From contig JAFWXL010000074.1 of assembly GCA_017545905.1 (NCBI GenBank), positions 1 to 49,721 on the forward strand: DNA of 49,721 bases. The letters are read 5' to 3'. This document shows, piece by piece, positions 1 through 49,721 of the stretch. Position 1 is the stretch's first letter. Every line of letters begins with the position of its first letter. Origin of the DNA: Clostridia bacterium (lineage in GTDB: Bacteria > Bacillota > Clostridia > Christensenellales > Aristaeellaceae). A program made the position numbers and the translations under genes. The notes beneath the pieces were generated by a model. That model saw only the letters and a program-made list of their open reading frames with translations, ran no database searches and had not been told where the DNA came from.

Positions 1-252
1 GCTCTTCCTCAATTGCTTCCGGCTCTTCCTCAATTGCTTCCGGCTCTTCCTCGATTGCTTCCGGCTCTTCCTCAATTGCTTCCGGCTCTTCCTCGATTGC
101 TTCCGGCTCTTCCTCAATTGCTTCCGGCTCTTCCTCGATTGCTTCCGGCTCTTCCTCGATCACTTCCGGCTCTTCCTCGATCACTTCCGGCTCTTCCTCG
201 ATTGCTTCCGGCTCTTCCTCAATTGCTTCCGGCTCTTCCTCGATTGCTTCCG
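1..252. repeat. 12 tandem copies of a 21-bp repeat
   Basis: Twelve head-to-tail 21-bp units, beginning GCTCTTCCTC on the plus strand, fill the left edge and keep the minus-strand reading frame. Each encodes a heptad PEAIEEE, or PEVIEEE in copies 8 and 9. The copies differ at only a few bases (CAATTG, CGATTG or CGATCA variants), so expansion is recent or maintained by slippage. The array may continue beyond the window. Confidence 0.95.
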
Positions 253-1846
253 GCTCCCGGGAAATGACAATCAGCTCTTCCCCGCGCGGATCATCCCGAT
301 GCCGTCTGTACGCCCGCAAAAACATATCAGCCGGGCTTCCTGCAACGGTGATAAACGCAATCTCCTTATGCAGGAAGAGATCTCGGTACCCGCCGTCCAT
401 GTCCTCAAAAATGCCTTCGCTGATCGTCTGAATGCTTGCAGGCAGCTCAATCTGGCGCACAGAATCCGCAATCCAGAAAAACGCAGCCCGCTTCAATTCG
501 ACAACGCCCTCCGGAATGACAATCTCCACCGGATAGATGCCGTTTCGCTTTTCGCTGAACGCGTGACCGCCGATCCGCAGAACAGGCGTATCGCCGATAG
601 CCTGCGGAATCTCCAGCCTTTCCTGCCAGTCCATACAGCCGGTGACGGTATATCCGCCCGCCTCATAGCCGAAGCGGAATCTCTGCAGCGCCTCGCGGAA
701 TGCTTCGTCCGCATCCGCAAAGACATAGGAAATGCCCGGCGCATCCGCATAGATCGGCAGCGCGGAATGCATGCTGACGACGATCTCCATCGCACCGCCA
801 TGCAGCGGCACAGCAGCGTCCTGCTGCACGAGCGCAGGCTCCTGCTCAAAGATGATCTGCTCCATGCCGGCATGCAGCGCGCCCGTCCGCAGTTCATCCA
901 GCTTGCCCGCAATGCGCAGCACGGCAATCCCGCTGCTGCCCTGAAAGGCCATACCGATATCCTTCACCTGCGCAGGAACAACCAGCTCCCCGCAGACGCG
1001 CCCGGCGGGCCACGCCAATACGCGCGTCTGCTGCGCATCAAGAACCAGCCCGTCACGCGCCGTCATGTGCGGATTGCCATCGGCGACAGCAATCTCTGCA
1101 AGCGACATGCAGCCCCGCAGCGCTCCCTCCGCCAGCATGCGCAGCGAGCGCGGCAGGCACACTTCACTGAGGCAGGTATCCTCAAATGCGCTCTGCGCAA
1201 TCTCCTCCACGCCCTCGGGAATCTCTGCCTGCGCAAGCCGGGAGCCGGCAAAGCAGGAAGCGGGAATGACGCGAAGCGTTTGCGGCAGCACGATATATTC
1301 CAGCTGCGTGCCGGCAAAGGCGAAGCTGCCGATCCGCTCCACGCCCTGCGCAGGCAGATCGATCAGGCTGAGCGCAGCGCCGAAAAAAGCATGAGCGCCA
1401 ATTTCCCGCAGCGAAGCAGGCAGCGTGACCATCTGGACACATGCATACGCAAACGCGGATTCCCCCACGCACGCAACGCCCTCGGGCACGTCGTATTCCT
1501 GCAGTGCATTGTCAAAAAACGTATGCAGCGTCACGCCCCGCTGCGCATCACGCAGGAACAGCGCATGCCCATCCGTATAGAAAACGGGATTCTCTTCATC
1601 GATCCCGATCCGCACGCCATGGCAGATCACCCCGGCAGGCAGGCGGCGCAGCGTGCGCGGCAGCACGATCAAACCCCCGCCCATCGCCGGCAGATCGTCA
1701 TGGTAATCCTCAGCCAGCGCAACGACTTCCCTGTCTGCAATCATCGCCGGAATCTCCACCCGGTTCTGCGCAGCCGGCGCATACACAATCTCTATGCCTT
1801 CGGGCACTACGCGATAGAGAAAGCCTTTTTCTTCTCTGTATTCCAT
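1..1846 (-). CDS. BspA-type leucine-rich-repeat protein, 3' end outside window
   Basis: Reading the minus strand from an ATG at 1846, an open frame runs without a stop to the left edge (615 codons), so the gene is partial. A strong ribosome site (GGAGGGG) lies 7-8 bases upstream of the start. The protein has no signal peptide. From about residue 90 to 500 it shows degenerate LRR_5/BspA-like repeats of the form 'xxIPEGVxxIxxxAFxxC' (for example IPEGVEEIAQSAFED and LPASLREIGAHAFFG). The C-terminal part seen here is a 12-copy acidic heptad repeat PE(A/V)IEEE. LRR_5 proteins are usually surface or protein-binding factors, but without a signal peptide the location is uncertain. No function beyond protein binding can be given. 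Confidence 0.85.
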   Translation of the reverse strand, partial: MEYREEKGFLYRVVPEGIEIVYAPAAQNRVEIPAMIADREVVALAEDYHDDLPAMGGGLIVLPRTLRRLPAGVICHGVRIGIDEENPVFYTDGHALFLRDAQRGVTLHTFFDNALQEYDVPEGVACVGESAFAYACVQMVTLPASLREIGAHAFFGAALSLIDLPAQGVERIGSFAFAGTQLEYIVLPQTLRVIPASCFAGSRLAQAEIPEGVEEIAQSAFEDTCLSEVCLPRSLRMLAEGALRGCMSLAEIAVADGNPHMTARDGLVLDAQQTRVLAWPAGRVCGELVVPAQVKDIGMAFQGSSGIAVLRIAGKLDELRTGALHAGMEQIIFEQEPALVQQDAAVPLHGGAMEIVVSMHSALPIYADAPGISYVFADADEAFREALQRFRFGYEAGGYTVTGCMDWQERLEIPQAIGDTPVLRIGGHAFSEKRNGIYPVEIVIPEGVVELKRAAFFWIADSVRQIELPASIQTISEGIFEDMDGGYRDLFLHKEIAFITVAGSPADMFLRAYRRHRDDPRGEELIVISREPEAIEEEPEAIEEEPEAIEEEPEVIEEEPEVIEEEPEAIEEEPEAIEEEPEAIEEEPEAIEEEPEAIEEEPEAIEEEPEAIEEE

Positions 1847-1992
1847 CGCAGTATCCCCTCCGTTTTCTCACTCTGAATGCCGCAGTTTCCGGCTTTTACA
1901 TATCCTGTTTTATGATACCACCAACCCGCCGATCTGAAAAGGCTTTTTCTCAGATCCGGCTTGCCTGTGCCGTCATTTCGCCGGCAGCTCTG

Positions 1993-2021
1993 TTGACGGC
2001 GCACCGTGCGCCTGATACAAT
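1993..2021 (+). promoter_or_regulatory. Promoter with internal 15-bp palindrome, for the DUF1349/ACT pair
   Basis: TTGACG (1993-1998), 17-nt spacer, TACAAT (2016-2021). A perfect palindrome GGCGCACCGTGCGCC (1998-2012) fills most of the spacer, as expected for a repressor operator. The remaining gene-free DNA between 1847 and 2205 includes a leader of roughly 180 nt in which I see no other convincing element. Confidence 0.6.
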
Positions 2022-2205
2022 AGATCATAGCATGATATCCGAATCGATATGTCCGGCCACCCCTGTCATGCAGCCGGCGGCGTCTTCAATTGCAGATGCG
2101 GCTGCCGCGCATTCATGCGGCCCGGCGGCATGGAGGCAATCTTCCTCAGGCCGGTTATTACGCCCATTTTCCCTCAAGCCAACCAGATTGCCCGGAGGTG
2201 TTCTT

Positions 2206-2817
2206 ATGAAATTCGACGTCAGTCAGCTCAAATGGATCAGAGAACCCGCAAACTGCACAATTGCCGGTGACAGGATTGAAATCGTCACAAAGCCCCGCAC
2301 CGATCTGTGGCAGCGCACGTATTATCACTTCCGCAACGACAACGCGCCCGTGCTGCAGCTGGAAACGGACGAGAAATTCTTCTCCTTCGTCGTGAAGACG
2401 CAGTTCGAAAGCAAGCACCGCTTCGACCAGTGCGGCGTGGTCATGTATCTGGACAGCGACAACTGGCTCAAGGGCTCCATCGAATATGAAAATGAGGAAT
2501 TCCAGCATCTGGGCAGCGTCGTCACCAACAACGGCTACTCCGACTGGGCGACGACCGAGATCGACGCATCCGTCAAATCCATGTGGTATCGCCTGAGCAG
2601 GCGCGAGGACGATTACTGCATCGAGTGCTCCGAGGACGGCGTGCGCTTTAAGCAGATGCGCGTATGCCATATGTGGCACGGGGGCGACGCCATTCGCTTC
2701 GGCGTGTACGCCTGCAGCCCGGAGGATTCCTCGTTCAGGGCGACCTTCACCAACATGGAGATGACCGAATGCAGATGGCTCGCACATGACGGCCAGCAGC
2801 CGGACGAGGAGATGTAA
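2206..2817 (+). CDS. DUF1349 domain protein
   Basis: The gene codes for 203 residues. The ATG at 2206 is preceded by GGAGGTG at good spacing. The sequence matches the DUF1349 family (beta-sandwich, concanavalin-like fold): an early segment WIREPANCTI, a central FFSFVVKTQF strand, and a C-terminal RFGVYACSPEDSSFRATF strand. Family members are cytoplasmic, and their biochemical role is not established (some are annotated as regulators of an enolase-like protein, others as lectin-like). There is no signal peptide. Only 2 nt separate it from the ACT-domain gene downstream, so the two are co-transcribed from the 1993-2021 promoter. Family confidence is high; function is unknown. Confidence 0.85.
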   Translation: MKFDVSQLKWIREPANCTIAGDRIEIVTKPRTDLWQRTYYHFRNDNAPVLQLETDEKFFSFVVKTQFESKHRFDQCGVVMYLDSDNWLKGSIEYENEEFQHLGSVVTNNGYSDWATTEIDASVKSMWYRLSRREDDYCIECSEDGVRFKQMRVCHMWHGGDAIRFGVYACSPEDSSFRATFTNMEMTECRWLAHDGQQPDEEM

Positions 2818-2819
2818 GC

Positions 2820-3185
2820 ATGGAGCTCAGACGTATCGACGGCGAATTCTCCGTCTGCAAGGTTGCGGATTTTTCGCTGGTCAATCCGGACGCGCCGTTC
2901 TGCTTCACCGGCAAGACCGACGAGGAGCGCTCTCTGGTGTGCCTCACGCAGGATGTGCCGCAGAATACCACCGACCGTGACGACGGCTGGAAGGCGCTGC
3001 GCATTCAGGGCACGCTGGATTTCTCCCTCATCGGCATCCTGTCAGGGATCACGGGGATTCTGGCAGAAAGCGGCGTCGGCGTCTTCGCCGTCTCCACGTA
3101 CAATACCGATTACGTGCTCACCAAGGCAGAAAACTATGAAAAGGCGCTGCGCGCGCTTGCGCAGGCGGGCTATACCATCCGCTGA
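2820..3185 (+). CDS. ACT domain protein
   Basis: This is a 121-residue protein made of tandem small alpha/beta units. The C-terminal half (from about residue 58, LRIQGTLDFSLIGILSGITG to AVSTYNTDYVL) is a typical ACT fold, as in the stand-alone ACT_7/CASTOR-like family. ACT domains usually bind amino acids and act as allosteric sensors. No catalytic domain is attached, so it probably senses a small ligand or partners another protein. The start follows the upstream stop by 2 nt, with GAGGAG upstream, so translation is likely coupled to the DUF1349 gene. The ligand cannot be told from sequence. Confidence 0.8.
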   Translation: MELRRIDGEFSVCKVADFSLVNPDAPFCFTGKTDEERSLVCLTQDVPQNTTDRDDGWKALRIQGTLDFSLIGILSGITGILAESGVGVFAVSTYNTDYVLTKAENYEKALRALAQAGYTIR

Positions 3186-3206
3186 CGCACTGCACAGCAA
3201 AAACAC

Positions 3207-3255
3207 AGCCGCATCCCTCTCCCGGCAGGGAAAGGATGCGGCTATGTTCTTTTTA
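3207..3255. terminator. Bidirectional terminator
   Basis: A 10-bp stem AGCCGCATCC/GGATGCGGCT (3207-3216 with 3234-3243) is followed by a T-rich run on the plus strand and flanked by CAAAAACA on the left, which reads as a T-run on the minus strand. It separates the convergent ACT and UPF0489 genes. Confidence 0.75.
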
Positions 3256-3258
3256 TCC

Positions 3259-3968
3259 TTATTCGGTCTTTTCCACCGGCATTTCGACAATATACTGCCT
3301 TACGATCTCCATGATCCTGTCGGCGGACTCAGGCGCATATCTGGGCGACTGCGCCATGGTCACAAAATCGTAGCCCGCCTGATGAAACTGCCTGTAATCG
3401 TCGTATACGTCAAACGGGATCACCGGTTCTTTGCCGTTTTTTTCCTCCATCATCTGCGAGATGTAGCTGCGCAGATGAATATTCCCGCTGCCGTCGCGCA
3501 GCTGCGCCGGAATATCCTGATGCGATTTCGGATTGCGCACATAAGCAAGGCGGCTGATCCAGCGGAAGGCCAGCGCAAAGAGCAGATAATTGGCCTCGTC
3601 CAGCTCCACCGCCGCGCGGTATGTGTCAATCGCCGCCCGCTGCTGCGGCAGGCGCGAGATCACAACATTGAGCACGAAGCCCGTGCCCGGCGGGCCAAAG
3701 GCCAGATCCGAGTGCGTATCCACATGCACCACCTCAAACGGCGCGCTCAGGCTGCCGTCTTCCATGCGCGCCTGCCAGAAATCCAGCGCCTTGTCGTGCG
3801 TATCGAATATCGCACCGGATGCTCGCGGCTCAGTCCGCACTGCTCCTCCAGAAACCGGATTACCTCGTCGTCGCTGTACGGCTTTGCACAGGCTTCGTCC
3901 GGGCGCTCGCCGGGGGCAGCCAGCGGGCATGGCGCAGTCAGGAAAAAGTCCAGATCCAGTACGCGCAT
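3259..3968 (-). pseudogene. UPF0489 family protein, frameshifted
   Basis: The N-terminal half (start MRVLDLDFFL at 3968, with a GGAAAGGGG ribosome site) and the C-terminal half (GAIFDTHDKALDFW to the stop at 3259) lie in different frames. They meet near 3813-3816, just after EQCGLSREHPV. Both halves fit the UPF0489 family, including DLDFFL and FEVVHVDTHSDLAFG. The span is 710 nt, so one restored base gives exactly 237 codons. Either one base is missing here (error or mutation) or the gene is dead. Family function is unknown; the conserved Asp/His residues suggest metal binding. It follows the HAD gene by 21 nt, so the two probably form an operon. Confidence 0.8.
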
Positions 3969-3989
3969 CGCATGTTTCCCCTTTCCGCG

Positions 3990-4703
3990 TCACGCTTTCA
4001 GCGAAAGAATATAGCTTTCAAGCGCTTCAAGACCGCCGTTGGGATACTTTGCAATATCCTCGCCTGTGCGGTTGATCAGGCACGGCGTCAGCAGGAATGT
4101 CTTCATCCCCAGCGCAGATGCTGCCATATCCTCGCCCACGTCGTTGCCCACCATCAGGCACTCGCGCGGATCAAGACCGAGCTTATCCACGATCTGCCTG
4201 TAATACCGGATATCCGGCTTGCAGAAGGACGAGTTTTCATATGTGGTTACCAGATCAAAATCCTCCGGCTTCAGCCCGGCCCAGCGGATTCTGCTGTATG
4301 TGGCAACCTGAGGGAAAAGCGGATTGGTCGCCAGCACAAGGCGGTATCCCTTCTCCCTGAGCCCGGCAATAAATCCGCTCATGCGCGCATCATAGCCGCA
4401 GGCGTCCCTGACGCGCTGAAATTCATTCTGATAAAACGCCGCAAATTGGGGCTCGTCATCCCGTGCCTTTCCGCCAAAAACCGCGCAGAATGTCCGCCAG
4501 AATGCCTCTTCGTTTGACGCCGTTCCGTCGTTTTTTACCATGGCACCGATGCCGGCAAACAGACCCTTGTGCAGCTTCTTGGCCTCATAGCCAAGCGGCG
4601 CCAGCTTTGCAGCCAGCAGTCCGAAATATGCCTCGATGAATTTCTCCTGATCCATCGGCAGCAGCGTGCCGTCCAGATCAAACAGGATGGTCTTTATCTC
4701 CAT
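3990..4703 (-). CDS. HAD-superfamily hydrolase (phosphatase-like)
   Basis: A 237-residue haloacid-dehalogenase-type hydrolase. Motif I is DLDGTLL (about residues 9-15, nucleophile Asp9), motif II is LATNP (about 123-127), motif III is the lysine in SSFCKPD, and motif IV is GNDVGED (about 188-194). The helical cap lies between motifs I and II. HAD proteins of this shape usually dephosphorylate small metabolites; the substrate is not predictable. The ATG at 4703 follows AGAGGA. A TTGATG-17-TATACT promoter sits just upstream. The frameshifted UPF0489 gene follows in the same direction. Confidence 0.9.
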   Translation of the reverse strand: MEIKTILFDLDGTLLPMDQEKFIEAYFGLLAAKLAPLGYEAKKLHKGLFAGIGAMVKNDGTASNEEAFWRTFCAVFGGKARDDEPQFAAFYQNEFQRVRDACGYDARMSGFIAGLREKGYRLVLATNPLFPQVATYSRIRWAGLKPEDFDLVTTYENSSFCKPDIRYYRQIVDKLGLDPRECLMVGNDVGEDMAASALGMKTFLLTPCLINRTGEDIAKYPNGGLEALESYILSLKA

Positions 4704-4738
4704 GTCCGATTCCTCTTTTCCGATGCTTTTCCTGTATC

Positions 4739-4767
4739 AGTATAACAACGCAGCGCAAAAACATCAA
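4739..4767 (-). promoter_or_regulatory. Promoter of the HAD gene
   Basis: On the minus strand: TTGATG (4767-4762), 17-nt spacer, TATACT (4744-4739), about 35 nt upstream of the ATG. The 4704-5048 gap is AT-rich and otherwise holds only this and the divergent plus-strand promoter. Confidence 0.55.
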
Positions 4768-4916
4768 CGCCTCTTTTTTCTTGTTCAGCTGCCGTTTCTT
4801 CTGTCATTTCCTGCTTTTTTGCATCGCAAAACCCTGATGAACGCACGATTATTCCGCTTTATACACATAACCATTGCCGTTTTTTTCATCAGAATTCATC
4901 ATCTTTTTTCTGATAG

Positions 4917-4945
4917 TTGTATTCTTTGAAAGTTTGTGTTATTAT
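4917..4945 (+). promoter_or_regulatory. Promoter of the 76-aa small protein gene
   Basis: TTGTAT (4917-4922), 17-nt spacer, TATTAT (4940-4945). It leaves a leader of about 95 nt before the ATG at 5049. Confidence 0.5.
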
Positions 4946-5048
4946 ATCTCACGCGTCTGGCAACTGGTATATCAGATGCACTGCTACAATGAGATTTTCG
5001 GCCGCATACGGCCCTGATAACAACAAAACATGAAAGGAATATACCACC

Positions 5049-5279
5049 ATGAAGAAGATCATCTGCAAGGTTGAATATGATACCGAAGCTTCCGAGCTGA
5101 TTTCCAAGCGCACCGTCGGCAATTTCGGCGATCCGGCCGGCTACGAGGAGTCCCTGTACAAGACCGAGGGCGGCAAGTTCTTCCTGTACACCTTCGGCGG
5201 CGCCGAGTCCAAGTACGCCGAGGAGAGCATCAAGCGCATGTCCGCCGCCAAGGCTGACGAGTGGCTCGCCAACGCGTAA
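5049..5279 (+). CDS. Small conserved protein of unknown function (76 aa)
   Basis: An acidic/lysine-rich soluble protein of 76 residues, with AAAGGAATA upstream of the ATG. It opens MKKIICKVEYDTEAS and has a middle block YEESLYKTEGGKFFLYTFGG, a pattern I associate with small uncharacterised proteins of Clostridia. There is no signal peptide, membrane segment or cysteine motif. It is a single-gene transcription unit with its own promoter and a clear terminator (5301-5327), and codon use resembles abundant proteins. No function can be assigned. Confidence 0.8.
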   Translation: MKKIICKVEYDTEASELISKRTVGNFGDPAGYEESLYKTEGGKFFLYTFGGAESKYAEESIKRMSAAKADEWLANA

Positions 5280-5300
5280 TCACACCAGGCAAGCATACAG

Positions 5301-5327
5301 CACCGACGAGCAAGTCGGTGTTTTTTT
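5301..5327 (+). terminator. Intrinsic terminator
   Basis: CACCGAC, GAGCAA loop, GTCGGTG, followed by seven T. It ends the 76-aa gene unit. Confidence 0.9.
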
Positions 5328-5344
5328 CTTTTTGTGAGAAACGT

Positions 5345-5430
5345 CAGGGCTGCCGCCCTGAAACCCGCTCGGGGACATCGTCCCCGAACCCCTTCTTCTC
5401 TTCGCGGCGGCCTGAAGCGGCTGAACAGGG
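5345..5430. repeat. Dispersed palindromic repeat, copy 1
   Basis: Two hairpins, CAGGGC-TGCC-GCCCTG (5345-5360) and TCGGGGAC-ATC-GTCCCCGA (5369-5387), are followed by an ACCCCTTCTTCTCTTCGCGG tail. Related copies lie near 21665, 22510, 40151 and 45101. Confidence 0.75.
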
Positions 5431-5438
5431 ACAGTCGG

Positions 5439-5467
5439 TTGCTTTCAAGCGCGTTTCATGCTACAAT
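5439..5467 (+). promoter_or_regulatory. Promoter of the dihydrouridine synthase gene
   Basis: TTGCTT (5439-5444), 17-nt spacer, TACAAT (5462-5467), 44 nt before the ATG. Confidence 0.55.
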
Positions 5468-5511
5468 ACGCTCTGCATATAACCATGATCCATATCTGAC
5501 AAGGAGTTTGC

Positions 5512-6483
5512 ATGTCTGTTTCTCTGCCGATCTATTTCGCCCCCATGGAGGGCGTCACCGACGCCGTATACCGCCGCGTCCATCATGCGCATTTTATGGG
5601 GATTGACAAGTATTTCATCCCCTTCATCAGCCCGACGCAGAATCTCGTCCTCACCCCGCGCGAACGAAACAACGTCTCTCCCGAGGTGAATGCAGGCCTT
5701 CGCGTCGTGCCGCAGGTACTCACAAAAAAAGCCGACCATTTTCTCTGGGCGGCTCAGCTTCTGCATGATATGGGCTATGACGAGATCAACCTGAATATCG
5801 GCTGCCCCTCCGGCACGGTGACGGCCAAGGGCAAGGGCGCGGGCATGCTCCTGCGCCCGGATGATCTCGACGCTTTCCTTGGCGAGGTCTTTGCACATAC
5901 GCCCGCGCGCATATCAATCAAAACGCGCATCGGCTTTTTCTCGCCGGATGAATTTGACGCCCTGCTCGCCGTTTTCAACCGGTATCCGGTGCATGAGCTC
6001 ATCATCCATCCGCGCACGCGCGAGCAGTATTACAAGGGCACGCCGCACAGAGACGTCTATGCCGCCTGCAGGGAAAAGACCCGTCTTCCCCTCATTTACA
6101 ACGGCGATCTGTTTACCGCGGACGCCTGCCGCACATTTGCCGTCAATCATCCGGAAACCCGGGCGCTGATGCTCGGGCGCGGCATGCTGGCCAATCCGGC
6201 GCTGGCACAGACATACGCCGGCGGCGCGCCGCTTACGCGCGAATCGCTCAAGGCATTTCACGACGACCTGTTTGCCGCCTACCGGGAGGCCTATCATACC
6301 TCCGCCGTCCTCGGGCGCATGCGCGAGGTCGCCAAGAACATCGCCTGCTGCTTTGAGGGCGCGGACAAGCCGCTCAAGGCTGCCCGCAAGGCAAGCTCCA
6401 TCGCCGTCTACGAGGACGCCATGGAACGGCTCTTCGGCGATTACGCGCTCTCGGCCAATCCCTGCTTTTCCGAGCGCAGCTGA
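5512..6483 (+). CDS. tRNA-dihydrouridine synthase (Dus family)
   Basis: A 323-residue FMN-dependent TIM-barrel enzyme that reduces uridine to dihydrouridine in tRNA using NADPH. FMN-site motif APMEGVTDAVYR is at residues 10-21. NLNIGCPSGTV (about 94-104) carries the catalytic cysteine. HPRTREQYYKG (about 166-176), YNGD and MLGRGMLANP are the C-terminal phosphate-binding strands of the family. The start has AAGGAG at good spacing. Length is normal. It stands alone with its own promoter; a terminator follows at 6627. Which tRNA positions it modifies is not decidable here. Confidence 0.93.
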   Translation: MSVSLPIYFAPMEGVTDAVYRRVHHAHFMGIDKYFIPFISPTQNLVLTPRERNNVSPEVNAGLRVVPQVLTKKADHFLWAAQLLHDMGYDEINLNIGCPSGTVTAKGKGAGMLLRPDDLDAFLGEVFAHTPARISIKTRIGFFSPDEFDALLAVFNRYPVHELIIHPRTREQYYKGTPHRDVYAACREKTRLPLIYNGDLFTADACRTFAVNHPETRALMLGRGMLANPALAQTYAGGAPLTRESLKAFHDDLFAAYREAYHTSAVLGRMREVAKNIACCFEGADKPLKAARKASSIAVYEDAMERLFGDYALSANPCFSERS

Positions 6484-6587
6484 TCCTCGCGCATCTGCAT
6501 CCACATCGCGCACAGCATAAAGGCCAGACACGCCACCACCAGCGGCACACCAAACACAAGAAGAAGCAGCATCTGAATCAGACTCAT
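6441..6587 (-). CDS. Possible 48-aa single-span membrane protein
   Basis: A short minus-strand frame with ATG at 6587 and AGAGGG upstream encodes a 48-residue protein. A long hydrophobic stretch (residues 6-29, MLLLLVFGVPLVVACLAFML) is followed by a charged tail (MREDQLRSEKQ). It overlaps the 3' end of the dihydrouridine synthase gene by 43 nt on the opposite strand. It lies 115 nt downstream of the HTH gene in the same direction and could share its transcript. The ribosome site and clean membrane-protein layout favour a real gene, but it is short and has no recognised family. Confidence 0.5.
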   Translation of the reverse strand: MSLIQMLLLLVFGVPLVVACLAFMLCAMWMQMREDQLRSEKQGLAESA

Positions 6588-6626
6588 CGTCAATCCCTCT
6601 TTCTCATCCAATCGCATTTCTATTGC

Positions 6627-6650
6627 AGACCGGCGCGGCCGGTCTTTTTT
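6627..6650 (+). terminator. Intrinsic terminator after the dihydrouridine synthase
   Basis: AGACCGG-CGCGG-CCGGTCT followed by a run of six T (6645-6650). Confidence 0.85.
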
Positions 6651-6702
6651 GTTCCGCAGTTTTTCTCTGTTTTCTCAGTCTTTTCGCCGTTGAGCTTTTC
6701 GT

Positions 6703-7110
6703 TTACGCCGTGCAGACCTTTCTCTGCCGGCCGCGGCTTTTCGGCGCAGCCATGTAGTGCGCAATGCTGCGCACACTCACCCGCCTGCCTGCACATGCGC
6801 CCTCAATGCGCCCGTCCGCCAGCATTGCATATACCGTTGCCCGCGTCACGCCGAGGATTTTCGCCGTAACCGTCTTGTCCACATATTCGCCGTAGCGTCC
6901 CAGCAGTTCCTCTTCCTTGCTGGCCTGCGCCGCCTCCTGCGTCCACAGGGACCTCCGTGTGCGCTCCTCCAGCGCCAGCACGCGCCGCTCAAGGTCGGCC
7001 ATCCGCTGCAGTGACATCTCCATCGTTGCTTCCACGCTCCATCGATCCCCTTTCCACACACAATCCACTTTTGTCCATTTTCCGCGCCATATACCAAAAT
7101 CAAAATCCAC
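6703..7110 (-). CDS. Excisionase-type helix-turn-helix protein
   Basis: The protein has 135 residues from a GTG at 7110 (GGGGAG 5 nt upstream); an ATG at 7023 is a shorter alternative. Residues 30-70 form a heptad-like coiled coil (MADLERRVLALEERTRR). The C-terminal half is an HTH_17/excisionase-like DNA-binding domain (TVTAKILGVTRATVYAMLAD, then GRRVSVRSIAHYM). It is divergent from the S24 repressor gene and its promoter overlaps GGTGACAA operator half-sites, so it is probably controlled by that repressor. Such pairs are typical of prophages and integrative elements, but no other mobile-element gene is nearby. Confidence 0.8.
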   Translation of the reverse strand: MDFDFGIWRGKWTKVDCVWKGDRWSVEATMEMSLQRMADLERRVLALEERTRRSLWTQEAAQASKEEELLGRYGEYVDKTVTAKILGVTRATVYAMLADGRIEGACAGRRVSVRSIAHYMAAPKSRGRQRKVCTA

Positions 7111-7189
7111 TACAACTCCCCATCAGGGAATATTCGAGCTTCTCAAAACCACTTCACCTGATTCTCCATTCAGATGACAGCAGATGATT

Positions 7190-7300
7190 TTGTCGCTCGT
7201 TTGGTGACAACGTCATTCTATCACGCGAACACCCGTTCGTCAACCATTTGGTGACAAAATTTTTAAAAAAGTTTTAAATGGGTTGCAATCGGTGACAAAC
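7190..7300. promoter_or_regulatory. Operator array between divergent regulators
   Basis: Half-site GGTGACAA occurs three times (7203-7210, 7250-7257, 7291-7298), with inverted partners TTGTCGC (7190-7196) and GTCAACC (7239-7245). The first two form imperfect dyads of about 17-21 bp. One dyad sits downstream of the minus-strand -10, the second overlaps its -35, and the third half-site sits inside the spacer of the plus-strand promoter. Confidence 0.65.
7215..7243 (-). promoter_or_regulatory. Promoter of the HTH gene
   Basis: On the minus strand: TTGACG (7243-7238), 17-nt spacer, TAGAAT (7220-7215). It overlaps the second operator dyad. Confidence 0.7.
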
Positions 7301-7310
7301 CTGTTATAAT
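7283..7310 (+). promoter_or_regulatory. Promoter of the S24 repressor gene
   Basis: TTGCAA (7283-7288), 16-nt spacer containing GGTGACAA, TATAAT (7305-7310). The half-site in the spacer suggests autorepression. Confidence 0.75.
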
Positions 7311-7355
7311 GTCATTATCGAAAGCATTTGTATGTGCGGCAAGGAGGCGGAAAAT

Positions 7356-7979
7356 ATGGAATTCGGCGATATCCTTAAATCCATCCGCAGGGAGCGCGGC
7401 CTCTCTCAGGACGAGATGGCGGCCCTCCTGGGCACCACCAAGCAGGTCATCAGCCGCTACGAAACCAAGCAGCGCGTGCCCAAGCTCTCCATCGTCAGCA
7501 GCTATGCCTACAAGCTGGGCGTGCCGCTGTCCTTGCTCTCCGGCGAGGATAACGAGCCTGAGATCACCCGTGAAAACGGCGTGCGCCGCGTGCCGATCCT
7601 CGGCGGCGTGGCCTGCGGCGAGCCGATCTATAAGCCTGGCGACGGCAGCGAATACGCCACCATTGAGGAAAGCGTCGTGTGTGATTTTGCGCTCATCGCG
7701 CAGGGCGACTCCATGACCGGCGACCGCATCCATTCCGGCGACGTCGTCTTCATCCGAAAGCAGGACAGCGTGCGCGATGGCGAGATCGCCGCCATCGCCC
7801 TGGATGATGAGCTGACGCTTAAGCGCGTGCGCCGCATCATGGGGCCAGGCGGCCGCGTCGCCTTCACCCAGCTGCTCCCCTCCAATCCCGCCTACGATCC
7901 CATCGATATCGGCGGCGAGGAGGAAACCCGCAGCGTGAATATCCTTGGCAAGGCTGTCGCTGTGCGCTTCATGCTCTGA
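7356..7979 (+). CDS. XRE/S24 self-cleaving repressor (LexA/CI-like)
   Basis: A 207-residue protein; the ATG at 7356 follows AAGGAGG and is preferred over an upstream in-frame ATG at 7332. Residues 1-65 are an XRE helix-turn-helix (LSQDEMAALLGTTKQVISRY). A hinge with a GGVACGEPI segment is the expected self-cleavage region. The C-terminal S24 peptidase has the catalytic serine in GDSMTGDRIHSGD and the lysine in DELTLKRV. Known members repress phage, element or SOS genes and cleave themselves when RecA filaments form. The operators flanking its promoter and the divergent HTH gene fit a CI/Cro-like switch. It could be a remnant of a lost element. Confidence 0.9.
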   Translation: MEFGDILKSIRRERGLSQDEMAALLGTTKQVISRYETKQRVPKLSIVSSYAYKLGVPLSLLSGEDNEPEITRENGVRRVPILGGVACGEPIYKPGDGSEYATIEESVVCDFALIAQGDSMTGDRIHSGDVVFIRKQDSVRDGEIAAIALDDELTLKRVRRIMGPGGRVAFTQLLPSNPAYDPIDIGGEEETRSVNILGKAVAVRFML

Positions 7980-8048
7980 GCTCTGCGCTTCGCAGGTAGC
8001 CAAATCCCCATATTTCGCTTATGATATCCTCATAGGAGGGATAAAGGC

Positions 8049-8393
8049 ATGAATCCATATGTGACTGGAGCCATAATCCGCAAGCTGCAGAAGAAAAAAG
8101 GCCCGGCAAAGGCCGAGCAGCTTTTCGTATCGGACAAGGCCGTTTCCTAATAGGAAAATGGAAAAGGATATACGGATATTTCGCCGCTTGAATCCATTGC
8201 CATGGCGGCCCTCTCGCCTGACGGAATCCAGATGGTCAAGCTCTGTCCGTAGGGCAACGCTGAAGCCCGCTTCCAGATGCGCGGCGTGAAGCAGATTGCC
8301 TTCTTCTGCAATCGCGACGGCCCGTTTTCCCTGCGCGTTCATCCGACGCCTGACGGCAGGCTGGGCGCCTGTGACGACACGGCCCACAGATGA
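8049..8393 (+). pseudogene. Decayed XRE regulator with desulfoferrodoxin-like C-terminus
   Basis: A ribosome site (AGGAGGG) and ATG at 8049 open a frame whose sense parts read MNPYVTGAIIRKLQKKKG, EQLFVSDKAVS, ENGKGYTDISPLESIA and then VKLCP, GNAEARFQMRGVKQIAFFCN. The N-terminal parts match XRE regulators of the 'VSxKAVSKWE' type. The C-terminal part resembles the end of their desulfoferrodoxin-like domain. Three stops interrupt the single frame: TAA TAG where Lys-Trp is expected after KAVS, and TAG where Glu is expected after KLCP. The middle of the gene is missing. All 115 codons stay in one frame to the stop at 8391. This is a dead gene. Confidence 0.75.
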
Positions 8394-8454
8394 AACCTTG
8401 AACTGACTGCAAAAAAGCGGCTTGGATGAACATCCGTTTGTGATAAAATCATGT

Positions 8455-8483
8455 CCACGCATCTTTGGTGCGTGGTCTTTTTT
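8455..8483 (+). terminator. Intrinsic terminator
   Basis: CCACGCA-TCTTTGG-TGCGTGG followed by TCTTTTTT. It separates the pseudogene region from the potassium uptake operon. Confidence 0.8.
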
Positions 8484-8512
8484 CTATCCTTTCAATCTGA
8501 ATGCCGCCTTGC

Positions 8513-8541
8513 TTGACAAATGCGTGCATGTTTTTTACAAT
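8513..8541 (+). promoter_or_regulatory. Promoter of the potassium uptake operon
   Basis: TTGACA (8513-8518), 17-nt spacer, TACAAT (8536-8541), 30 nt before the ATG. Confidence 0.75.
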
Positions 8542-8571
8542 AAATGCAAACCTTTCCTGCGGAGGTGCCGC

Positions 8572-9936
8572 ATGTTCCAAACATCTTCCCCGCACAAAAG
8601 ACATGCGTCCATGAGCGCGCAGGGGATGATCGCCCTGGGCTTTGCTGCCCTGATTGCAATCGTCGCCTTTCTGCTTATGCTCCCGGCGTCCAGCAACGCC
8701 TGTACATGGACCGATCCTCTCACGGCGCTTTTCACGGCAACCAGCGCCGTCTGCGTCACAGGCCTTGTCGTCGTGGATACGGCGACACACTGGTCGCTCT
8801 TTGGCCGCTGTGTGCTGCTGTGCGCCATTCAGATCGGCGGTCTGGGCGTGATGACCGTCATGGCGCTGATCGCCATGATGCTGGGCAGGCGTATTGGTTT
8901 GCGCCAGCGCACGCTCCTGGTGGAGAGCGTCGCCACGCTGCATCTGTCCGGCGTGGTGCGGCTCGTCCGCCGCGCGCTGCTGGGCACGCTGATCCTTGAA
9001 ATCATCGGCACACTGCTGCTGAGCCTGCGCTTTGTGCCCATGCTGGGGCTTTGGCGCGGTCTGGGCTATGCCGTATTTCACAGCATATCCGCCTTCTGCA
9101 ACGCAGGCTTTGACCTGATGGGGCCGGTTTCCGGCGCATATTCCTCACTGGAATCCTTTGCAGGCGATCCGCTGATCAATCTCACCGTCTGCGCGCTGAT
9201 CCTGCTGGGCGGTCTGGGCTTCTTCGTCTGGGATGATCTGCTGGAAAACCGGTTCCGCTTTAAACGCCTGCAGCTTCACACGCGCATTGTCCTTCTGATC
9301 ACGCCGGTGATCGTGCTCATCCCGGCGCTGATGTTTTTCCTCTTTGAGCGCGGCGCATCCATGGCGGGCATGGATCTGAAAACCCGGCTGCTCGCCAGCC
9401 TCTTTTCCGCCGTGACCCCGCGAACCGCCGGCTTTGACACCGTGCCCACAGGCACCCTCTCCCCCGCCGGCACCCTGCTCACGCTCCTGCTCATGCTCAC
9501 CGGCGGCAATCCCGGCTCCACCGCCGGCGGCGCAAAGACGACGACCATGCTTGTGCTGCTGCTTCTGGCCGCGTCAATCCTGCGGCGCGAGGACGACATT
9601 CACGTGCTCGGCCGCCGCCTGCCGGATGATCTCATGCGCCGCGCCTGCTCGATCGTGATCGTCTATATGACCATCGCCCTGACTGCCGCACTGATGATCT
9701 GCGGCGCTCAGCCCGCGCTTCCGCTCCCTGACGTGCTGCTGGAAGTCTTTTCTGCCATCAATACCGTCGGCATGTCCACCGGCGTCACGCGTCAGCTGGG
9801 CGTTTTTGCCCGGCTCATCGTGATCCTGCTGATGTATATGGGCCGCCTGGGCAGCCTCACATTTGCCCTGCTCATCGCCCGTTCCCCTGCGCCCTCGCCG
9901 CTTCGCTGCCCCGAGGACCGCATTCTGATCGGTTGA
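8572..9936 (+). CDS. ktrB: Potassium uptake channel subunit, TrkH/KtrB family
   Basis: A 454-residue polytopic membrane protein forming the ion-conducting subunit of a Trk/Ktr K+ uptake system. The start at 8572 has GGAGGTG; a longer frame begins at 8422 but would span the promoter. Four selectivity-filter repeats are visible, each with its central glycine: TSAVCVTGL, ISAFCNAGFD, AVTPRTAGFD and INTVGMSTG. About eight main hydrophobic helices surround them. Family length (about 450 residues) favours KtrB over the longer TrkH. The RCK partner follows after 24 nt. Whether transport is Na+-dependent cannot be told. Confidence 0.92.
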   Translation: MFQTSSPHKRHASMSAQGMIALGFAALIAIVAFLLMLPASSNACTWTDPLTALFTATSAVCVTGLVVVDTATHWSLFGRCVLLCAIQIGGLGVMTVMALIAMMLGRRIGLRQRTLLVESVATLHLSGVVRLVRRALLGTLILEIIGTLLLSLRFVPMLGLWRGLGYAVFHSISAFCNAGFDLMGPVSGAYSSLESFAGDPLINLTVCALILLGGLGFFVWDDLLENRFRFKRLQLHTRIVLLITPVIVLIPALMFFLFERGASMAGMDLKTRLLASLFSAVTPRTAGFDTVPTGTLSPAGTLLTLLLMLTGGNPGSTAGGAKTTTMLVLLLLAASILRREDDIHVLGRRLPDDLMRRACSIVIVYMTIALTAALMICGAQPALPLPDVLLEVFSAINTVGMSTGVTRQLGVFARLIVILLMYMGRLGSLTFALLIARSPAPSPLRCPEDRILIG

Positions 9937-9960
9937 TCATCTGATCAAGGAGGTATCCGC

Positions 9961-10632
9961 ATGAAATCTGTACTGGTGATCGGTCTTGGCCGCTTTGGCC
10001 GCCATCTGTGTGAAAAGCTCTCGCACATGGGCAATGAGGTGATGATCGTTGACCATGACGAAGCCATCGTCGCAGAGCTCGCCGACAGCGTAACCAGCGC
10101 CAAAATCTGCGACTGCACGGACGAAAACGCCCTGCGCGCCTTGGGCGTGCATCATTTCGACATCTGCTTCGTGTGTATCGGCTCAGACTTTGCCTCCAGC
10201 CTGCTGATCACATCCATGCTCAAGGACCTGGGCGCCAAACGCATCATCGCCAAAGCCAGCGCCGATATGCACATGCGTCTGCTGCTGCGCAACGGCGCGG
10301 ACGAGGTCATATATCCCGAGCGCGACAGCGCCGAGCGCATCGCCATGCGCACCAGCGCATCGCATGTGTTCGATTATATCGAGCTCACTGACGAGCATGC
10401 CATCTATGAGATCCCGCCGCTGGCTAAATGGATTGGCCGAACGATCCTGGAGCTGGATATCCGCAATAAATACCATATTAACATTCTCGCCGTCAAGACC
10501 GGCGAGACGCTGCGCCCGCTGCCCGGCGCGAATTATGCTTTCACCGGCAGCGAGCACATCCTTGCCCTCGCCTCTCAGGAGGACGCCAGAAAGCTGCTCA
10601 AAATGGTTGAATCAAATTCACCCGTCAGATGA
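9961..10632 (+). CDS. ktrA: Potassium uptake regulatory subunit, TrkA/KtrA family
   Basis: A 223-residue cytosolic RCK protein that binds nucleotide and gates the KtrB/TrkH channel. The N-terminal Rossmann fold carries VIGLGRFGRHL (residues 6-16), with the acidic end of strand 2 at MIVDHDE. The C-terminal RCK_C domain spans about residues 140-220 (LAKWIGRTILELDIR). AAGGAGG lies 9 nt upstream of the ATG. A single RCK unit of about 220 residues matches KtrA rather than the double-length E. coli TrkA. It is co-transcribed with the channel gene. Confidence 0.93.
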   Translation: MKSVLVIGLGRFGRHLCEKLSHMGNEVMIVDHDEAIVAELADSVTSAKICDCTDENALRALGVHHFDICFVCIGSDFASSLLITSMLKDLGAKRIIAKASADMHMRLLLRNGADEVIYPERDSAERIAMRTSASHVFDYIELTDEHAIYEIPPLAKWIGRTILELDIRNKYHINILAVKTGETLRPLPGANYAFTGSEHILALASQEDARKLLKMVESNSPVR

Positions 10633-10668
10633 TTAAGCATCAAGTTTCGCAACCTTTTCACAAAACCC

Positions 10669-10697
10669 TTGCGCATGGTTTTCACAAGTGCTATAAT
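10669..10697 (+). promoter_or_regulatory. Promoter of the aromatic amino acid operon
   Basis: TTGCGC (10669-10674), 17-nt spacer, TATAAT (10692-10697). Transcription would start near 10704, leaving a 240-nt leader before aroF. The gap from 10633 to 10947 is explained by this promoter, a leader peptide and a terminator. Confidence 0.7.
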
Positions 10698-10742
10698 TTC
10701 CGCAATCGAAAAAGCATTCACTCTGACCGGAGGTTACGCAGC

Positions 10743-10817
10743 ATGTACAGCTTCTCTTTTGCACGATTTAGCGGCTATTGCTTTAGCAGTAATAGTCTTG
10801 CTTTTGTGCGTGCATGA
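10743..10817 (+). CDS. Aromatic-rich leader peptide of the aro operon
   Basis: A 24-codon open frame has GGAGG 9 nt upstream of its ATG. The peptide holds five Phe (positions 4, 6, 9, 14, 21) and two Tyr (2, 12), with six Ser, so 7 of 24 residues are Phe or Tyr. It lies between a strong promoter and an intrinsic terminator immediately upstream of the DAHP synthase gene. That layout matches ribosome-mediated attenuation leaders such as pheL: ribosome stalling at scarce Phe/Tyr-tRNA would change downstream RNA folding. Translation is inferred, not shown. Confidence 0.7.
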   Translation: MYSFSFARFSGYCFSSNSLAFVRA

Positions 10818-10870
10818 GAGATCCTTGCCGGAGCTGGATTCATTCCTCCGGCCCGCTGACTTGTATCGTC

Positions 10871-10902
10871 AGACTCCTGCCACACAGGCAGGGGTCTTTT
10901 TT
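10871..10902 (+). terminator. Attenuator terminator of the aro operon
   Basis: AGACTCCTGCC (10871-10881), loop ACACA, GGCAGGGGTCT (10887-10897), then T6. It lies 45 nt before aroF, inside the leader. Upstream hairpins GCCGGAG/CTCCGGC (10827-10852) and CTGAC/GTCAG (10856-10872) are candidate competing structures; the latter overlaps the terminator arm by 2 nt. Confidence 0.85.
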
Positions 10903-10947
10903 CATTCACTTATTTGCTGATTTCTTGAAAGAAAGAAGGAATATCTC

Positions 10948-11961
10948 ATGATCATCATCATGAAGCCCAAGGCCACCGAGGAGCAAATTCAGGCCCTTTC
11001 CGCATCGCTTGAATCGCAGGGCATGCAGATCCAGCGCAACGCCGGCGTCGGCTGCGTGGTGCTCGGCGTCATCGGCGACGTCGCCCATCTGGATCCGACC
11101 GACTTCCTGATCCAGCCCGGTGTGGAGCGCATTATGCCGGTTTCCGAGCCGTTCAAGAAGGCCAACCGCAAGTTCCATCCCGCGGATTCCGTCATCGACT
11201 GCGGCGGCGTGGCCGTCGGCGGACGAAAGCTGGCGATCTTCGCCGGCCCCTGCTCGGTGGAGAATTATGACCAGCTGACCGACACCGCCTTCAAGGTGCA
11301 CGCAGCGGGCGCGAACATCCTGCGCGGCGGCGCGTACAAGCCGCGCACATCGCCCTATGCCTTCCAGGGACTCAAGCTCGAGGGCCTTGCGCTGCTGGAG
11401 CAGGCACGTGAGCTCACTGGTATGCCCATCTGCACGGAGATCATGAGCCCGAAGCTGGTCGAGGAATTTGACCGCCGCGTGGATGTGATTCAGGTTGGCG
11501 CGCGCAATATGCAGAATTTCGATCTGCTCACTGAGCTGGGTCAGACCCAAAAGCCCATCCTGCTCAAGCGCGGCCTCAATGCCACGGTCAGCGAATGGCT
11601 CATGAGCGCAGAATACATCATGGCCGCCGGCAATCCGAACGTCATCCTCTGTGAGCGCGGCATCCGCACGTTTGAAACCTACACCCGCAACACGCTCGAT
11701 CTTTCCGCCGTGCAGGCCGTCAAACAGCTCTCGCATCTGCCGGTCATCGTCGATCCGAGCCATGCTACGGGCCTGAACTGGATGGTGGAGCGCATGTCGC
11801 TGGCGGCCGTCGCCGCCGGTGCGGACGGCCTGATCATCGAGGTGCACAACAATCCGCCCTGCGCCCTGTGCGACGGCGCGCAGAGCCTCACCCCGGCGCA
11901 GTTCGCCCAGGTCATGGGCAAGCTGCATGCCATGGCGCCGATTGTGGAGCGTGTCTTATGA
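10948..11961 (+). CDS. aroF: 3-deoxy-7-phosphoheptulonate (DAHP) synthase, type I-beta
   Basis: A 337-residue enzyme catalysing the first step of the shikimate pathway: phosphoenolpyruvate plus erythrose 4-phosphate gives DAHP. Residues 1-70 form the ferredoxin-like N-terminal regulatory domain typical of the I-beta class, which usually mediates feedback by Tyr or Phe. The barrel shows FAGPCSVEN (about 97-105), [14 protein letters not shown] (about 128-141), [12 protein letters not shown] and DPSHATG (about 270-276), with metal- and PEP-binding residues intact. AGAAGGA precedes the ATG. It is first in a seven-gene operon and overlaps tyrA by 4 nt. Confidence 0.96.
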
Positions 11962-12836
11962 GAATCATGTTTATCGGTCTTGGCCTGATCGGCGGCAGCA
12001 TGGCCATGGCCTTGAGCGGCTATCCGGATGCGGAGCTGTATGCCGTCGATCGCGACGAATGGACGCGCTTTGAGGCGCTGGGACGGGGCGTTGTTCGCTC
12101 CTGCTGGGCGGACATTGAAAATGCGCCGCTGGAAACCATGGACTTGATCGTCCTGTGCCTGCATCCCGCCGCAGCAGCCGAGTTCATCCGCACGCATGCA
12201 GGACGCATTAAGCCCGGCTCCCTGCTCACGGATGTATGCGGCGTCAAGCGTCCGCTGCACAAGGCCGTGGCGTCGCTGGAAAGCAGACAGTTTACCTATC
12301 TGGGCGGCCACCCAATGGCCGGCCGAGAGCGCGGCGGCTTTGTCCATGCCACCGCCGACCTCTTCCGCGGCAGTCACTACATTCTTACGCCCGACGATTC
12401 CGTGCCCGTGGGCGCCGTGCGCCTGATGGAGCGTCTGGTTCTGCACATGGGCTGCGCGGACATCGTCCTCTCCAATCCCGAGGCGCACGACGAGCGCATC
12501 GCCTATACCAGCCAGCTCATGCATGTCATGGCGCTTGCGCTGTGCGATCAGCATCTGCTCTTTGACAGCTATGGCTTTGAGGGCGGTTCCTTCCGCGGCG
12601 CAACCCGCGTCGCTGCGCTGGAGCCGGACCTTTGGACAGAGCTGTTCTGGGTCAACAAGGAGACGCTGGCAGATCTGACGGACGAGCTGATCGAAAAGCT
12701 CGGCGAATACAGCGCTCTTCTTCGTGCGGACGACCGCGACGCGCTGCTGCAGCGCCTGACCGATTCGAGCGACCGCAAGAAGGAATTCGACCGGCAGCGC
12801 AGCATCGAAACAAGCAAACTGCCTCTGTTCAAATAA
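11958..12836 (+). CDS. tyrA: Prephenate dehydrogenase
   Basis: A 292-residue NAD(P)-dependent enzyme converting prephenate to 4-hydroxyphenylpyruvate in tyrosine synthesis. The dinucleotide motif GLGLIGGS is at residues 6-13. GGHPMAGRERGG (about 114-125) contains the conserved catalytic His. The C-terminal helical domain is present (AYTSQLMHVMALAL). There is no fused chorismate mutase or ACT domain. Its ATG overlaps the aroF stop (ATGA), so translation is coupled. Arogenate specificity cannot be excluded. Confidence 0.95.
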   Translation: MRIMFIGLGLIGGSMAMALSGYPDAELYAVDRDEWTRFEALGRGVVRSCWADIENAPLETMDLIVLCLHPAAAAEFIRTHAGRIKPGSLLTDVCGVKRPLHKAVASLESRQFTYLGGHPMAGRERGGFVHATADLFRGSHYILTPDDSVPVGAVRLMERLVLHMGCADIVLSNPEAHDERIAYTSQLMHVMALALCDQHLLFDSYGFEGGSFRGATRVAALEPDLWTELFWVNKETLADLTDELIEKLGEYSALLRADDRDALLQRLTDSSDRKKEFDRQRSIETSKLPLFK

Positions 12837-12854
12837 ACATCAGGAGGAATGGTC

Positions 12855-13937
12855 ATGCCTGTCGTTCCTGTAATCGCGAATGCGCCTGAAAGCCGTTACG
12901 ACATTCACATCAGGCGCGGCCTGCTGCACGACTGCGCGCATCTCTTTGCCGCATACAAAGGCAAAAAAGCCGCCGTCGTCGCCGACAGCAATACCGCGCC
13001 GCTGTATTCCTATGCGCTCATGGATCAGCTGCACAGAGCCGGCATCGAGCCCAGCGTCATCATTCTGCCCGCAGGCGAGGAAACCAAGTGCGCTGCGCAG
13101 CTGGAACGGCTTTACGATGCCTTCCTCGATTTCCGCCTCACGCGCGCGGATCTGGTCATCGCGCTGGGCGGCGGCGTCGTGGGCGATATCACCGGCTATG
13201 CCGCCGCAACGTTCATGCGCGGCGTGCATTTCATTCAGGTGCCGACGACGCTGCTCGCGCAGGTCGATTCCTCCGTCGGCGGCAAGGTTGCCATCAATCA
13301 TCCCCGGGGCAAGAATCTTCTGGGCGCGTTCTATCAGCCCGAACTCGTGCTCATCGACACCGACACGCTCAAAACCCTCGACGATCGTCAGATTGGCGCG
13401 GGTCTGGGCGAGGTGATCAAATACGGCTGCATCTGTGACAGCGCGCTGTTCGAACGCATCGAAGCGCTCGGCTCGCGCGAATCGCTCCTTCCCGTGATTG
13501 ATGAGATCATCGCCCGCTGCTGCGAGATCAAGGCCGAATACGTCCGGCAGGATCCGCACGATCACGGCGTGCGCATGCAGCTCAACTTCGGCCACACGCT
13601 GGCACATGCGCTGGAAAATGCCATGGGTTACGGCACGCTGCTGCACGGCGAAGCCGTCTCCATTGGCATGGCCGCTGCCTGCCGCTGGGGCGAGGCGCTG
13701 GGCTATACGCCCCCGGGCACTGCGCAGCGCGTCACGCGCGTGCTCGAGGCATACAGCCTGATGACCGGCTATCCTGCCGGCCTTTCCCCCGATATGCTCG
13801 CCGGACAGATGGCGCTGGATAAAAAGGCCGAGGGCAGCAAGGTGCGCACCGTGCTCCTCACCGGAATCGGCGCGTGCAGAGCTGTTCCTCTCACACCGCA
13901 GGAGCTTCTTATTTCCCTCAACGGAGGAAACCCATGA
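12855..13937 (+). CDS. aroB: 3-dehydroquinate synthase
   Basis: A 360-residue NAD- and metal-dependent enzyme converting DAHP to 3-dehydroquinate. The start at 12855 is chosen because AGGAGG lies 7 nt upstream; the ATG at 12849 would touch the ribosome site. ALGGGVVGDITGYAA and PTTLLAQVDSSVGGK are the NAD and phosphate loops. Metal ligands are in GLGEVIKYG, LNFGHTLAHALE and LLHGEAVSIGM. It sits 18 nt after tyrA and overlaps aroA by 4 nt. Confidence 0.96.
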   Translation: MPVVPVIANAPESRYDIHIRRGLLHDCAHLFAAYKGKKAAVVADSNTAPLYSYALMDQLHRAGIEPSVIILPAGEETKCAAQLERLYDAFLDFRLTRADLVIALGGGVVGDITGYAAATFMRGVHFIQVPTTLLAQVDSSVGGKVAINHPRGKNLLGAFYQPELVLIDTDTLKTLDDRQIGAGLGEVIKYGCICDSALFERIEALGSRESLLPVIDEIIARCCEIKAEYVRQDPHDHGVRMQLNFGHTLAHALENAMGYGTLLHGEAVSIGMAAACRWGEALGYTPPGTAQRVTRVLEAYSLMTGYPAGLSPDMLAGQMALDKKAEGSKVRTVLLTGIGACRAVPLTPQELLISLNGGNP

Positions 13938-15223
13938 TCAAAACCGTCTCTCCCTCGCCGCTCTCCGGCCGTCTGCATGTGATGCCCAGCAAGTCCGCTT
14001 CGCATCGCTCAGTGATGATGGCCGCACTCGCCCGCGGCGAAACCACGCTCGCCCCGCTGCAGCTCTCGCGCGACATCGTCGCCACGCTCTCCTGCGCCAA
14101 AGCACTGGGTCTCGTGGGCAATATATCCACCAGCCGGCATGATCAGCCCGGCTTTGTCCGCGTATCGCTGTGCGGCGGGCAGGCCTATGCCGGCAGCGCC
14201 ATGCGCGTGCTGGACTGCGGCGAATCCGGCTCAACCCTGCGCTTTTTCATTCCCCTTGCGCTCGATGGCCGCGGCCGTGTCCGCTTCATTGGTCACGGGC
14301 GGCTGATGCAGCGCCCGCTGGATATATATAAGCAGCTCTTTGCTCCGATGGGCGTCCGCTGGACACAGACAGACAGCGAATTGATCGTGGAAGGCCGCCT
14401 CAAGCCCGGAGAGTATGCCCTGCGCGGCGATGTGAGCAGCCAGTTCATCACAGGGCTCCTGCTCGCCCTGCCGCAGCTGCCGGGCGAGAGTGTCATCCGC
14501 ATCACCACGCCGCTGGAGTCCCGCTCCTATGTCGAGCTCACCCAGCGCGTGCAGGCGCTCTTCGGCGTCATCTCCCATTGGCAGGATCATCAAACGCTGA
14601 TCATCCCCGGCAATCAGAAGCCCTCTTCTCCCGGCCATGTTCATGTCGAGAGCGACTGGAGCCACGCAGCATTCTATCTTACTGCAGGCTGCCTTTCTTC
14701 AAGCGGTCCGCTCACACTGACAGGCCTGAACATGGGCAGCACGCAGGGCGACCGCGCAATCATGGACATCCTGCGCGATATGGGCGCGATCATCAATCTC
14801 CATCACGGCGACATCTCCGTCTGCTCCTCCCGCCTGCATGCGCTCACCGTAGACACCTCCCAGATCCCCGATCTGGTACCCATCCTCGCGGTGGCTATGG
14901 CCGCCGCCAAGGGTGAAAGCCGTATCACCGGCGCCGCACGCCTTCGTATCAAGGAAAGCGACCGGCTTGCCGCGATGCATGCAGCGCTCACCGCCTGCGG
15001 TGCGGACGTCACCGAGCTTCCTGACGGGCTTGTCATCCGCGGCGGCAGAAAACTGCATGCCGCCCGAATCGACGGCTGCAATGATCACCGCATCGTCATG
15101 GCCATGTCCGTCGCCTCTGCTATTGCAGATGGCGATCTCACGATCACCGATGCGCAGGCTGTTTCCAAATCCGCCCCGGCATTCTGGGAAGAATTCAGTG
15201 CTCTGGGAGGTCATGCACGATGA
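13934..15223 (+). CDS. aroA: 5-enolpyruvylshikimate-3-phosphate synthase
   Basis: A 429-residue enzyme joining shikimate 3-phosphate and PEP to make EPSP; it is the target of glyphosate. The start overlaps the aroB stop (ATGA), with GGAGG upstream. Motifs are PSKSASHRSVMMAAL (near residue 15-29), DCGESGSTLRFFIPLA (about 96-111), LRGDVSSQFITGLLLALP, RIKESDRLAAM and the C-terminal CNDHRIVMAMSVA. The PEP-site segment reads GESGSTLRFF rather than GNAGTAMRPL of class I enzymes, which points towards a class II-like, possibly glyphosate-tolerant form; that is inference. It overlaps aroC by 4 nt. Confidence 0.95.
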   Translation: MIKTVSPSPLSGRLHVMPSKSASHRSVMMAALARGETTLAPLQLSRDIVATLSCAKALGLVGNISTSRHDQPGFVRVSLCGGQAYAGSAMRVLDCGESGSTLRFFIPLALDGRGRVRFIGHGRLMQRPLDIYKQLFAPMGVRWTQTDSELIVEGRLKPGEYALRGDVSSQFITGLLLALPQLPGESVIRITTPLESRSYVELTQRVQALFGVISHWQDHQTLIIPGNQKPSSPGHVHVESDWSHAAFYLTAGCLSSSGPLTLTGLNMGSTQGDRAIMDILRDMGAIINLHHGDISVCSSRLHALTVDTSQIPDLVPILAVAMAAAKGESRITGAARLRIKESDRLAAMHAALTACGADVTELPDGLVIRGGRKLHAARIDGCNDHRIVMAMSVASAIADGDLTITDAQAVSKSAPAFWEEFSALGGHAR

Positions 15224-16320
15224 GAGGTTCTTTCGGACAGCATTTCAGGCTTACAATTTTTGGCGAATCCCACGGCGATGCGATCGGCATGGTCATCGAC
15301 GGCATCCCCGCAGGCACGCCCCTCGACGAGGCAGCCATTGCGCGCGATATGGCGCGCCGCGCGCCCGGTTTGGATCCCACGGCCACCAGCCGCAAGGAGC
15401 CCGACCGCGTCAGGATCGTCTCCGGTCTGTTTGAAGGCCGTGCGACAGGCACGCCTCTGTGCGGCCTGATTGAAAACACGAATACCCGTTCCGGCGACTA
15501 TGCCCAGCTGCGCGCAAAGATGCGCCCCGGCCATGCAGACTATGCCGGTCACGTCAAATACGGCGGATACAACGATCCGCGCGGCGGCGGCCATTTCTCC
15601 GGCCGCATCACAGCGCCGCTCGTCTTCGCCGGCGCTGTCGCGCGCCAGCTGCTCGCCGCCAAAGGCATCGCCATCGGCGCGCATATCGCTGCCATCGGCG
15701 ATATTGCGGATGATCCGCTCGACCCCGTTTGTATACGCGCAGATGCGCTGATCCGGCTTCAGCAGAGCCGCTTTCCGCTGCTCAATCCTGCGAAGGAAGC
15801 GCCCATGCGCGCGGCCGTCGAAGCGGCCAAGGCTGATCTGGACAGCGTCGGCGGCGTGATCGAATGTGCGGCTGTCGGCGTTCCTGCCGGCATCGGTTCG
15901 CCATTTTTCGGCAGTGTGGAGAGCGTCGTCAGCCAGCTGCTCTTTTCTGTGCCAGCCGTCAAGGCGGTGGAATTCGGCGACGGCATGGCGATCGCGCAAA
16001 AACGCGCCAGCGATGCAAACGACGCCATGCACTATGAGAACGGCTGCGTAACCTGCCTGACCAACCACAACGGCGGCGTCACCGGCGGCATCACCAATGG
16101 CATGCCCATCGTGCTGCGCGCAGCGGTCAAGCCCACGCCCTCCATCGCCCGGGTGCAGCAGACCGTCGATCTGATGACGGCCGAGAATACGACGCTTTCC
16201 ATCGCAGGCAGACACGATCCCTGCATCGTGCCGCGCGCCGTGGTCGTCATTGAGAGCGCGCTGGCCATCGCGCTGTGCGAGCTGATGATGGATAACGCTT
16301 CGACCAGAGCGATGCAGTAA
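15220..16320 (+). CDS. aroC: Chorismate synthase
   Basis: A 366-residue enzyme using reduced FMN to convert EPSP to chorismate. The start overlaps the aroA stop (ATGA), with GGGAGG upstream. The family signatures are GESHGDAIGMVIDGIPAG (about residues 15-32), RPGHADYAG (about 102-110), YNDPRGGGHFSGR (about 117-129) and the C-terminal RHDPCIVPRAVVVIESALA. Both catalytic histidines are present. Length is normal. There is no fused flavin reductase. Confidence 0.96.
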   Translation: MRGSFGQHFRLTIFGESHGDAIGMVIDGIPAGTPLDEAAIARDMARRAPGLDPTATSRKEPDRVRIVSGLFEGRATGTPLCGLIENTNTRSGDYAQLRAKMRPGHADYAGHVKYGGYNDPRGGGHFSGRITAPLVFAGAVARQLLAAKGIAIGAHIAAIGDIADDPLDPVCIRADALIRLQQSRFPLLNPAKEAPMRAAVEAAKADLDSVGGVIECAAVGVPAGIGSPFFGSVESVVSQLLFSVPAVKAVEFGDGMAIAQKRASDANDAMHYENGCVTCLTNHNGGVTGGITNGMPIVLRAAVKPTPSIARVQQTVDLMTAENTTLSIAGRHDPCIVPRAVVVIESALAIALCELMMDNASTRAMQ

Positions 16321-16352
16321 CGCCCATCAACCAAAAAAGTGAGGATACTCAT

Positions 16353-17453
16353 ATGAAGGATTTGAATCAGTGCCGTCAGGAGCTCGACGTCATCGATGCG
16401 CAGCTGGTCTGGCTGTTTGAAAAGCGCATGCAGGTCGTGCGCGACGTCGCCCTGTATAAGCATCACAACAACATGGATATCCTGGACAGCTCCCGCGAGC
16501 AGACCGTGCTCGAGAGCCGCGCAGCGCTGCTGCAGGAGGAAAGCCTCAAGCGTCCGCTCACAGATTACTTCCGCGAGCTGATGCGCCTGTCGCGCGAGGA
16601 GCAGCGCCGCTATCTGGATACGCTCAATCAGACGCAGGTCGTCGCCTATATGGGCGTGCCCGGCGCCTTCAGCGAGAGCGCAGTTGTCGGCTTTTTCGGC
16701 GAGAACTGCGAGCGCACGAGCTTCAAGACGTTTGAGGAGGTCTTCGCCGCCGTGGCGAACGGCTCCGTCAAATACGGCGTTCTCCCGGTAGAGAATTCCT
16801 CCTCCGGCTCGATCAATCTGGTTTATGATCTGCTGGGCCGCTATTCCTGCCATATCGTGGGCGAGCAGCTGGTGCGCGTGGAGCATTGCCTGCTGGGCGT
16901 GCCGGGCGCGAAGCTCGAGGACGTGAAGACCGTCTACAGCCACGAGCAGGGCTTTGCCCAGTGCCCCGTGTTCCTTGGCGAGCATCCCGACTGGGTCACA
17001 ACCCCCTATTTCAACACCGCCATTGCCGCCAGGCATGTCGCAGATCTGGGCGAAACATGCAACGCAGCCATCGCCTCCCGGCTTGCCGCAAAGCACTATG
17101 GGCTTGAGATCATTGTGCCGGACATCCATTCCTTCGACGGCAATCACACGCGCTTCATCGTCGTAAGCGCATCGCCCACGCCCATCGGCGTGCCGGATAA
17201 GGCGACCATCACGTTTGCCGTGCGCCATGAGCGCGGCTCGCTGATGCGTGCGCTCTCCTCCTTTGTCGCCATGGGCATGAACCTGACGCACATCGAATCC
17301 CGTCCGCTGCATGAGAGCAACTGGGAATATTGCTTCTATGTGGATCTGACCGGCAATATCGAGGAAAGCACCCTGCGCATCCTGATGGATTCCCTCGCCA
17401 AGGACTGCGAAAACTGCCGCCTGCTGGGCGCCTATAAGGCCGCCAGAGAATGA
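16353..17453 (+). CDS. pheA: Bifunctional chorismate mutase/prephenate dehydratase (P-protein)
   Basis: A 366-residue fusion for the phenylalanine branch. Residues 1-90 are an AroQ-type chorismate mutase (LDVIDAQLVWLFEKRM, then DYFRELMRLSRE). Residues about 97-275 are prephenate dehydratase (VAYMGVPGAFSESAV, GVLPVENSSSGSI, IPDI-like VPDIHSF and the catalytic NHTRFIVV). Residues about 285-360 are the regulatory ACT domain (ERGSLMRALSSFVAMGMNLT followed by IESRPL), which in known enzymes binds Phe for feedback. It starts 32 nt after aroC, with AAAGTGAGGA upstream. Confidence 0.95.
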   Translation: MKDLNQCRQELDVIDAQLVWLFEKRMQVVRDVALYKHHNNMDILDSSREQTVLESRAALLQEESLKRPLTDYFRELMRLSREEQRRYLDTLNQTQVVAYMGVPGAFSESAVVGFFGENCERTSFKTFEEVFAAVANGSVKYGVLPVENSSSGSINLVYDLLGRYSCHIVGEQLVRVEHCLLGVPGAKLEDVKTVYSHEQGFAQCPVFLGEHPDWVTTPYFNTAIAARHVADLGETCNAAIASRLAAKHYGLEIIVPDIHSFDGNHTRFIVVSASPTPIGVPDKATITFAVRHERGSLMRALSSFVAMGMNLTHIESRPLHESNWEYCFYVDLTGNIEESTLRILMDSLAKDCENCRLLGAYKAARE

Positions 17454-17468
17454 TCAAGGAGCACACGT

Positions 17469-17981
17469 ATGCGTAAACACATTTTCCTCATCGGCATGAT
17501 GGGCTGCGGCAAGAGCACCATAGGCCGTCTGCTCAGCGGGCATCTTGGCTGCCGCTTTGCGGATCTGGACGAGGAGATCGTCCGCTACGAAGAGCGCTCC
17601 ATCCCCGAAATATTTGCCGACGTCGGCGACGCAGGATTTCGCCACTGTGAAACGGCGGCGCTTCGATGCGTGATCGACGAGGATCCCTGCATCGTCGCCA
17701 CCGGCGGCGGTATCGTCACCCGCGAGGAAAACATCGCCCTCATGCGAAAGGCCGGTCTGGTCATCTGGCTCAACCGGCCGCTTGAGGACATGATCGCAGA
17801 CGTGCGTCAGGATACGCGGCCCAATCTTACCGGCGACAAGCAGGAGCGCATGCGCACGCTCTTTGCCGCCCGCAAGCCGCTCTATGAGCGCGCAGCGCAC
17901 ATCGTCTTCAGCAATCATCTGCCCGCCGGGCAAAGCGCGGCGCTGCTGGCCGAGCTGATTGCCGGGCATCATCTCGCCTGA
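17469..17981 (+). CDS. aroK: Shikimate kinase
   Basis: A 170-residue P-loop kinase phosphorylating shikimate with ATP. The Walker A GMMGCGKST is at residues 9-17. The shikimate-binding Asp is in FADLDEEI, and the substrate loop is VATGGGIV. The lid arginine is in RQDTRPNL, and the adenine region is RKPLYERAA. AAGGAGC lies upstream of the ATG. It is the last gene of the aro operon; aroD and aroE are not present in the window and must lie elsewhere. Confidence 0.95.
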   Translation: MRKHIFLIGMMGCGKSTIGRLLSGHLGCRFADLDEEIVRYEERSIPEIFADVGDAGFRHCETAALRCVIDEDPCIVATGGGIVTREENIALMRKAGLVIWLNRPLEDMIADVRQDTRPNLTGDKQERMRTLFAARKPLYERAAHIVFSNHLPAGQSAALLAELIAGHHLA

Positions 17982-17999
17982 GTATTGCATAAACGCCAA

Positions 18000-18030
18000 A
18001 ATCCCCATGACCGCACGGGTCATGGGGATT
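18000..18030. terminator. Bidirectional terminator after the aro operon
   Basis: AATCCCCATGACC with GGTCATGGGGATT (18000-18012, 18018-18030), a very stable 13-bp stem. T-tracts are modest on both sides. It lies between convergent aroK and the C39-like gene. Confidence 0.75.
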
Positions 18031-18044
18031 CATCTGTTTTGCTT

Positions 18045-19028
18045 TCATTGGGCGGCGATCATCAGCACGCCCGGTCCGTAGAGGATCAGCGGCTCAAGGA
18101 TCTGCGCCCTGATCTCCCTGTCTGCTGCAGTCCACGCCGCGCCGTCTTTCAGGGACAGGCGGATCACCGTCTCGCGGATGCGCGCCCCCTCAAACGTGCG
18201 GCTGAATTCCGAGTCCTCCTGCGTAAATGGATACGCGCCGCGCAGCACGTAGTCAAGACCGCTGGGTTCGCCCTCCAGCGCGCGCGGCAGAGAATCCAGC
18301 ACATACATGCGCCCTTCCTGCACAAATGTGCCCACATGGAACAGAATCGTCAGGTAGTGTCCGTTTTTGCCCAGCCGCAGCGGCGTTCTGGATTTTTCCA
18401 CGCCCACACCAACATTGGCAAGGCATACGATAGCCTCGTCCATGCCCGCCGCATGCAGCACGTCAATCTGCTCCAGCAGTGCCGTCCAGTCCGGATGCAC
18501 CGTCATGCGCGATGCAAGCACGAAGGGCGGAGCTGTCTTAGCGAGGAATGCCTCCAGTTCAGCGGTATCCATCTGCTTCATTTCAGCGGCCGTCTGTCCG
18601 GGATACACGCCGATTGTCTCCGCCAGATGCGGATATTCCTCCTGCTCTGCCGCCCGCTCTGCGGGATCGAGCAGCAGCTTCAGCCGGGTCAGCTCAATCC
18701 TGTCCTTTCCATGATGATAGGGCAGCTCCAGCAGTCTGGTCGATTCCTTAACCACACCCGCAGCCGTCTGTTCATCCTCGATGCCAAAGGATGCGATCAC
18801 TGCATTGGCGACGCTCAGCGGCTGACAGCCGCGTCCTCTGATATAGCCGTTATTGTATTTGATACCCTCAAACGCCTCATCCTGCTGGGACATGATATGC
18901 AGCCGCTGCACCATCGCATCAACGGGATCATCAAGCAGAGGGCGCAAATTCTCCTGCGCCAGAGCGCCGCATGCCATGAGCATCATCAGCGCTGCGCAAA
19001 ACACAAGCCGTCTCATCCGTATGTTCAT
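18045..19028 (-). CDS. Secreted C39-like (papain-fold) protein
   Basis: A 327-residue protein from ATG 19028 (AGAAGG just upstream; ATG 19016 is an alternative) with a signal peptide (hydrophobic residues 7-24, ending ACGALAQ). The core resembles C39-like cysteine peptidases: IRGRGCQPLSVANAV puts the candidate nucleophile at Cys68, KNGHYLTILF gives His224, and YVLDSLPRA gives Asp245. The substrate is unknown. A non-peptidase role such as transglutaminase-like activity is possible, because only the fold signature is clear. It is the last gene of a three-gene envelope operon. Confidence 0.65.
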   Translation of the reverse strand: MNIRMRRLVFCAALMMLMACGALAQENLRPLLDDPVDAMVQRLHIMSQQDEAFEGIKYNNGYIRGRGCQPLSVANAVIASFGIEDEQTAAGVVKESTRLLELPYHHGKDRIELTRLKLLLDPAERAAEQEEYPHLAETIGVYPGQTAAEMKQMDTAELEAFLAKTAPPFVLASRMTVHPDWTALLEQIDVLHAAGMDEAIVCLANVGVGVEKSRTPLRLGKNGHYLTILFHVGTFVQEGRMYVLDSLPRALEGEPSGLDYVLRGAYPFTQEDSEFSRTFEGARIRETVIRLSLKDGAAWTAADREIRAQILEPLILYGPGVLMIAAQ

Positions 19029-19053
19029 TCCTTCTCTTCTTTGCCAGTGTGTA

Positions 19054-19650
19054 TCAGCGATGCCCGGTAAAACGCTTTTTTCTGGGCGGATGATACAGCT
19101 GCACATGACTGAATGCCTCGCGCGCATGGTGCTTCATGCTTCTGTAGTGCTCGGGCAGCATCTGCATCCAGCCGCGCGGGAATACGTAGCTGACCACCAG
19201 CGCAATCAGCACGCCCACCGCCGTATCAAAGACGCGGTTCATCGCATAGTCAATATACGTTGCCGCCGGCGTATTGAACAGCAGGATGCACAGCACGACG
19301 CCGCCCGGCTGCACGCCGCCCACCCAGAATGCCTGACAGGCTACGATCAGGATGATCGTGCCGACAAAGACCAGCGGCACCAGCAGCAGCGTATGATGGC
19401 CGTCCGGCACAAACACCAGATACAGCCTGAACAGCAGAATGCCCACCACGCCGCCGATGATCGTGCCGAACAGGCGGTTGCCGCCGTTCTTGCGCGCATC
19501 TTCAAGATTGTATCCCATGCCGAAGATCACGCCGATACACGCAAACGCAGGGCTTCTGCCCACAAAATAATACATCATTGCACACAGCGCCACGGCAAGC
19601 GCCGTCTTGAATGTGCGCATACCCACGCCGTGAATTCTCAGGGGTTCCAT
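19054..19650 (-). CDS. Aromatic acid exporter/FUSC-like membrane protein
   Basis: The protein has 198 residues from ATG 19650, chosen for GGGAGG 6 nt upstream. Four or five hydrophobic helices occupy residues 10-160 (for example FKTALAVALCAMMYYFVG, TIIGGVVGILLFRLYLVFV, TAVGVLIALVVSYVF), with a short basic cytoplasmic tail. The N-terminal RTFKTALAVALC and RLFGTIIGGVVG segments match the ArAE/FUSC family. Those proteins include aromatic acid exporters and proteins of unknown role. It is in an envelope operon, 41 nt after the L,D-transpeptidase gene. The nearby aro operon is suggestive only. Confidence 0.75.
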   Translation of the reverse strand: MEPLRIHGVGMRTFKTALAVALCAMMYYFVGRSPAFACIGVIFGMGYNLEDARKNGGNRLFGTIIGGVVGILLFRLYLVFVPDGHHTLLLVPLVFVGTIILIVACQAFWVGGVQPGGVVLCILLFNTPAATYIDYAMNRVFDTAVGVLIALVVSYVFPRGWMQMLPEHYRSMKHHAREAFSHVQLYHPPRKKRFTGHR

Positions 19651-19691
19651 TGAAATGCCTCCCAGCTTCTCTTCTGTGTCCATGCCTGCGT

Positions 19692-21620
19692 TCAGGGCGC
19701 CTGCAGCCCCAGTTCCTCATATGCCTGATCGATCACTGCGTTCCACGTGGCCACCTTTTCCGGTCTCTCGGGCGCCTGGCAGCTCGAGCATGGCTGCAGC
19801 GCCGTATACGGATAGCGCGCCAGCATGGAATACTTGATTTCCGTAAGCGGCAGATAACGGCTCTTCACGCCCGGACAGTACTGATCGGCATGAAATTTCT
19901 CGCCGCCGTTGGGATTATAGTACATGGAAGCGGACGCCTCCGTCTCCTTGAGCTTGCGTCCGTCGTCATCCCAGATGATGATCTTGATATTCTTCACATC
20001 CCGAAGATTGCGCCAGATCCACGTATGATTGTAGCCGTCCTCGTTCTCCTTGCGCTGCACGCGGATGCAGCCGTGGGATGCGCGCGTTCCCAGCGCGCTT
20101 TCGCACACGCTGAAATCACCCGTTCCGTCCGGATTCACGCCCACGTTTTCCCCGTAGTAAACCTCGGGCACCATGTGCAGCAGATCGCCGCCGTTGAAGC
20201 GGATCGCCTGATCACACCAGAGATTGCCCGACCAGAAACCGCCTGTCGGGCTGATGAGCAGAAACTCACCGGACGCCGTCTCGCAGTAGTCCTCGTTCTG
20301 CCCCTTCGTGGTACCGGTGGAGACGAGCAGCTCGGTGACGAGCTTGCCCTCTTTATACAGATACAGGCGCTGCGTACGCTTATCGATGATCATGCCCCAT
20401 GTCTGATTGGGCGTAACGGTTCTGAGCCTGCCGGGGCGCACCCAGCCCTCCTCCAGCTCATCATAGTCGTTATACGCCTGAATCCTGCTCCAGCCGTCCT
20501 GCTCTTCCAAAACACGAACGGCGACGGATTCGCCGAAGAAGAATCCCCGGTGCGCATCCGTCGTCTTTCTGTTGCCGTTCGGGCCGTCGGAAAGGTAGAC
20601 CTTTTCCTTCTGGTCCACATTCAGCACGGTGATATCTGCCATCAGGCGGTTCCATGCCGTCTCCTCGTCATAGGGATCAAATTCGCCGAACCAATTTGCC
20701 GCAATGGCCTGCTTGGCCGTCTCCAGCATGGCGGCGGCTTCTTTCTCGGCCTTCTGCCGCGCCTTTTCTCCGGCTTCCCTTCGGATCTGCTCAATCTCGT
20801 CGGCAATCGCGTTGAGCGTCTCACAATCAGCCACGCCGGTCACGGTAAGGCCGCGCTTTTTCTGATAGTTCTTTGTCGCCGTCTCGGTGCCCTTGCCGAA
20901 CTTGCCCGCCGGCTCGTCGTCGTAGAAGCCCAGCTCAATCAGGTTTTTCTGAAAGGCAACGACCTCCTCGCCCTGCGAACCCATCTTCAGCGCCGTGCCA
21001 ACCAGACCGCCCTCGCGCACGCCATATCCGCGGATAGACGGATCGTCCAGACGATAGGTATAGCGGCGCACCTCGGTGGGCGTCGGGCCAATTTCATGGT
21101 TATTGCCCTCGATGGTATGCACCAGATACGTGCCGTCCGCATCCTGCGTCACAAATTCGACGATGCCCACGTGATCCAGCCGGTTATACTTATACCATTC
21201 GATGTAAATCAGATCGCCGCGCTGGGGAATATACGGCCTGTCTGCCACGCTCACGCCGTCGGCAAGGTAAAACTGGCCTTCCTCGCCCCTGAGGCCGCCG
21301 TTCACGGTGATATAGCGGCCGCGCTCCTTGAACCATGCCGCGCCGTCCGCGCAGCTGGTCTGCAGCGGATAATCATTGCCCAGCATGTTCGCGCCATAGA
21401 CCTCGTCCGCGCGCGCGACACACCACGACACGAACTCTGAGCACCACTCGCCGTAGGCTTTTCCGCCCCACTCGCCATATTTGCTGTAGCCGCCTTTTGT
21501 GGCGGTATAGCCCAGCTCGCTGACGGCAGCGTTGAGCAGCATTTCCGCCTGCTGATCCGCCAGAGCACCCACGCCCAGCAGCATCGCAAGCATCACAAAC
21601 AGCGCCGTGATTTTCTTCAT
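19692..21620 (-). CDS. Secreted CHAP amidase and L,D-transpeptidase fusion
   Basis: The protein has 642 residues from ATG 21620 (AAAGGA upstream), with a signal peptide at residues 1-22. A CHAP-like domain (about 45-200) has candidate catalytic Cys60 in YGEWCSEFVSW and His150 in LDHVGIVEF. A peptidoglycan-binding domain (about 206-270, MGSQGEEVVAFQKNL) follows, then a coiled coil (273-305), an SH3-like stretch (330-400) and a YkuD L,D-transpeptidase (about 405-550) with the active-site motif SHGCIR at 515-520. The C-terminal 75 residues contain a His/Cys cluster (HADQYCPG, CSSC). It would cut and cross-link peptidoglycan outside the membrane. It heads the envelope operon. Confidence 0.88.
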   Translation of the reverse strand: MKKITALFVMLAMLLGVGALADQQAEMLLNAAVSELGYTATKGGYSKYGEWGGKAYGEWCSEFVSWCVARADEVYGANMLGNDYPLQTSCADGAAWFKERGRYITVNGGLRGEEGQFYLADGVSVADRPYIPQRGDLIYIEWYKYNRLDHVGIVEFVTQDADGTYLVHTIEGNNHEIGPTPTEVRRYTYRLDDPSIRGYGVREGGLVGTALKMGSQGEEVVAFQKNLIELGFYDDEPAGKFGKGTETATKNYQKKRGLTVTGVADCETLNAIADEIEQIRREAGEKARQKAEKEAAAMLETAKQAIAANWFGEFDPYDEETAWNRLMADITVLNVDQKEKVYLSDGPNGNRKTTDAHRGFFFGESVAVRVLEEQDGWSRIQAYNDYDELEEGWVRPGRLRTVTPNQTWGMIIDKRTQRLYLYKEGKLVTELLVSTGTTKGQNEDYCETASGEFLLISPTGGFWSGNLWCDQAIRFNGGDLLHMVPEVYYGENVGVNPDGTGDFSVCESALGTRASHGCIRVQRKENEDGYNHTWIWRNLRDVKNIKIIIWDDDGRKLKETEASASMYYNPNGGEKFHADQYCPGVKSRYLPLTEIKYSMLARYPYTALQPCSSCQAPERPEKVATWNAVIDQAYEELGLQAP

Positions 21621-21664
21621 CGATGTTTTTCCTTTCAGCCGTTTTATATATAAGACGCATGAAC

Positions 21665-21740
21665 TCGGGGATTTCATCCCCGAACCCCTGACCAGGGACA
21701 CCGTCCCTGGACCCTTCTTCGCTTCGCGCCTGTTTTAAGC
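21665..21740. repeat. Dispersed palindromic repeat, copy 2
   Basis: TCGGGGATTTCATCCCCGA (21665-21683) and CCAGGGACACCGTCCCTGG (21692-21710) are followed by ACCCTTCTTCGCTTCGCGCC and TGTTTTAA. It is the cleanest copy in the window. Confidence 0.8.
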
Positions 21741-21772
21741 CGCTGTGCAGGGGTGGATATGATCCGCCCGCA

Positions 21773-22486
21773 TTATAGGATGATTTCTCCCTCGTGCGCC
21801 CAGACCGCCTCATCAAACCCGCGCCACGGCGCCTTATCCCTGGGCGGCATCGCAGTAAAGTGCATCTCTTCTTTCTTTGTGGGATGCACCATCCCCAGAT
21901 GCGCGCCCCACAGCGCGATCTGCTCGCCGGGCTTTCCGCCTCCATAGCGGGCATCGCCCCAGATCGGGCAGCCGCTATGGCTAAGCTGCACGCGGATCTG
22001 ATGTGATCTGCCGGTAAATAGCTTCACCCGCAGCAGCGAAAGTCCGCCGCCCTCTCCAGCCTTTTGGTAGACCAGCTTTGCGTCCTTTGCCCCGGGCGTA
22101 TTCGCCGCCACCGCGCGCACGGTGTTTGTCTTCTCGTCCTTGAGCAGATAATCATTGAGTTCTGCGGTCTCTTTTGCCTCTCCGCGCACGGCTGCGACGT
22201 ACTGGCGCGCAAGCGTCTTCTTTCTCACCTGCTCGCTTAAGCGATCCGCCGCCTTGCTCGTGCGCGCCAGCACAACAAGACCGCCCACAGGACGGTCAAG
22301 CCGGTGCACAAGGCCCAGATATACTGCGCCCGGCTTCTGATATTTCTCTGCGATATACTGCTTCATCACAGAATGCAGGTCCGCATCGCCGGATGCGTCC
22401 GCCTGCGTGGGCATATTCGGGGGCTTGACGACCACGAGCAGATGATTATCCTCGTAGACGATCCCGACGCCGTGATACATGTCCAT
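21773..22486 (-). CDS. RluA-family rRNA/tRNA pseudouridine synthase
   Basis: The protein has 237 residues from ATG 22486 (TTGGAG 5 nt upstream). The catalytic motif LGLVHRLDRPVGGLVVL contains the invariant Asp, and the C-terminal RSHQIRVQLSHSGCPIWGD is the second family signature. There is no S4 domain, so it is a minimal RluA/RluC-type enzyme isomerising uridine in rRNA or tRNA. The target site is unknown. It reads in the same direction as the methyltransferase gene, separated by about 190 nt of repeat DNA. Confidence 0.92.
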   Translation of the reverse strand: MDMYHGVGIVYEDNHLLVVVKPPNMPTQADASGDADLHSVMKQYIAEKYQKPGAVYLGLVHRLDRPVGGLVVLARTSKAADRLSEQVRKKTLARQYVAAVRGEAKETAELNDYLLKDEKTNTVRAVAANTPGAKDAKLVYQKAGEGGGLSLLRVKLFTGRSHQIRVQLSHSGCPIWGDARYGGGKPGEQIALWGAHLGMVHPTKKEEMHFTAMPPRDKAPWRGFDEAVWAHEGEIIL

Positions 22487-22509
22487 AGTTTCTCCAATTG
22501 AGGGGTACG

Positions 22510-22660
22510 TTGAGGCTGCCGCCTCAAACTCCGCCCAGGGCCATCGTCCCTGGACCCTTCTTCTCTTCGCGGCGGACAAAAGAAAGCTTACTTCTGCTTC
22601 CGGGAAACGTAATAGTCGCGCTAGCGCTCCTTTACGTTTCCGAGCTCCGATTCGCTGTTT
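22510..22660. repeat. Dispersed palindromic repeat, copy 3
   Basis: TTGAGGC-TGCC-GCCTCAA (22510-22527) and CCAGGGCC-ATC-GTCCCTGG (22535-22553) are followed by the CCCTTCTTCTCTTCGCGGCG tail. A further inverted repeat, GGAAACGTAA with TTACGTTTCC (22603-22612, 22632-22641), follows. The last part shares a TAGTCGCG motif with copy 5. Confidence 0.7.
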
Positions 22661-22676
22661 CGCCCACTGGGCGCGC

Positions 22677-23558
22677 TCATCTCCGCTCCCAGCGTCCGCT
22701 CGTGCCGCAGGGCAGCACGCCGCCGGCAGAAACCGGCAGGCACAGTTCGTCCGCCTTCACCTCGCCGCCGAAGCGGGAGGTCACGCACATATCGACCATA
22801 TTCCCTAAAACACTCGCCTGGAATCCGGTCGTATAGCCATTGAGCAGGAAAAACAGCGGCTCCTCGCAAAGCGCCTCGCTCGCCGCCTTCACCAGGCCGT
22901 ACAGCTCGTTTTCCAGTTTCCATACCTCGCCGCCCGGGCCGCGTCCATAGCTGGGCGGGTCCATCAGGATGCCGTCATAAAAATGACCGCGCCGCGCTTC
23001 GCGCTGCACAAATTTGAGTGCATCGTCCACGATCCAGCGCGTGCTCTCCTCCGGCAGGCGGCACAACTCGCGGTTTTCCCGCGCCCACTGCACCATGCCC
23101 TTCGCCGCATCGCAATGGCAAACCTGCGCGCCGGCCGCCGCACAGGCCATCGTCGCGCCGCCGGTATAGGCAAAGAGATTGAGCACCTTGACGTCGCGGC
23201 CCTCGGCCTTTCGCTGCTTCACCAGCGCGTTCATCCAGTCCCAGTTGGCCGCCTGCTCCGGGAAAAGACCCGTATGCTTGAAGCCCGTGGGACGGACATA
23301 GAACTTGAGCGCATCGCCGTTGCAGTTGTAGTTCACTTCCCAGCGTTCGGGCAGCCTGTCAAAGAATTCCCAGCTGCCGCCGCCCTTCTCGCTGCGGTGA
23401 TAGTGCGCCTGCGCCTGACGCCAGAGCTTGGAATCGCGCGCCGGCCAGATGGCCTGCGGGTCCGGGCGGCGAAGATACACATCGCCCCAGCGCTCCAGCT
23501 TCTCGCCGCTGCCGCAGTCGAGAACCTCGTAATCCTGCCATTTATCTGCAATAAACAT
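22677..23558 (-). CDS. SAM-dependent rRNA methyltransferase, RlmI/RlmK-like
   Basis: The protein has 293 residues, with GAGGG upstream of the ATG. The Rossmann methyltransferase core has motif I VLNLFAYTGGATMACAAAGA (about residues 124-143), the acidic strand-2 end CHCDAAKGMVQWARENRE, and motif IV MDPPSYGRGP, the family's DPPSY signature. An N-terminal segment of about 110 residues replaces the PUA domain of RlmI. COG1092-type enzymes make m5C or m7G in 23S rRNA; the target here is not known. Confidence 0.88.
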   Translation of the reverse strand: MFIADKWQDYEVLDCGSGEKLERWGDVYLRRPDPQAIWPARDSKLWRQAQAHYHRSEKGGGSWEFFDRLPERWEVNYNCNGDALKFYVRPTGFKHTGLFPEQAANWDWMNALVKQRKAEGRDVKVLNLFAYTGGATMACAAAGAQVCHCDAAKGMVQWARENRELCRLPEESTRWIVDDALKFVQREARRGHFYDGILMDPPSYGRGPGGEVWKLENELYGLVKAASEALCEEPLFFLLNGYTTGFQASVLGNMVDMCVTSRFGGEVKADELCLPVSAGGVLPCGTSGRWERR

Positions 23559-23591
23559 GGGGTTCCCTCACTTTGAATTCATTGCACCAAA

Positions 23592-23711
23592 GACCTCATT
23601 CGTCATGCCTTCGGCATGCCACCTTCCCCATAGGGGAAGGCTCGTTTTCTCCACCATATCAGGCTTCCCCTATGGGGAAGCTGTCGCGGCGCAGCCGTGA
23701 CTGATGAGGTC
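23592..23711. mobile_element. MITE-like inverted-repeat element, about 120 bp
   Basis: Terminal inverted repeats GACCTCATTCGTCATGCC (from 23592) and its partner ending TGATGAGGTC at 23711 match at most of 18 positions. The inside carries two CTTCCCC(A/T)TAGGGGAAG-type palindromes. It has no coding capacity. Similar elements are common in genomes of gut Firmicutes, to my knowledge. It separates the GH4-like gene from the methyltransferase gene. Confidence 0.75.
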
Positions 23712-23733
23712 CCCGCCCGCAGGCGGTCACCTC

Positions 23734-25041
23734 TTAAAAGAATCTCTTCAGCTTTTCCTTCTGCGCTTCCATCATATCAGAAAGCACGCCTTCTGTATAG
23801 ATCAAATCCACGCCGGAAAGCGCCGGATCGATCTCCATCGCCTCGCGCAGCGCCGCACGGCTGCCTGTGGCCGCCGCCTCGGCGTAAAGCACATTGACAA
23901 GGCTCAGCTGGCCCATCAGATCGTGCAGCTCCACCGGCAGATCAACCGGCACACCATGCACGCCATCCTGATCAATCACCGCCGGGCACTCGACAAACCT
24001 GCCCGGCGCCACGCCCTCCACCGCGCCGTCGCAGGGCATATTCAGGTTCTCCACGCGGCAGGGCTTGCCTTCCCACAGCGCAGCCAGCACCTGCACCGGG
24101 CGCACAGAGATAAGGCCGCTTGTGCAGATCTGTCCCCATGCCTTTGCGCCCTCGGGCGAGAGCGGCCCATGCACAGTCAGCATCGCCAGATTGCGCTTGC
24201 GCAGCTCATAGTCCGCAAGGCCCACGCCGGAGAGGAGCACAGTCTTCTTCGGGCTCAGATCCGTATCCCCCAGCAGCTCATAGAGCATCACACGCTCGCC
24301 CGCCGGGATCGCGCCGTACCAGTCGATGTACTGACTGGAGAGCGCCTCGCGGCTGTCCTCCTGCATTTCCTCCATGCAGCGCGGGATGAGGTCGATATCC
24401 TTCTTCCTGTCGCGCAGGCGAGTTACCCATGAAAAGTTATTCAGGCCCGCGCACTCGATATCCAGATCCTCTTCTCTGATATCCAGATACAGCGCAAGGC
24501 GCTTCCTTGTCTGCTCCGTCACGCCGGAAAGCCCCAGCGTGCGAACGCCGCAAAAGCGCTGCGCACACTCGCACGCACGCGCGAGCTGCACGCCGCCAAA
24601 GCCGCTGTCGCAGATGATCAGCGGGGCGTCCGGGCATTCCTCTGCCATCTGCGTCGCCAGATCGGTCATGAAATCCAGTACGCGCATCGTCTGCATTGCG
24701 CCGCCGATGCCCCCGCGCAGGCGCGCCTGCTTTTCAAGCCCCACCTCGCCAAGCAGCTCAACGTCCTTCTTCCATGCTTCTTCATCCAGAAAATCCGCAC
24801 AGAAGATGACCGCGTCCGCCGAGAACGTCGCCTTGCTCAGCTGCGTCGTGTAATAAAAGCGCGCCTCGCAGCCAAAGGCTCTGGCCAGCGCCTGCGCGCC
24901 GCGTGCGGACAGCTCAGCCATTTCAATGTCGCTGTCCACCATCCAGACCTCCACCGGCTGGCGGCGGACCACAAAGAGATCTTCGAAAATCGCGGGGGCA
25001 AAGTGATATGCCCCCGCGCCTGCGATTACAATTTTCTTCAT
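23734..25041 (-). CDS. GH4-like NAD-dependent glycosidase homologue with altered metal site
   Basis: A 435-residue protein. The N-terminal Rossmann motif (KIVIAGAGAYHFAPA, residues 3-17) and overall layout match glycoside hydrolase family 4, whose members use NAD+ and Mn2+ to cleave alpha- or beta-glycosides. In characterised members the metal is held by a Cys near residue 171 and a His near 200. Here those spots read GLSG (Ser172) and GLNNFSW (Asn202), and the usual TNP loop reads CDSGFGG. The protein may be inactive, use another mechanism or be a sister family. It follows the polytopic membrane gene by 39 nt, in the ileS operon. Confidence 0.75.
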   Translation of the reverse strand: MKKIVIAGAGAYHFAPAIFEDLFVVRRQPVEVWMVDSDIEMAELSARGAQALARAFGCEARFYYTTQLSKATFSADAVIFCADFLDEEAWKKDVELLGEVGLEKQARLRGGIGGAMQTMRVLDFMTDLATQMAEECPDAPLIICDSGFGGVQLARACECAQRFCGVRTLGLSGVTEQTRKRLALYLDIREEDLDIECAGLNNFSWVTRLRDRKKDIDLIPRCMEEMQEDSREALSSQYIDWYGAIPAGERVMLYELLGDTDLSPKKTVLLSGVGLADYELRKRNLAMLTVHGPLSPEGAKAWGQICTSGLISVRPVQVLAALWEGKPCRVENLNMPCDGAVEGVAPGRFVECPAVIDQDGVHGVPVDLPVELHDLMGQLSLVNVLYAEAAATGSRAALREAMEIDPALSGVDLIYTEGVLSDMMEAQKEKLKRFF

Positions 25042-25080
25042 AGATACTATCCAATGAATCGGTCGTTCAGGATTGCTTCC

Positions 25081-26946
25081 TCAGCCAAGCGAATCGGGAA
25101 TCGTCTCCAGATACATAAGGGAAATCTTTCCCGCCTCATCGCGGACAACGCGATAGAGCGAGTTTTTCATCAACATGGCTCCATCCTGTGTCAGCGGTGC
25201 ATACCGTTCGTCAATCACGCCCGGATATTCGCTCACCGTGATGTCAATGGTGTCCGTATTGGCCACAAACACATGGGTATAGCCGCCCGTTTCAAGCTCC
25301 CTGCGAACAGCCTCGCAGTCGCCCATCCACGGTGCCTCATCCCATCGTTCCTGCAAAAGTCCGAGGTTGATCACATCCGCCATCGTGTAGCGAAGCGCCA
25401 TAAAGTCGTAAGAGCCCATGCACATCAGCCGCTCTTCTTCATTTCCTGTCAGATGCTTTTTGAGCAGCGCTGTCTGACGGTCGACCATCTCCCTCGCCCA
25501 GATGGTCCGGTAAGCATAATCACGCGTAACGAACGTGTGATACGTCATATCCATATGGCTCATCGGCACAAAGCACAGTGTCGAGAGCGCAATCGCAGCG
25601 CCGCGCATTTTTCCGCGCAGCACATCGCGCTCATGAAGCATCAGGCCGCAGTACATCAATCCCGTCCACAGTGCGGGAAGAATCATATAGCGATCCGCCT
25701 CATTGAGGCGCGCCACCTCCCACTCCTCAAAGAAGAAGTAGTAGGAAAGCACAACCATCAGCGCGTAGAGCACATTCGAAATCCAGATGCCCGCCCAGAT
25801 TTTCAGCGCCTGCGCCCGATCCGCCGACGCGGCGGTATGCACAGCGCTCAGCACCAGCAGGAACGCATACACCGTCGCGCAGGTACCAAAGCCATACGCC
25901 GTATATACCCCTGCCTGCGAAAGCTTAAAGCCCATGAAGAACTGCACAAAGCGCTGGGGCAGCGTTATGTAGGTTTCACTGAGCGTGCCGTCGATCAGCG
26001 CGCGGAAATTCTCCGCCAGATGCGAGGGCGACGCCGTAGCCGCAATACCCTGTACCCTGCAGTAAACCACGTAGGACAGGGAGGCCATCGCCGCGCACAG
26101 CAGCATGCACAGGCAGCGCTTTCCTTCCTCTCGATTCCAGTGCGCGACAAGACGCGCCAGCAGCATAAACGCCAGAACGACGATACCCGTGTTTTTCATC
26201 ATCGCCAGCATCGCAGCATACAGGCAATCGCTCACATCGTCAAAGCATGTGCGCTCCCCGCTCTGCCTGACGATCAGCAGCGCAGCCAGAATTCCGATAA
26301 CGGGCTCTGAAAACAACCGCAGAAAGCTCAACGGAAAAAACGTCATCATGCACAGGAACACAAACGGTATGCCCAGATATCGAACGCCCTTCGCACGCTC
26401 AGGCACCAGGCCGATCATCATGCCAGCCGTCAGCACGCCATAGCCGACATAGGCAATCGCCTCGCGATAACCGAACAGCATGCCGGCCAGTGCTGGCATC
26501 ATCGCGCCTGCAGGCGGATACGTAAACAGCAGCAGCGGCGCGCCGCGGCCTGCCCGGGGCAGTTCGTCAAACATCTGAATGACCTTGACAATCAGCCCCC
26601 AGTGGCTGTGCTCATCGTAGGAATAGTAAACACGCTTGCTGCACGCGTAATAAAACAGCGGAATGCTCAGGATAAACAGCAGGCAGGGCAGGCTGAAAAA
26701 GCGCACAGCCCTTTTGACGCTCTTCACTTTCAGCAATGCCATTATCCACGCCGCAGCGCTTATAGCGGCAACGATATACACACTCCATGAAAACGGAAGC
26801 AAATAACCCAGTAGAATCAGCAGAAGGCTTTGCGCGCAGAGCACGGAGGGGAGCGTACGCTCCGCTCCCCATCCTTTCCACGCATATGCTGCAGCAGAAG
26901 GGCCCAGCAGGATCGCTGCCAGAACTGCCATCTTCAACTTAATCAT
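25081..26946 (-). CDS. Large polytopic membrane protein, GT-C-like
   Basis: The protein has 621 residues from ATG 26946 (GAGGAA upstream). About twelve hydrophobic helices fill residues 1-480. An extracytoplasmic loop after the third or fourth helix contains YYSYDEHSHWGLIVKVIQ, an acidic loop as in GT-C glycosyltransferases that use lipid-linked sugars. The C-terminal 140 residues are soluble (YDFMALRYTMADVINLGLLQ). The function is probably transfer of sugars or similar groups at the membrane, but I recognise no specific family. It starts 14 nt after the ileS stop and is followed by the GH4-like gene. Confidence 0.7.
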   Translation of the reverse strand: MIKLKMAVLAAILLGPSAAAYAWKGWGAERTLPSVLCAQSLLLILLGYLLPFSWSVYIVAAISAAAWIMALLKVKSVKRAVRFFSLPCLLFILSIPLFYYACSKRVYYSYDEHSHWGLIVKVIQMFDELPRAGRGAPLLLFTYPPAGAMMPALAGMLFGYREAIAYVGYGVLTAGMMIGLVPERAKGVRYLGIPFVFLCMMTFFPLSFLRLFSEPVIGILAALLIVRQSGERTCFDDVSDCLYAAMLAMMKNTGIVVLAFMLLARLVAHWNREEGKRCLCMLLCAAMASLSYVVYCRVQGIAATASPSHLAENFRALIDGTLSETYITLPQRFVQFFMGFKLSQAGVYTAYGFGTCATVYAFLLVLSAVHTAASADRAQALKIWAGIWISNVLYALMVVLSYYFFFEEWEVARLNEADRYMILPALWTGLMYCGLMLHERDVLRGKMRGAAIALSTLCFVPMSHMDMTYHTFVTRDYAYRTIWAREMVDRQTALLKKHLTGNEEERLMCMGSYDFMALRYTMADVINLGLLQERWDEAPWMGDCEAVRRELETGGYTHVFVANTDTIDITVSEYPGVIDERYAPLTQDGAMLMKNSLYRVVRDEAGKISLMYLETIPDSLG

Positions 26947-26960
26947 TGCGTGAGTTCCTC

Positions 26961-30092
<3,132 letters not shown>

Positions 30093-30122
30093 AGCGATTC
30101 CCTCCAGTTTTGAGTATATAAA

Positions 30123-30410
30123 AGCAGCCTTATCCCATTGGGACGAGGCTGCTCGCGGTACCACCCAAATTGATGCTGTGCATCTTCCGCTTCCGAACAA
30201 GTACGCAAAACCTGTTTCTTCTGCGCACGAGGCCGGTCGTTTCAGATTCACTGTGCATCCACTTCATTAAAACCTTAACGTGGCCGATCCGTCCCCGCCT
30301 ACTTCATTCAGCAGGGCCGCTGGACAGGTGATCCCTTGCCGCGCCTCCCGTCCGGAATTGCACCATCCTCCGGCTCTCTTTGCGTTTGGCTTCGGCAGCG
30401 TCCTGTCTCA
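30123..30410 (-). promoter_or_regulatory. T-box riboswitch (Ile) upstream of ileS
   Basis: On the minus strand the conserved T-box TGGGTGGTACCGCG lies at 30167-30154. It is followed by a terminator, AGCAGCCT with AGGCTGCT (30153-30146 and 30130-30123), and TTTT. The basal stem I strands GACAGG (30407-30402) and CCTGTC (30328-30323) pair. Just before the 3' strand lies the codon ATC (30332-30330), in the specifier position for isoleucine. AGAGAG and GAAGTAGG elements are also present. Uncharged tRNA-Ile should stabilise the antiterminator and turn on ileS and the genes behind it. Confidence 0.92.
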
Positions 30411-30435
30411 TCCGCGTTTTGCAATATGCCAGATC

Positions 30436-30464
30436 ATGATACCCTTTTTTCCCCTGTTTGTAAA
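30436..30464 (-). promoter_or_regulatory. Promoter of the T-box/ileS transcript
   Basis: Minus strand: TTTACA (30464-30459), 17-nt spacer, TATCAT (30441-30436). It is divergent from the riboswitch operon promoter 34 nt away. Confidence 0.65.
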
Positions 30465-30497
30465 GGGTTTTTTGAAAATTCGCCGCAAAAGAACGTT

Positions 30498-30526
30498 TTG
30501 ACAAGGGCATGAAGATATGCTATGAT
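30498..30526 (+). promoter_or_regulatory. Promoter of the B12-riboswitch operon
   Basis: TTGACA (30498-30503), 17-nt spacer, TATGAT (30521-30526). Confidence 0.75.
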
Positions 30527-30544
30527 ACCAGCAGGTGAACACAG

Positions 30545-30720
30545 CATCCGCGGTGTCCGGCTTGTGTTTTTCAACGCCGGGTGAAAAGGGAAGCAGGTGC
30601 AAATCCTGCACGAACTCGTCGCTGTAAGGCGGGAGCGATGCGCCAGATGAGTCACTGGGGGATTCTCTCCCGGGAAGACGGCGCAAAGCCATGATCGCCA
30701 AGTCAGAAGACCTGCCATGG
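30545..30720 (+). promoter_or_regulatory. Cobalamin riboswitch
   Basis: Conserved core elements appear in order. GGGAAGCAGGTGCAAATCCTGC begins at 30588. The GTCACTGGGGGATT block begins at 30651, with CCCGGGAAGACGG following. The B12 box AGTCAGAAGACCTGCC is at 30701-30716. A short hairpin, GGCC-GGCC (30733-30750), and an intrinsic terminator (30787-30813) follow, so B12 binding is expected to terminate transcription. It controls the DUF4430, ECF and Cys-rich genes. Confidence 0.95.
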
Positions 30721-30786
30721 ATGAAGTTGCTCGGCCACGAGTCATTGGCCGAAAACATGCACGTCCGCTTTGGCATGATGTTTTTG

Positions 30787-30813
30787 GCCTGCGCTTTTTT
30801 GCGCAGGCTTTTT
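30787..30813 (+). terminator. Riboswitch terminator
   Basis: GCCTGCGC, loop of six T, GCGCAGGC, then T5. It is the expression platform of the cobalamin riboswitch. Confidence 0.85.
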
Positions 30814-30889
30814 CATTGCAATCCGGGAGTATGGCAGCGTCTGTGTCCCTTGCACCATGCTCCCCGCAACCAGAGAAAGGACTGCATCC

Positions 30890-31300
30890 ATGAACAGAAA
30901 ACCCCTTTTCACCGCAAAGCGCCTGCTTGCCTGTGCGCTGCTCCTCTTGCTTGCCGCCGCGCTCGCGCTGATTTATGTCACCTTCGGCGAAAAGACCGTC
31001 TCCGGCAGCAAATCGATCACCATTTCCGTCGTCGATTCCGCTGCAAAGGAGACGCTCTATTCCCTGAAGACCGACGCCGGATACCTGATTGAGGCCATGA
31101 ACGAAGCCGAAGGACTGACCTACGCCGGAGCCGAAGGCCCCTACGGCCTGATGATCACCGAAATTAACGGCGAAACCGCCGATTACAGCGTGAACGGCGC
31201 ATACTGGAGCTTCAGCGTCAACGGTCAGTACTGCAATTACGGCGTATCTGAGCAGCCTGTTGAGGATGGCGATGCATTTACCATCGCCTACACGAAATGA
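30890..31300 (+). CDS. DUF4430 (transcobalamin C-terminal-like) membrane-anchored protein
   Basis: The protein has 136 residues from ATG 30890 (AGAAAGGA upstream). A long hydrophobic segment (about residues 11-33) acts as signal anchor. No lipobox cysteine is at the right place. The rest (about 45-136) is a DUF4430 domain, the fold of the C-terminal part of transcobalamin and intrinsic factor: ETLYSLKTDAGYLIEAM, YGLMITEINGE, ADYSVNGAYWSFSVNGQYC and VEDGDAFTIAYTK. It is the first gene after a cobalamin riboswitch and overlaps an ECF S-component gene by 4 nt, so an extracellular corrinoid- or cofactor-capturing role is plausible but inferred. Confidence 0.85.
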   Translation: MNRKPLFTAKRLLACALLLLLAAALALIYVTFGEKTVSGSKSITISVVDSAAKETLYSLKTDAGYLIEAMNEAEGLTYAGAEGPYGLMITEINGETADYSVNGAYWSFSVNGQYCNYGVSEQPVEDGDAFTIAYTK

Positions 31301-31827
31301 CGCGCTCTTCGCCCGCGCGCGATGCGGCTGCAGTCGGCCTGATGGTCGCCGTCATCGAGGTATGCAAGCTGGTGATGCAGGGGCTGCCCAATATCGAGAT
31401 GACCAGCTTTCTCCTCATTCTCTTTACGCTGCATTTCGGCCGCCTGAGCATATATGCCGTGCCTGCGTTCATCCTCATTGAGGGCATGATCTACGGCTTT
31501 GGCCTGTGGTGGGTGATGTATCTGTATGCGTGGCCGCTGCTTACGCTTGTCACGCGCGCGTTTTCCCGGCAGGATTCTGCGTTTTTCTGGGCGTTTGTCT
31601 CCGGCGCGTTTGGTCTGCTGTTCGGGCTTTTGTGCGCTGTTCCCTATTTCTTTATCGGTCTGGCGGGCGGCGGCGTTTCGCAGGGGCTGACGCAGATGTT
31701 TGCATGGTGGGTCGCCGGCATTCCGTTTGACCTCGTCCACGGCGCCAGCAATTTTCTCGTGATGCTCGCGCTCTACCGCCCCATGTCCACGCTGCTGCAG
31801 CATATGCCCGCCATCGTAAACCGCTGA
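31297..31827 (+). CDS. ECF transporter S component, probably for cobalamin or precursor
   Basis: A 176-residue hydrophobic protein with about six helices (RDAAAVGLMVAVIEVCKLVM, FLLILFTLHFGRLSIYAVPA, GLWWVMYLYAWPLLTLV, FGLLFGLLCAVPYFFIGLA). Its pattern and size match substrate-binding S components of energy-coupling-factor transporters, which share a common ATPase/EcfT module encoded elsewhere. The start overlaps the DUF4430 stop (ATGA). Riboswitch control points to a corrinoid substrate, but sequence alone does not prove it. Confidence 0.8.
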   Translation: MTRSSPARDAAAVGLMVAVIEVCKLVMQGLPNIEMTSFLLILFTLHFGRLSIYAVPAFILIEGMIYGFGLWWVMYLYAWPLLTLVTRAFSRQDSAFFWAFVSGAFGLLFGLLCAVPYFFIGLAGGGVSQGLTQMFAWWVAGIPFDLVHGASNFLVMLALYRPMSTLLQHMPAIVNR

Positions 31828-31840
31828 ATCAGGAGGAAGC

Positions 31841-32083
31841 ATGACAAAGCCTTCGCACGCATTTTTCTGCAATACTGCCTGCCGGTATTATCCCTGCCAC
31901 GAGGGGCTTGAGGAGATCAACTGTCTGTTCTGCTTCTGTCCGCTGCATGCCATGGCGCGCTGCCCCGGCACGCCGTCATGGATTGAATCCGGCGGCAGGA
32001 AAACCAAGGACTGCTCCGGATGCACATTCCCGCATCAAGCTGAAAACTACGAAAAGATCATCGCCTGCCTGCAGGCCATCTGA
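31841..32083 (+). CDS. Cysteine-rich small domain protein (B12-associated)
   Basis: An 80-residue protein with GGAGG 6 nt upstream of the ATG. It has about ten cysteines in the layout of the 'cysteine-rich small domain' family: FFCNTACRYYPCHEG, INCLFCFCPLHAMARC and DCSGCTFPHQAENYEKII. This probable metal-binding domain is often found fused or next to cobalamin-biosynthesis enzymes. Its place at the end of a cobalamin-riboswitch operon supports that link. The biochemical role is unknown. Confidence 0.85.
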   Translation: MTKPSHAFFCNTACRYYPCHEGLEEINCLFCFCPLHAMARCPGTPSWIESGGRKTKDCSGCTFPHQAENYEKIIACLQAI

Positions 32084-32089
32084 TTTTGC

Positions 32090-32115
32090 GGCCCGCGCAC
32101 AGCCATGCGCGGGCC
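32090..32115 (+). terminator. Terminator of the B12 operon
   Basis: GGCCCGCGCA with TGCGCGGGCC (32090-32099, 32106-32115). The T-tract is weak (TTGTCATTTT) and doubles as the -35 of the rarA promoter. Confidence 0.65.
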
Positions 32116-32144
32116 TTGTCATTTTCTGTCCCCGGCGCTATAAT
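32116..32144 (+). promoter_or_regulatory. Promoter of rarA
   Basis: TTGTCA (32116-32121), 17-nt spacer, TATAAT (32139-32144), 29 nt before the ATG. Confidence 0.7.
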
Positions 32145-32173
32145 GGATGCACAGACACAAACGGAGGTACTTC

Positions 32174-33496
32174 ATGCAGGATCTTTTTTCTTCTCAGGAG
32201 CAATCGCTCAGCCCGCTTGCCGACCGCATGCGCCCGCGCACGCTCGACGAGTTCATCGGGCAGAGCCATATCGTCGGCCCGGGGCGGCTGCTTCGCCGCG
32301 CCATTGAGGCCGACCGCATGACCTCCTCCATCTTCTATGGACCGCCCGGCTGCGGCAAAACGACGCTCGCCTCCATCATCGCAGGCACCACCCATTCCGC
32401 CTTTGTGCAGCTCAATGCCGTCACCAGCGGCGTGGCCGACGTGCGCAAGGTGATCAAGGAGGCGCAGGACCGCCGCAGCCTCTACGGTCAGGCGACGTAC
32501 CTGCTGCTGGACGAGTGTCACCGCTGGAGCAAGTCGCAGAGCGACTCCATCCTGCCCGCGATCGAGCGCGGCGTGGTGCGCTTCATCGGCTCCACGACCG
32601 AAAACCCGCTCGTCGCCATGACCCCGGCCATCGTGAGCCGGTGCCGCATTTTCCAGTTTGAGCCGCTGAAGGAAGCGGACGTGCTGTGCGCCATGGATCG
32701 CGCCCTGCGCGACAGCGAACGCGGCTTCGGCAGCAAAAGCGTCGTCCTCGAAGACGGCGCCGCGCGCCATATCGCCCGCATCGCCAACGGCGATGTGCGA
32801 AGCGCATTGGGCGCGCTGGAACTGGCCGTGCTCACCACCGATCCCGGCGCAGACGGCGTGATTCGCGTGACGCTCGCCGTCGCGGAGGAATCCATTCAGA
32901 AGCCCGTCATCCGCTGCGATGAATCGCTGTATTACGACATGCTCTCCGCCTTCTGCAAGAGCCTGCGCGGCAGCGATGCGGACGCAGCGCTCTCGTGGTT
33001 CGCCCGGCTGCTCTATGCCGGCGTGGACCCGCGGCTCATCGCCCGGCGCATCATCGCCCATGCCAGCGAGGACGTGGGTCTGGCCAATCCGACCGCGATG
33101 CTGCAGGCCGTCGCCGCCGCGCAGGCACTGGAGATGGTCGGCCTGCCGGAGGCAAGGCTCTCGCTTGCGCAGGCGATCATCGCCGTATGCGAAAGCCCGA
33201 AATCCAACAGCGTTGTCATGGCGCTGGATCAATCCGTCGCCGACGCCGAGAAAGGCGGCTTCGGCCCTGTGCCCGTGCATCTTCGCGATACGCATTACGC
33301 CGGCCACGAGCGCATCGGCTCCGGCGCGCAGTACAAGTATCCGCATGACTATCCTGGCCACTGGGTCCAGCAGGAATACATGCCGCCCGAGGTCAGAGGG
33401 CGTCGATACTACATCCCGTCCAATCAGGGGCAGGAAGCCAAACTGCGCGAACGCAGGCGGCTTCGCGGCGTCGCCGATCCGGCCGACAGGGATTGA
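32174..33496 (+). CDS. rarA: Replication-associated recombination protein A (RarA/MgsA)
   Basis: The protein has 440 residues from ATG 32174 (GGAGG 8 nt upstream). It is an AAA+ ATPase of the clamp-loader class acting at stalled replication forks. Walker A is YGPPGCGKTT (about residues 55-64), Walker B is LLLDECHR (about 109-116), sensor 1 is FIGSTTENP and the arginine finger region is SRCRIF. The C-terminal tetramerisation domain (from about residue 255, SLYYDMLSAFCKSLRGSD) and the PVHLRDTHY / YKYPHDYPGHWVQQ tail are complete. It is a single-gene unit. Confidence 0.95.
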   Translation: MQDLFSSQEQSLSPLADRMRPRTLDEFIGQSHIVGPGRLLRRAIEADRMTSSIFYGPPGCGKTTLASIIAGTTHSAFVQLNAVTSGVADVRKVIKEAQDRRSLYGQATYLLLDECHRWSKSQSDSILPAIERGVVRFIGSTTENPLVAMTPAIVSRCRIFQFEPLKEADVLCAMDRALRDSERGFGSKSVVLEDGAARHIARIANGDVRSALGALELAVLTTDPGADGVIRVTLAVAEESIQKPVIRCDESLYYDMLSAFCKSLRGSDADAALSWFARLLYAGVDPRLIARRIIAHASEDVGLANPTAMLQAVAAAQALEMVGLPEARLSLAQAIIAVCESPKSNSVVMALDQSVADAEKGGFGPVPVHLRDTHYAGHERIGSGAQYKYPHDYPGHWVQQEYMPPEVRGRRYYIPSNQGQEAKLRERRRLRGVADPADRD

Positions 33497-33521
33497 CAGC
33501 GGCCGATCCGTATACTATAAT
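33493..33521 (+). promoter_or_regulatory. Promoter of the second ECF S-component gene
   Basis: TTGACA (33493-33498, overlapping the rarA stop), 17-nt spacer, TATAAT (33516-33521). The transcript must cross the 33559-33616 hairpin before the gene. Confidence 0.75.
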
Positions 33522-33558
33522 ATTCCTGCCGCCTGAAGGCGGCGCTGAAGAGAACGAC

Positions 33559-33616
33559 AAGCCATGAAGGCAATTGGCCGGAGAACCGGTCTGATTCCTT
33601 ATGGCTTTTATTTTTT
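33559..33616 (+). terminator. Leader terminator/attenuator before ECF S component
   Basis: AAGCCAT-G-AAGG (33559-33570) pairs with CCTT-ATGGCTT (33597-33607), enclosing GGCCGG-AGAA-CCGGTC, and is followed by a T-rich run TTTTATTTTTT. A small hairpin, GCCGCC-TGAA-GGCGGC, precedes it at 33528-33543. It lies between promoter and gene, suggesting attenuation. I cannot match the leader to a known riboswitch class. Confidence 0.7.
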
Positions 33617-33637
33617 CCGTGCAAAGGAGGACCACTT

Positions 33638-34168
33638 ATGCATCACAAACTTTCTGTCCGCCGTCTCACGCTCAGTGCCATGCTCATCGCCGTAGGCATG
33701 CTGCTGCCCTTCCTCACCGGTCAGATCCAGCACATCGGCAATATGCTCTGCCCGATGCACCTGCCTGTGTTCATCTGCGGTATGATCTGCGGCCCGTGGT
33801 GGGGCCTTGTCTGCGGCGCGCTCCTGCCCGTGCTACGCAGCATGGTATTCGGCATGCCGGTGCTCATGCCCGCCGCATTTGCCATGGCTTTTGAGCTGGC
33901 TGCCTATGGCTTTGTCTCCGGCCTGCTGCGCAGAAAGCTGCCGCGCACGCTGCCCATGCTCTTTGCATCGCTGCTGTGCGCCATGCTGCTGGGCCGCATC
34001 GTCTGGGGCATGGCCAGCATTCCGCTTTACGGCGCCGCCGGGAAAGCCTTCGGCTGGCAGCTCTTTATTGCCAATGGCTTTATGAATGCCATTCCCGGCA
34101 TGATCCTGCAGCTCATCGCCGTGCCCGCCGTCGTCACCGCGCTGGAACGGGCGCATCTGGCGGATTGA
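33638..34168 (+). CDS. ECF transporter S component, substrate unknown
   Basis: A 176-residue hydrophobic protein with six predicted helices and AAAGGAGG upstream of the ATG. The N-terminus (RRLTLSAMLIAVGMLLPFL), PMHLPVFICGMICGPWWGL and FGMPVLMPAAFAMAFELAAY match the ECF_trnsprt family of vitamin/metabolite S components. It stands alone and has its own promoter plus a terminator in the leader, so expression is probably regulated by a metabolite or other signal. Substrate candidates are water-soluble vitamins; sequence does not decide. Confidence 0.82.
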   Translation: MHHKLSVRRLTLSAMLIAVGMLLPFLTGQIQHIGNMLCPMHLPVFICGMICGPWWGLVCGALLPVLRSMVFGMPVLMPAAFAMAFELAAYGFVSGLLRRKLPRTLPMLFASLLCAMLLGRIVWGMASIPLYGAAGKAFGWQLFIANGFMNAIPGMILQLIAVPAVVTALERAHLAD

Positions 34169-34181
34169 AAAGCGCTTGCAA

Positions 34182-34220
34182 AAGGGCTGCTTTCCCGTCG
34201 GAAACAGCCCTTGTTTTATT
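34182..34220. terminator. Bidirectional terminator
   Basis: AAGGGCTG-C-TTTCC, loop CGTC, GGAAA-CAGCCCTT, then TGTTTTATT on the plus strand and a T-run on the minus strand. Confidence 0.85.
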
Positions 34221-34226
34221 GCTCTT

Positions 34227-34502
34227 TTATTCCTCTTTTCTGTGAAATGCGATCTCGGACGGATCGTTGTTCGGGTTTCCCTTGCCGATGTTGCCCTGCG
34301 GCTTCTGGTCATGGATGCCGTAAAGCCGCTTGTAATACTCCGCCGCCTCACCGCTGATCACCGGCTGCGCCTCCAGCCCCGTGCATTCCATCGCACTGGC
34401 GATATTTCCCGTCACGCCCAGCGGATGCTCCACATCCTTTGACGCCTTCGGCGGATTCCACTGCTTTGCGCCGCCGTGCTGACAATGCTTTGATCTGCTG
34501 AT
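34227..34502 (-). CDS. Small conserved protein with probable non-AUG start
   Basis: The open frame encodes about 91-93 residues, with segments SRSKHCQHGGAKQWNPPKAS, HPLGVTGNIASAMECTGLEA and YGIHDQKPQGNIGKGNP. It looks like a short conserved family, though I know no function. A perfect AGGAGG lies at 34516-34511, but no ATG, GTG or TTG follows in frame at normal spacing. Possible starts are ATC at 34502 (8-nt spacing) or ATT at 34508 (2-nt spacing). The first ordinary start is GTG at 34433, which would drop the first 23 residues and has no ribosome site. It follows the RluA-type gene in the same direction. Confidence 0.6.
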   Translation of the reverse strand: MSRSKHCQHGGAKQWNPPKASKDVEHPLGVTGNIASAMECTGLEAQPVISGEAAEYYKRLYGIHDQKPQGNIGKGNPNNDPSEIAFHRKEE

Positions 34503-34579
34503 AAGAATGACCTCCTTTCGTCTCCCCTACAGGATGACAAAAGAAGGTCTGTTTTATGTTTCTGATTTCAAATCATTGT

Positions 34580-35482
34580 TTATTCCTGCATCAGCGCTTT
34601 CAGCTCTTCCGGCAGCGGCTCGTCCAGTTCAATCTGCGCGCCCGTGACCGGCTGCACAAGACTGATATGCGCCGAATGCAGCGCAAAGCGGCCCCGAAGC
34701 GATTCCAGCTCTGTGCCATAGAGATAGTCCCCTGCAATCGGACAGCCGATATGGCTCAGATGCACACGGATCTGATGCGTGCGCCCTGTCTCAAGCCGGA
34801 GCCTGAGCAGCGCGCGGTTCCCGCTCACGCGCTCCACACAGTAGTGCGTCACGGCGCGCTGCCCGTCCACGCGCACGGCCCGCTGTGCGCCTGCGCCAAG
34901 GCGCGCAATCGGCGCATCAATCACGCCCTGCGCCTTTTCGGGGATACCGTCCGTCACCGCCAGATACTGGCGCACAAAGCCGCCGGTGTGCAGCTGATTC
35001 GTCAGAAGGCGCTGCGCATGCGCATGCCGCGCGATGCACATCAGGCCGCTGGTGCCCTTGTCCAGCCTGTTTACGGGATGATAGACAAATGTCTCTCCAT
35101 CTGCGCCCAGCATCGCCGCCACCTGCTCGCGCAGCGTGCCGCTGGTGATGTGGCTGGCCGGCAGCGTGGGCAGCGGCGCGCCTTTGCTCACAATCAGAAT
35201 ATCCTCATCCATGTAACGGATATACGAGGACGGCAGCTGCGGCAGGACTGCGGCGGAATCCGTCTGCGCCTGCGTCGCCATATCGTCGGGCAAGTGGACC
35301 TCGATGACCTCTCCCGCGTGCAGAATGTAATCCGCGCGCACGGTTTTTCCATCCACACAGATCGCACCGAGCACCTTCAGCCGCCGGAAGGCATGCTGCC
35401 CCAGGCAAAAGCGCCGGGGCGCTACGGTGCGCACAGCGCGCCCTTCGTCGTTTTCCGTCACTGTGTATGTCAGCGTGCGCAT
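34580..35482 (-). CDS. RluA/RluD-family pseudouridine synthase
   Basis: A 300-residue protein with a run of G upstream of the ATG. An S4-like N-terminal region (residues 1-65, FRRLKVLGAICVDGKTVRAD) precedes the catalytic domain. The active-site motif is PVNRLDKGTSGLMCIAR, with the invariant Asp (His replaced by Asn before RLD, as in some Firmicutes). The second signature is GRTHQIRVHLSHIGCPIAGD. It isomerises uridines in structured RNA; the target is unknown. Its promoter overlaps the divergent promoter of the Hsp70-like operon. Confidence 0.92.
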   Translation of the reverse strand: MRTLTYTVTENDEGRAVRTVAPRRFCLGQHAFRRLKVLGAICVDGKTVRADYILHAGEVIEVHLPDDMATQAQTDSAAVLPQLPSSYIRYMDEDILIVSKGAPLPTLPASHITSGTLREQVAAMLGADGETFVYHPVNRLDKGTSGLMCIARHAHAQRLLTNQLHTGGFVRQYLAVTDGIPEKAQGVIDAPIARLGAGAQRAVRVDGQRAVTHYCVERVSGNRALLRLRLETGRTHQIRVHLSHIGCPIAGDYLYGTELESLRGRFALHSAHISLVQPVTGAQIELDEPLPEELKALMQE

Positions 35483-35517
35483 CCGCCGTCCCCCCTTGCA
35501 AAGATTATGACAAGTGC

Positions 35518-35547
35518 ATTATACCATATCCCACAGTCAATTGACAA
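35518..35547 (-). promoter_or_regulatory. Promoter of the RluA-type gene
   Basis: Minus strand: TTGTCA (35547-35542), 18-nt spacer, TATAAT (35523-35518). Its -35 shares bases with the -35 of the divergent promoter. Confidence 0.55.
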
Positions 35548-35569
35548 AGCCCCGGTATGCAGGTACAAT
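35541..35569 (+). promoter_or_regulatory. Promoter of the membrane/Hsp70-like pair
   Basis: TTGACA (35541-35546), 17-nt spacer, TACAAT (35564-35569), 36 nt before the first ATG. Confidence 0.75.
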
Positions 35570-35604
35570 AAACATGTAAATTTATGTCGAAACGGGGGAC
35601 GATT

Positions 35605-36456
35605 ATGACCGCTGCCACCGCCTTTGCCCATCGCGAGGATGCCCTCCTTGCCCAGCTTGAATCCGCCAAAAATATGGATCAGGCCATAAGCGCCTGCGTC
35701 CTGACGCTGGAACAGGTCGCCTGCGAGCTGGCGCAGGACGAGCAGGACGAGCAGGCCCGACAGAGACAGCAGGCCGTGATGGCCGCCGTGCGCCGCGCAC
35801 CGCAGCTGCTTCGCAGCGTATGCGCCAGAGGCGAACTGGTCATCGGCGAAAACACGCCCGCTCAGCGCGATACAAAGAACCAGATTCGCCGCATCGTGAA
35901 GATTGCCGGCGCTTTTCTGCTGGGCGCGCTGTGCCTGTATGAAATGATCAACGGCAGAGCGCTCTTTGCGCTTTTTCAGCTGGTGGGCGCCAATCTGCTG
36001 TTTTTCTCCGGTGAAAGCAAGCCGGCAGCCCCTGCCGATGCGCAGCCGCGCGGCGTCGCCTTTGCCGATGCAAAGATGCTTCTTCGCTCGCTGCGCGAAT
36101 TGTGTCAGGCGGCCGATATCTGCGTGGCCGATCTGATGCTCCTTGAAAAGGATACCGGCGCCGTGCGTCTTTCCGGCACAGCGGACGACGCCATGCTCGA
36201 CCTGCTGACCGCGCTGATGGAGGCAAAGGCCTCCGGCCGCAGCGAGCTGGCGCTGCGCAGCCTTTCTCAGGCGGAGCAGTATCTGCGCATGCTGGGCGTG
36301 GAGCTGATCTTCTTTGACAGCAAATACGCCGACCTCTTTGATACGCTGCCCACGATGGGTGAAAGCCGGACCATCCGTCCGGCGATGATACAGGACGGCA
36401 AGCTGCTGCGGCGCGGCGTAGCCGCGCTCAGCACAGGAAGGGGCGTGGGCGCATGA
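35605..36456 (+). CDS. Two-span membrane protein partnered with Hsp70-like ATPase
   Basis: The protein has 283 residues from ATG 35605 (CGGGGGA upstream; ATG 35584 is a longer alternative). The N-terminal 90 residues are helical and charged (LAQDEQDEQARQRQQAVMAA). Two adjacent hydrophobic helices at about 97-113 and 117-134 form a membrane hairpin. A soluble C-terminal half (about 150-283, LRSLRELCQAADICVADLML) follows and looks like a small alpha/beta domain. I recognise no family. Its stop overlaps the Hsp70-like start (ATGA), which strongly suggests a functional pair. Both ends would face the cytoplasm. Confidence 0.75.
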   Translation: MTAATAFAHREDALLAQLESAKNMDQAISACVLTLEQVACELAQDEQDEQARQRQQAVMAAVRRAPQLLRSVCARGELVIGENTPAQRDTKNQIRRIVKIAGAFLLGALCLYEMINGRALFALFQLVGANLLFFSGESKPAAPADAQPRGVAFADAKMLLRSLRELCQAADICVADLMLLEKDTGAVRLSGTADDAMLDLLTALMEAKASGRSELALRSLSQAEQYLRMLGVELIFFDSKYADLFDTLPTMGESRTIRPAMIQDGKLLRRGVAALSTGRGVGA

Positions 36457-38357
36457 AGATTCTGGGCTTTGACCTGGGCGACGGCGAGAGCGCCATCACG
36501 CTGCTGGACAGCGATTCGACCATCGAGCCCCGCGTGCTCATGCTGCAGGGCCGCACAAGCATCCTGTCCTCCATGGGCGTACGCGACGGGCACGTCGTCG
36601 TGGGCGACGATGCCAATGTGCTATCCGGCGCCACGGACGTGCGCGTGCGCTTCAAGTCCCGCTATCTGGTCGATCCTGACGCATCAGGCGATATCCGCAT
36701 ATTTGCGCAGGGCGTGATGAGCATGCTTCTGCACGAGGAGCCTGCGCTGATGGCGCAGGTCACGCGCACGGTGATCGGCTGCCCTGCCGGCTGGGGCGAG
36801 GGCAGACGCGAGCAGTATGCGCGGCTGATGGAATCTGCCGGTTTCCCGAACGTGCACGTGGTGCCGGAGCCGCGCGCGGCATTTCTCTATGCGCGCCATG
36901 CTCGCGGCCTTCGCATTGATCCCGCCCTCATGCAGCAAAGCGCAATGGTCATTGATATCGGCTCCTCCACGACCGATTTTGCCTATATCGTCGACGGCCA
37001 CCAGCAGGATCTTTCGCTCTTTGGCGATACAAATCTGGGCGGCGGCGTGCTCGATGAGCTGATTCTTGCGCGGGCTATCCGTCTCTCGCCCGACAGGAAG
37101 GCGCTTGAGCGTGTGATGATGTTCAGCCCGGCATGGAAGAGCTTTTGCGAGCTGGAAGCCAGAAGGCTCAAAGAGCAGTATTTCACCGCTGAGGAAAAGT
37201 GGCAAAGCCAGACGCTGACCAAGCAGATCATCGTCTGCTACGACGAAACGCTGATGCTTGAGCTCTCGCTGGACGGCGACGCAATTCACGAGATCATTCA
37301 CACGCCGTGCGCGGCGCTTGGCGGACGCAGCTTCGTCGCCTGCCTGAATGATGCGCTCACAGCCGCAAAGAAGATGAGCAGCAACTGCGTGCCGCAGGTT
37401 GTGATCATCACAGGCGGCGCTTCCCGCATGGGCTTCTTCCGTGAGGCCTGCCGCGATGCATTCCCCGACAGCCTGCCTGTGCTGTGCCCTGAGCCTGAGT
37501 GCTCCATCGCCCGCGGACTTTCCTATGCCGGCTTCGTGGACGAAAGCCTGAAGATCTTCCGGCAGGAGATCTCCTCCATCGCCCGCGGCGACCGCCTGCA
37601 GTCCGCCGTCAGCGCCTGTGTGCACGAGCTCTATCAGCCCATCGCTTCGGCACTCTTTGAGGTTGCCCGCGACAGCGCGCTGGAGGCCGTGAAGCTCTGG
37701 CGCAGCGGCGGCGTGAATACCATCAAAGAGCTGGACGCCCTGCTTGAAAAGCAGATCGCCGAAGCTTTTCTGAGCGAGGCCGCCTGCGAGCGGATCCGTC
37801 CGGATCTTGTCCGCTGGACGCAGGCGCTGCTTGTGCGGCTGGAAAACGAGCTTGAGGCGCTGTGCATCCGCTGCGGCGTGCCGCCGGAGAAGATGGCGCT
37901 GGGCAGCACACAAGTCAGCACCGGAATCAGCAGCGTGAATCTCTCCATCGCCGGCGCGCTTGGCATGGATATGCTCTCGGGGCTGCTTGGCGTGATCCTT
38001 GGCGTTGTGGGCGCGAGCATCTGCGGCGGAAGCGGCATCGCGCTCATCGGCACAGGCCCTGCCGGCATCATCATCGGCGCGGCGACCGGCGTGCTGCTTG
38101 CGCTGCTGGGCCGGGGCGAAATGAAAAAGCTGTTCAGCAGCATGCAAATCCCCGTGCCTCTTCGCCTGCTGGTCACCGACAGCGCGGTGCTCGCGGGCAT
38201 CAACCGCCAGCGCGGGGAGATCGAGCGCTCAATCATCATCGCGCTGTGCGATCCGAGGAACGGCTTTTCGGCGCGCCTTTGTCAGAGCATCTCCGATACG
38301 CTCGGCGCGCAGCTGGAGCGCATGGCGCAAAGCGCAGAGATGTCCATCAATGCGTAA
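36453..38357 (+). CDS. Hsp70-like ATPase with glycine-rich hydrophobic C-terminal segment
   Basis: A 634-residue protein. Residues 1-365 are an Hsp70/actin-fold ATPase: phosphate-1 GFDLGDGESAI (5-15), VIGCPAGWGEGRREQY (107-122), PEPRAAFLYA (138-147), phosphate-2 VIDIGSSTTDF (166-176) and adenosine motif VIITGGASRMGFF (317-329). There is no standard substrate-binding domain. Instead there is a helical region (370-480), then a Gly-rich hydrophobic stretch at about 497-553 (SGLLGVILGVVGASICGG and GTGPAGIIIGAATGVLLALL) that could insert in a membrane or pack as a glycine zipper, and a helical tail. No DnaJ or GrpE is adjacent. It is probably a membrane-acting ATPase with the 35605 protein; the role is unknown. 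Confidence 0.85.
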   Translation: MKILGFDLGDGESAITLLDSDSTIEPRVLMLQGRTSILSSMGVRDGHVVVGDDANVLSGATDVRVRFKSRYLVDPDASGDIRIFAQGVMSMLLHEEPALMAQVTRTVIGCPAGWGEGRREQYARLMESAGFPNVHVVPEPRAAFLYARHARGLRIDPALMQQSAMVIDIGSSTTDFAYIVDGHQQDLSLFGDTNLGGGVLDELILARAIRLSPDRKALERVMMFSPAWKSFCELEARRLKEQYFTAEEKWQSQTLTKQIIVCYDETLMLELSLDGDAIHEIIHTPCAALGGRSFVACLNDALTAAKKMSSNCVPQVVIITGGASRMGFFREACRDAFPDSLPVLCPEPECSIARGLSYAGFVDESLKIFRQEISSIARGDRLQSAVSACVHELYQPIASALFEVARDSALEAVKLWRSGGVNTIKELDALLEKQIAEAFLSEAACERIRPDLVRWTQALLVRLENELEALCIRCGVPPEKMALGSTQVSTGISSVNLSIAGALGMDMLSGLLGVILGVVGASICGGSGIALIGTGPAGIIIGAATGVLLALLGRGEMKKLFSSMQIPVPLRLLVTDSAVLAGINRQRGEIERSIIIALCDPRNGFSARLCQSISDTLGAQLERMAQSAEMSINA

Positions 38358-38363
38358 TTGTTT

Positions 38364-38388
38364 GGGGAGGGATTCGTCCCTCCCCTTT
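38364..38388 (+). terminator. Terminator of the Hsp70-like operon
   Basis: GGGGAGGGA-TTCG-TCCCTCCCC followed by a short T run. Confidence 0.8.
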
Positions 38389-38395
38389 AATATGC

Positions 38396-38424
38396 TTGAC
38401 GGAGCGTGTAAAACAGGGTATGAT
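38396..38424 (+). promoter_or_regulatory. Promoter of the UPF0291 gene
   Basis: TTGACG (38396-38401), 17-nt spacer, TATGAT (38419-38424), 39 nt before the ATG. Confidence 0.7.
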
Positions 38425-38463
38425 ACTGGTGTATAATCATGAAGAAACGAAAGGGAAACTGAT

Positions 38464-38673
38464 ATGGAAAAGGAACAGATTGAACGCATCAACGAGCTGG
38501 CCAGAAAGAAAAAGACCGTTGGCCTGAGCGAGGCGGAGCTGGAGGAGCAGGCCGCCCTTCGCGCGCAGTATCTGCGCGAATTCCGCGCCAACATGGAAGC
38601 GACGCTGCAGGCCGTGCGCGTGGAGCAGGCGGACGGCACCTACAAGCCGCTCGAAAAGAAAAAGCCGAACTGA
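38464..38673 (+). CDS. UPF0291 (DUF896, YnzC-like) protein
   Basis: A 69-residue helical protein with GGAAAC upstream of the ATG. The pattern MEKEQIERINELARKKKT, LSEAELEEQAALRAQYLREF and VEQADGTYKPLEKKK matches the DUF896/UPF0291 family of Firmicutes (B. subtilis YnzC). These short two-helix proteins are cytosolic and of unclear function; a relative is encoded in the LexA-controlled yneA operon of B. subtilis. No LexA-like site is evident upstream here. It is a single-gene unit with its own promoter. Confidence 0.92.
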   Translation: MEKEQIERINELARKKKTVGLSEAELEEQAALRAQYLREFRANMEATLQAVRVEQADGTYKPLEKKKPN

Positions 38674-38782
38674 TCCGCCATGCGGATGCATCACAAATTT
38701 TTCCTGTAAGCATATCCATACGGGAAGAGAGACGGATGCTGATTCGTCTTATATGCACAGGATAAGAGGGTTGGTGAATACA

Positions 38783-40066
38783 ATGAGGAAGAGAATCATC
38801 CGCGCGCTGGCGCTTTGCATGATCCTTGCGCTGCTGCCTGCGCTGGCGCTGGCAGACCGCTTCGCCGTGGTCAGGGGCGGCAGGCTGAACCTGCGTCAGT
38901 ATCCCAATACGGGCAGCTATTCCCTTGGTAAATACGATACCGGCACATGGGTGCTGGCCTCCAGCGAAATAAACGGCTGGTGCGAGGTCAAGACGCTCAA
39001 CGGAAAGCACGGCTACATGTCCGCAAATTATCTGGACTTTGGCGCCTACAACGGCGGTTCTACCGTTCGCTATGCCAACGGCGGCTATGTGAACCTGCGC
39101 TCCGGTCCGTCCACGAACGCCGGAGTGGTCATGCGCGTGACGTCCGGCTCGACATTCTACCAGCAGGGCAACTACAGCGGCTGGTGCTACGGCTATGTCT
39201 ACTCCGGCAGTCAGCAGGTGTACGGCTACATGTATGAGACGTTTCTTGATTCGGGTACGTCCACATCCGTCGTCACCACGAGAAACGGCGGAAGGGTCAA
39301 CGTCCGCTCCGGCCCGGGCTCATCCTATTCGTCCGTGGGCAATCTGGCCAGCGGCACGCAGGTCTCCATCCTGCTCAAGGGCAACGGCTGGTACATGATC
39401 TCCGCCGGCGGTCTGGAAGGCTTCATGTCCACGCAGTATCTCTCCGGCAGCGGTTCCACCATCGGCACCAACACCGGCTCGACCACGACCTCCACGACCG
39501 CATGGGTCAATAACCCCAAGGCCACGCAGGTGCTCAACCTGCGAGAGACGCCCTCCCAGAGCGCGCGCTCCATCGGCCAGTACCGCAACGGCACAAAGGT
39601 CAAGGTTGTCAGCAGGGGCGCCACGTGGTGCGAGGTTTACGTCGGAACGCGCCACGGCTACATGATGACGCGTTATCTGAGCTTTGACGGCAATTACGTC
39701 CAGCCCAGCTATCCGGCGTATCCCAGCTATCCGGTTTACACGCAGCCGCCGTATTTTGCGACGTATGCGCCTGTTTATCCGACTGTGACGCCGACCCCGA
39801 CGCCGCTGGTGCAGTATATCACGCCTGTGCCGCAGCCCACCTCGGCGCCCAGCACGCCCAAGGCCGGCGATACCGTCACCCTTGCCATCGGGGCCAACTC
39901 GTCCGTCGCGCTGATCACCGTCTATCACGATTCCGCGCTGACGCAGACAAAAGCCAGCTATGCGCACGGCAAGCAGGTCATGATGCTCCAGTACGGCACG
40001 AGCAGCTCCATGATCTACGTAGACGGCGGCGTAGCCTACGTATCCAACTGGAATCTCAATTACTGA
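38783..40066 (+). CDS. Secreted multi-SH3b protein
   Basis: The protein has 427 residues from ATG 38783; no ideal ribosome site is visible and GTG 38774 is an alternative. The signal peptide is residues 1-24 (MILALLPALALA). Four bacterial SH3 (SH3b) repeats follow, each with an 'LNLRxxPs' or 'VNVRSGPG' core: LNLRQYPNTGSY, VNLRSGPSTNAG, VNVRSGPGSSYS and LNLRETPSQSAR. A Thr/Ser linker, a Pro/Tyr-rich stretch (about 310-345) and a C-terminal beta domain (about 355-427) complete it. SH3b domains bind peptidoglycan peptides. No catalytic domain is present, so it probably binds or senses the wall. Confidence 0.88.
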   Translation: MRKRIIRALALCMILALLPALALADRFAVVRGGRLNLRQYPNTGSYSLGKYDTGTWVLASSEINGWCEVKTLNGKHGYMSANYLDFGAYNGGSTVRYANGGYVNLRSGPSTNAGVVMRVTSGSTFYQQGNYSGWCYGYVYSGSQQVYGYMYETFLDSGTSTSVVTTRNGGRVNVRSGPGSSYSSVGNLASGTQVSILLKGNGWYMISAGGLEGFMSTQYLSGSGSTIGTNTGSTTTSTTAWVNNPKATQVLNLRETPSQSARSIGQYRNGTKVKVVSRGATWCEVYVGTRHGYMMTRYLSFDGNYVQPSYPAYPSYPVYTQPPYFATYAPVYPTVTPTPTPLVQYITPVPQPTSAPSTPKAGDTVTLAIGANSSVALITVYHDSALTQTKASYAHGKQVMMLQYGTSSSMIYVDGGVAYVSNWNLNY

Positions 40067-40080
40067 TTCTTGCAAGCTAA

Positions 40081-40111
40081 AACCTCCGGCAGCAAACTGC
40101 CGGAGGTTTTT
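40081..40111 (+). terminator. Intrinsic terminator
   Basis: AACCTCCGGCAG-CAAA-CTGCCGGAGGTT with T5, directly after the SH3b gene. Confidence 0.93.
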
Positions 40112-40150
40112 ATGTGGATTTCTCTTTTGCGCAGCGCACCTGGGAACATT

Positions 40151-40194
40151 GGGGATTTCATCCCTTGACCCTTCTTCGCTTCGCGCGGTTTAAA
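40151..40194. repeat. Dispersed palindromic repeat, copy 4 (short)
   Basis: GGGGATTTCATCCC then ACCCTTCTTCGCTTCGCGCG and GTTTAAAG. It abuts the tex stop codon. Confidence 0.7.
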
Positions 40195-40195
40195 G

Positions 40196-42343
40196 TTACT
40201 TTCTATCCTTGATCATCGTCAGCGCAATGCGGTTTTTCTGCCGGTCGACGTCAATCACCCATACCTTGACCACATCGCCCACGGATACCGCCTCGCTGGG
40301 ATGGCGGATAAACTTTTCTGCCATACGCGAGATATGCACCAAACCGTCCTGATGCACGCCGATATCCACAAATGCGCCGAAATCAATCACATTGCGCACA
40401 GTGCCCGTCAGCTCCATGCCCGGCTGAAGATCGTCCATGCTCAGCACGTCTGTGCGCAGCACCGGCGGCGGCAGATCCTCGCGCGGATCGCGGCCCGGCT
40501 TTTCCAGTTCGTCCGCAATATCCACAAGCGTCATTTCGCCCACGCCGAGCTCCTTTGCCAGCTTCGCCGCGCCCTCCTGCTCCACGCGTGCGCGGATACC
40601 GGCGATACCGCCCTTTTTCAGATCCTTCGCATCGTAGCCCAGCCGCGCCATCAGCGCCTTCGCCGCCGGATAGCTCTCCGGATGCACGGCCGTCGCATCC
40701 AGCGCATTGGCGCCGTGCACGCGCAGGAAGCCTGCGCACTGCTCAAATGCCTTCGGACCGAGCTTGGGCACCTTCTTGAGCTGGGCGCGCGATGTGATGC
40801 CGTTTTCCTCCCGATAGGCCACGATGTTGCCCGCCAGCGCTTTGCCGATGCCTGCAACATGCGTGAGCAGCTGCACGGACGCCGTCTCCACATCCACGCC
40901 GACGCTGGATACGCAGCGCTCCACCACGCCATCGAGTGCGTTTTCCAGCTCCGCCTGCTTGAGATCGTGCTGATACTGGCCCACGCCGATCGCCTTGGGA
41001 TCGATCTTCACCAGCTCGGCAAGCGGATCCTGCATGCGGCGCGCAATGGATACGGCGCTGCGCAGCGAGACGTCGTATTCCGGGAATTCCTCTGCCGCCA
41101 GCTTGCTGGCCGAATAGACGCTCGCGCCCGCCTCACTGACGATCATATACTGCACGCCCGGCACCTGCGGCAGCAGCGATGCGATAAACTGCTCGCTCTC
41201 GCGCGAGGCTGTGCCATTGCCGATGGCAATCGCCGTCACGCCATGGCGGCGGATCATCGAGAGGATCAGGCGTCTGGCCTGCTCCTTTGCCTTGTCCATA
41301 CCGGGGATGGTAAAATGGCCCACGCCGGTTTCCAGCACCCTGCCCGTCTCATCGACCACCGCCAGCTTGCAGCCCGTGCGGAAGCCCGGGTCCACGCCCA
41401 GCGTCACCTTGCCGCGGATGGGCGGCTGCATGAGCAGCTGCCCCACGTTCTGTCCGAAGACGCGGATGGCGCCCTCATTTGCCCTGTCTGTGAGCTCACT
41501 GCGGATTTCGCGCTCCAGCGACGGGCCGATCAGGCGGCTCCATGCGTCCTTCGCCGCCGCGCGGACGACCTCGCAGCAGGCGCTCGGCGGATTGATCACC
41601 GCGCGGCAGATCATCTGATGCGCCAGCGCCTCGTCAATCTCCACCGTCACCTTCAGCCATTCCTCGCGCTCGCCGCGGTTGAGCGCCAGAATCCGGTGGT
41701 CCGCCGCGCGGAACACCGGCTCCCTGTAATCATAATACTGCGCGTAAACGCTGTCGCCCTCTTTGGCCTGTGTGCTGCGCAGCATGCCCTGCCGGCCGAT
41801 CAGCTCGCGCAGCTTTCCGCGGATGCCTGCATCGTCGCTGATCTGCTCGGCAATGATATCCTGCGCCAGCTGGATCGCCATCTCCGCATCCACAACGCCC
41901 TTTTCCTTGCTGACAAAGGGCATGGCCAGCCGCTGTGGCACGTCGGACCGTCTTTGCAGCATGATTGCCTCCGCCAGCGGCTGAACACCCTTTTCCCTTG
42001 CAATCATTGCGCGCGTGCGGCGCTTGGGCTTGTAGGGACGATAGACGTCCTCCAGCGCGGCCAGCGTCTGGCAGGCTGCCAGCTGCCTTTTGATCTCGTC
42101 CGTCAGATGGCCCTGTTCCTCAATCGCATGCTCGATCGCCTCGCGGCGCTTATCCAGATTGCGCAGGTATTCCATCCGCTCGCTGAGCTCGCGCAGCTTC
42201 TGGTCGTCCATCGCGCCGGTCTGCTCTTTTCTGTATCGGGCGATGAAGGGTATGGTGTTTCCTTCATCGATGAGCGCCGCAATGCGCCCGGCGATTTCGC
42301 GGCTTATGCCAAATTCCTCACTGAGAATCGCGATGATATCCAT
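40196..42343 (-). CDS. tex: Tex family RNA-binding transcription accessory protein
   Basis: A 715-residue cytosolic nucleic-acid-binding protein. The N-terminal Tex helical region (IPFIARYRKEQTGAMDDQKL, then ALEDVYRPYKPKRRTRA) is complete. A YqgF/RNase H-like domain (about residues 315-440, LGVDPGFRTGCKLAVVDE) follows, then helix-hairpin-helix repeats (about 490-560) and a C-terminal S1 domain (about 640-712, LTGTVRNVIDFGAFVDIGVH). The start overlaps the upstream MBL stop by one base (TAATG), so translation is coupled. Tex proteins affect transcription and RNA turnover and are generally not essential. Confidence 0.95.
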   Translation of the reverse strand: MDIIAILSEEFGISREIAGRIAALIDEGNTIPFIARYRKEQTGAMDDQKLRELSERMEYLRNLDKRREAIEHAIEEQGHLTDEIKRQLAACQTLAALEDVYRPYKPKRRTRAMIAREKGVQPLAEAIMLQRRSDVPQRLAMPFVSKEKGVVDAEMAIQLAQDIIAEQISDDAGIRGKLRELIGRQGMLRSTQAKEGDSVYAQYYDYREPVFRAADHRILALNRGEREEWLKVTVEIDEALAHQMICRAVINPPSACCEVVRAAAKDAWSRLIGPSLEREIRSELTDRANEGAIRVFGQNVGQLLMQPPIRGKVTLGVDPGFRTGCKLAVVDETGRVLETGVGHFTIPGMDKAKEQARRLILSMIRRHGVTAIAIGNGTASRESEQFIASLLPQVPGVQYMIVSEAGASVYSASKLAAEEFPEYDVSLRSAVSIARRMQDPLAELVKIDPKAIGVGQYQHDLKQAELENALDGVVERCVSSVGVDVETASVQLLTHVAGIGKALAGNIVAYREENGITSRAQLKKVPKLGPKAFEQCAGFLRVHGANALDATAVHPESYPAAKALMARLGYDAKDLKKGGIAGIRARVEQEGAAKLAKELGVGEMTLVDIADELEKPGRDPREDLPPPVLRTDVLSMDDLQPGMELTGTVRNVIDFGAFVDIGVHQDGLVHISRMAEKFIRHPSEAVSVGDVVKVWVIDVDRQKNRIALTMIKDRK

Positions 42344-43146
42344 TAAAGCGTGATAACCTCCAGATCGTCAGGCACATACAGATCGCCGTCATAAGATTCC
42401 CTCGCCTCAGCGGTGTAGAGCGCCTTTCGATTGGCGTAGTTCCTGTCCTCTGTGTGCCAGAGCACGAGATGGGGAATTGCCAGCTCCCTGGCCAGCTTCG
42501 CCGCATCGGCGACGGTGGAATGGTGCTTCTCATAAGGCTTGAAGATATCCGCATGAGAAAGCAGGCAGAATGCCTCGCACAGCAGCCAGTCGCTTCCCGC
42601 CACATACTTTTCGCAGATGGGATTGTACGGCTCGTCGCCAAGGCAGGTCAGCTTGCGTCCGTTATCCAGCATGGTCGTGAAGCCGAACTGCAGCAGCTTC
42701 GTGGAGCCGATGTCAAAGAATGTCACGTCGTAGCCGCACAGCGTCGCCTGCATGCCATCCTGAATATCGTGAAAGAGCACGCGCGAGCCGATGTGCCTGA
42801 GCATCTTCTTCTGCAGCATCAGCTCGCCGATCATCTCAAGGCCGCGGCGCACCGTCTCATGACAGTAGATATGCAGTTCGCCGTCGTATTTGCCGGCGTT
42901 CATCATCGTCATGATCTTGCGCATGACCCAAACCACACCGTTGAGGTGATCCGGATGCGCATGGGTGATGAACAGATCGTGCACATCGGCAAAGCTGAGG
43001 TCCGCATCCTCCATCTGGCGCAGGATGCCGTTGCCGCCGCCGGCGTCCACCAGCAGCGTGCCGCGATCATGGGTGATCGCAAAGCATGTATTATAGCAGC
43101 GGGTCGCGAGCGCAAAGCCCGTGCCCAGCACGTGCAGCTTTTCCAT
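42343..43146 (-). CDS. MBL-fold metallohydrolase (RNase Z-like)
   Basis: A 267-residue protein with GGAGGG upstream of the ATG. The metallo-beta-lactamase motif THAHPDHL (near residues 61-68) supplies metal ligands. Later ligands are likely in CLGDEP (Asp) and VLWHTED (His). The beginning VLGTGFALATRCYNTCFAI and the HSTVADAAKLA block resemble RNase Z-like hydrolases, but the tRNA-binding exosite is absent, so it is probably a general phosphodiesterase or hydrolase. It is transcribed with tex from the promoter at 43183-43211. Confidence 0.85.
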   Translation of the reverse strand: MEKLHVLGTGFALATRCYNTCFAITHDRGTLLVDAGGGNGILRQMEDADLSFADVHDLFITHAHPDHLNGVVWVMRKIMTMMNAGKYDGELHIYCHETVRRGLEMIGELMLQKKMLRHIGSRVLFHDIQDGMQATLCGYDVTFFDIGSTKLLQFGFTTMLDNGRKLTCLGDEPYNPICEKYVAGSDWLLCEAFCLLSHADIFKPYEKHHSTVADAAKLARELAIPHLVLWHTEDRNYANRKALYTAEARESYDGDLYVPDDLEVITL

Positions 43147-43182
43147 ATTCTTCCCTCCATGGTTAAAATGACATACACCGTT

Positions 43183-43211
43183 ATTATACGGCAGCGGCGT
43201 GTATTAAGCAA
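43183..43211 (-). promoter_or_regulatory. Promoter of the MBL-tex operon
   Basis: Minus strand: TTGCTT (43211-43206), 17-nt spacer, TATAAT (43188-43183), 37 nt before the ATG. Confidence 0.7.
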
Positions 43212-43214
43212 CAG

Positions 43215-43239
43215 AAAAACGCCCTCCAAATGGAGGGCG
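43215..43239 (-). terminator. Terminator of the lipoprotein gene
   Basis: Minus strand: CGCCCTCC-ATTT-GGAGGGCG followed by T5. Confidence 0.88.
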
Positions 43240-43254
43240 CTTAAACGCATGAAA

Positions 43255-44013
43255 TTACGCTTTGCGCCTGCGCAGACTCATCACACACAGTGCAAGTGCA
43301 GAGGCAGAAAGCAGAAGAACGTAGCGCGGCATATCGCTCGCATCGCCGGTCTGGGGAATATCCGGTACTTCTGGCACGACCGGCTCAAAATACTGATAAT
43401 CAATCGGGCCGCTCAGCTTTTCCGCTTTTTCATTCGGATCATTTGAATTCGGTTTATGATTGGTTTGAATATATACGCGGACGCAAATCTGCTGGCCATC
43501 CTCAAGCTTCAGGCCGGAAATACCCATCAACATATTGAGATATCCATTATGAAATTGACTGCCATTTGTATTTGTTTCAAGCTTATACTCAACTGAACCT
43601 GTTTTCGCATCATAATCCGGCAATTTCATTCCCTGCGTCACGGTTACTTGTTCTTTAATCGTGTCATCGGTAAAGACAATGTCAGCCAGGCTCTTTTTCT
43701 TGATATTATCACTGTAGCTCTTATAATTCTCACTGTATTTGAGTTCAGCGATGCCTGCGTCGGTTGTCGCATAATAGATAACAACATCGCTCAGGCTTTG
43801 CGGATCAGTATAATGCGTTGTGAACTTTCCTTCATTCACATTATAGCCGATAGTTTTCCCGTCCATGTCAAAGAAACCAAAGCGAAGCGGAATTGTCAGT
43901 GTATCCGTTGCCGCATCATACGCCACGTCTCCCGCTGTTTTGATATCCGTTACGCAGCCAGACAGCGCAAAGAGCATCACCAGCAGCATCAGCGCCAAAG
44001 AAATCCTTTTCAT
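43255..44013 (-). CDS. Surface lipoprotein with C-terminal sortase signal
   Basis: A 252-residue protein with GAGGAGG upstream of the ATG. The N-terminus is a lipoprotein signal: hydrophobic residues 5-16 then lipobox LSGC with Cys20. The C-terminus has a sortase-type sorting signal, IPQTGD (219-224), a hydrophobic helix (about 231-246) and a positive tail RRRKA. Having both anchors in one protein is unusual. The middle (30-200) is a soluble beta-rich domain of unknown family (DTLTIPLRFGFFDMDGKTIG). Base composition is clearly more AT-rich than in neighbouring genes, suggesting transfer. It is a single-gene unit with a palindrome upstream. Confidence 0.85.
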   Translation of the reverse strand: MKRISLALMLLVMLFALSGCVTDIKTAGDVAYDAATDTLTIPLRFGFFDMDGKTIGYNVNEGKFTTHYTDPQSLSDVVIYYATTDAGIAELKYSENYKSYSDNIKKKSLADIVFTDDTIKEQVTVTQGMKLPDYDAKTGSVEYKLETNTNGSQFHNGYLNMLMGISGLKLEDGQQICVRVYIQTNHKPNSNDPNEKAEKLSGPIDYQYFEPVVPEVPDIPQTGDASDMPRYVLLLSASALALCVMSLRRRKA

Positions 44014-44054
44014 TACACACGTCCTCCTCTTGCCAACCTTTCGGTATACCCCGA

Positions 44055-44088
44055 ATTATAACATATAGGTTGCATGTAATATATTACA
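44055..44088 (-). promoter_or_regulatory. Promoter region with 14-bp palindrome upstream of the lipoprotein
   Basis: Minus strand -10 TATAAT (44060-44055). No good -35 is seen at 17 nt; instead a perfect palindrome TGTAATATATTACA (44075-44088) covers that position. This fits an activator- or repressor-controlled promoter. Confidence 0.5.
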
Positions 44089-44225
44089 ATTCAATGAATC
44101 CTTCCTTCTTTTCAGATTACCATTCAATTAAAAGCGACCAGTGGCCGCTCCCATTTCCAAACACCTTAACAGCATAAATCCATTCCGTGCTCACAGCATG
44201 GTTTTTCGCGTGATTTCCTATTACA

Positions 44226-44253
44226 TAAAAACGCCATCCGCTTTTCGCAGATG
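44226..44253 (-). terminator. Terminator of rpiB
   Basis: Minus strand: CATCTGC-GAAAA-GCGGATG, then GGCGTTTTTATG. Confidence 0.75.
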
Positions 44254-44274
44254 AACGTTTCTATTCCGATTTGA

Positions 44275-44730
44275 TTACAGCGCAGTCAGATCCTTGCCGG
44301 CCTCGATCGCCATGATCTGATCGACGCGGCGCTGATGACGGCCGCCGGCAAACTCGGTTTCCAGCCAGATCTTCACGATCATGCGGGCCAGCTCGCCGCC
44401 GACCACGCGCGCACCCAGCGCGAGCATATTCGCGTCGTTGTGCTCGCGGGACATCTTCGCTGAGAAGCAGTCCGTGCAGACCACGCAGCGGATGCCCCTG
44501 GTCTTGTTTGCCGCCAGAGAAATGCCGATGCCGGTGCCGCAGCACAGGATGCCGCGCTCGCACTCGCCGCTGGCCACGGCATTGGCCGCCTTCTGGCCGA
44601 AGATGGCATAGTCGCAGCTCTCGCCCGTGTAGGCGCCATAATCCTTGTATTCGAGGTTCATGCTTTCCAGCAGCTCGATGATTTCCTTCTTCAGCGGCAG
44701 ACCCGCGTGGTCACTGGCCAATGCGATCAT
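44275..44730 (-). CDS. rpiB: Ribose-5-phosphate isomerase B
   Basis: The protein has 151 residues from ATG 44730 (GGAGGG 7 nt upstream). It interconverts ribose 5-phosphate and ribulose 5-phosphate in the pentose phosphate pathway. ALASDHAGLPLKK (3-15) is the phosphate-binding start. CDYAIFGQKAANAV, GILCCGTGIGISLAANKTRG with the active-site Cys, and SREHNDANMLALGARVVG are the family signatures. Length is normal for RpiB. LacA/LacB galactose-6-phosphate isomerases are relatives, but a single stand-alone gene favours RpiB. Confidence 0.95.
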   Translation of the reverse strand: MIALASDHAGLPLKKEIIELLESMNLEYKDYGAYTGESCDYAIFGQKAANAVASGECERGILCCGTGIGISLAANKTRGIRCVVCTDCFSAKMSREHNDANMLALGARVVGGELARMIVKIWLETEFAGGRHQRRVDQIMAIEAGKDLTAL

Positions 44731-44843
44731 GTCGTTTCCCTCCATAAATATATCAGTTTCAATACATGCTGACTTTCATCCTCGTCCCGAAAGCGCCCTC
44801 TTCCTACACGTTTTCGTCGGAAGACGGTCCAGCGGAACGCTGG

Positions 44844-45083
44844 TTAGTCGATAAATTCCTCGGGGCGCAGCGGCTCGCGGGACGGAAATCCCGCCTCCTC
44901 CTGCGCCTCGTGTTCAGCGGTATGATCGGTGAATGTGAGATGCTTCAGATTCTCTCTGCTGACCACCGTGTTCGTGCCCATGCACATTCTGCAGCGGAAC
45001 AGGCATTCCGGACAGACGCAGCCGAAGTTAATGCCTTCGGACTGGATCATGTACGTACCGCATTCCGGACATCCGCAACGCAT
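44844..45083 (-). CDS. Small cysteine-rich (zinc-ribbon-like) protein
   Basis: The protein has 79 residues from ATG 45083, with AAAGGAGG 7 nt upstream. The first 40 residues contain eight cysteines in CxC and CxxC pairs: MRCGCPECGTYM, FGCVCPECLFRCRMC. This suggests one or two zinc sites. The rest is acidic and unstructured-looking (EAQEEAGFPSREPLRPEEF). I recognise no family. It lies 113 nt upstream of rpiB in the same direction. Confidence 0.75.
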   Translation of the reverse strand: MRCGCPECGTYMIQSEGINFGCVCPECLFRCRMCMGTNTVVSRENLKHLTFTDHTAEHEAQEEAGFPSREPLRPEEFID

Positions 45084-45100
45084 CCGCAAACCTCCTTTTT

Positions 45101-45265
45101 GGGGATTTCATCCCAACACCCTGACCAGGGACCAGTCCCCGGACTCCTTCATTCGGGGAACTCGCATAGTCGCGGCATCCTGCCGCTTCTTGCGATTCCC
45201 GACGTTACGCCTCGCCATCTGCGTCCACCGGACGCGCTCGGCTTCAGTCCACTTCGCGCCTGTTT
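45101..45265. repeat. Dispersed palindromic repeat, copy 5 (long)
   Basis: GGGGATTTCATCCC (45101-45114), a CCAGGGACCAGTCCC hairpin, then an inverted repeat GGGAACTCGCA with TGCGATTCCC flanking a TAGTCGCGGC core, and a CTTCGCGCCTGTTTTAAG tail. It occupies much of the 45084-45457 gene-free gap; the remainder holds further short inverted repeats and no convincing gene. Confidence 0.7.
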
Positions 45266-45457
45266 TAAGCAGCCATACTTAAATTCCCTCCGCTGCGCGA
45301 ACGTGCAGCGAAAGACGGGGTCTGGGGATTCGGCTTTGCCGAACTGGGGCAGAAGTGAATGACCACCCAGTGGGTTGTCAGAGCTGCCCTGACCGACGAG
45401 CGTCGAGCGAGGAGAAGATATCCCCAGGCAGGTTTTGGGGCCCCAACGTCTCTCCCG

Positions 45458-46759
45458 TTACCCCAGCTTCCTGTGCGTAAAACTGCGCTTCCTGCCCGCA
45501 AAGTCCGCGACGACGTCGCCGTGGCCGCGCAGGATGTACTTGTAGGAGCACAGGCCCTCCAGCCCCATCGGGCCGCGGGCGTGAATCTTGCCGGTGGAAA
45601 TGCCTACCTCCGCGCCAAAGCCATAGCGGAAGCCGTCGGCAAAGCGCGTAGAGCAATTGTGATACACGCCGGCGGAATCCACCAGCGCCGTAAAGCGCGC
45701 CGCCGCCTGCTCATCGTCGGTGATGATGCAGTCGGTATGGTGCGATCCGTAGCGGTTGATATGCGCAATCGCCTCCTCCAGCGAATCGACGATTCGCACG
45801 GCAATCACGTGATCCAGATACTCGGCCTTCCAGTCACTCTCGTCCGCGGCGTCGCAGGGGATACCTGGAATCAGCGCCTGTGCGCGCGCATCCGCCTTGA
45901 TCCGCACACCCGCCACATGCAGCGCTGCCGCCACAACCGGCAGCGCGTGATGCGCCGCATCCTTGTGCACAAGCAGCGTCTCCGCCGCATTACAGGCCGC
46001 CGGATACTGCGTCTTGGCGTCCACGCTCACGCGCGCCGCCATCTGCGCATCGCACGCAGCATCCAGATACACATGGCATACGCCGTCGCTGTGACCGAGC
46101 ACGGGAATGCGGCTGTTGTCCATGATATAGCGCACAAAGCTGTTGGAGCCGCGCGGGATGATCAGATCGATGTACTCGTCCATGGCGAGCATCGCGCCGA
46201 CCTCCTCGCGCGTGGTCAGCAGGCCTGCCCAGCCGCAGGGAATGCCCGCCGCTTCGCTCGCCTGCTTCATCACATCAAAGAGAATCTGATTGGAATGCAT
46301 CGCCTCGCGGCCGCCCTTGAGCAGCACAGCATTACCGCTCTTGAGGCACAGACCCGCAATCTGCACCAGCGCGTCAGGGCGCGATTCAAAGATTACGCCG
46401 ATCACGCCGATCGGGCAGGCCACGCGCGAGAGCACAAGACCGTCTGCCAGCTCTGTGCGCAGCTGTTCGTGCCCGACGGGATCCTCCATCTGCGCCAGCG
46501 CGCGCAGGCCTTCGCAGACGTCAGCCAGCTTGCTCCCGTCAAATCTGAGGCGCTTGAGCACGGGCGCGGCAATGCCGTCCGCCTTCGCCTGCGCCATATC
46601 CTTTTCATTCGCAGCAAAGATCGCCGCGCTGTTCTGCTCCAGCGCATCCGCCACAGCGCACAGCGCCGTGTTTCGCAGCTGAGACCCGGATGCAGCCAGC
46701 GCAAAGCTCGCCTGCTTGGCTGCCTGCGCGATCTCAAGCGTATTCAACTTCTCCGCCAT
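45458..46759 (-). CDS. proA: Gamma-glutamyl phosphate reductase
   Basis: The protein has 433 residues from ATG 46759; GTG 46762 is possible. It is an NADPH-dependent enzyme of proline synthesis, reducing gamma-glutamyl phosphate to the semialdehyde. Signatures are GVIGVIFESRPDALVQIAGL (about residues 118-137), LKGGREAMHSN, IIPRGSNSFVRYI, the catalytic-cysteine segment TQYPAACNAAETLLVH, and NRYGSHHTDCIIT. The start overlaps the upstream LCP-like stop by one base (TGATG). proB, the usual partner, is not adjacent. Confidence 0.95.
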   Translation of the reverse strand: MAEKLNTLEIAQAAKQASFALAASGSQLRNTALCAVADALEQNSAAIFAANEKDMAQAKADGIAAPVLKRLRFDGSKLADVCEGLRALAQMEDPVGHEQLRTELADGLVLSRVACPIGVIGVIFESRPDALVQIAGLCLKSGNAVLLKGGREAMHSNQILFDVMKQASEAAGIPCGWAGLLTTREEVGAMLAMDEYIDLIIPRGSNSFVRYIMDNSRIPVLGHSDGVCHVYLDAACDAQMAARVSVDAKTQYPAACNAAETLLVHKDAAHHALPVVAAALHVAGVRIKADARAQALIPGIPCDAADESDWKAEYLDHVIAVRIVDSLEEAIAHINRYGSHHTDCIITDDEQAAARFTALVDSAGVYHNCSTRFADGFRYGFGAEVGISTGKIHARGPMGLEGLCSYKYILRGHGDVVADFAGRKRSFTHRKLG

Positions 46760-47547
46760 CACTCATAAACCTCCCTGAAAAATGCCTCGCGCATCTGCTC
46801 AGGGCTCATATCGCTGCCAAGATACAGTTCGCGGCGGTCATCGCCCGCCTGAAAGGAGCTGAGCATCGTCACCGCAGCAAGCGCGTTGAGATTGGTATCC
46901 ATACCCGAAAGCAGCTTCTTGCCAAGGCCCATCAGGTTGGCGCCGCTGCTCGCGCGCAGGCCCTGCTTGAGCAGATCCATGAACACCATGTAGCTGCGGT
47001 TCTTTTCGGCATAGTCGCTCTCCAGCCGGATGCGCACATATTCGAGTACCTGCTCGCCGCTGAGCGAGTTATCGCCCTGCCACGTGCCCAGAATCTCCGC
47101 CTCCTCGTCGTTGAGCCAGACAGCCAGCGTACCGATTTCGCCCACCAGCGACGGCAGCATGCCGATATCCAGCGCGACATAGGTACTCACATTCAGGTCC
47201 AGCAGGCTGTTCACCGTGCGCGCAGCGAGCAGGCCGCGGCTCTTCTTTGCGCCCTGCGCATACACATCGCCCAGCGTCATCTCACCGGCCTCCGGCAGGC
47301 TGACCGGGGTCGCGCAGTCCAGCTGGGTCATCACGCTGCGGCCGGTGCGGCTGTTGATTGAGGCGATCATCATCGCGTCGGTGACGCCGCCGTCCTGCAT
47401 GATCACCAGGATGTTGTTCACATTCTTATCCAGACTGCGGTTGAGCACCATGTCCCTCTTGGTCACGGTGATCTCGCCCAGCGCGCAGGCACAGGCGAGC
47501 ATCATGCACAGGCACAGGCTTACTGCCGCCAGTATCTTTTTATTCAT
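46759..47547 (-). CDS. LytR-CpsA-Psr (LCP)-like membrane-anchored protein
   Basis: The protein has 262 residues from ATG 47547 (GGAG upstream, overlapping the GtrA stop by one base). An N-terminal signal/anchor (4-23) precedes an LCP-like domain: NNILVIMQDGGVTDAMMIASIN, LNVSTYVALDIGMLPSLVGE, LSGEQVLEYVRIRLESDYA and EKNRSYMVF. LCP enzymes transfer glycopolymers to peptidoglycan. Here the usual 'IPRDT' segment is replaced by TQLDCATPV, so key phosphate-binding residues may be missing. Coupling to GtrA upstream supports a cell-wall polymer role; catalytic activity is doubtful. Confidence 0.75.
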   Translation of the reverse strand: MNKKILAAVSLCLCMMLACACALGEITVTKRDMVLNRSLDKNVNNILVIMQDGGVTDAMMIASINSRTGRSVMTQLDCATPVSLPEAGEMTLGDVYAQGAKKSRGLLAARTVNSLLDLNVSTYVALDIGMLPSLVGEIGTLAVWLNDEEAEILGTWQGDNSLSGEQVLEYVRIRLESDYAEKNRSYMVFMDLLKQGLRASSGANLMGLGKKLLSGMDTNLNALAAVTMLSSFQAGDDRRELYLGSDMSPEQMREAFFREVYE

Positions 47548-48065
47548 CAGTTTTCTCCTTTGCTCTTGCGGAAGATGAACAGCTTGGAAAACACGTAGTT
47601 GGCGATGATGACCAGGATATTGATCAGCAGCTTCATCGCCAGATCGTTCAGGCCCAGCAGATCCACCGTCACAAACATCAGCGCCAGCTCCATGCCGAAG
47701 GAGACGAGGCGCATCGTCACAAAGCTGATGAACTCGCGCACAAGCTGCAGCGTATTCCCGCAGTGCGTATGGAAGACGAAGACCTTGTTGACCACATAGC
47801 CGAATGCCACGGCGATCACCCATGCGATGCAGGTGCCCACAGTGGTGAGCAGCTCTGTCGGGATCAGCGCGCCGAACGGGCGGGTGACGATATAATAGAC
47901 GATGTAATTGACCACCGTCGTCGCCACGCCGGCGAACAGATACGCCACCAGCTCGGTATTATTCCACAGCTTTTCGCAGAAGCCGCCCAGCTTCGGGCTG
48001 ACCCTGCCAATCAGACGGATCACAAAACGCGCCAGGGCGTCGATCCAGCTCCAGATCAGTTTCAT
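47547..48065 (-). CDS. GtrA family membrane protein
   Basis: A 172-residue protein with four hydrophobic helices (about 40-60, 75-97, 110-135 and 143-163). LVAYLFAGVATTVVNYIVYY and AFGYVVNKVFVF are the GtrA/DPMS-family signature. GtrA-like proteins are thought to help flip polyprenyl-linked sugars across the membrane for wall or surface polymer decoration. It is first in a three-gene operon with the LCP-like and proA genes, and a strong promoter (48146-48174) lies upstream. Confidence 0.9.
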   Translation of the reverse strand: MKLIWSWIDALARFVIRLIGRVSPKLGGFCEKLWNNTELVAYLFAGVATTVVNYIVYYIVTRPFGALIPTELLTTVGTCIAWVIAVAFGYVVNKVFVFHTHCGNTLQLVREFISFVTMRLVSFGMELALMFVTVDLLGLNDLAMKLLINILVIIANYVFSKLFIFRKSKGEN

Positions 48066-48145
48066 TCTGTATTCCTCATTGTATGTCCGGGTTGTATATT
48101 CCTGCTGTTTTGTGCAGCGGCAAAACCGCCCACGTTAACGATTGT

Positions 48146-48174
48146 ATTATAGCACGGCGGTCATTTCCGGTCAA
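48146..48174 (-). promoter_or_regulatory. Promoter of the gtrA-LCP-proA operon
   Basis: Minus strand: TTGACC (48174-48169), 17-nt spacer, TATAAT (48151-48146), 80 nt before the ATG. Confidence 0.78.
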
Positions 48175-48282
48175 TGTGTGCGCCGTGTCATCATTTCAGT
48201 TCTTTTTTATTCGCTCTTCTTCCCTTTTCTGTCAAATTATCGTATAATATGTGATTGAAGAAAATATATGGAGGGTTGCCCC

Positions 48283-49137
48283 ATGGAGAATCCGATCATT
48301 TCCTGGCTGTTTGAAACCGACGCAGTCCGCGTCTGCCCCGAAGGCCAGCCGTTCTGGTATACGTCCGGCAAGCTCGGCCCGTTCTATATCAATACCCAGT
48401 TCCTCTACGGCAGCGAGGCTGCGGCCAACGCGCTGCTGAAGACCATCGAAGAGGCCTGCGCCGGCGAAAAGCTCGCCTTCTACGACAAGGTCTGGGCCGA
48501 TATCTCTGTCCAGCTGGAATCCTGCCCGATCTTCTCCCAGCTCATCGATCTGCTGACCGAAGAGGCGAAAAAGATGGACGTTGATTTCGTCTCCGGCGGC
48601 GAGCGCCGCGACTTCTTCTTCTCCATGCCGGTTGCCAAGAAGCTGGGGCTGGGTCACCTGTCCATCTTCAAGGATCTCTCCTGCGTATACACCGATGAAA
48701 ACGGCGTCTCCATGGATCCGTCTCAGGCGAATCTGGCGGGCAAGAAGAGCGTGCATATCGCCGATCTGATCACCGTCGCCTCTTCCTACATCCGCGCGTG
48801 GATCCCGGCTGTCGAGGCGCTGGGCGCCAAGATTGCCTACTCCCTCGCCGTGGTCGACCGCGATCAGGGCGGCAGCGAGATTCTCGAAAAGGCCGGCTGC
48901 CCGCTGACCACGCTCATCACCATCAAGCCGGAGCTCTTTGAGCAGGCAAAGGCCCTCGGCCGCGTGACCGATGCACAGGTCGGGCTGGTGAATTCCTTCA
49001 TCGCCGATCCGGACAAGTTCATGCACGACTTCCTCGTTTCCCATCCGGACTTCCTGGCAAATGAGATCGCCAAGGGCGGCAAGAGTGCCCAGCGCGCCGA
49101 GCTGTGCATCGCCAGCGGCTTTGCCCCGAAGGGCTGA
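48283..49137 (+). CDS. PyrE-like phosphoribosyltransferase
   Basis: The protein has 284 residues from ATG 48283 (GGAGGG 8 nt upstream; ATG 48268 would lie before the ribosome site). Layout follows orotate phosphoribosyltransferase: PFWYTSGKLGPFYINTQF (23-40) resembles the KSGxxSPxY entry, FVSGGERRDFFFSMPVAKKL is the central loop, and KKSVHIADLITVASS (154-168) occupies the PRPP loop. The acidic pair and TTG(G/A)S of standard PyrE are altered (ADLITVASS), and the protein is about 70 residues longer than PyrE. It may be a divergent OPRTase or a PRTase with another base substrate. Confidence 0.7.
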   Translation: MENPIISWLFETDAVRVCPEGQPFWYTSGKLGPFYINTQFLYGSEAAANALLKTIEEACAGEKLAFYDKVWADISVQLESCPIFSQLIDLLTEEAKKMDVDFVSGGERRDFFFSMPVAKKLGLGHLSIFKDLSCVYTDENGVSMDPSQANLAGKKSVHIADLITVASSYIRAWIPAVEALGAKIAYSLAVVDRDQGGSEILEKAGCPLTTLITIKPELFEQAKALGRVTDAQVGLVNSFIADPDKFMHDFLVSHPDFLANEIAKGGKSAQRAELCIASGFAPKG

Positions 49138-49138
49138 G

Positions 49139-49200
49139 CCCTTCCCCCCCTTGCGCTTCGCGCCGGTTTTAACCCGTTTCGTTCGGGCGGAAAGCCCTCC
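49139..49200. repeat. Fragment of the dispersed repeat
   Basis: CTTGCGCTTCGCGCCGGTTTTAA resembles the tail of copies 2 and 5, and GGGCGG/CCCTCC inverted bases follow. No upstream hairpin is present, so it is a remnant. Confidence 0.45.
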
Positions 49201-49222
49201 GAAACCACGATGCAGAGCTGAT

Positions 49223-49564
49223 ATGAACATTGTTTTAAGGTATATCGGAAAAAGCGCAGACGATCTGCGCTTTTTCATTCTTATGGATGGTCAGCATGCG
49301 GGCGGCATCACCGTGCACAGCGTGAATCCTCCGCAGTTTTCCTATGGAATCGCGATCGCGAAGTCGCAGCGCCGCAAGGGGATCGCAAAAGCTGCGCTGC
49401 CCCTCCTCTTTGAAGAGATGAGTCGTCGGGGATTTTCCATTGCAGTCGTACAGATCGCGCCGGACAATGCCGCATCGCTGGCGCTGCATAAGGCGTTGTG
49501 GTTTGAAATGACTGCGCAGGATGCTGATGCCGTTACGATGGAACTCGCGATAGGACAGCCGTAA
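49223..49564 (+). CDS. GNAT family N-acetyltransferase
   Basis: The protein has 113 residues from ATG 49223; the ribosome site is weak. The acetyl-CoA-binding motif A is visible as IAKSQRRKGIAKAALPLLF (46-64, Q/RxxGxA type), followed by VVQIAPDNAASLALHKALWF, the usual strand-5 and helix-4 region. It is shorter than typical GNATs (about 150 residues) and begins at strand 2 or 3, so it may be a small member or one whose N-terminus was lost. The substrate is unknown. Confidence 0.75.
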   Translation: MNIVLRYIGKSADDLRFFILMDGQHAGGITVHSVNPPQFSYGIAIAKSQRRKGIAKAALPLLFEEMSRRGFSIAVVQIAPDNAASLALHKALWFEMTAQDADAVTMELAIGQP

Positions 49565-49721
49565 TGCGCAATAGGAAAACTTAGCTGACTAAGAAATCAA
49601 AACCTCGCTTGCGAAAAACAATTGGACCAAGAGCAGAAGATCACTTATACAGCTCCGGTTTCGGAGCGCAAAAGCACAGCTGCGACTTCGTCGCACGCGT
49701 GCGTCAAGAACGAATCTTAGA
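49565..49721. other. Right-edge gap without gene
   Basis: Only short hairpins are seen: GCTCCG-GTTT-CGGAGC (49652-49667) and TGCGAC-TTC-GTCGCA (49681-49695). No coding frame is convincing. Confidence 0.5.

What the first reader, a model, noticed from the sequence alone, without database searches (positions are those of the whole stretch)
35605..38357. Translationally coupled membrane protein and Hsp70-like ATPase with a hydrophobic glycine-rich C-terminus
The second gene has all Hsp70/actin nucleotide motifs but no substrate-binding domain. Its C-terminal half is helical with a Gly-rich hydrophobic block near residues 497-553. The partner, overlapping by 4 nt, has a two-helix membrane hairpin and no known family. 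No DnaJ, GrpE or cell-shape genes are adjacent. A membrane-acting chaperone-like or filament-like machine is possible and seems undescribed.
Basis: partly seen in the sequence, partly recalled or inferred. Interest (0 to 1): 0.7.

Follow-up and report, generated by a model that had tools for sequence, protein, structure and literature searches.

The report
Two-gene membrane Hsp70-like ATPase module
An uncultured gut bacterium carries an apparently undescribed pair of genes, a chaperone-type ATP-driven switch that ends in a probable membrane-inserting tail and a membrane protein that almost always travels with it, which may be an ATP-powered machine working on the cell membrane.

Summary
35605-36456 (283 aa) and 36453-38357 (634 aa) overlap by ATGA, between a strong promoter-like site and a terminator: a self-contained two-gene operon. 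The ATPase has an Hsp70-type nucleotide domain (DnaK lysine-70 equivalent in 70 of 70 aligned relatives), no Hsp70 substrate domain or linker, and a C-half with a glycine-rich hydrophobic hairpin. The partner has a two-helix hairpin, a conserved C-terminal head and no known family. In 200 genomes of the same GTDB family each profile hits 69, 68 in common. The partner is upstream in 76 of 80 related loci (74 within 70 nt). A cyanobacterial plasmid and a contig of the viral collection keep the pair. The C-half resembles the trunk and paddle of bacterial dynamin-like proteins (27 of 52 isolated C-halves hit the LeoBC profile), but reversed controls show this is largely composition. GrpE likeness of the partner's head is only suggestive. 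Best reading: a membrane-bound Hsp70-type switch with a dedicated membrane cofactor. A filament role is disfavoured. Searches found no description of the pair.

The parts
35541..35569 (+). sigma-70-like promoter TTGACA-17-TACAAT
   Evidence: 11 of 12 consensus matches; 5 promoter-like sites in the region on both strands against a mean of 0.9 in shuffles; consensus only
35605..36456 (+). partner gene, 283-aa membrane protein, no known family
   Evidence: partner upstream of the ATPase in 76 of 80 loci
35893..36009 (+). partner membrane hairpin, residues 97-135 (two hydrophobic segments)
   Evidence: hydropathy scan; 66 of 67 partners have two or more such segments
36265..36453 (+). partner C-terminal head, about residues 221-283, with the motif PA...(D)G.LLRRG
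   Evidence: motif pattern in 62 of 67 partners, 0 of 67 reversed; GrpE likeness only suggestive
36453..38357 (+). Hsp70-type ATPase gene, 634 aa
36453..37526 (+). nucleotide-binding domain, about residues 1-358
   Evidence: profile of 70 ATPases matches DnaK over profile positions 3-358, E 5.1e-16; hhalign with 17 DnaKs E 2.3e-18 over 2-335
37566..38354 (+). C-terminal half (residues 372-634) with membrane hairpin; not an Hsp70 substrate domain
37974..38111 (+). glycine-rich hydrophobic hairpin, residues 508-553 (resembles a dynamin paddle)
   Evidence: G525 65 of 66, G526 66 of 66, G535 67 of 68, G538 64 of 67, G553 65 of 69 where a residue is aligned; the LeoBC match of the isolated C-half covers it
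38364..38385 (+). intrinsic terminator, 9-bp stem
   Evidence: consensus only

Best explanation
A two-component membrane machine. The ATPase is an Hsp70-type nucleotide switch in which the usual peptide-binding half is replaced by a different, mostly helical tail that carries a glycine-rich hydrophobic hairpin. The partner is its dedicated membrane cofactor: an N-terminal helical region, a two-helix membrane hairpin and a small C-terminal head, all but the hairpin probably in the cytosol. Proposed cycle (inferred): the partner holds the ATPase at the inner face of the membrane; ATP binding and hydrolysis change how the tail and its hairpin sit in the bilayer or on membrane proteins; the partner's head regulates the cycle, possibly by promoting nucleotide exchange. 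The work is most likely done on the membrane or its proteins (remodelling, repair or quality control), not on soluble clients. Shown: co-conservation, operon, Hsp70-type catalytic residues, no detectable Hsp70 substrate domain, conserved hydrophobic hairpins in both proteins. Inferred: physical complex, topology, secondary structure of the tail, function of the head, and the membrane as target.
For: A profile of 70 ATPases hits DnaK/Hsp70 over positions 3-358 (E 5.1e-16). K68 aligns with DnaK K70 and is invariant in 70 of 70, as are E139, D168, T173 and D175. No substrate-domain match (P 0.39), no Hsp70 linker (0 of 70) and no J-domain HPD in partners (0 of 67). Partner and ATPase C-half profiles each hit 69 of 200 family genomes, 68 shared. 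Partner upstream in 76 of 80 loci: 26 overlap, 47 are 0-60 nt apart, 1 at 67 nt, 2 over 1 kb. Distance correlation of the two families 0.94 over 63 pairs (shared ancestry not removed). A Calothrix plasmid and an IMG/VR contig keep the pair: the partner profile finds their upstream genes at 4.6e-12 and 3.3e-14 (database size set to 4000). Some relatives have membrane-linked neighbours: dynamin-like GTPases in 4 loci, FtsH within about 130 nt upstream of the partner in 6 (one further FtsH family-checked).
Against: No structure and no biochemistry. Two genomes of the genus have the ATPase unlinked from the partner or without a partner found. The FtsH neighbourhood lies within one genus and may be one inherited arrangement. 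No third neighbour is conserved: after the pair, the commonest family of neighbours is in 15 of 80 loci. Some relatives lack the glycine-rich hairpin (L115, L119, L121, L044), so it is not indispensable to the family. The window's genome is an incomplete draft (77.8% complete, 115 contigs).
Confidence: 0.5

Rival explanations
1. ATP-driven counterpart of a bacterial dynamin: the C-half is truly homologous to the dynamin-like trunk and paddle, and an Hsp70-type motor has taken the place of the GTPase. With its partner it assembles on and reshapes the membrane.
For: 27 of 52 isolated C-halves match PADLOC's LeoBC (dynamin-like) profile at E up to 0.1, best 5.8e-7, the window's own 0.0069, while no Pfam family matches more than 2 of 52. 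The distant L225 ATPase matches LeoBC positions 334-553 of 601 at 3.1e-11. 7 of 20 dynamin-like proteins outscore the best of 254 hydrophobic control ORFs, and each of the 7 scores higher than its own reverse. Four loci sit beside dynamin-like genes.
Against: 5 of 20 reversed dynamin sequences also outscore all 254 controls, and a reversed profile of 8 dynamin tails puts 38 of its top 40 hits among 4449 ORFs in the ATPase family, just as the forward one does (best E 6.9e-4 against 3.2e-5): most of the likeness is composition. The full-length window ATPase had no PADLOC hit at E up to 1. The Pfam bacterial-dynamin helical family PF21808 was not among the hits of P0002 or among the 25 of 32 families listed for the C-halves. 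A joint alignment of dynamin tails gave hhalign 19.8, reversed 19.7. The window's locus shows no dynamin-like neighbour among the genes scanned.
Confidence: 0.2
2. Actin-like filament scaffold: the ATPase polymerises like BeeR or MreB with ATP and is anchored to the membrane by the partner and its own tail.
For: The best single-sequence matches are BeeR: NCBIfam 6.1e-10, PDB 8r2n 4.5e-8. Pfam MreB_Mbl is just over its cut-off.
Against: The 70-member profile prefers Hsp70s (BeeR is not among the 60 rows shown of 120). The Hsp70-type lysine is invariant and faces a glutamate in the BeeR alignment. The BeeR score is far below that family's cut-off (38.6 against 530 bits).
Confidence: 0.12
3. Conflict or envelope-stress module: the pair senses or answers membrane damage, for example by phage, and is mobile in some lineages.
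For: Patchy spread (69 of 200 in the family; 2 of 348 in the phylum); copies on a plasmid typed as conjugative and beside HerA-like ATPase genes in L225 and L211; dynamin-like and kinase neighbours in some relatives. PMC11090510 (passages and one section) describes predicted defence operons (CoCoNuTs) with Hsp70-like, HerA-like, kinase and glycine-zipper genes.
Against: In the window's own genus the ATPase is in all 29 genomes searched, own included, more like a core gene. Neither full-length window protein had a PADLOC hit at E up to 1. The CoCoNuT Hsp70-like proteins are described as keeping a substrate-binding domain and lacking efficient hydrolysis, and those passages name no membrane partner.
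Confidence: 0.12
4. Ordinary Hsp70 paralogue with a degenerate substrate domain, next to an unrelated co-transcribed membrane protein.
For: Hsp70-type nucleotide domain.
Against: The C-half shows no substrate-domain match and has its own conserved residues; the partner is co-conserved.
Confidence: 0.04

Closest known systems
Hsp70 / DnaK (PF00012, TIGR02350)
   Same: Nucleotide domain; DnaK K70 lysine, glutamate, aspartates and threonine conserved
   Different: No detectable substrate-binding domain, no D[VIL]LLLD linker, DGE in place of TTN in the first phosphate motif, hydrophobic hairpin in the C-half; 33.1 bits against a TIGR02350 cut-off of 822.55
BeeR and other bacterial actins (NF053558, PDB 8r2n)
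   Same: Actin/Hsp70-fold nucleotide motifs; best single-sequence hit
   Different: K68 faces a glutamate, far below the family cut-off, extra 260-residue tail. BeeR is described as a three-stranded filament in PMC11929497 (part 1 of 2 of the whole text read)
Bacterial dynamin-like proteins, LeoA/LeoBC type
   Same: C-terminal region with a glycine-rich hydrophobic segment; LeoBC profile matches 27 of 52 C-halves. A passage of PMC4159319 calls the LeoA paddle glycine rich
   Different: Hsp70-type ATPase instead of a GTPase; likeness largely compositional
GrpE nucleotide exchange factor (PF01025)
   Same: Helix followed by a small C-terminal head; global profile score 13.4, reached by 0 of 150 column shuffles
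   Different: hhalign probability only 0.5-5%, weak for the head alone, no Pfam GrpE hit; the partner is a membrane protein
CnuD Hsp70-like proteins of CoCoNuT systems (PMC11090510, passages and section 10 read)
   Same: Hsp70-like ATPases in predicted operons with kinases, HerA-like ATPases and glycine-zipper proteins, as near some distant relatives here
   Different: Described with substrate-binding domain and HEAT repeats and with McrBC-type partners; no sequence comparison with the window protein was made here

Membership tests
Hsp70 chaperone | Hsp70-type nucleotide domain with the DnaK K70 lysine | tested here: met
   K68 in 70 of 70
Hsp70 chaperone | C-terminal substrate-binding domain | tested here: not met
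   hhalign of C-half against DnaK C-half P 0.39; no convincing solved relative, best E 0.084
Hsp70 chaperone | conserved hydrophobic interdomain linker | tested here: not met
   0 of 70 against 12 of 17 DnaKs (pattern recalled)
Hsp70 chaperone | ATP-dependent peptide binding | not testable with these tools
   needs purified protein
Bacterial actin (BeeR/MreB) | score over the curated cut-off | tested here: inconclusive
   BeeR 38.6 against 530 bits, not met; Pfam MreB_Mbl 27.5 against 27, just met
Bacterial actin (BeeR/MreB) | ATP-dependent polymerisation | not testable with these tools
   needs purified protein
Dynamin-like protein | dynamin GTPase domain | tested here: not met
   no Dynamin_N hit in P0002 at E up to 1
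Dynamin-like protein | helical trunk with lipid-binding paddle at its tip | tested here: inconclusive
   LeoBC profile 27 of 52, but reversed controls nearly as good; no structure
GrpE | match to the GrpE family and its C-terminal domain | tested here: inconclusive
   no Pfam hit; profile tests suggestive only
J-domain protein | HPD motif | tested here: not met
   0 of 67 partners

The most novel reading that the evidence does not exclude
An ATP-powered dynamin analogue: an Hsp70-type motor fused to a dynamin-like membrane-inserting tail and run by a membrane-anchored GrpE-like exchange factor, so that the Hsp70 nucleotide cycle is used to reshape or mend the bilayer instead of folding proteins.
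Probability: 0.15. Interest if true: 0.87.

Novelty: new variant of a known kind. Interest (0 to 1): 0.6.

Why it matters
Hsp70s are known as peptide-binding chaperones. Here the same motor is coupled to a membrane hairpin and to a dedicated membrane partner in dozens of species, with distant copies in a cyanobacterium and elsewhere. If it works on membranes, it widens what the Hsp70 cycle is used for and gives a small, testable two-protein system. It would also link the Hsp70 and bacterial dynamin worlds, whose genes sit together in some relatives.

Tried and rejected
Family searches with the partner (Pfam, NCBIfam, PADLOC, PHROGs, PDB sequences) gave only weak hydrophobic or helical matches that I take as chance; the strongest, E 1.4e-4 to designed helical proteins in the PDB, covers a helix. 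The C-half gave no convincing PDB relative (best E 0.084, colicin A 0.38).

GrpE homology of the partner's head was my own idea from the motif. For and against: 0 of 150 shuffles reached it; 1 of 191 natural windows beat it in global and 2 of 191 in local mode, one of them the partner family itself (fam13, 5 of 5 members); with the last 75 or 90 GrpE columns 0 of 100 shuffles, with the last 60 columns 10 of 100 (local) and 2 of 100 (global). Only 28 of 30 GrpE loci were used. I keep it as suggestive.

Dynamin homology of the tail: reversed controls took away most of the claim. In one search, 6 of 260 drawn controls were ATPase-family ORFs (scores 232-378); I removed them after seeing them, leaving 254. 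Overall 14 of 20 dynamin-like proteins score higher forward than reversed.

I checked whether dynamin-like neighbours track the loss of the standard hairpin: of 71 ATPases, 7 lack it by eye (L044, L111, L115, L117, L119, L120, L121); 4 of these 7 have a dynamin-like neighbour, against 0 of the 64 others (for the window only the neighbours scanned). Contig lengths differ and the 7 are related, so this is a lead only.

Weak partial partner hits at class and order level (3 of 291 and 5 of 248 genomes, E 2.7e-6 to 9.4e-5) were not followed. Alignments used part of the material: A3 has the window plus 66 of 76 partners, A4 the window plus 69 of 80 ATPases, A5 52 of A4's 70.
Full report
What is there. 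The two genes are as described: partner 35605-36456 (283 aa) and ATPase 36453-38357 (634 aa), sharing ATGA. A promoter-like site (11 of 12 positions) lies at 35541-35569 and a 9-bp terminator at 38364-38385, so this looks like a self-contained two-gene operon between a divergent pseudouridine synthase gene and an SH3-repeat protein gene. A G-rich stretch before ATG 35605 and the 283-aa ORF of the nearest relative support that start.

The ATPase head. As a single sequence it is modestly over the Pfam cut-offs of HSP70 (28.5 bits) and MreB_Mbl (27.5 bits), and its best NCBIfam and PDB matches are BeeR actins. With 70 sequences aligned the picture changes: the profile matches DnaK over positions 3-358 (E 5.1e-16), and hhalign against 17 DnaKs gives E 2.3e-18 over residues 2-335. 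K68 aligns with DnaK K70, the catalytic lysine of Hsp70s (its role is recalled), and is present in 70 of 70, as are E139, D168, T173 and D175. In the alignment to BeeR, K68 faces a glutamate. A family mark is G-D-G-E where DnaK has G-T-T-N (70 of 70; variable in the four distant relatives).

The ATPase tail. Residues 372-634 do not match the DnaK C-half (P 0.39), any solved structure convincingly, or any Pfam family in more than 2 of 52 members. The Hsp70 linker is absent (0 of 70). Two hydrophobic segments, 508-524 and 537-553, form a glycine-rich hairpin in which G525, G526, G535, G538 and G553 are near-invariant. 27 of 52 isolated tails match PADLOC's LeoBC profile, a dynamin-like protein (best 5.8e-7; the window 0.0069), although the full-length window protein gave no PADLOC hit; a distant relative, L225, matches it over 253 residues at 3.1e-11. 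Seven of 20 dynamin-like proteins outscore all 254 hydrophobic controls, but so do 5 of the 20 reversed, and a reversed tail profile ranks the ATPases first just as the forward one does. The likeness in composition and layout is real; common descent is not shown. A passage of PMC4159319 describes the LeoA paddle as glycine rich.

The partner. It has a membrane hairpin (residues 97-135) and a C-terminal head with the motif PA...G.LLRRG (pattern in 62 of 67). Pfam, NCBIfam, PADLOC, PHROGs and PDB sequences give no family. It has no HPD motif (0 of 67), so it is not a J-protein. The head resembles the GrpE C-terminal part; tests are suggestive and weak for the head alone.

Pairing. Among 60 relatives, own genome included, the ATPase is in all 29 genomes of the genus and the partner in 28. 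In 200 genomes of the family each profile hits 69, with 68 in common. The partner-only genome, G375, has an ATPase start right after the partner, cut by the contig end; the ATPase-only genome, G473, has a 248-aa gene just upstream with a similar C-terminal end but no significant homology. Among 80 loci from species genomes (the best 80 of 157), 76 have the partner upstream: 26 overlapping, 47 within 60 nt, 1 at 67 nt, 2 more than 1 kb away. Of the 4 without, 2 lie at a contig start and 2, L068 and L072, have 10 kb upstream without it. In the more divergent copies the layout varies: reversed order in L210, two ATPases after one partner in L212, 8-10 kb between the two in L206 and L207. Pairwise distances in the two families correlate at 0.94 over 63 pairs, as expected for genes inherited together.

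Spread. Candidatus Limiplasma and Candidatus Aphodomonas records also carry it. Outside the family the module is rare: at class level the only full partner hit among 291 genomes is the window's own; at phylum level the ATPase tail is in 2 of 348 genomes. Distant copies: a plasmid of Calothrix brevissima typed as conjugative (27.9% over residues 1-477, E 5e-56), an IMG/VR contig and G736. The upstream genes of the first two match the partner profile at 4.6e-12 and 3.3e-14. The G736 upstream gene has a hydrophobic hairpin-like stretch but no significant match.

Context in relatives. Dynamin-like GTPases lie beside the pair in L044, L111, L120 and L121 (Dynamin_N E 1.3e-9 to 6e-30), with an M48 peptidase in L044 (Pfam) and a relative of it in L121. 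FtsH lies within about 130 nt upstream of the partner in 6 loci of the genus and 1.5-1.7 kb away in 2 more. Kinase genes lie near divergent copies and a HerA-like ATPase gene near two. No third gene is conserved across the set.

Mechanism. I read it as a membrane-bound Hsp70-type switch with a dedicated membrane cofactor, acting on the bilayer or on membrane proteins (0.5). The membrane target, the complex and the head's role are inferred. The bold version, an ATP-driven dynamin analogue, is not excluded (0.15).

Literature. Searches of open PubMed Central text found no description of this pair or of an Hsp70-dynamin operon; most subscription papers are not held. Seen: PMC11929497 (part 1 of 2 of the whole text), PMC6104087 and PMC4159319 (passages), PMC11090510 (passages and section 10), PMC12987570 (word search without hits); all others only as search listings with abstract starts. 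PMC11090510 describes other Hsp70-like proteins in predicted defence operons; a relation to this pair was not tested by sequence.

Noticed in passing
L071, L073, L074, L075, L080, L081 (partner flanks); L046 and L069: ftsH lies directly upstream of the partner in part of the genus, and the partner stays near ftsH in G012, where the ATPase lies elsewhere (family check of the L069 copy).
   Followed up: partly
L111 2407-4674: A dynamin-like GTPase next to the pair carries a match to starch-binding module CBM26 (1.2e-9) at residues 616-678; unusual fusion.
   Followed up: no
L225 1050-10478: Contig from the viral collection with a Sel1-repeat protein, partner, a 196-aa ORF, ATPase (755 aa) and a HerA-like ATPase in a row; looks like a larger version of the module. 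PMC11090510 describes HerA-like and glycine-zipper genes in CoCoNuT operons; no link was tested.
   Followed up: partly
L206, L207, L210, L211: Divergent copies sit near long kinase-like genes of 924-1073 aa (only those of L206 and L211 were scanned).
   Followed up: partly
L044 7298-14806: A second, divergent copy in genus member G007 lacks the glycine-rich hairpin and is followed by an M48 peptidase, a 533-aa protein with no clear family and a dynamin-like GTPase.
   Followed up: partly
L226 8009-8992 (Calothrix plasmid): The deposited partner gene stops before the head, and a head motif appears in another frame just after it: a frameshift or a sequencing error.
   Followed up: no
L047 and L048: The ATPase of G012 and G006 lies near long ORFs of AEREAAEQA-type repeats and a predicted protein of about 650 aa.
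   Followed up: no
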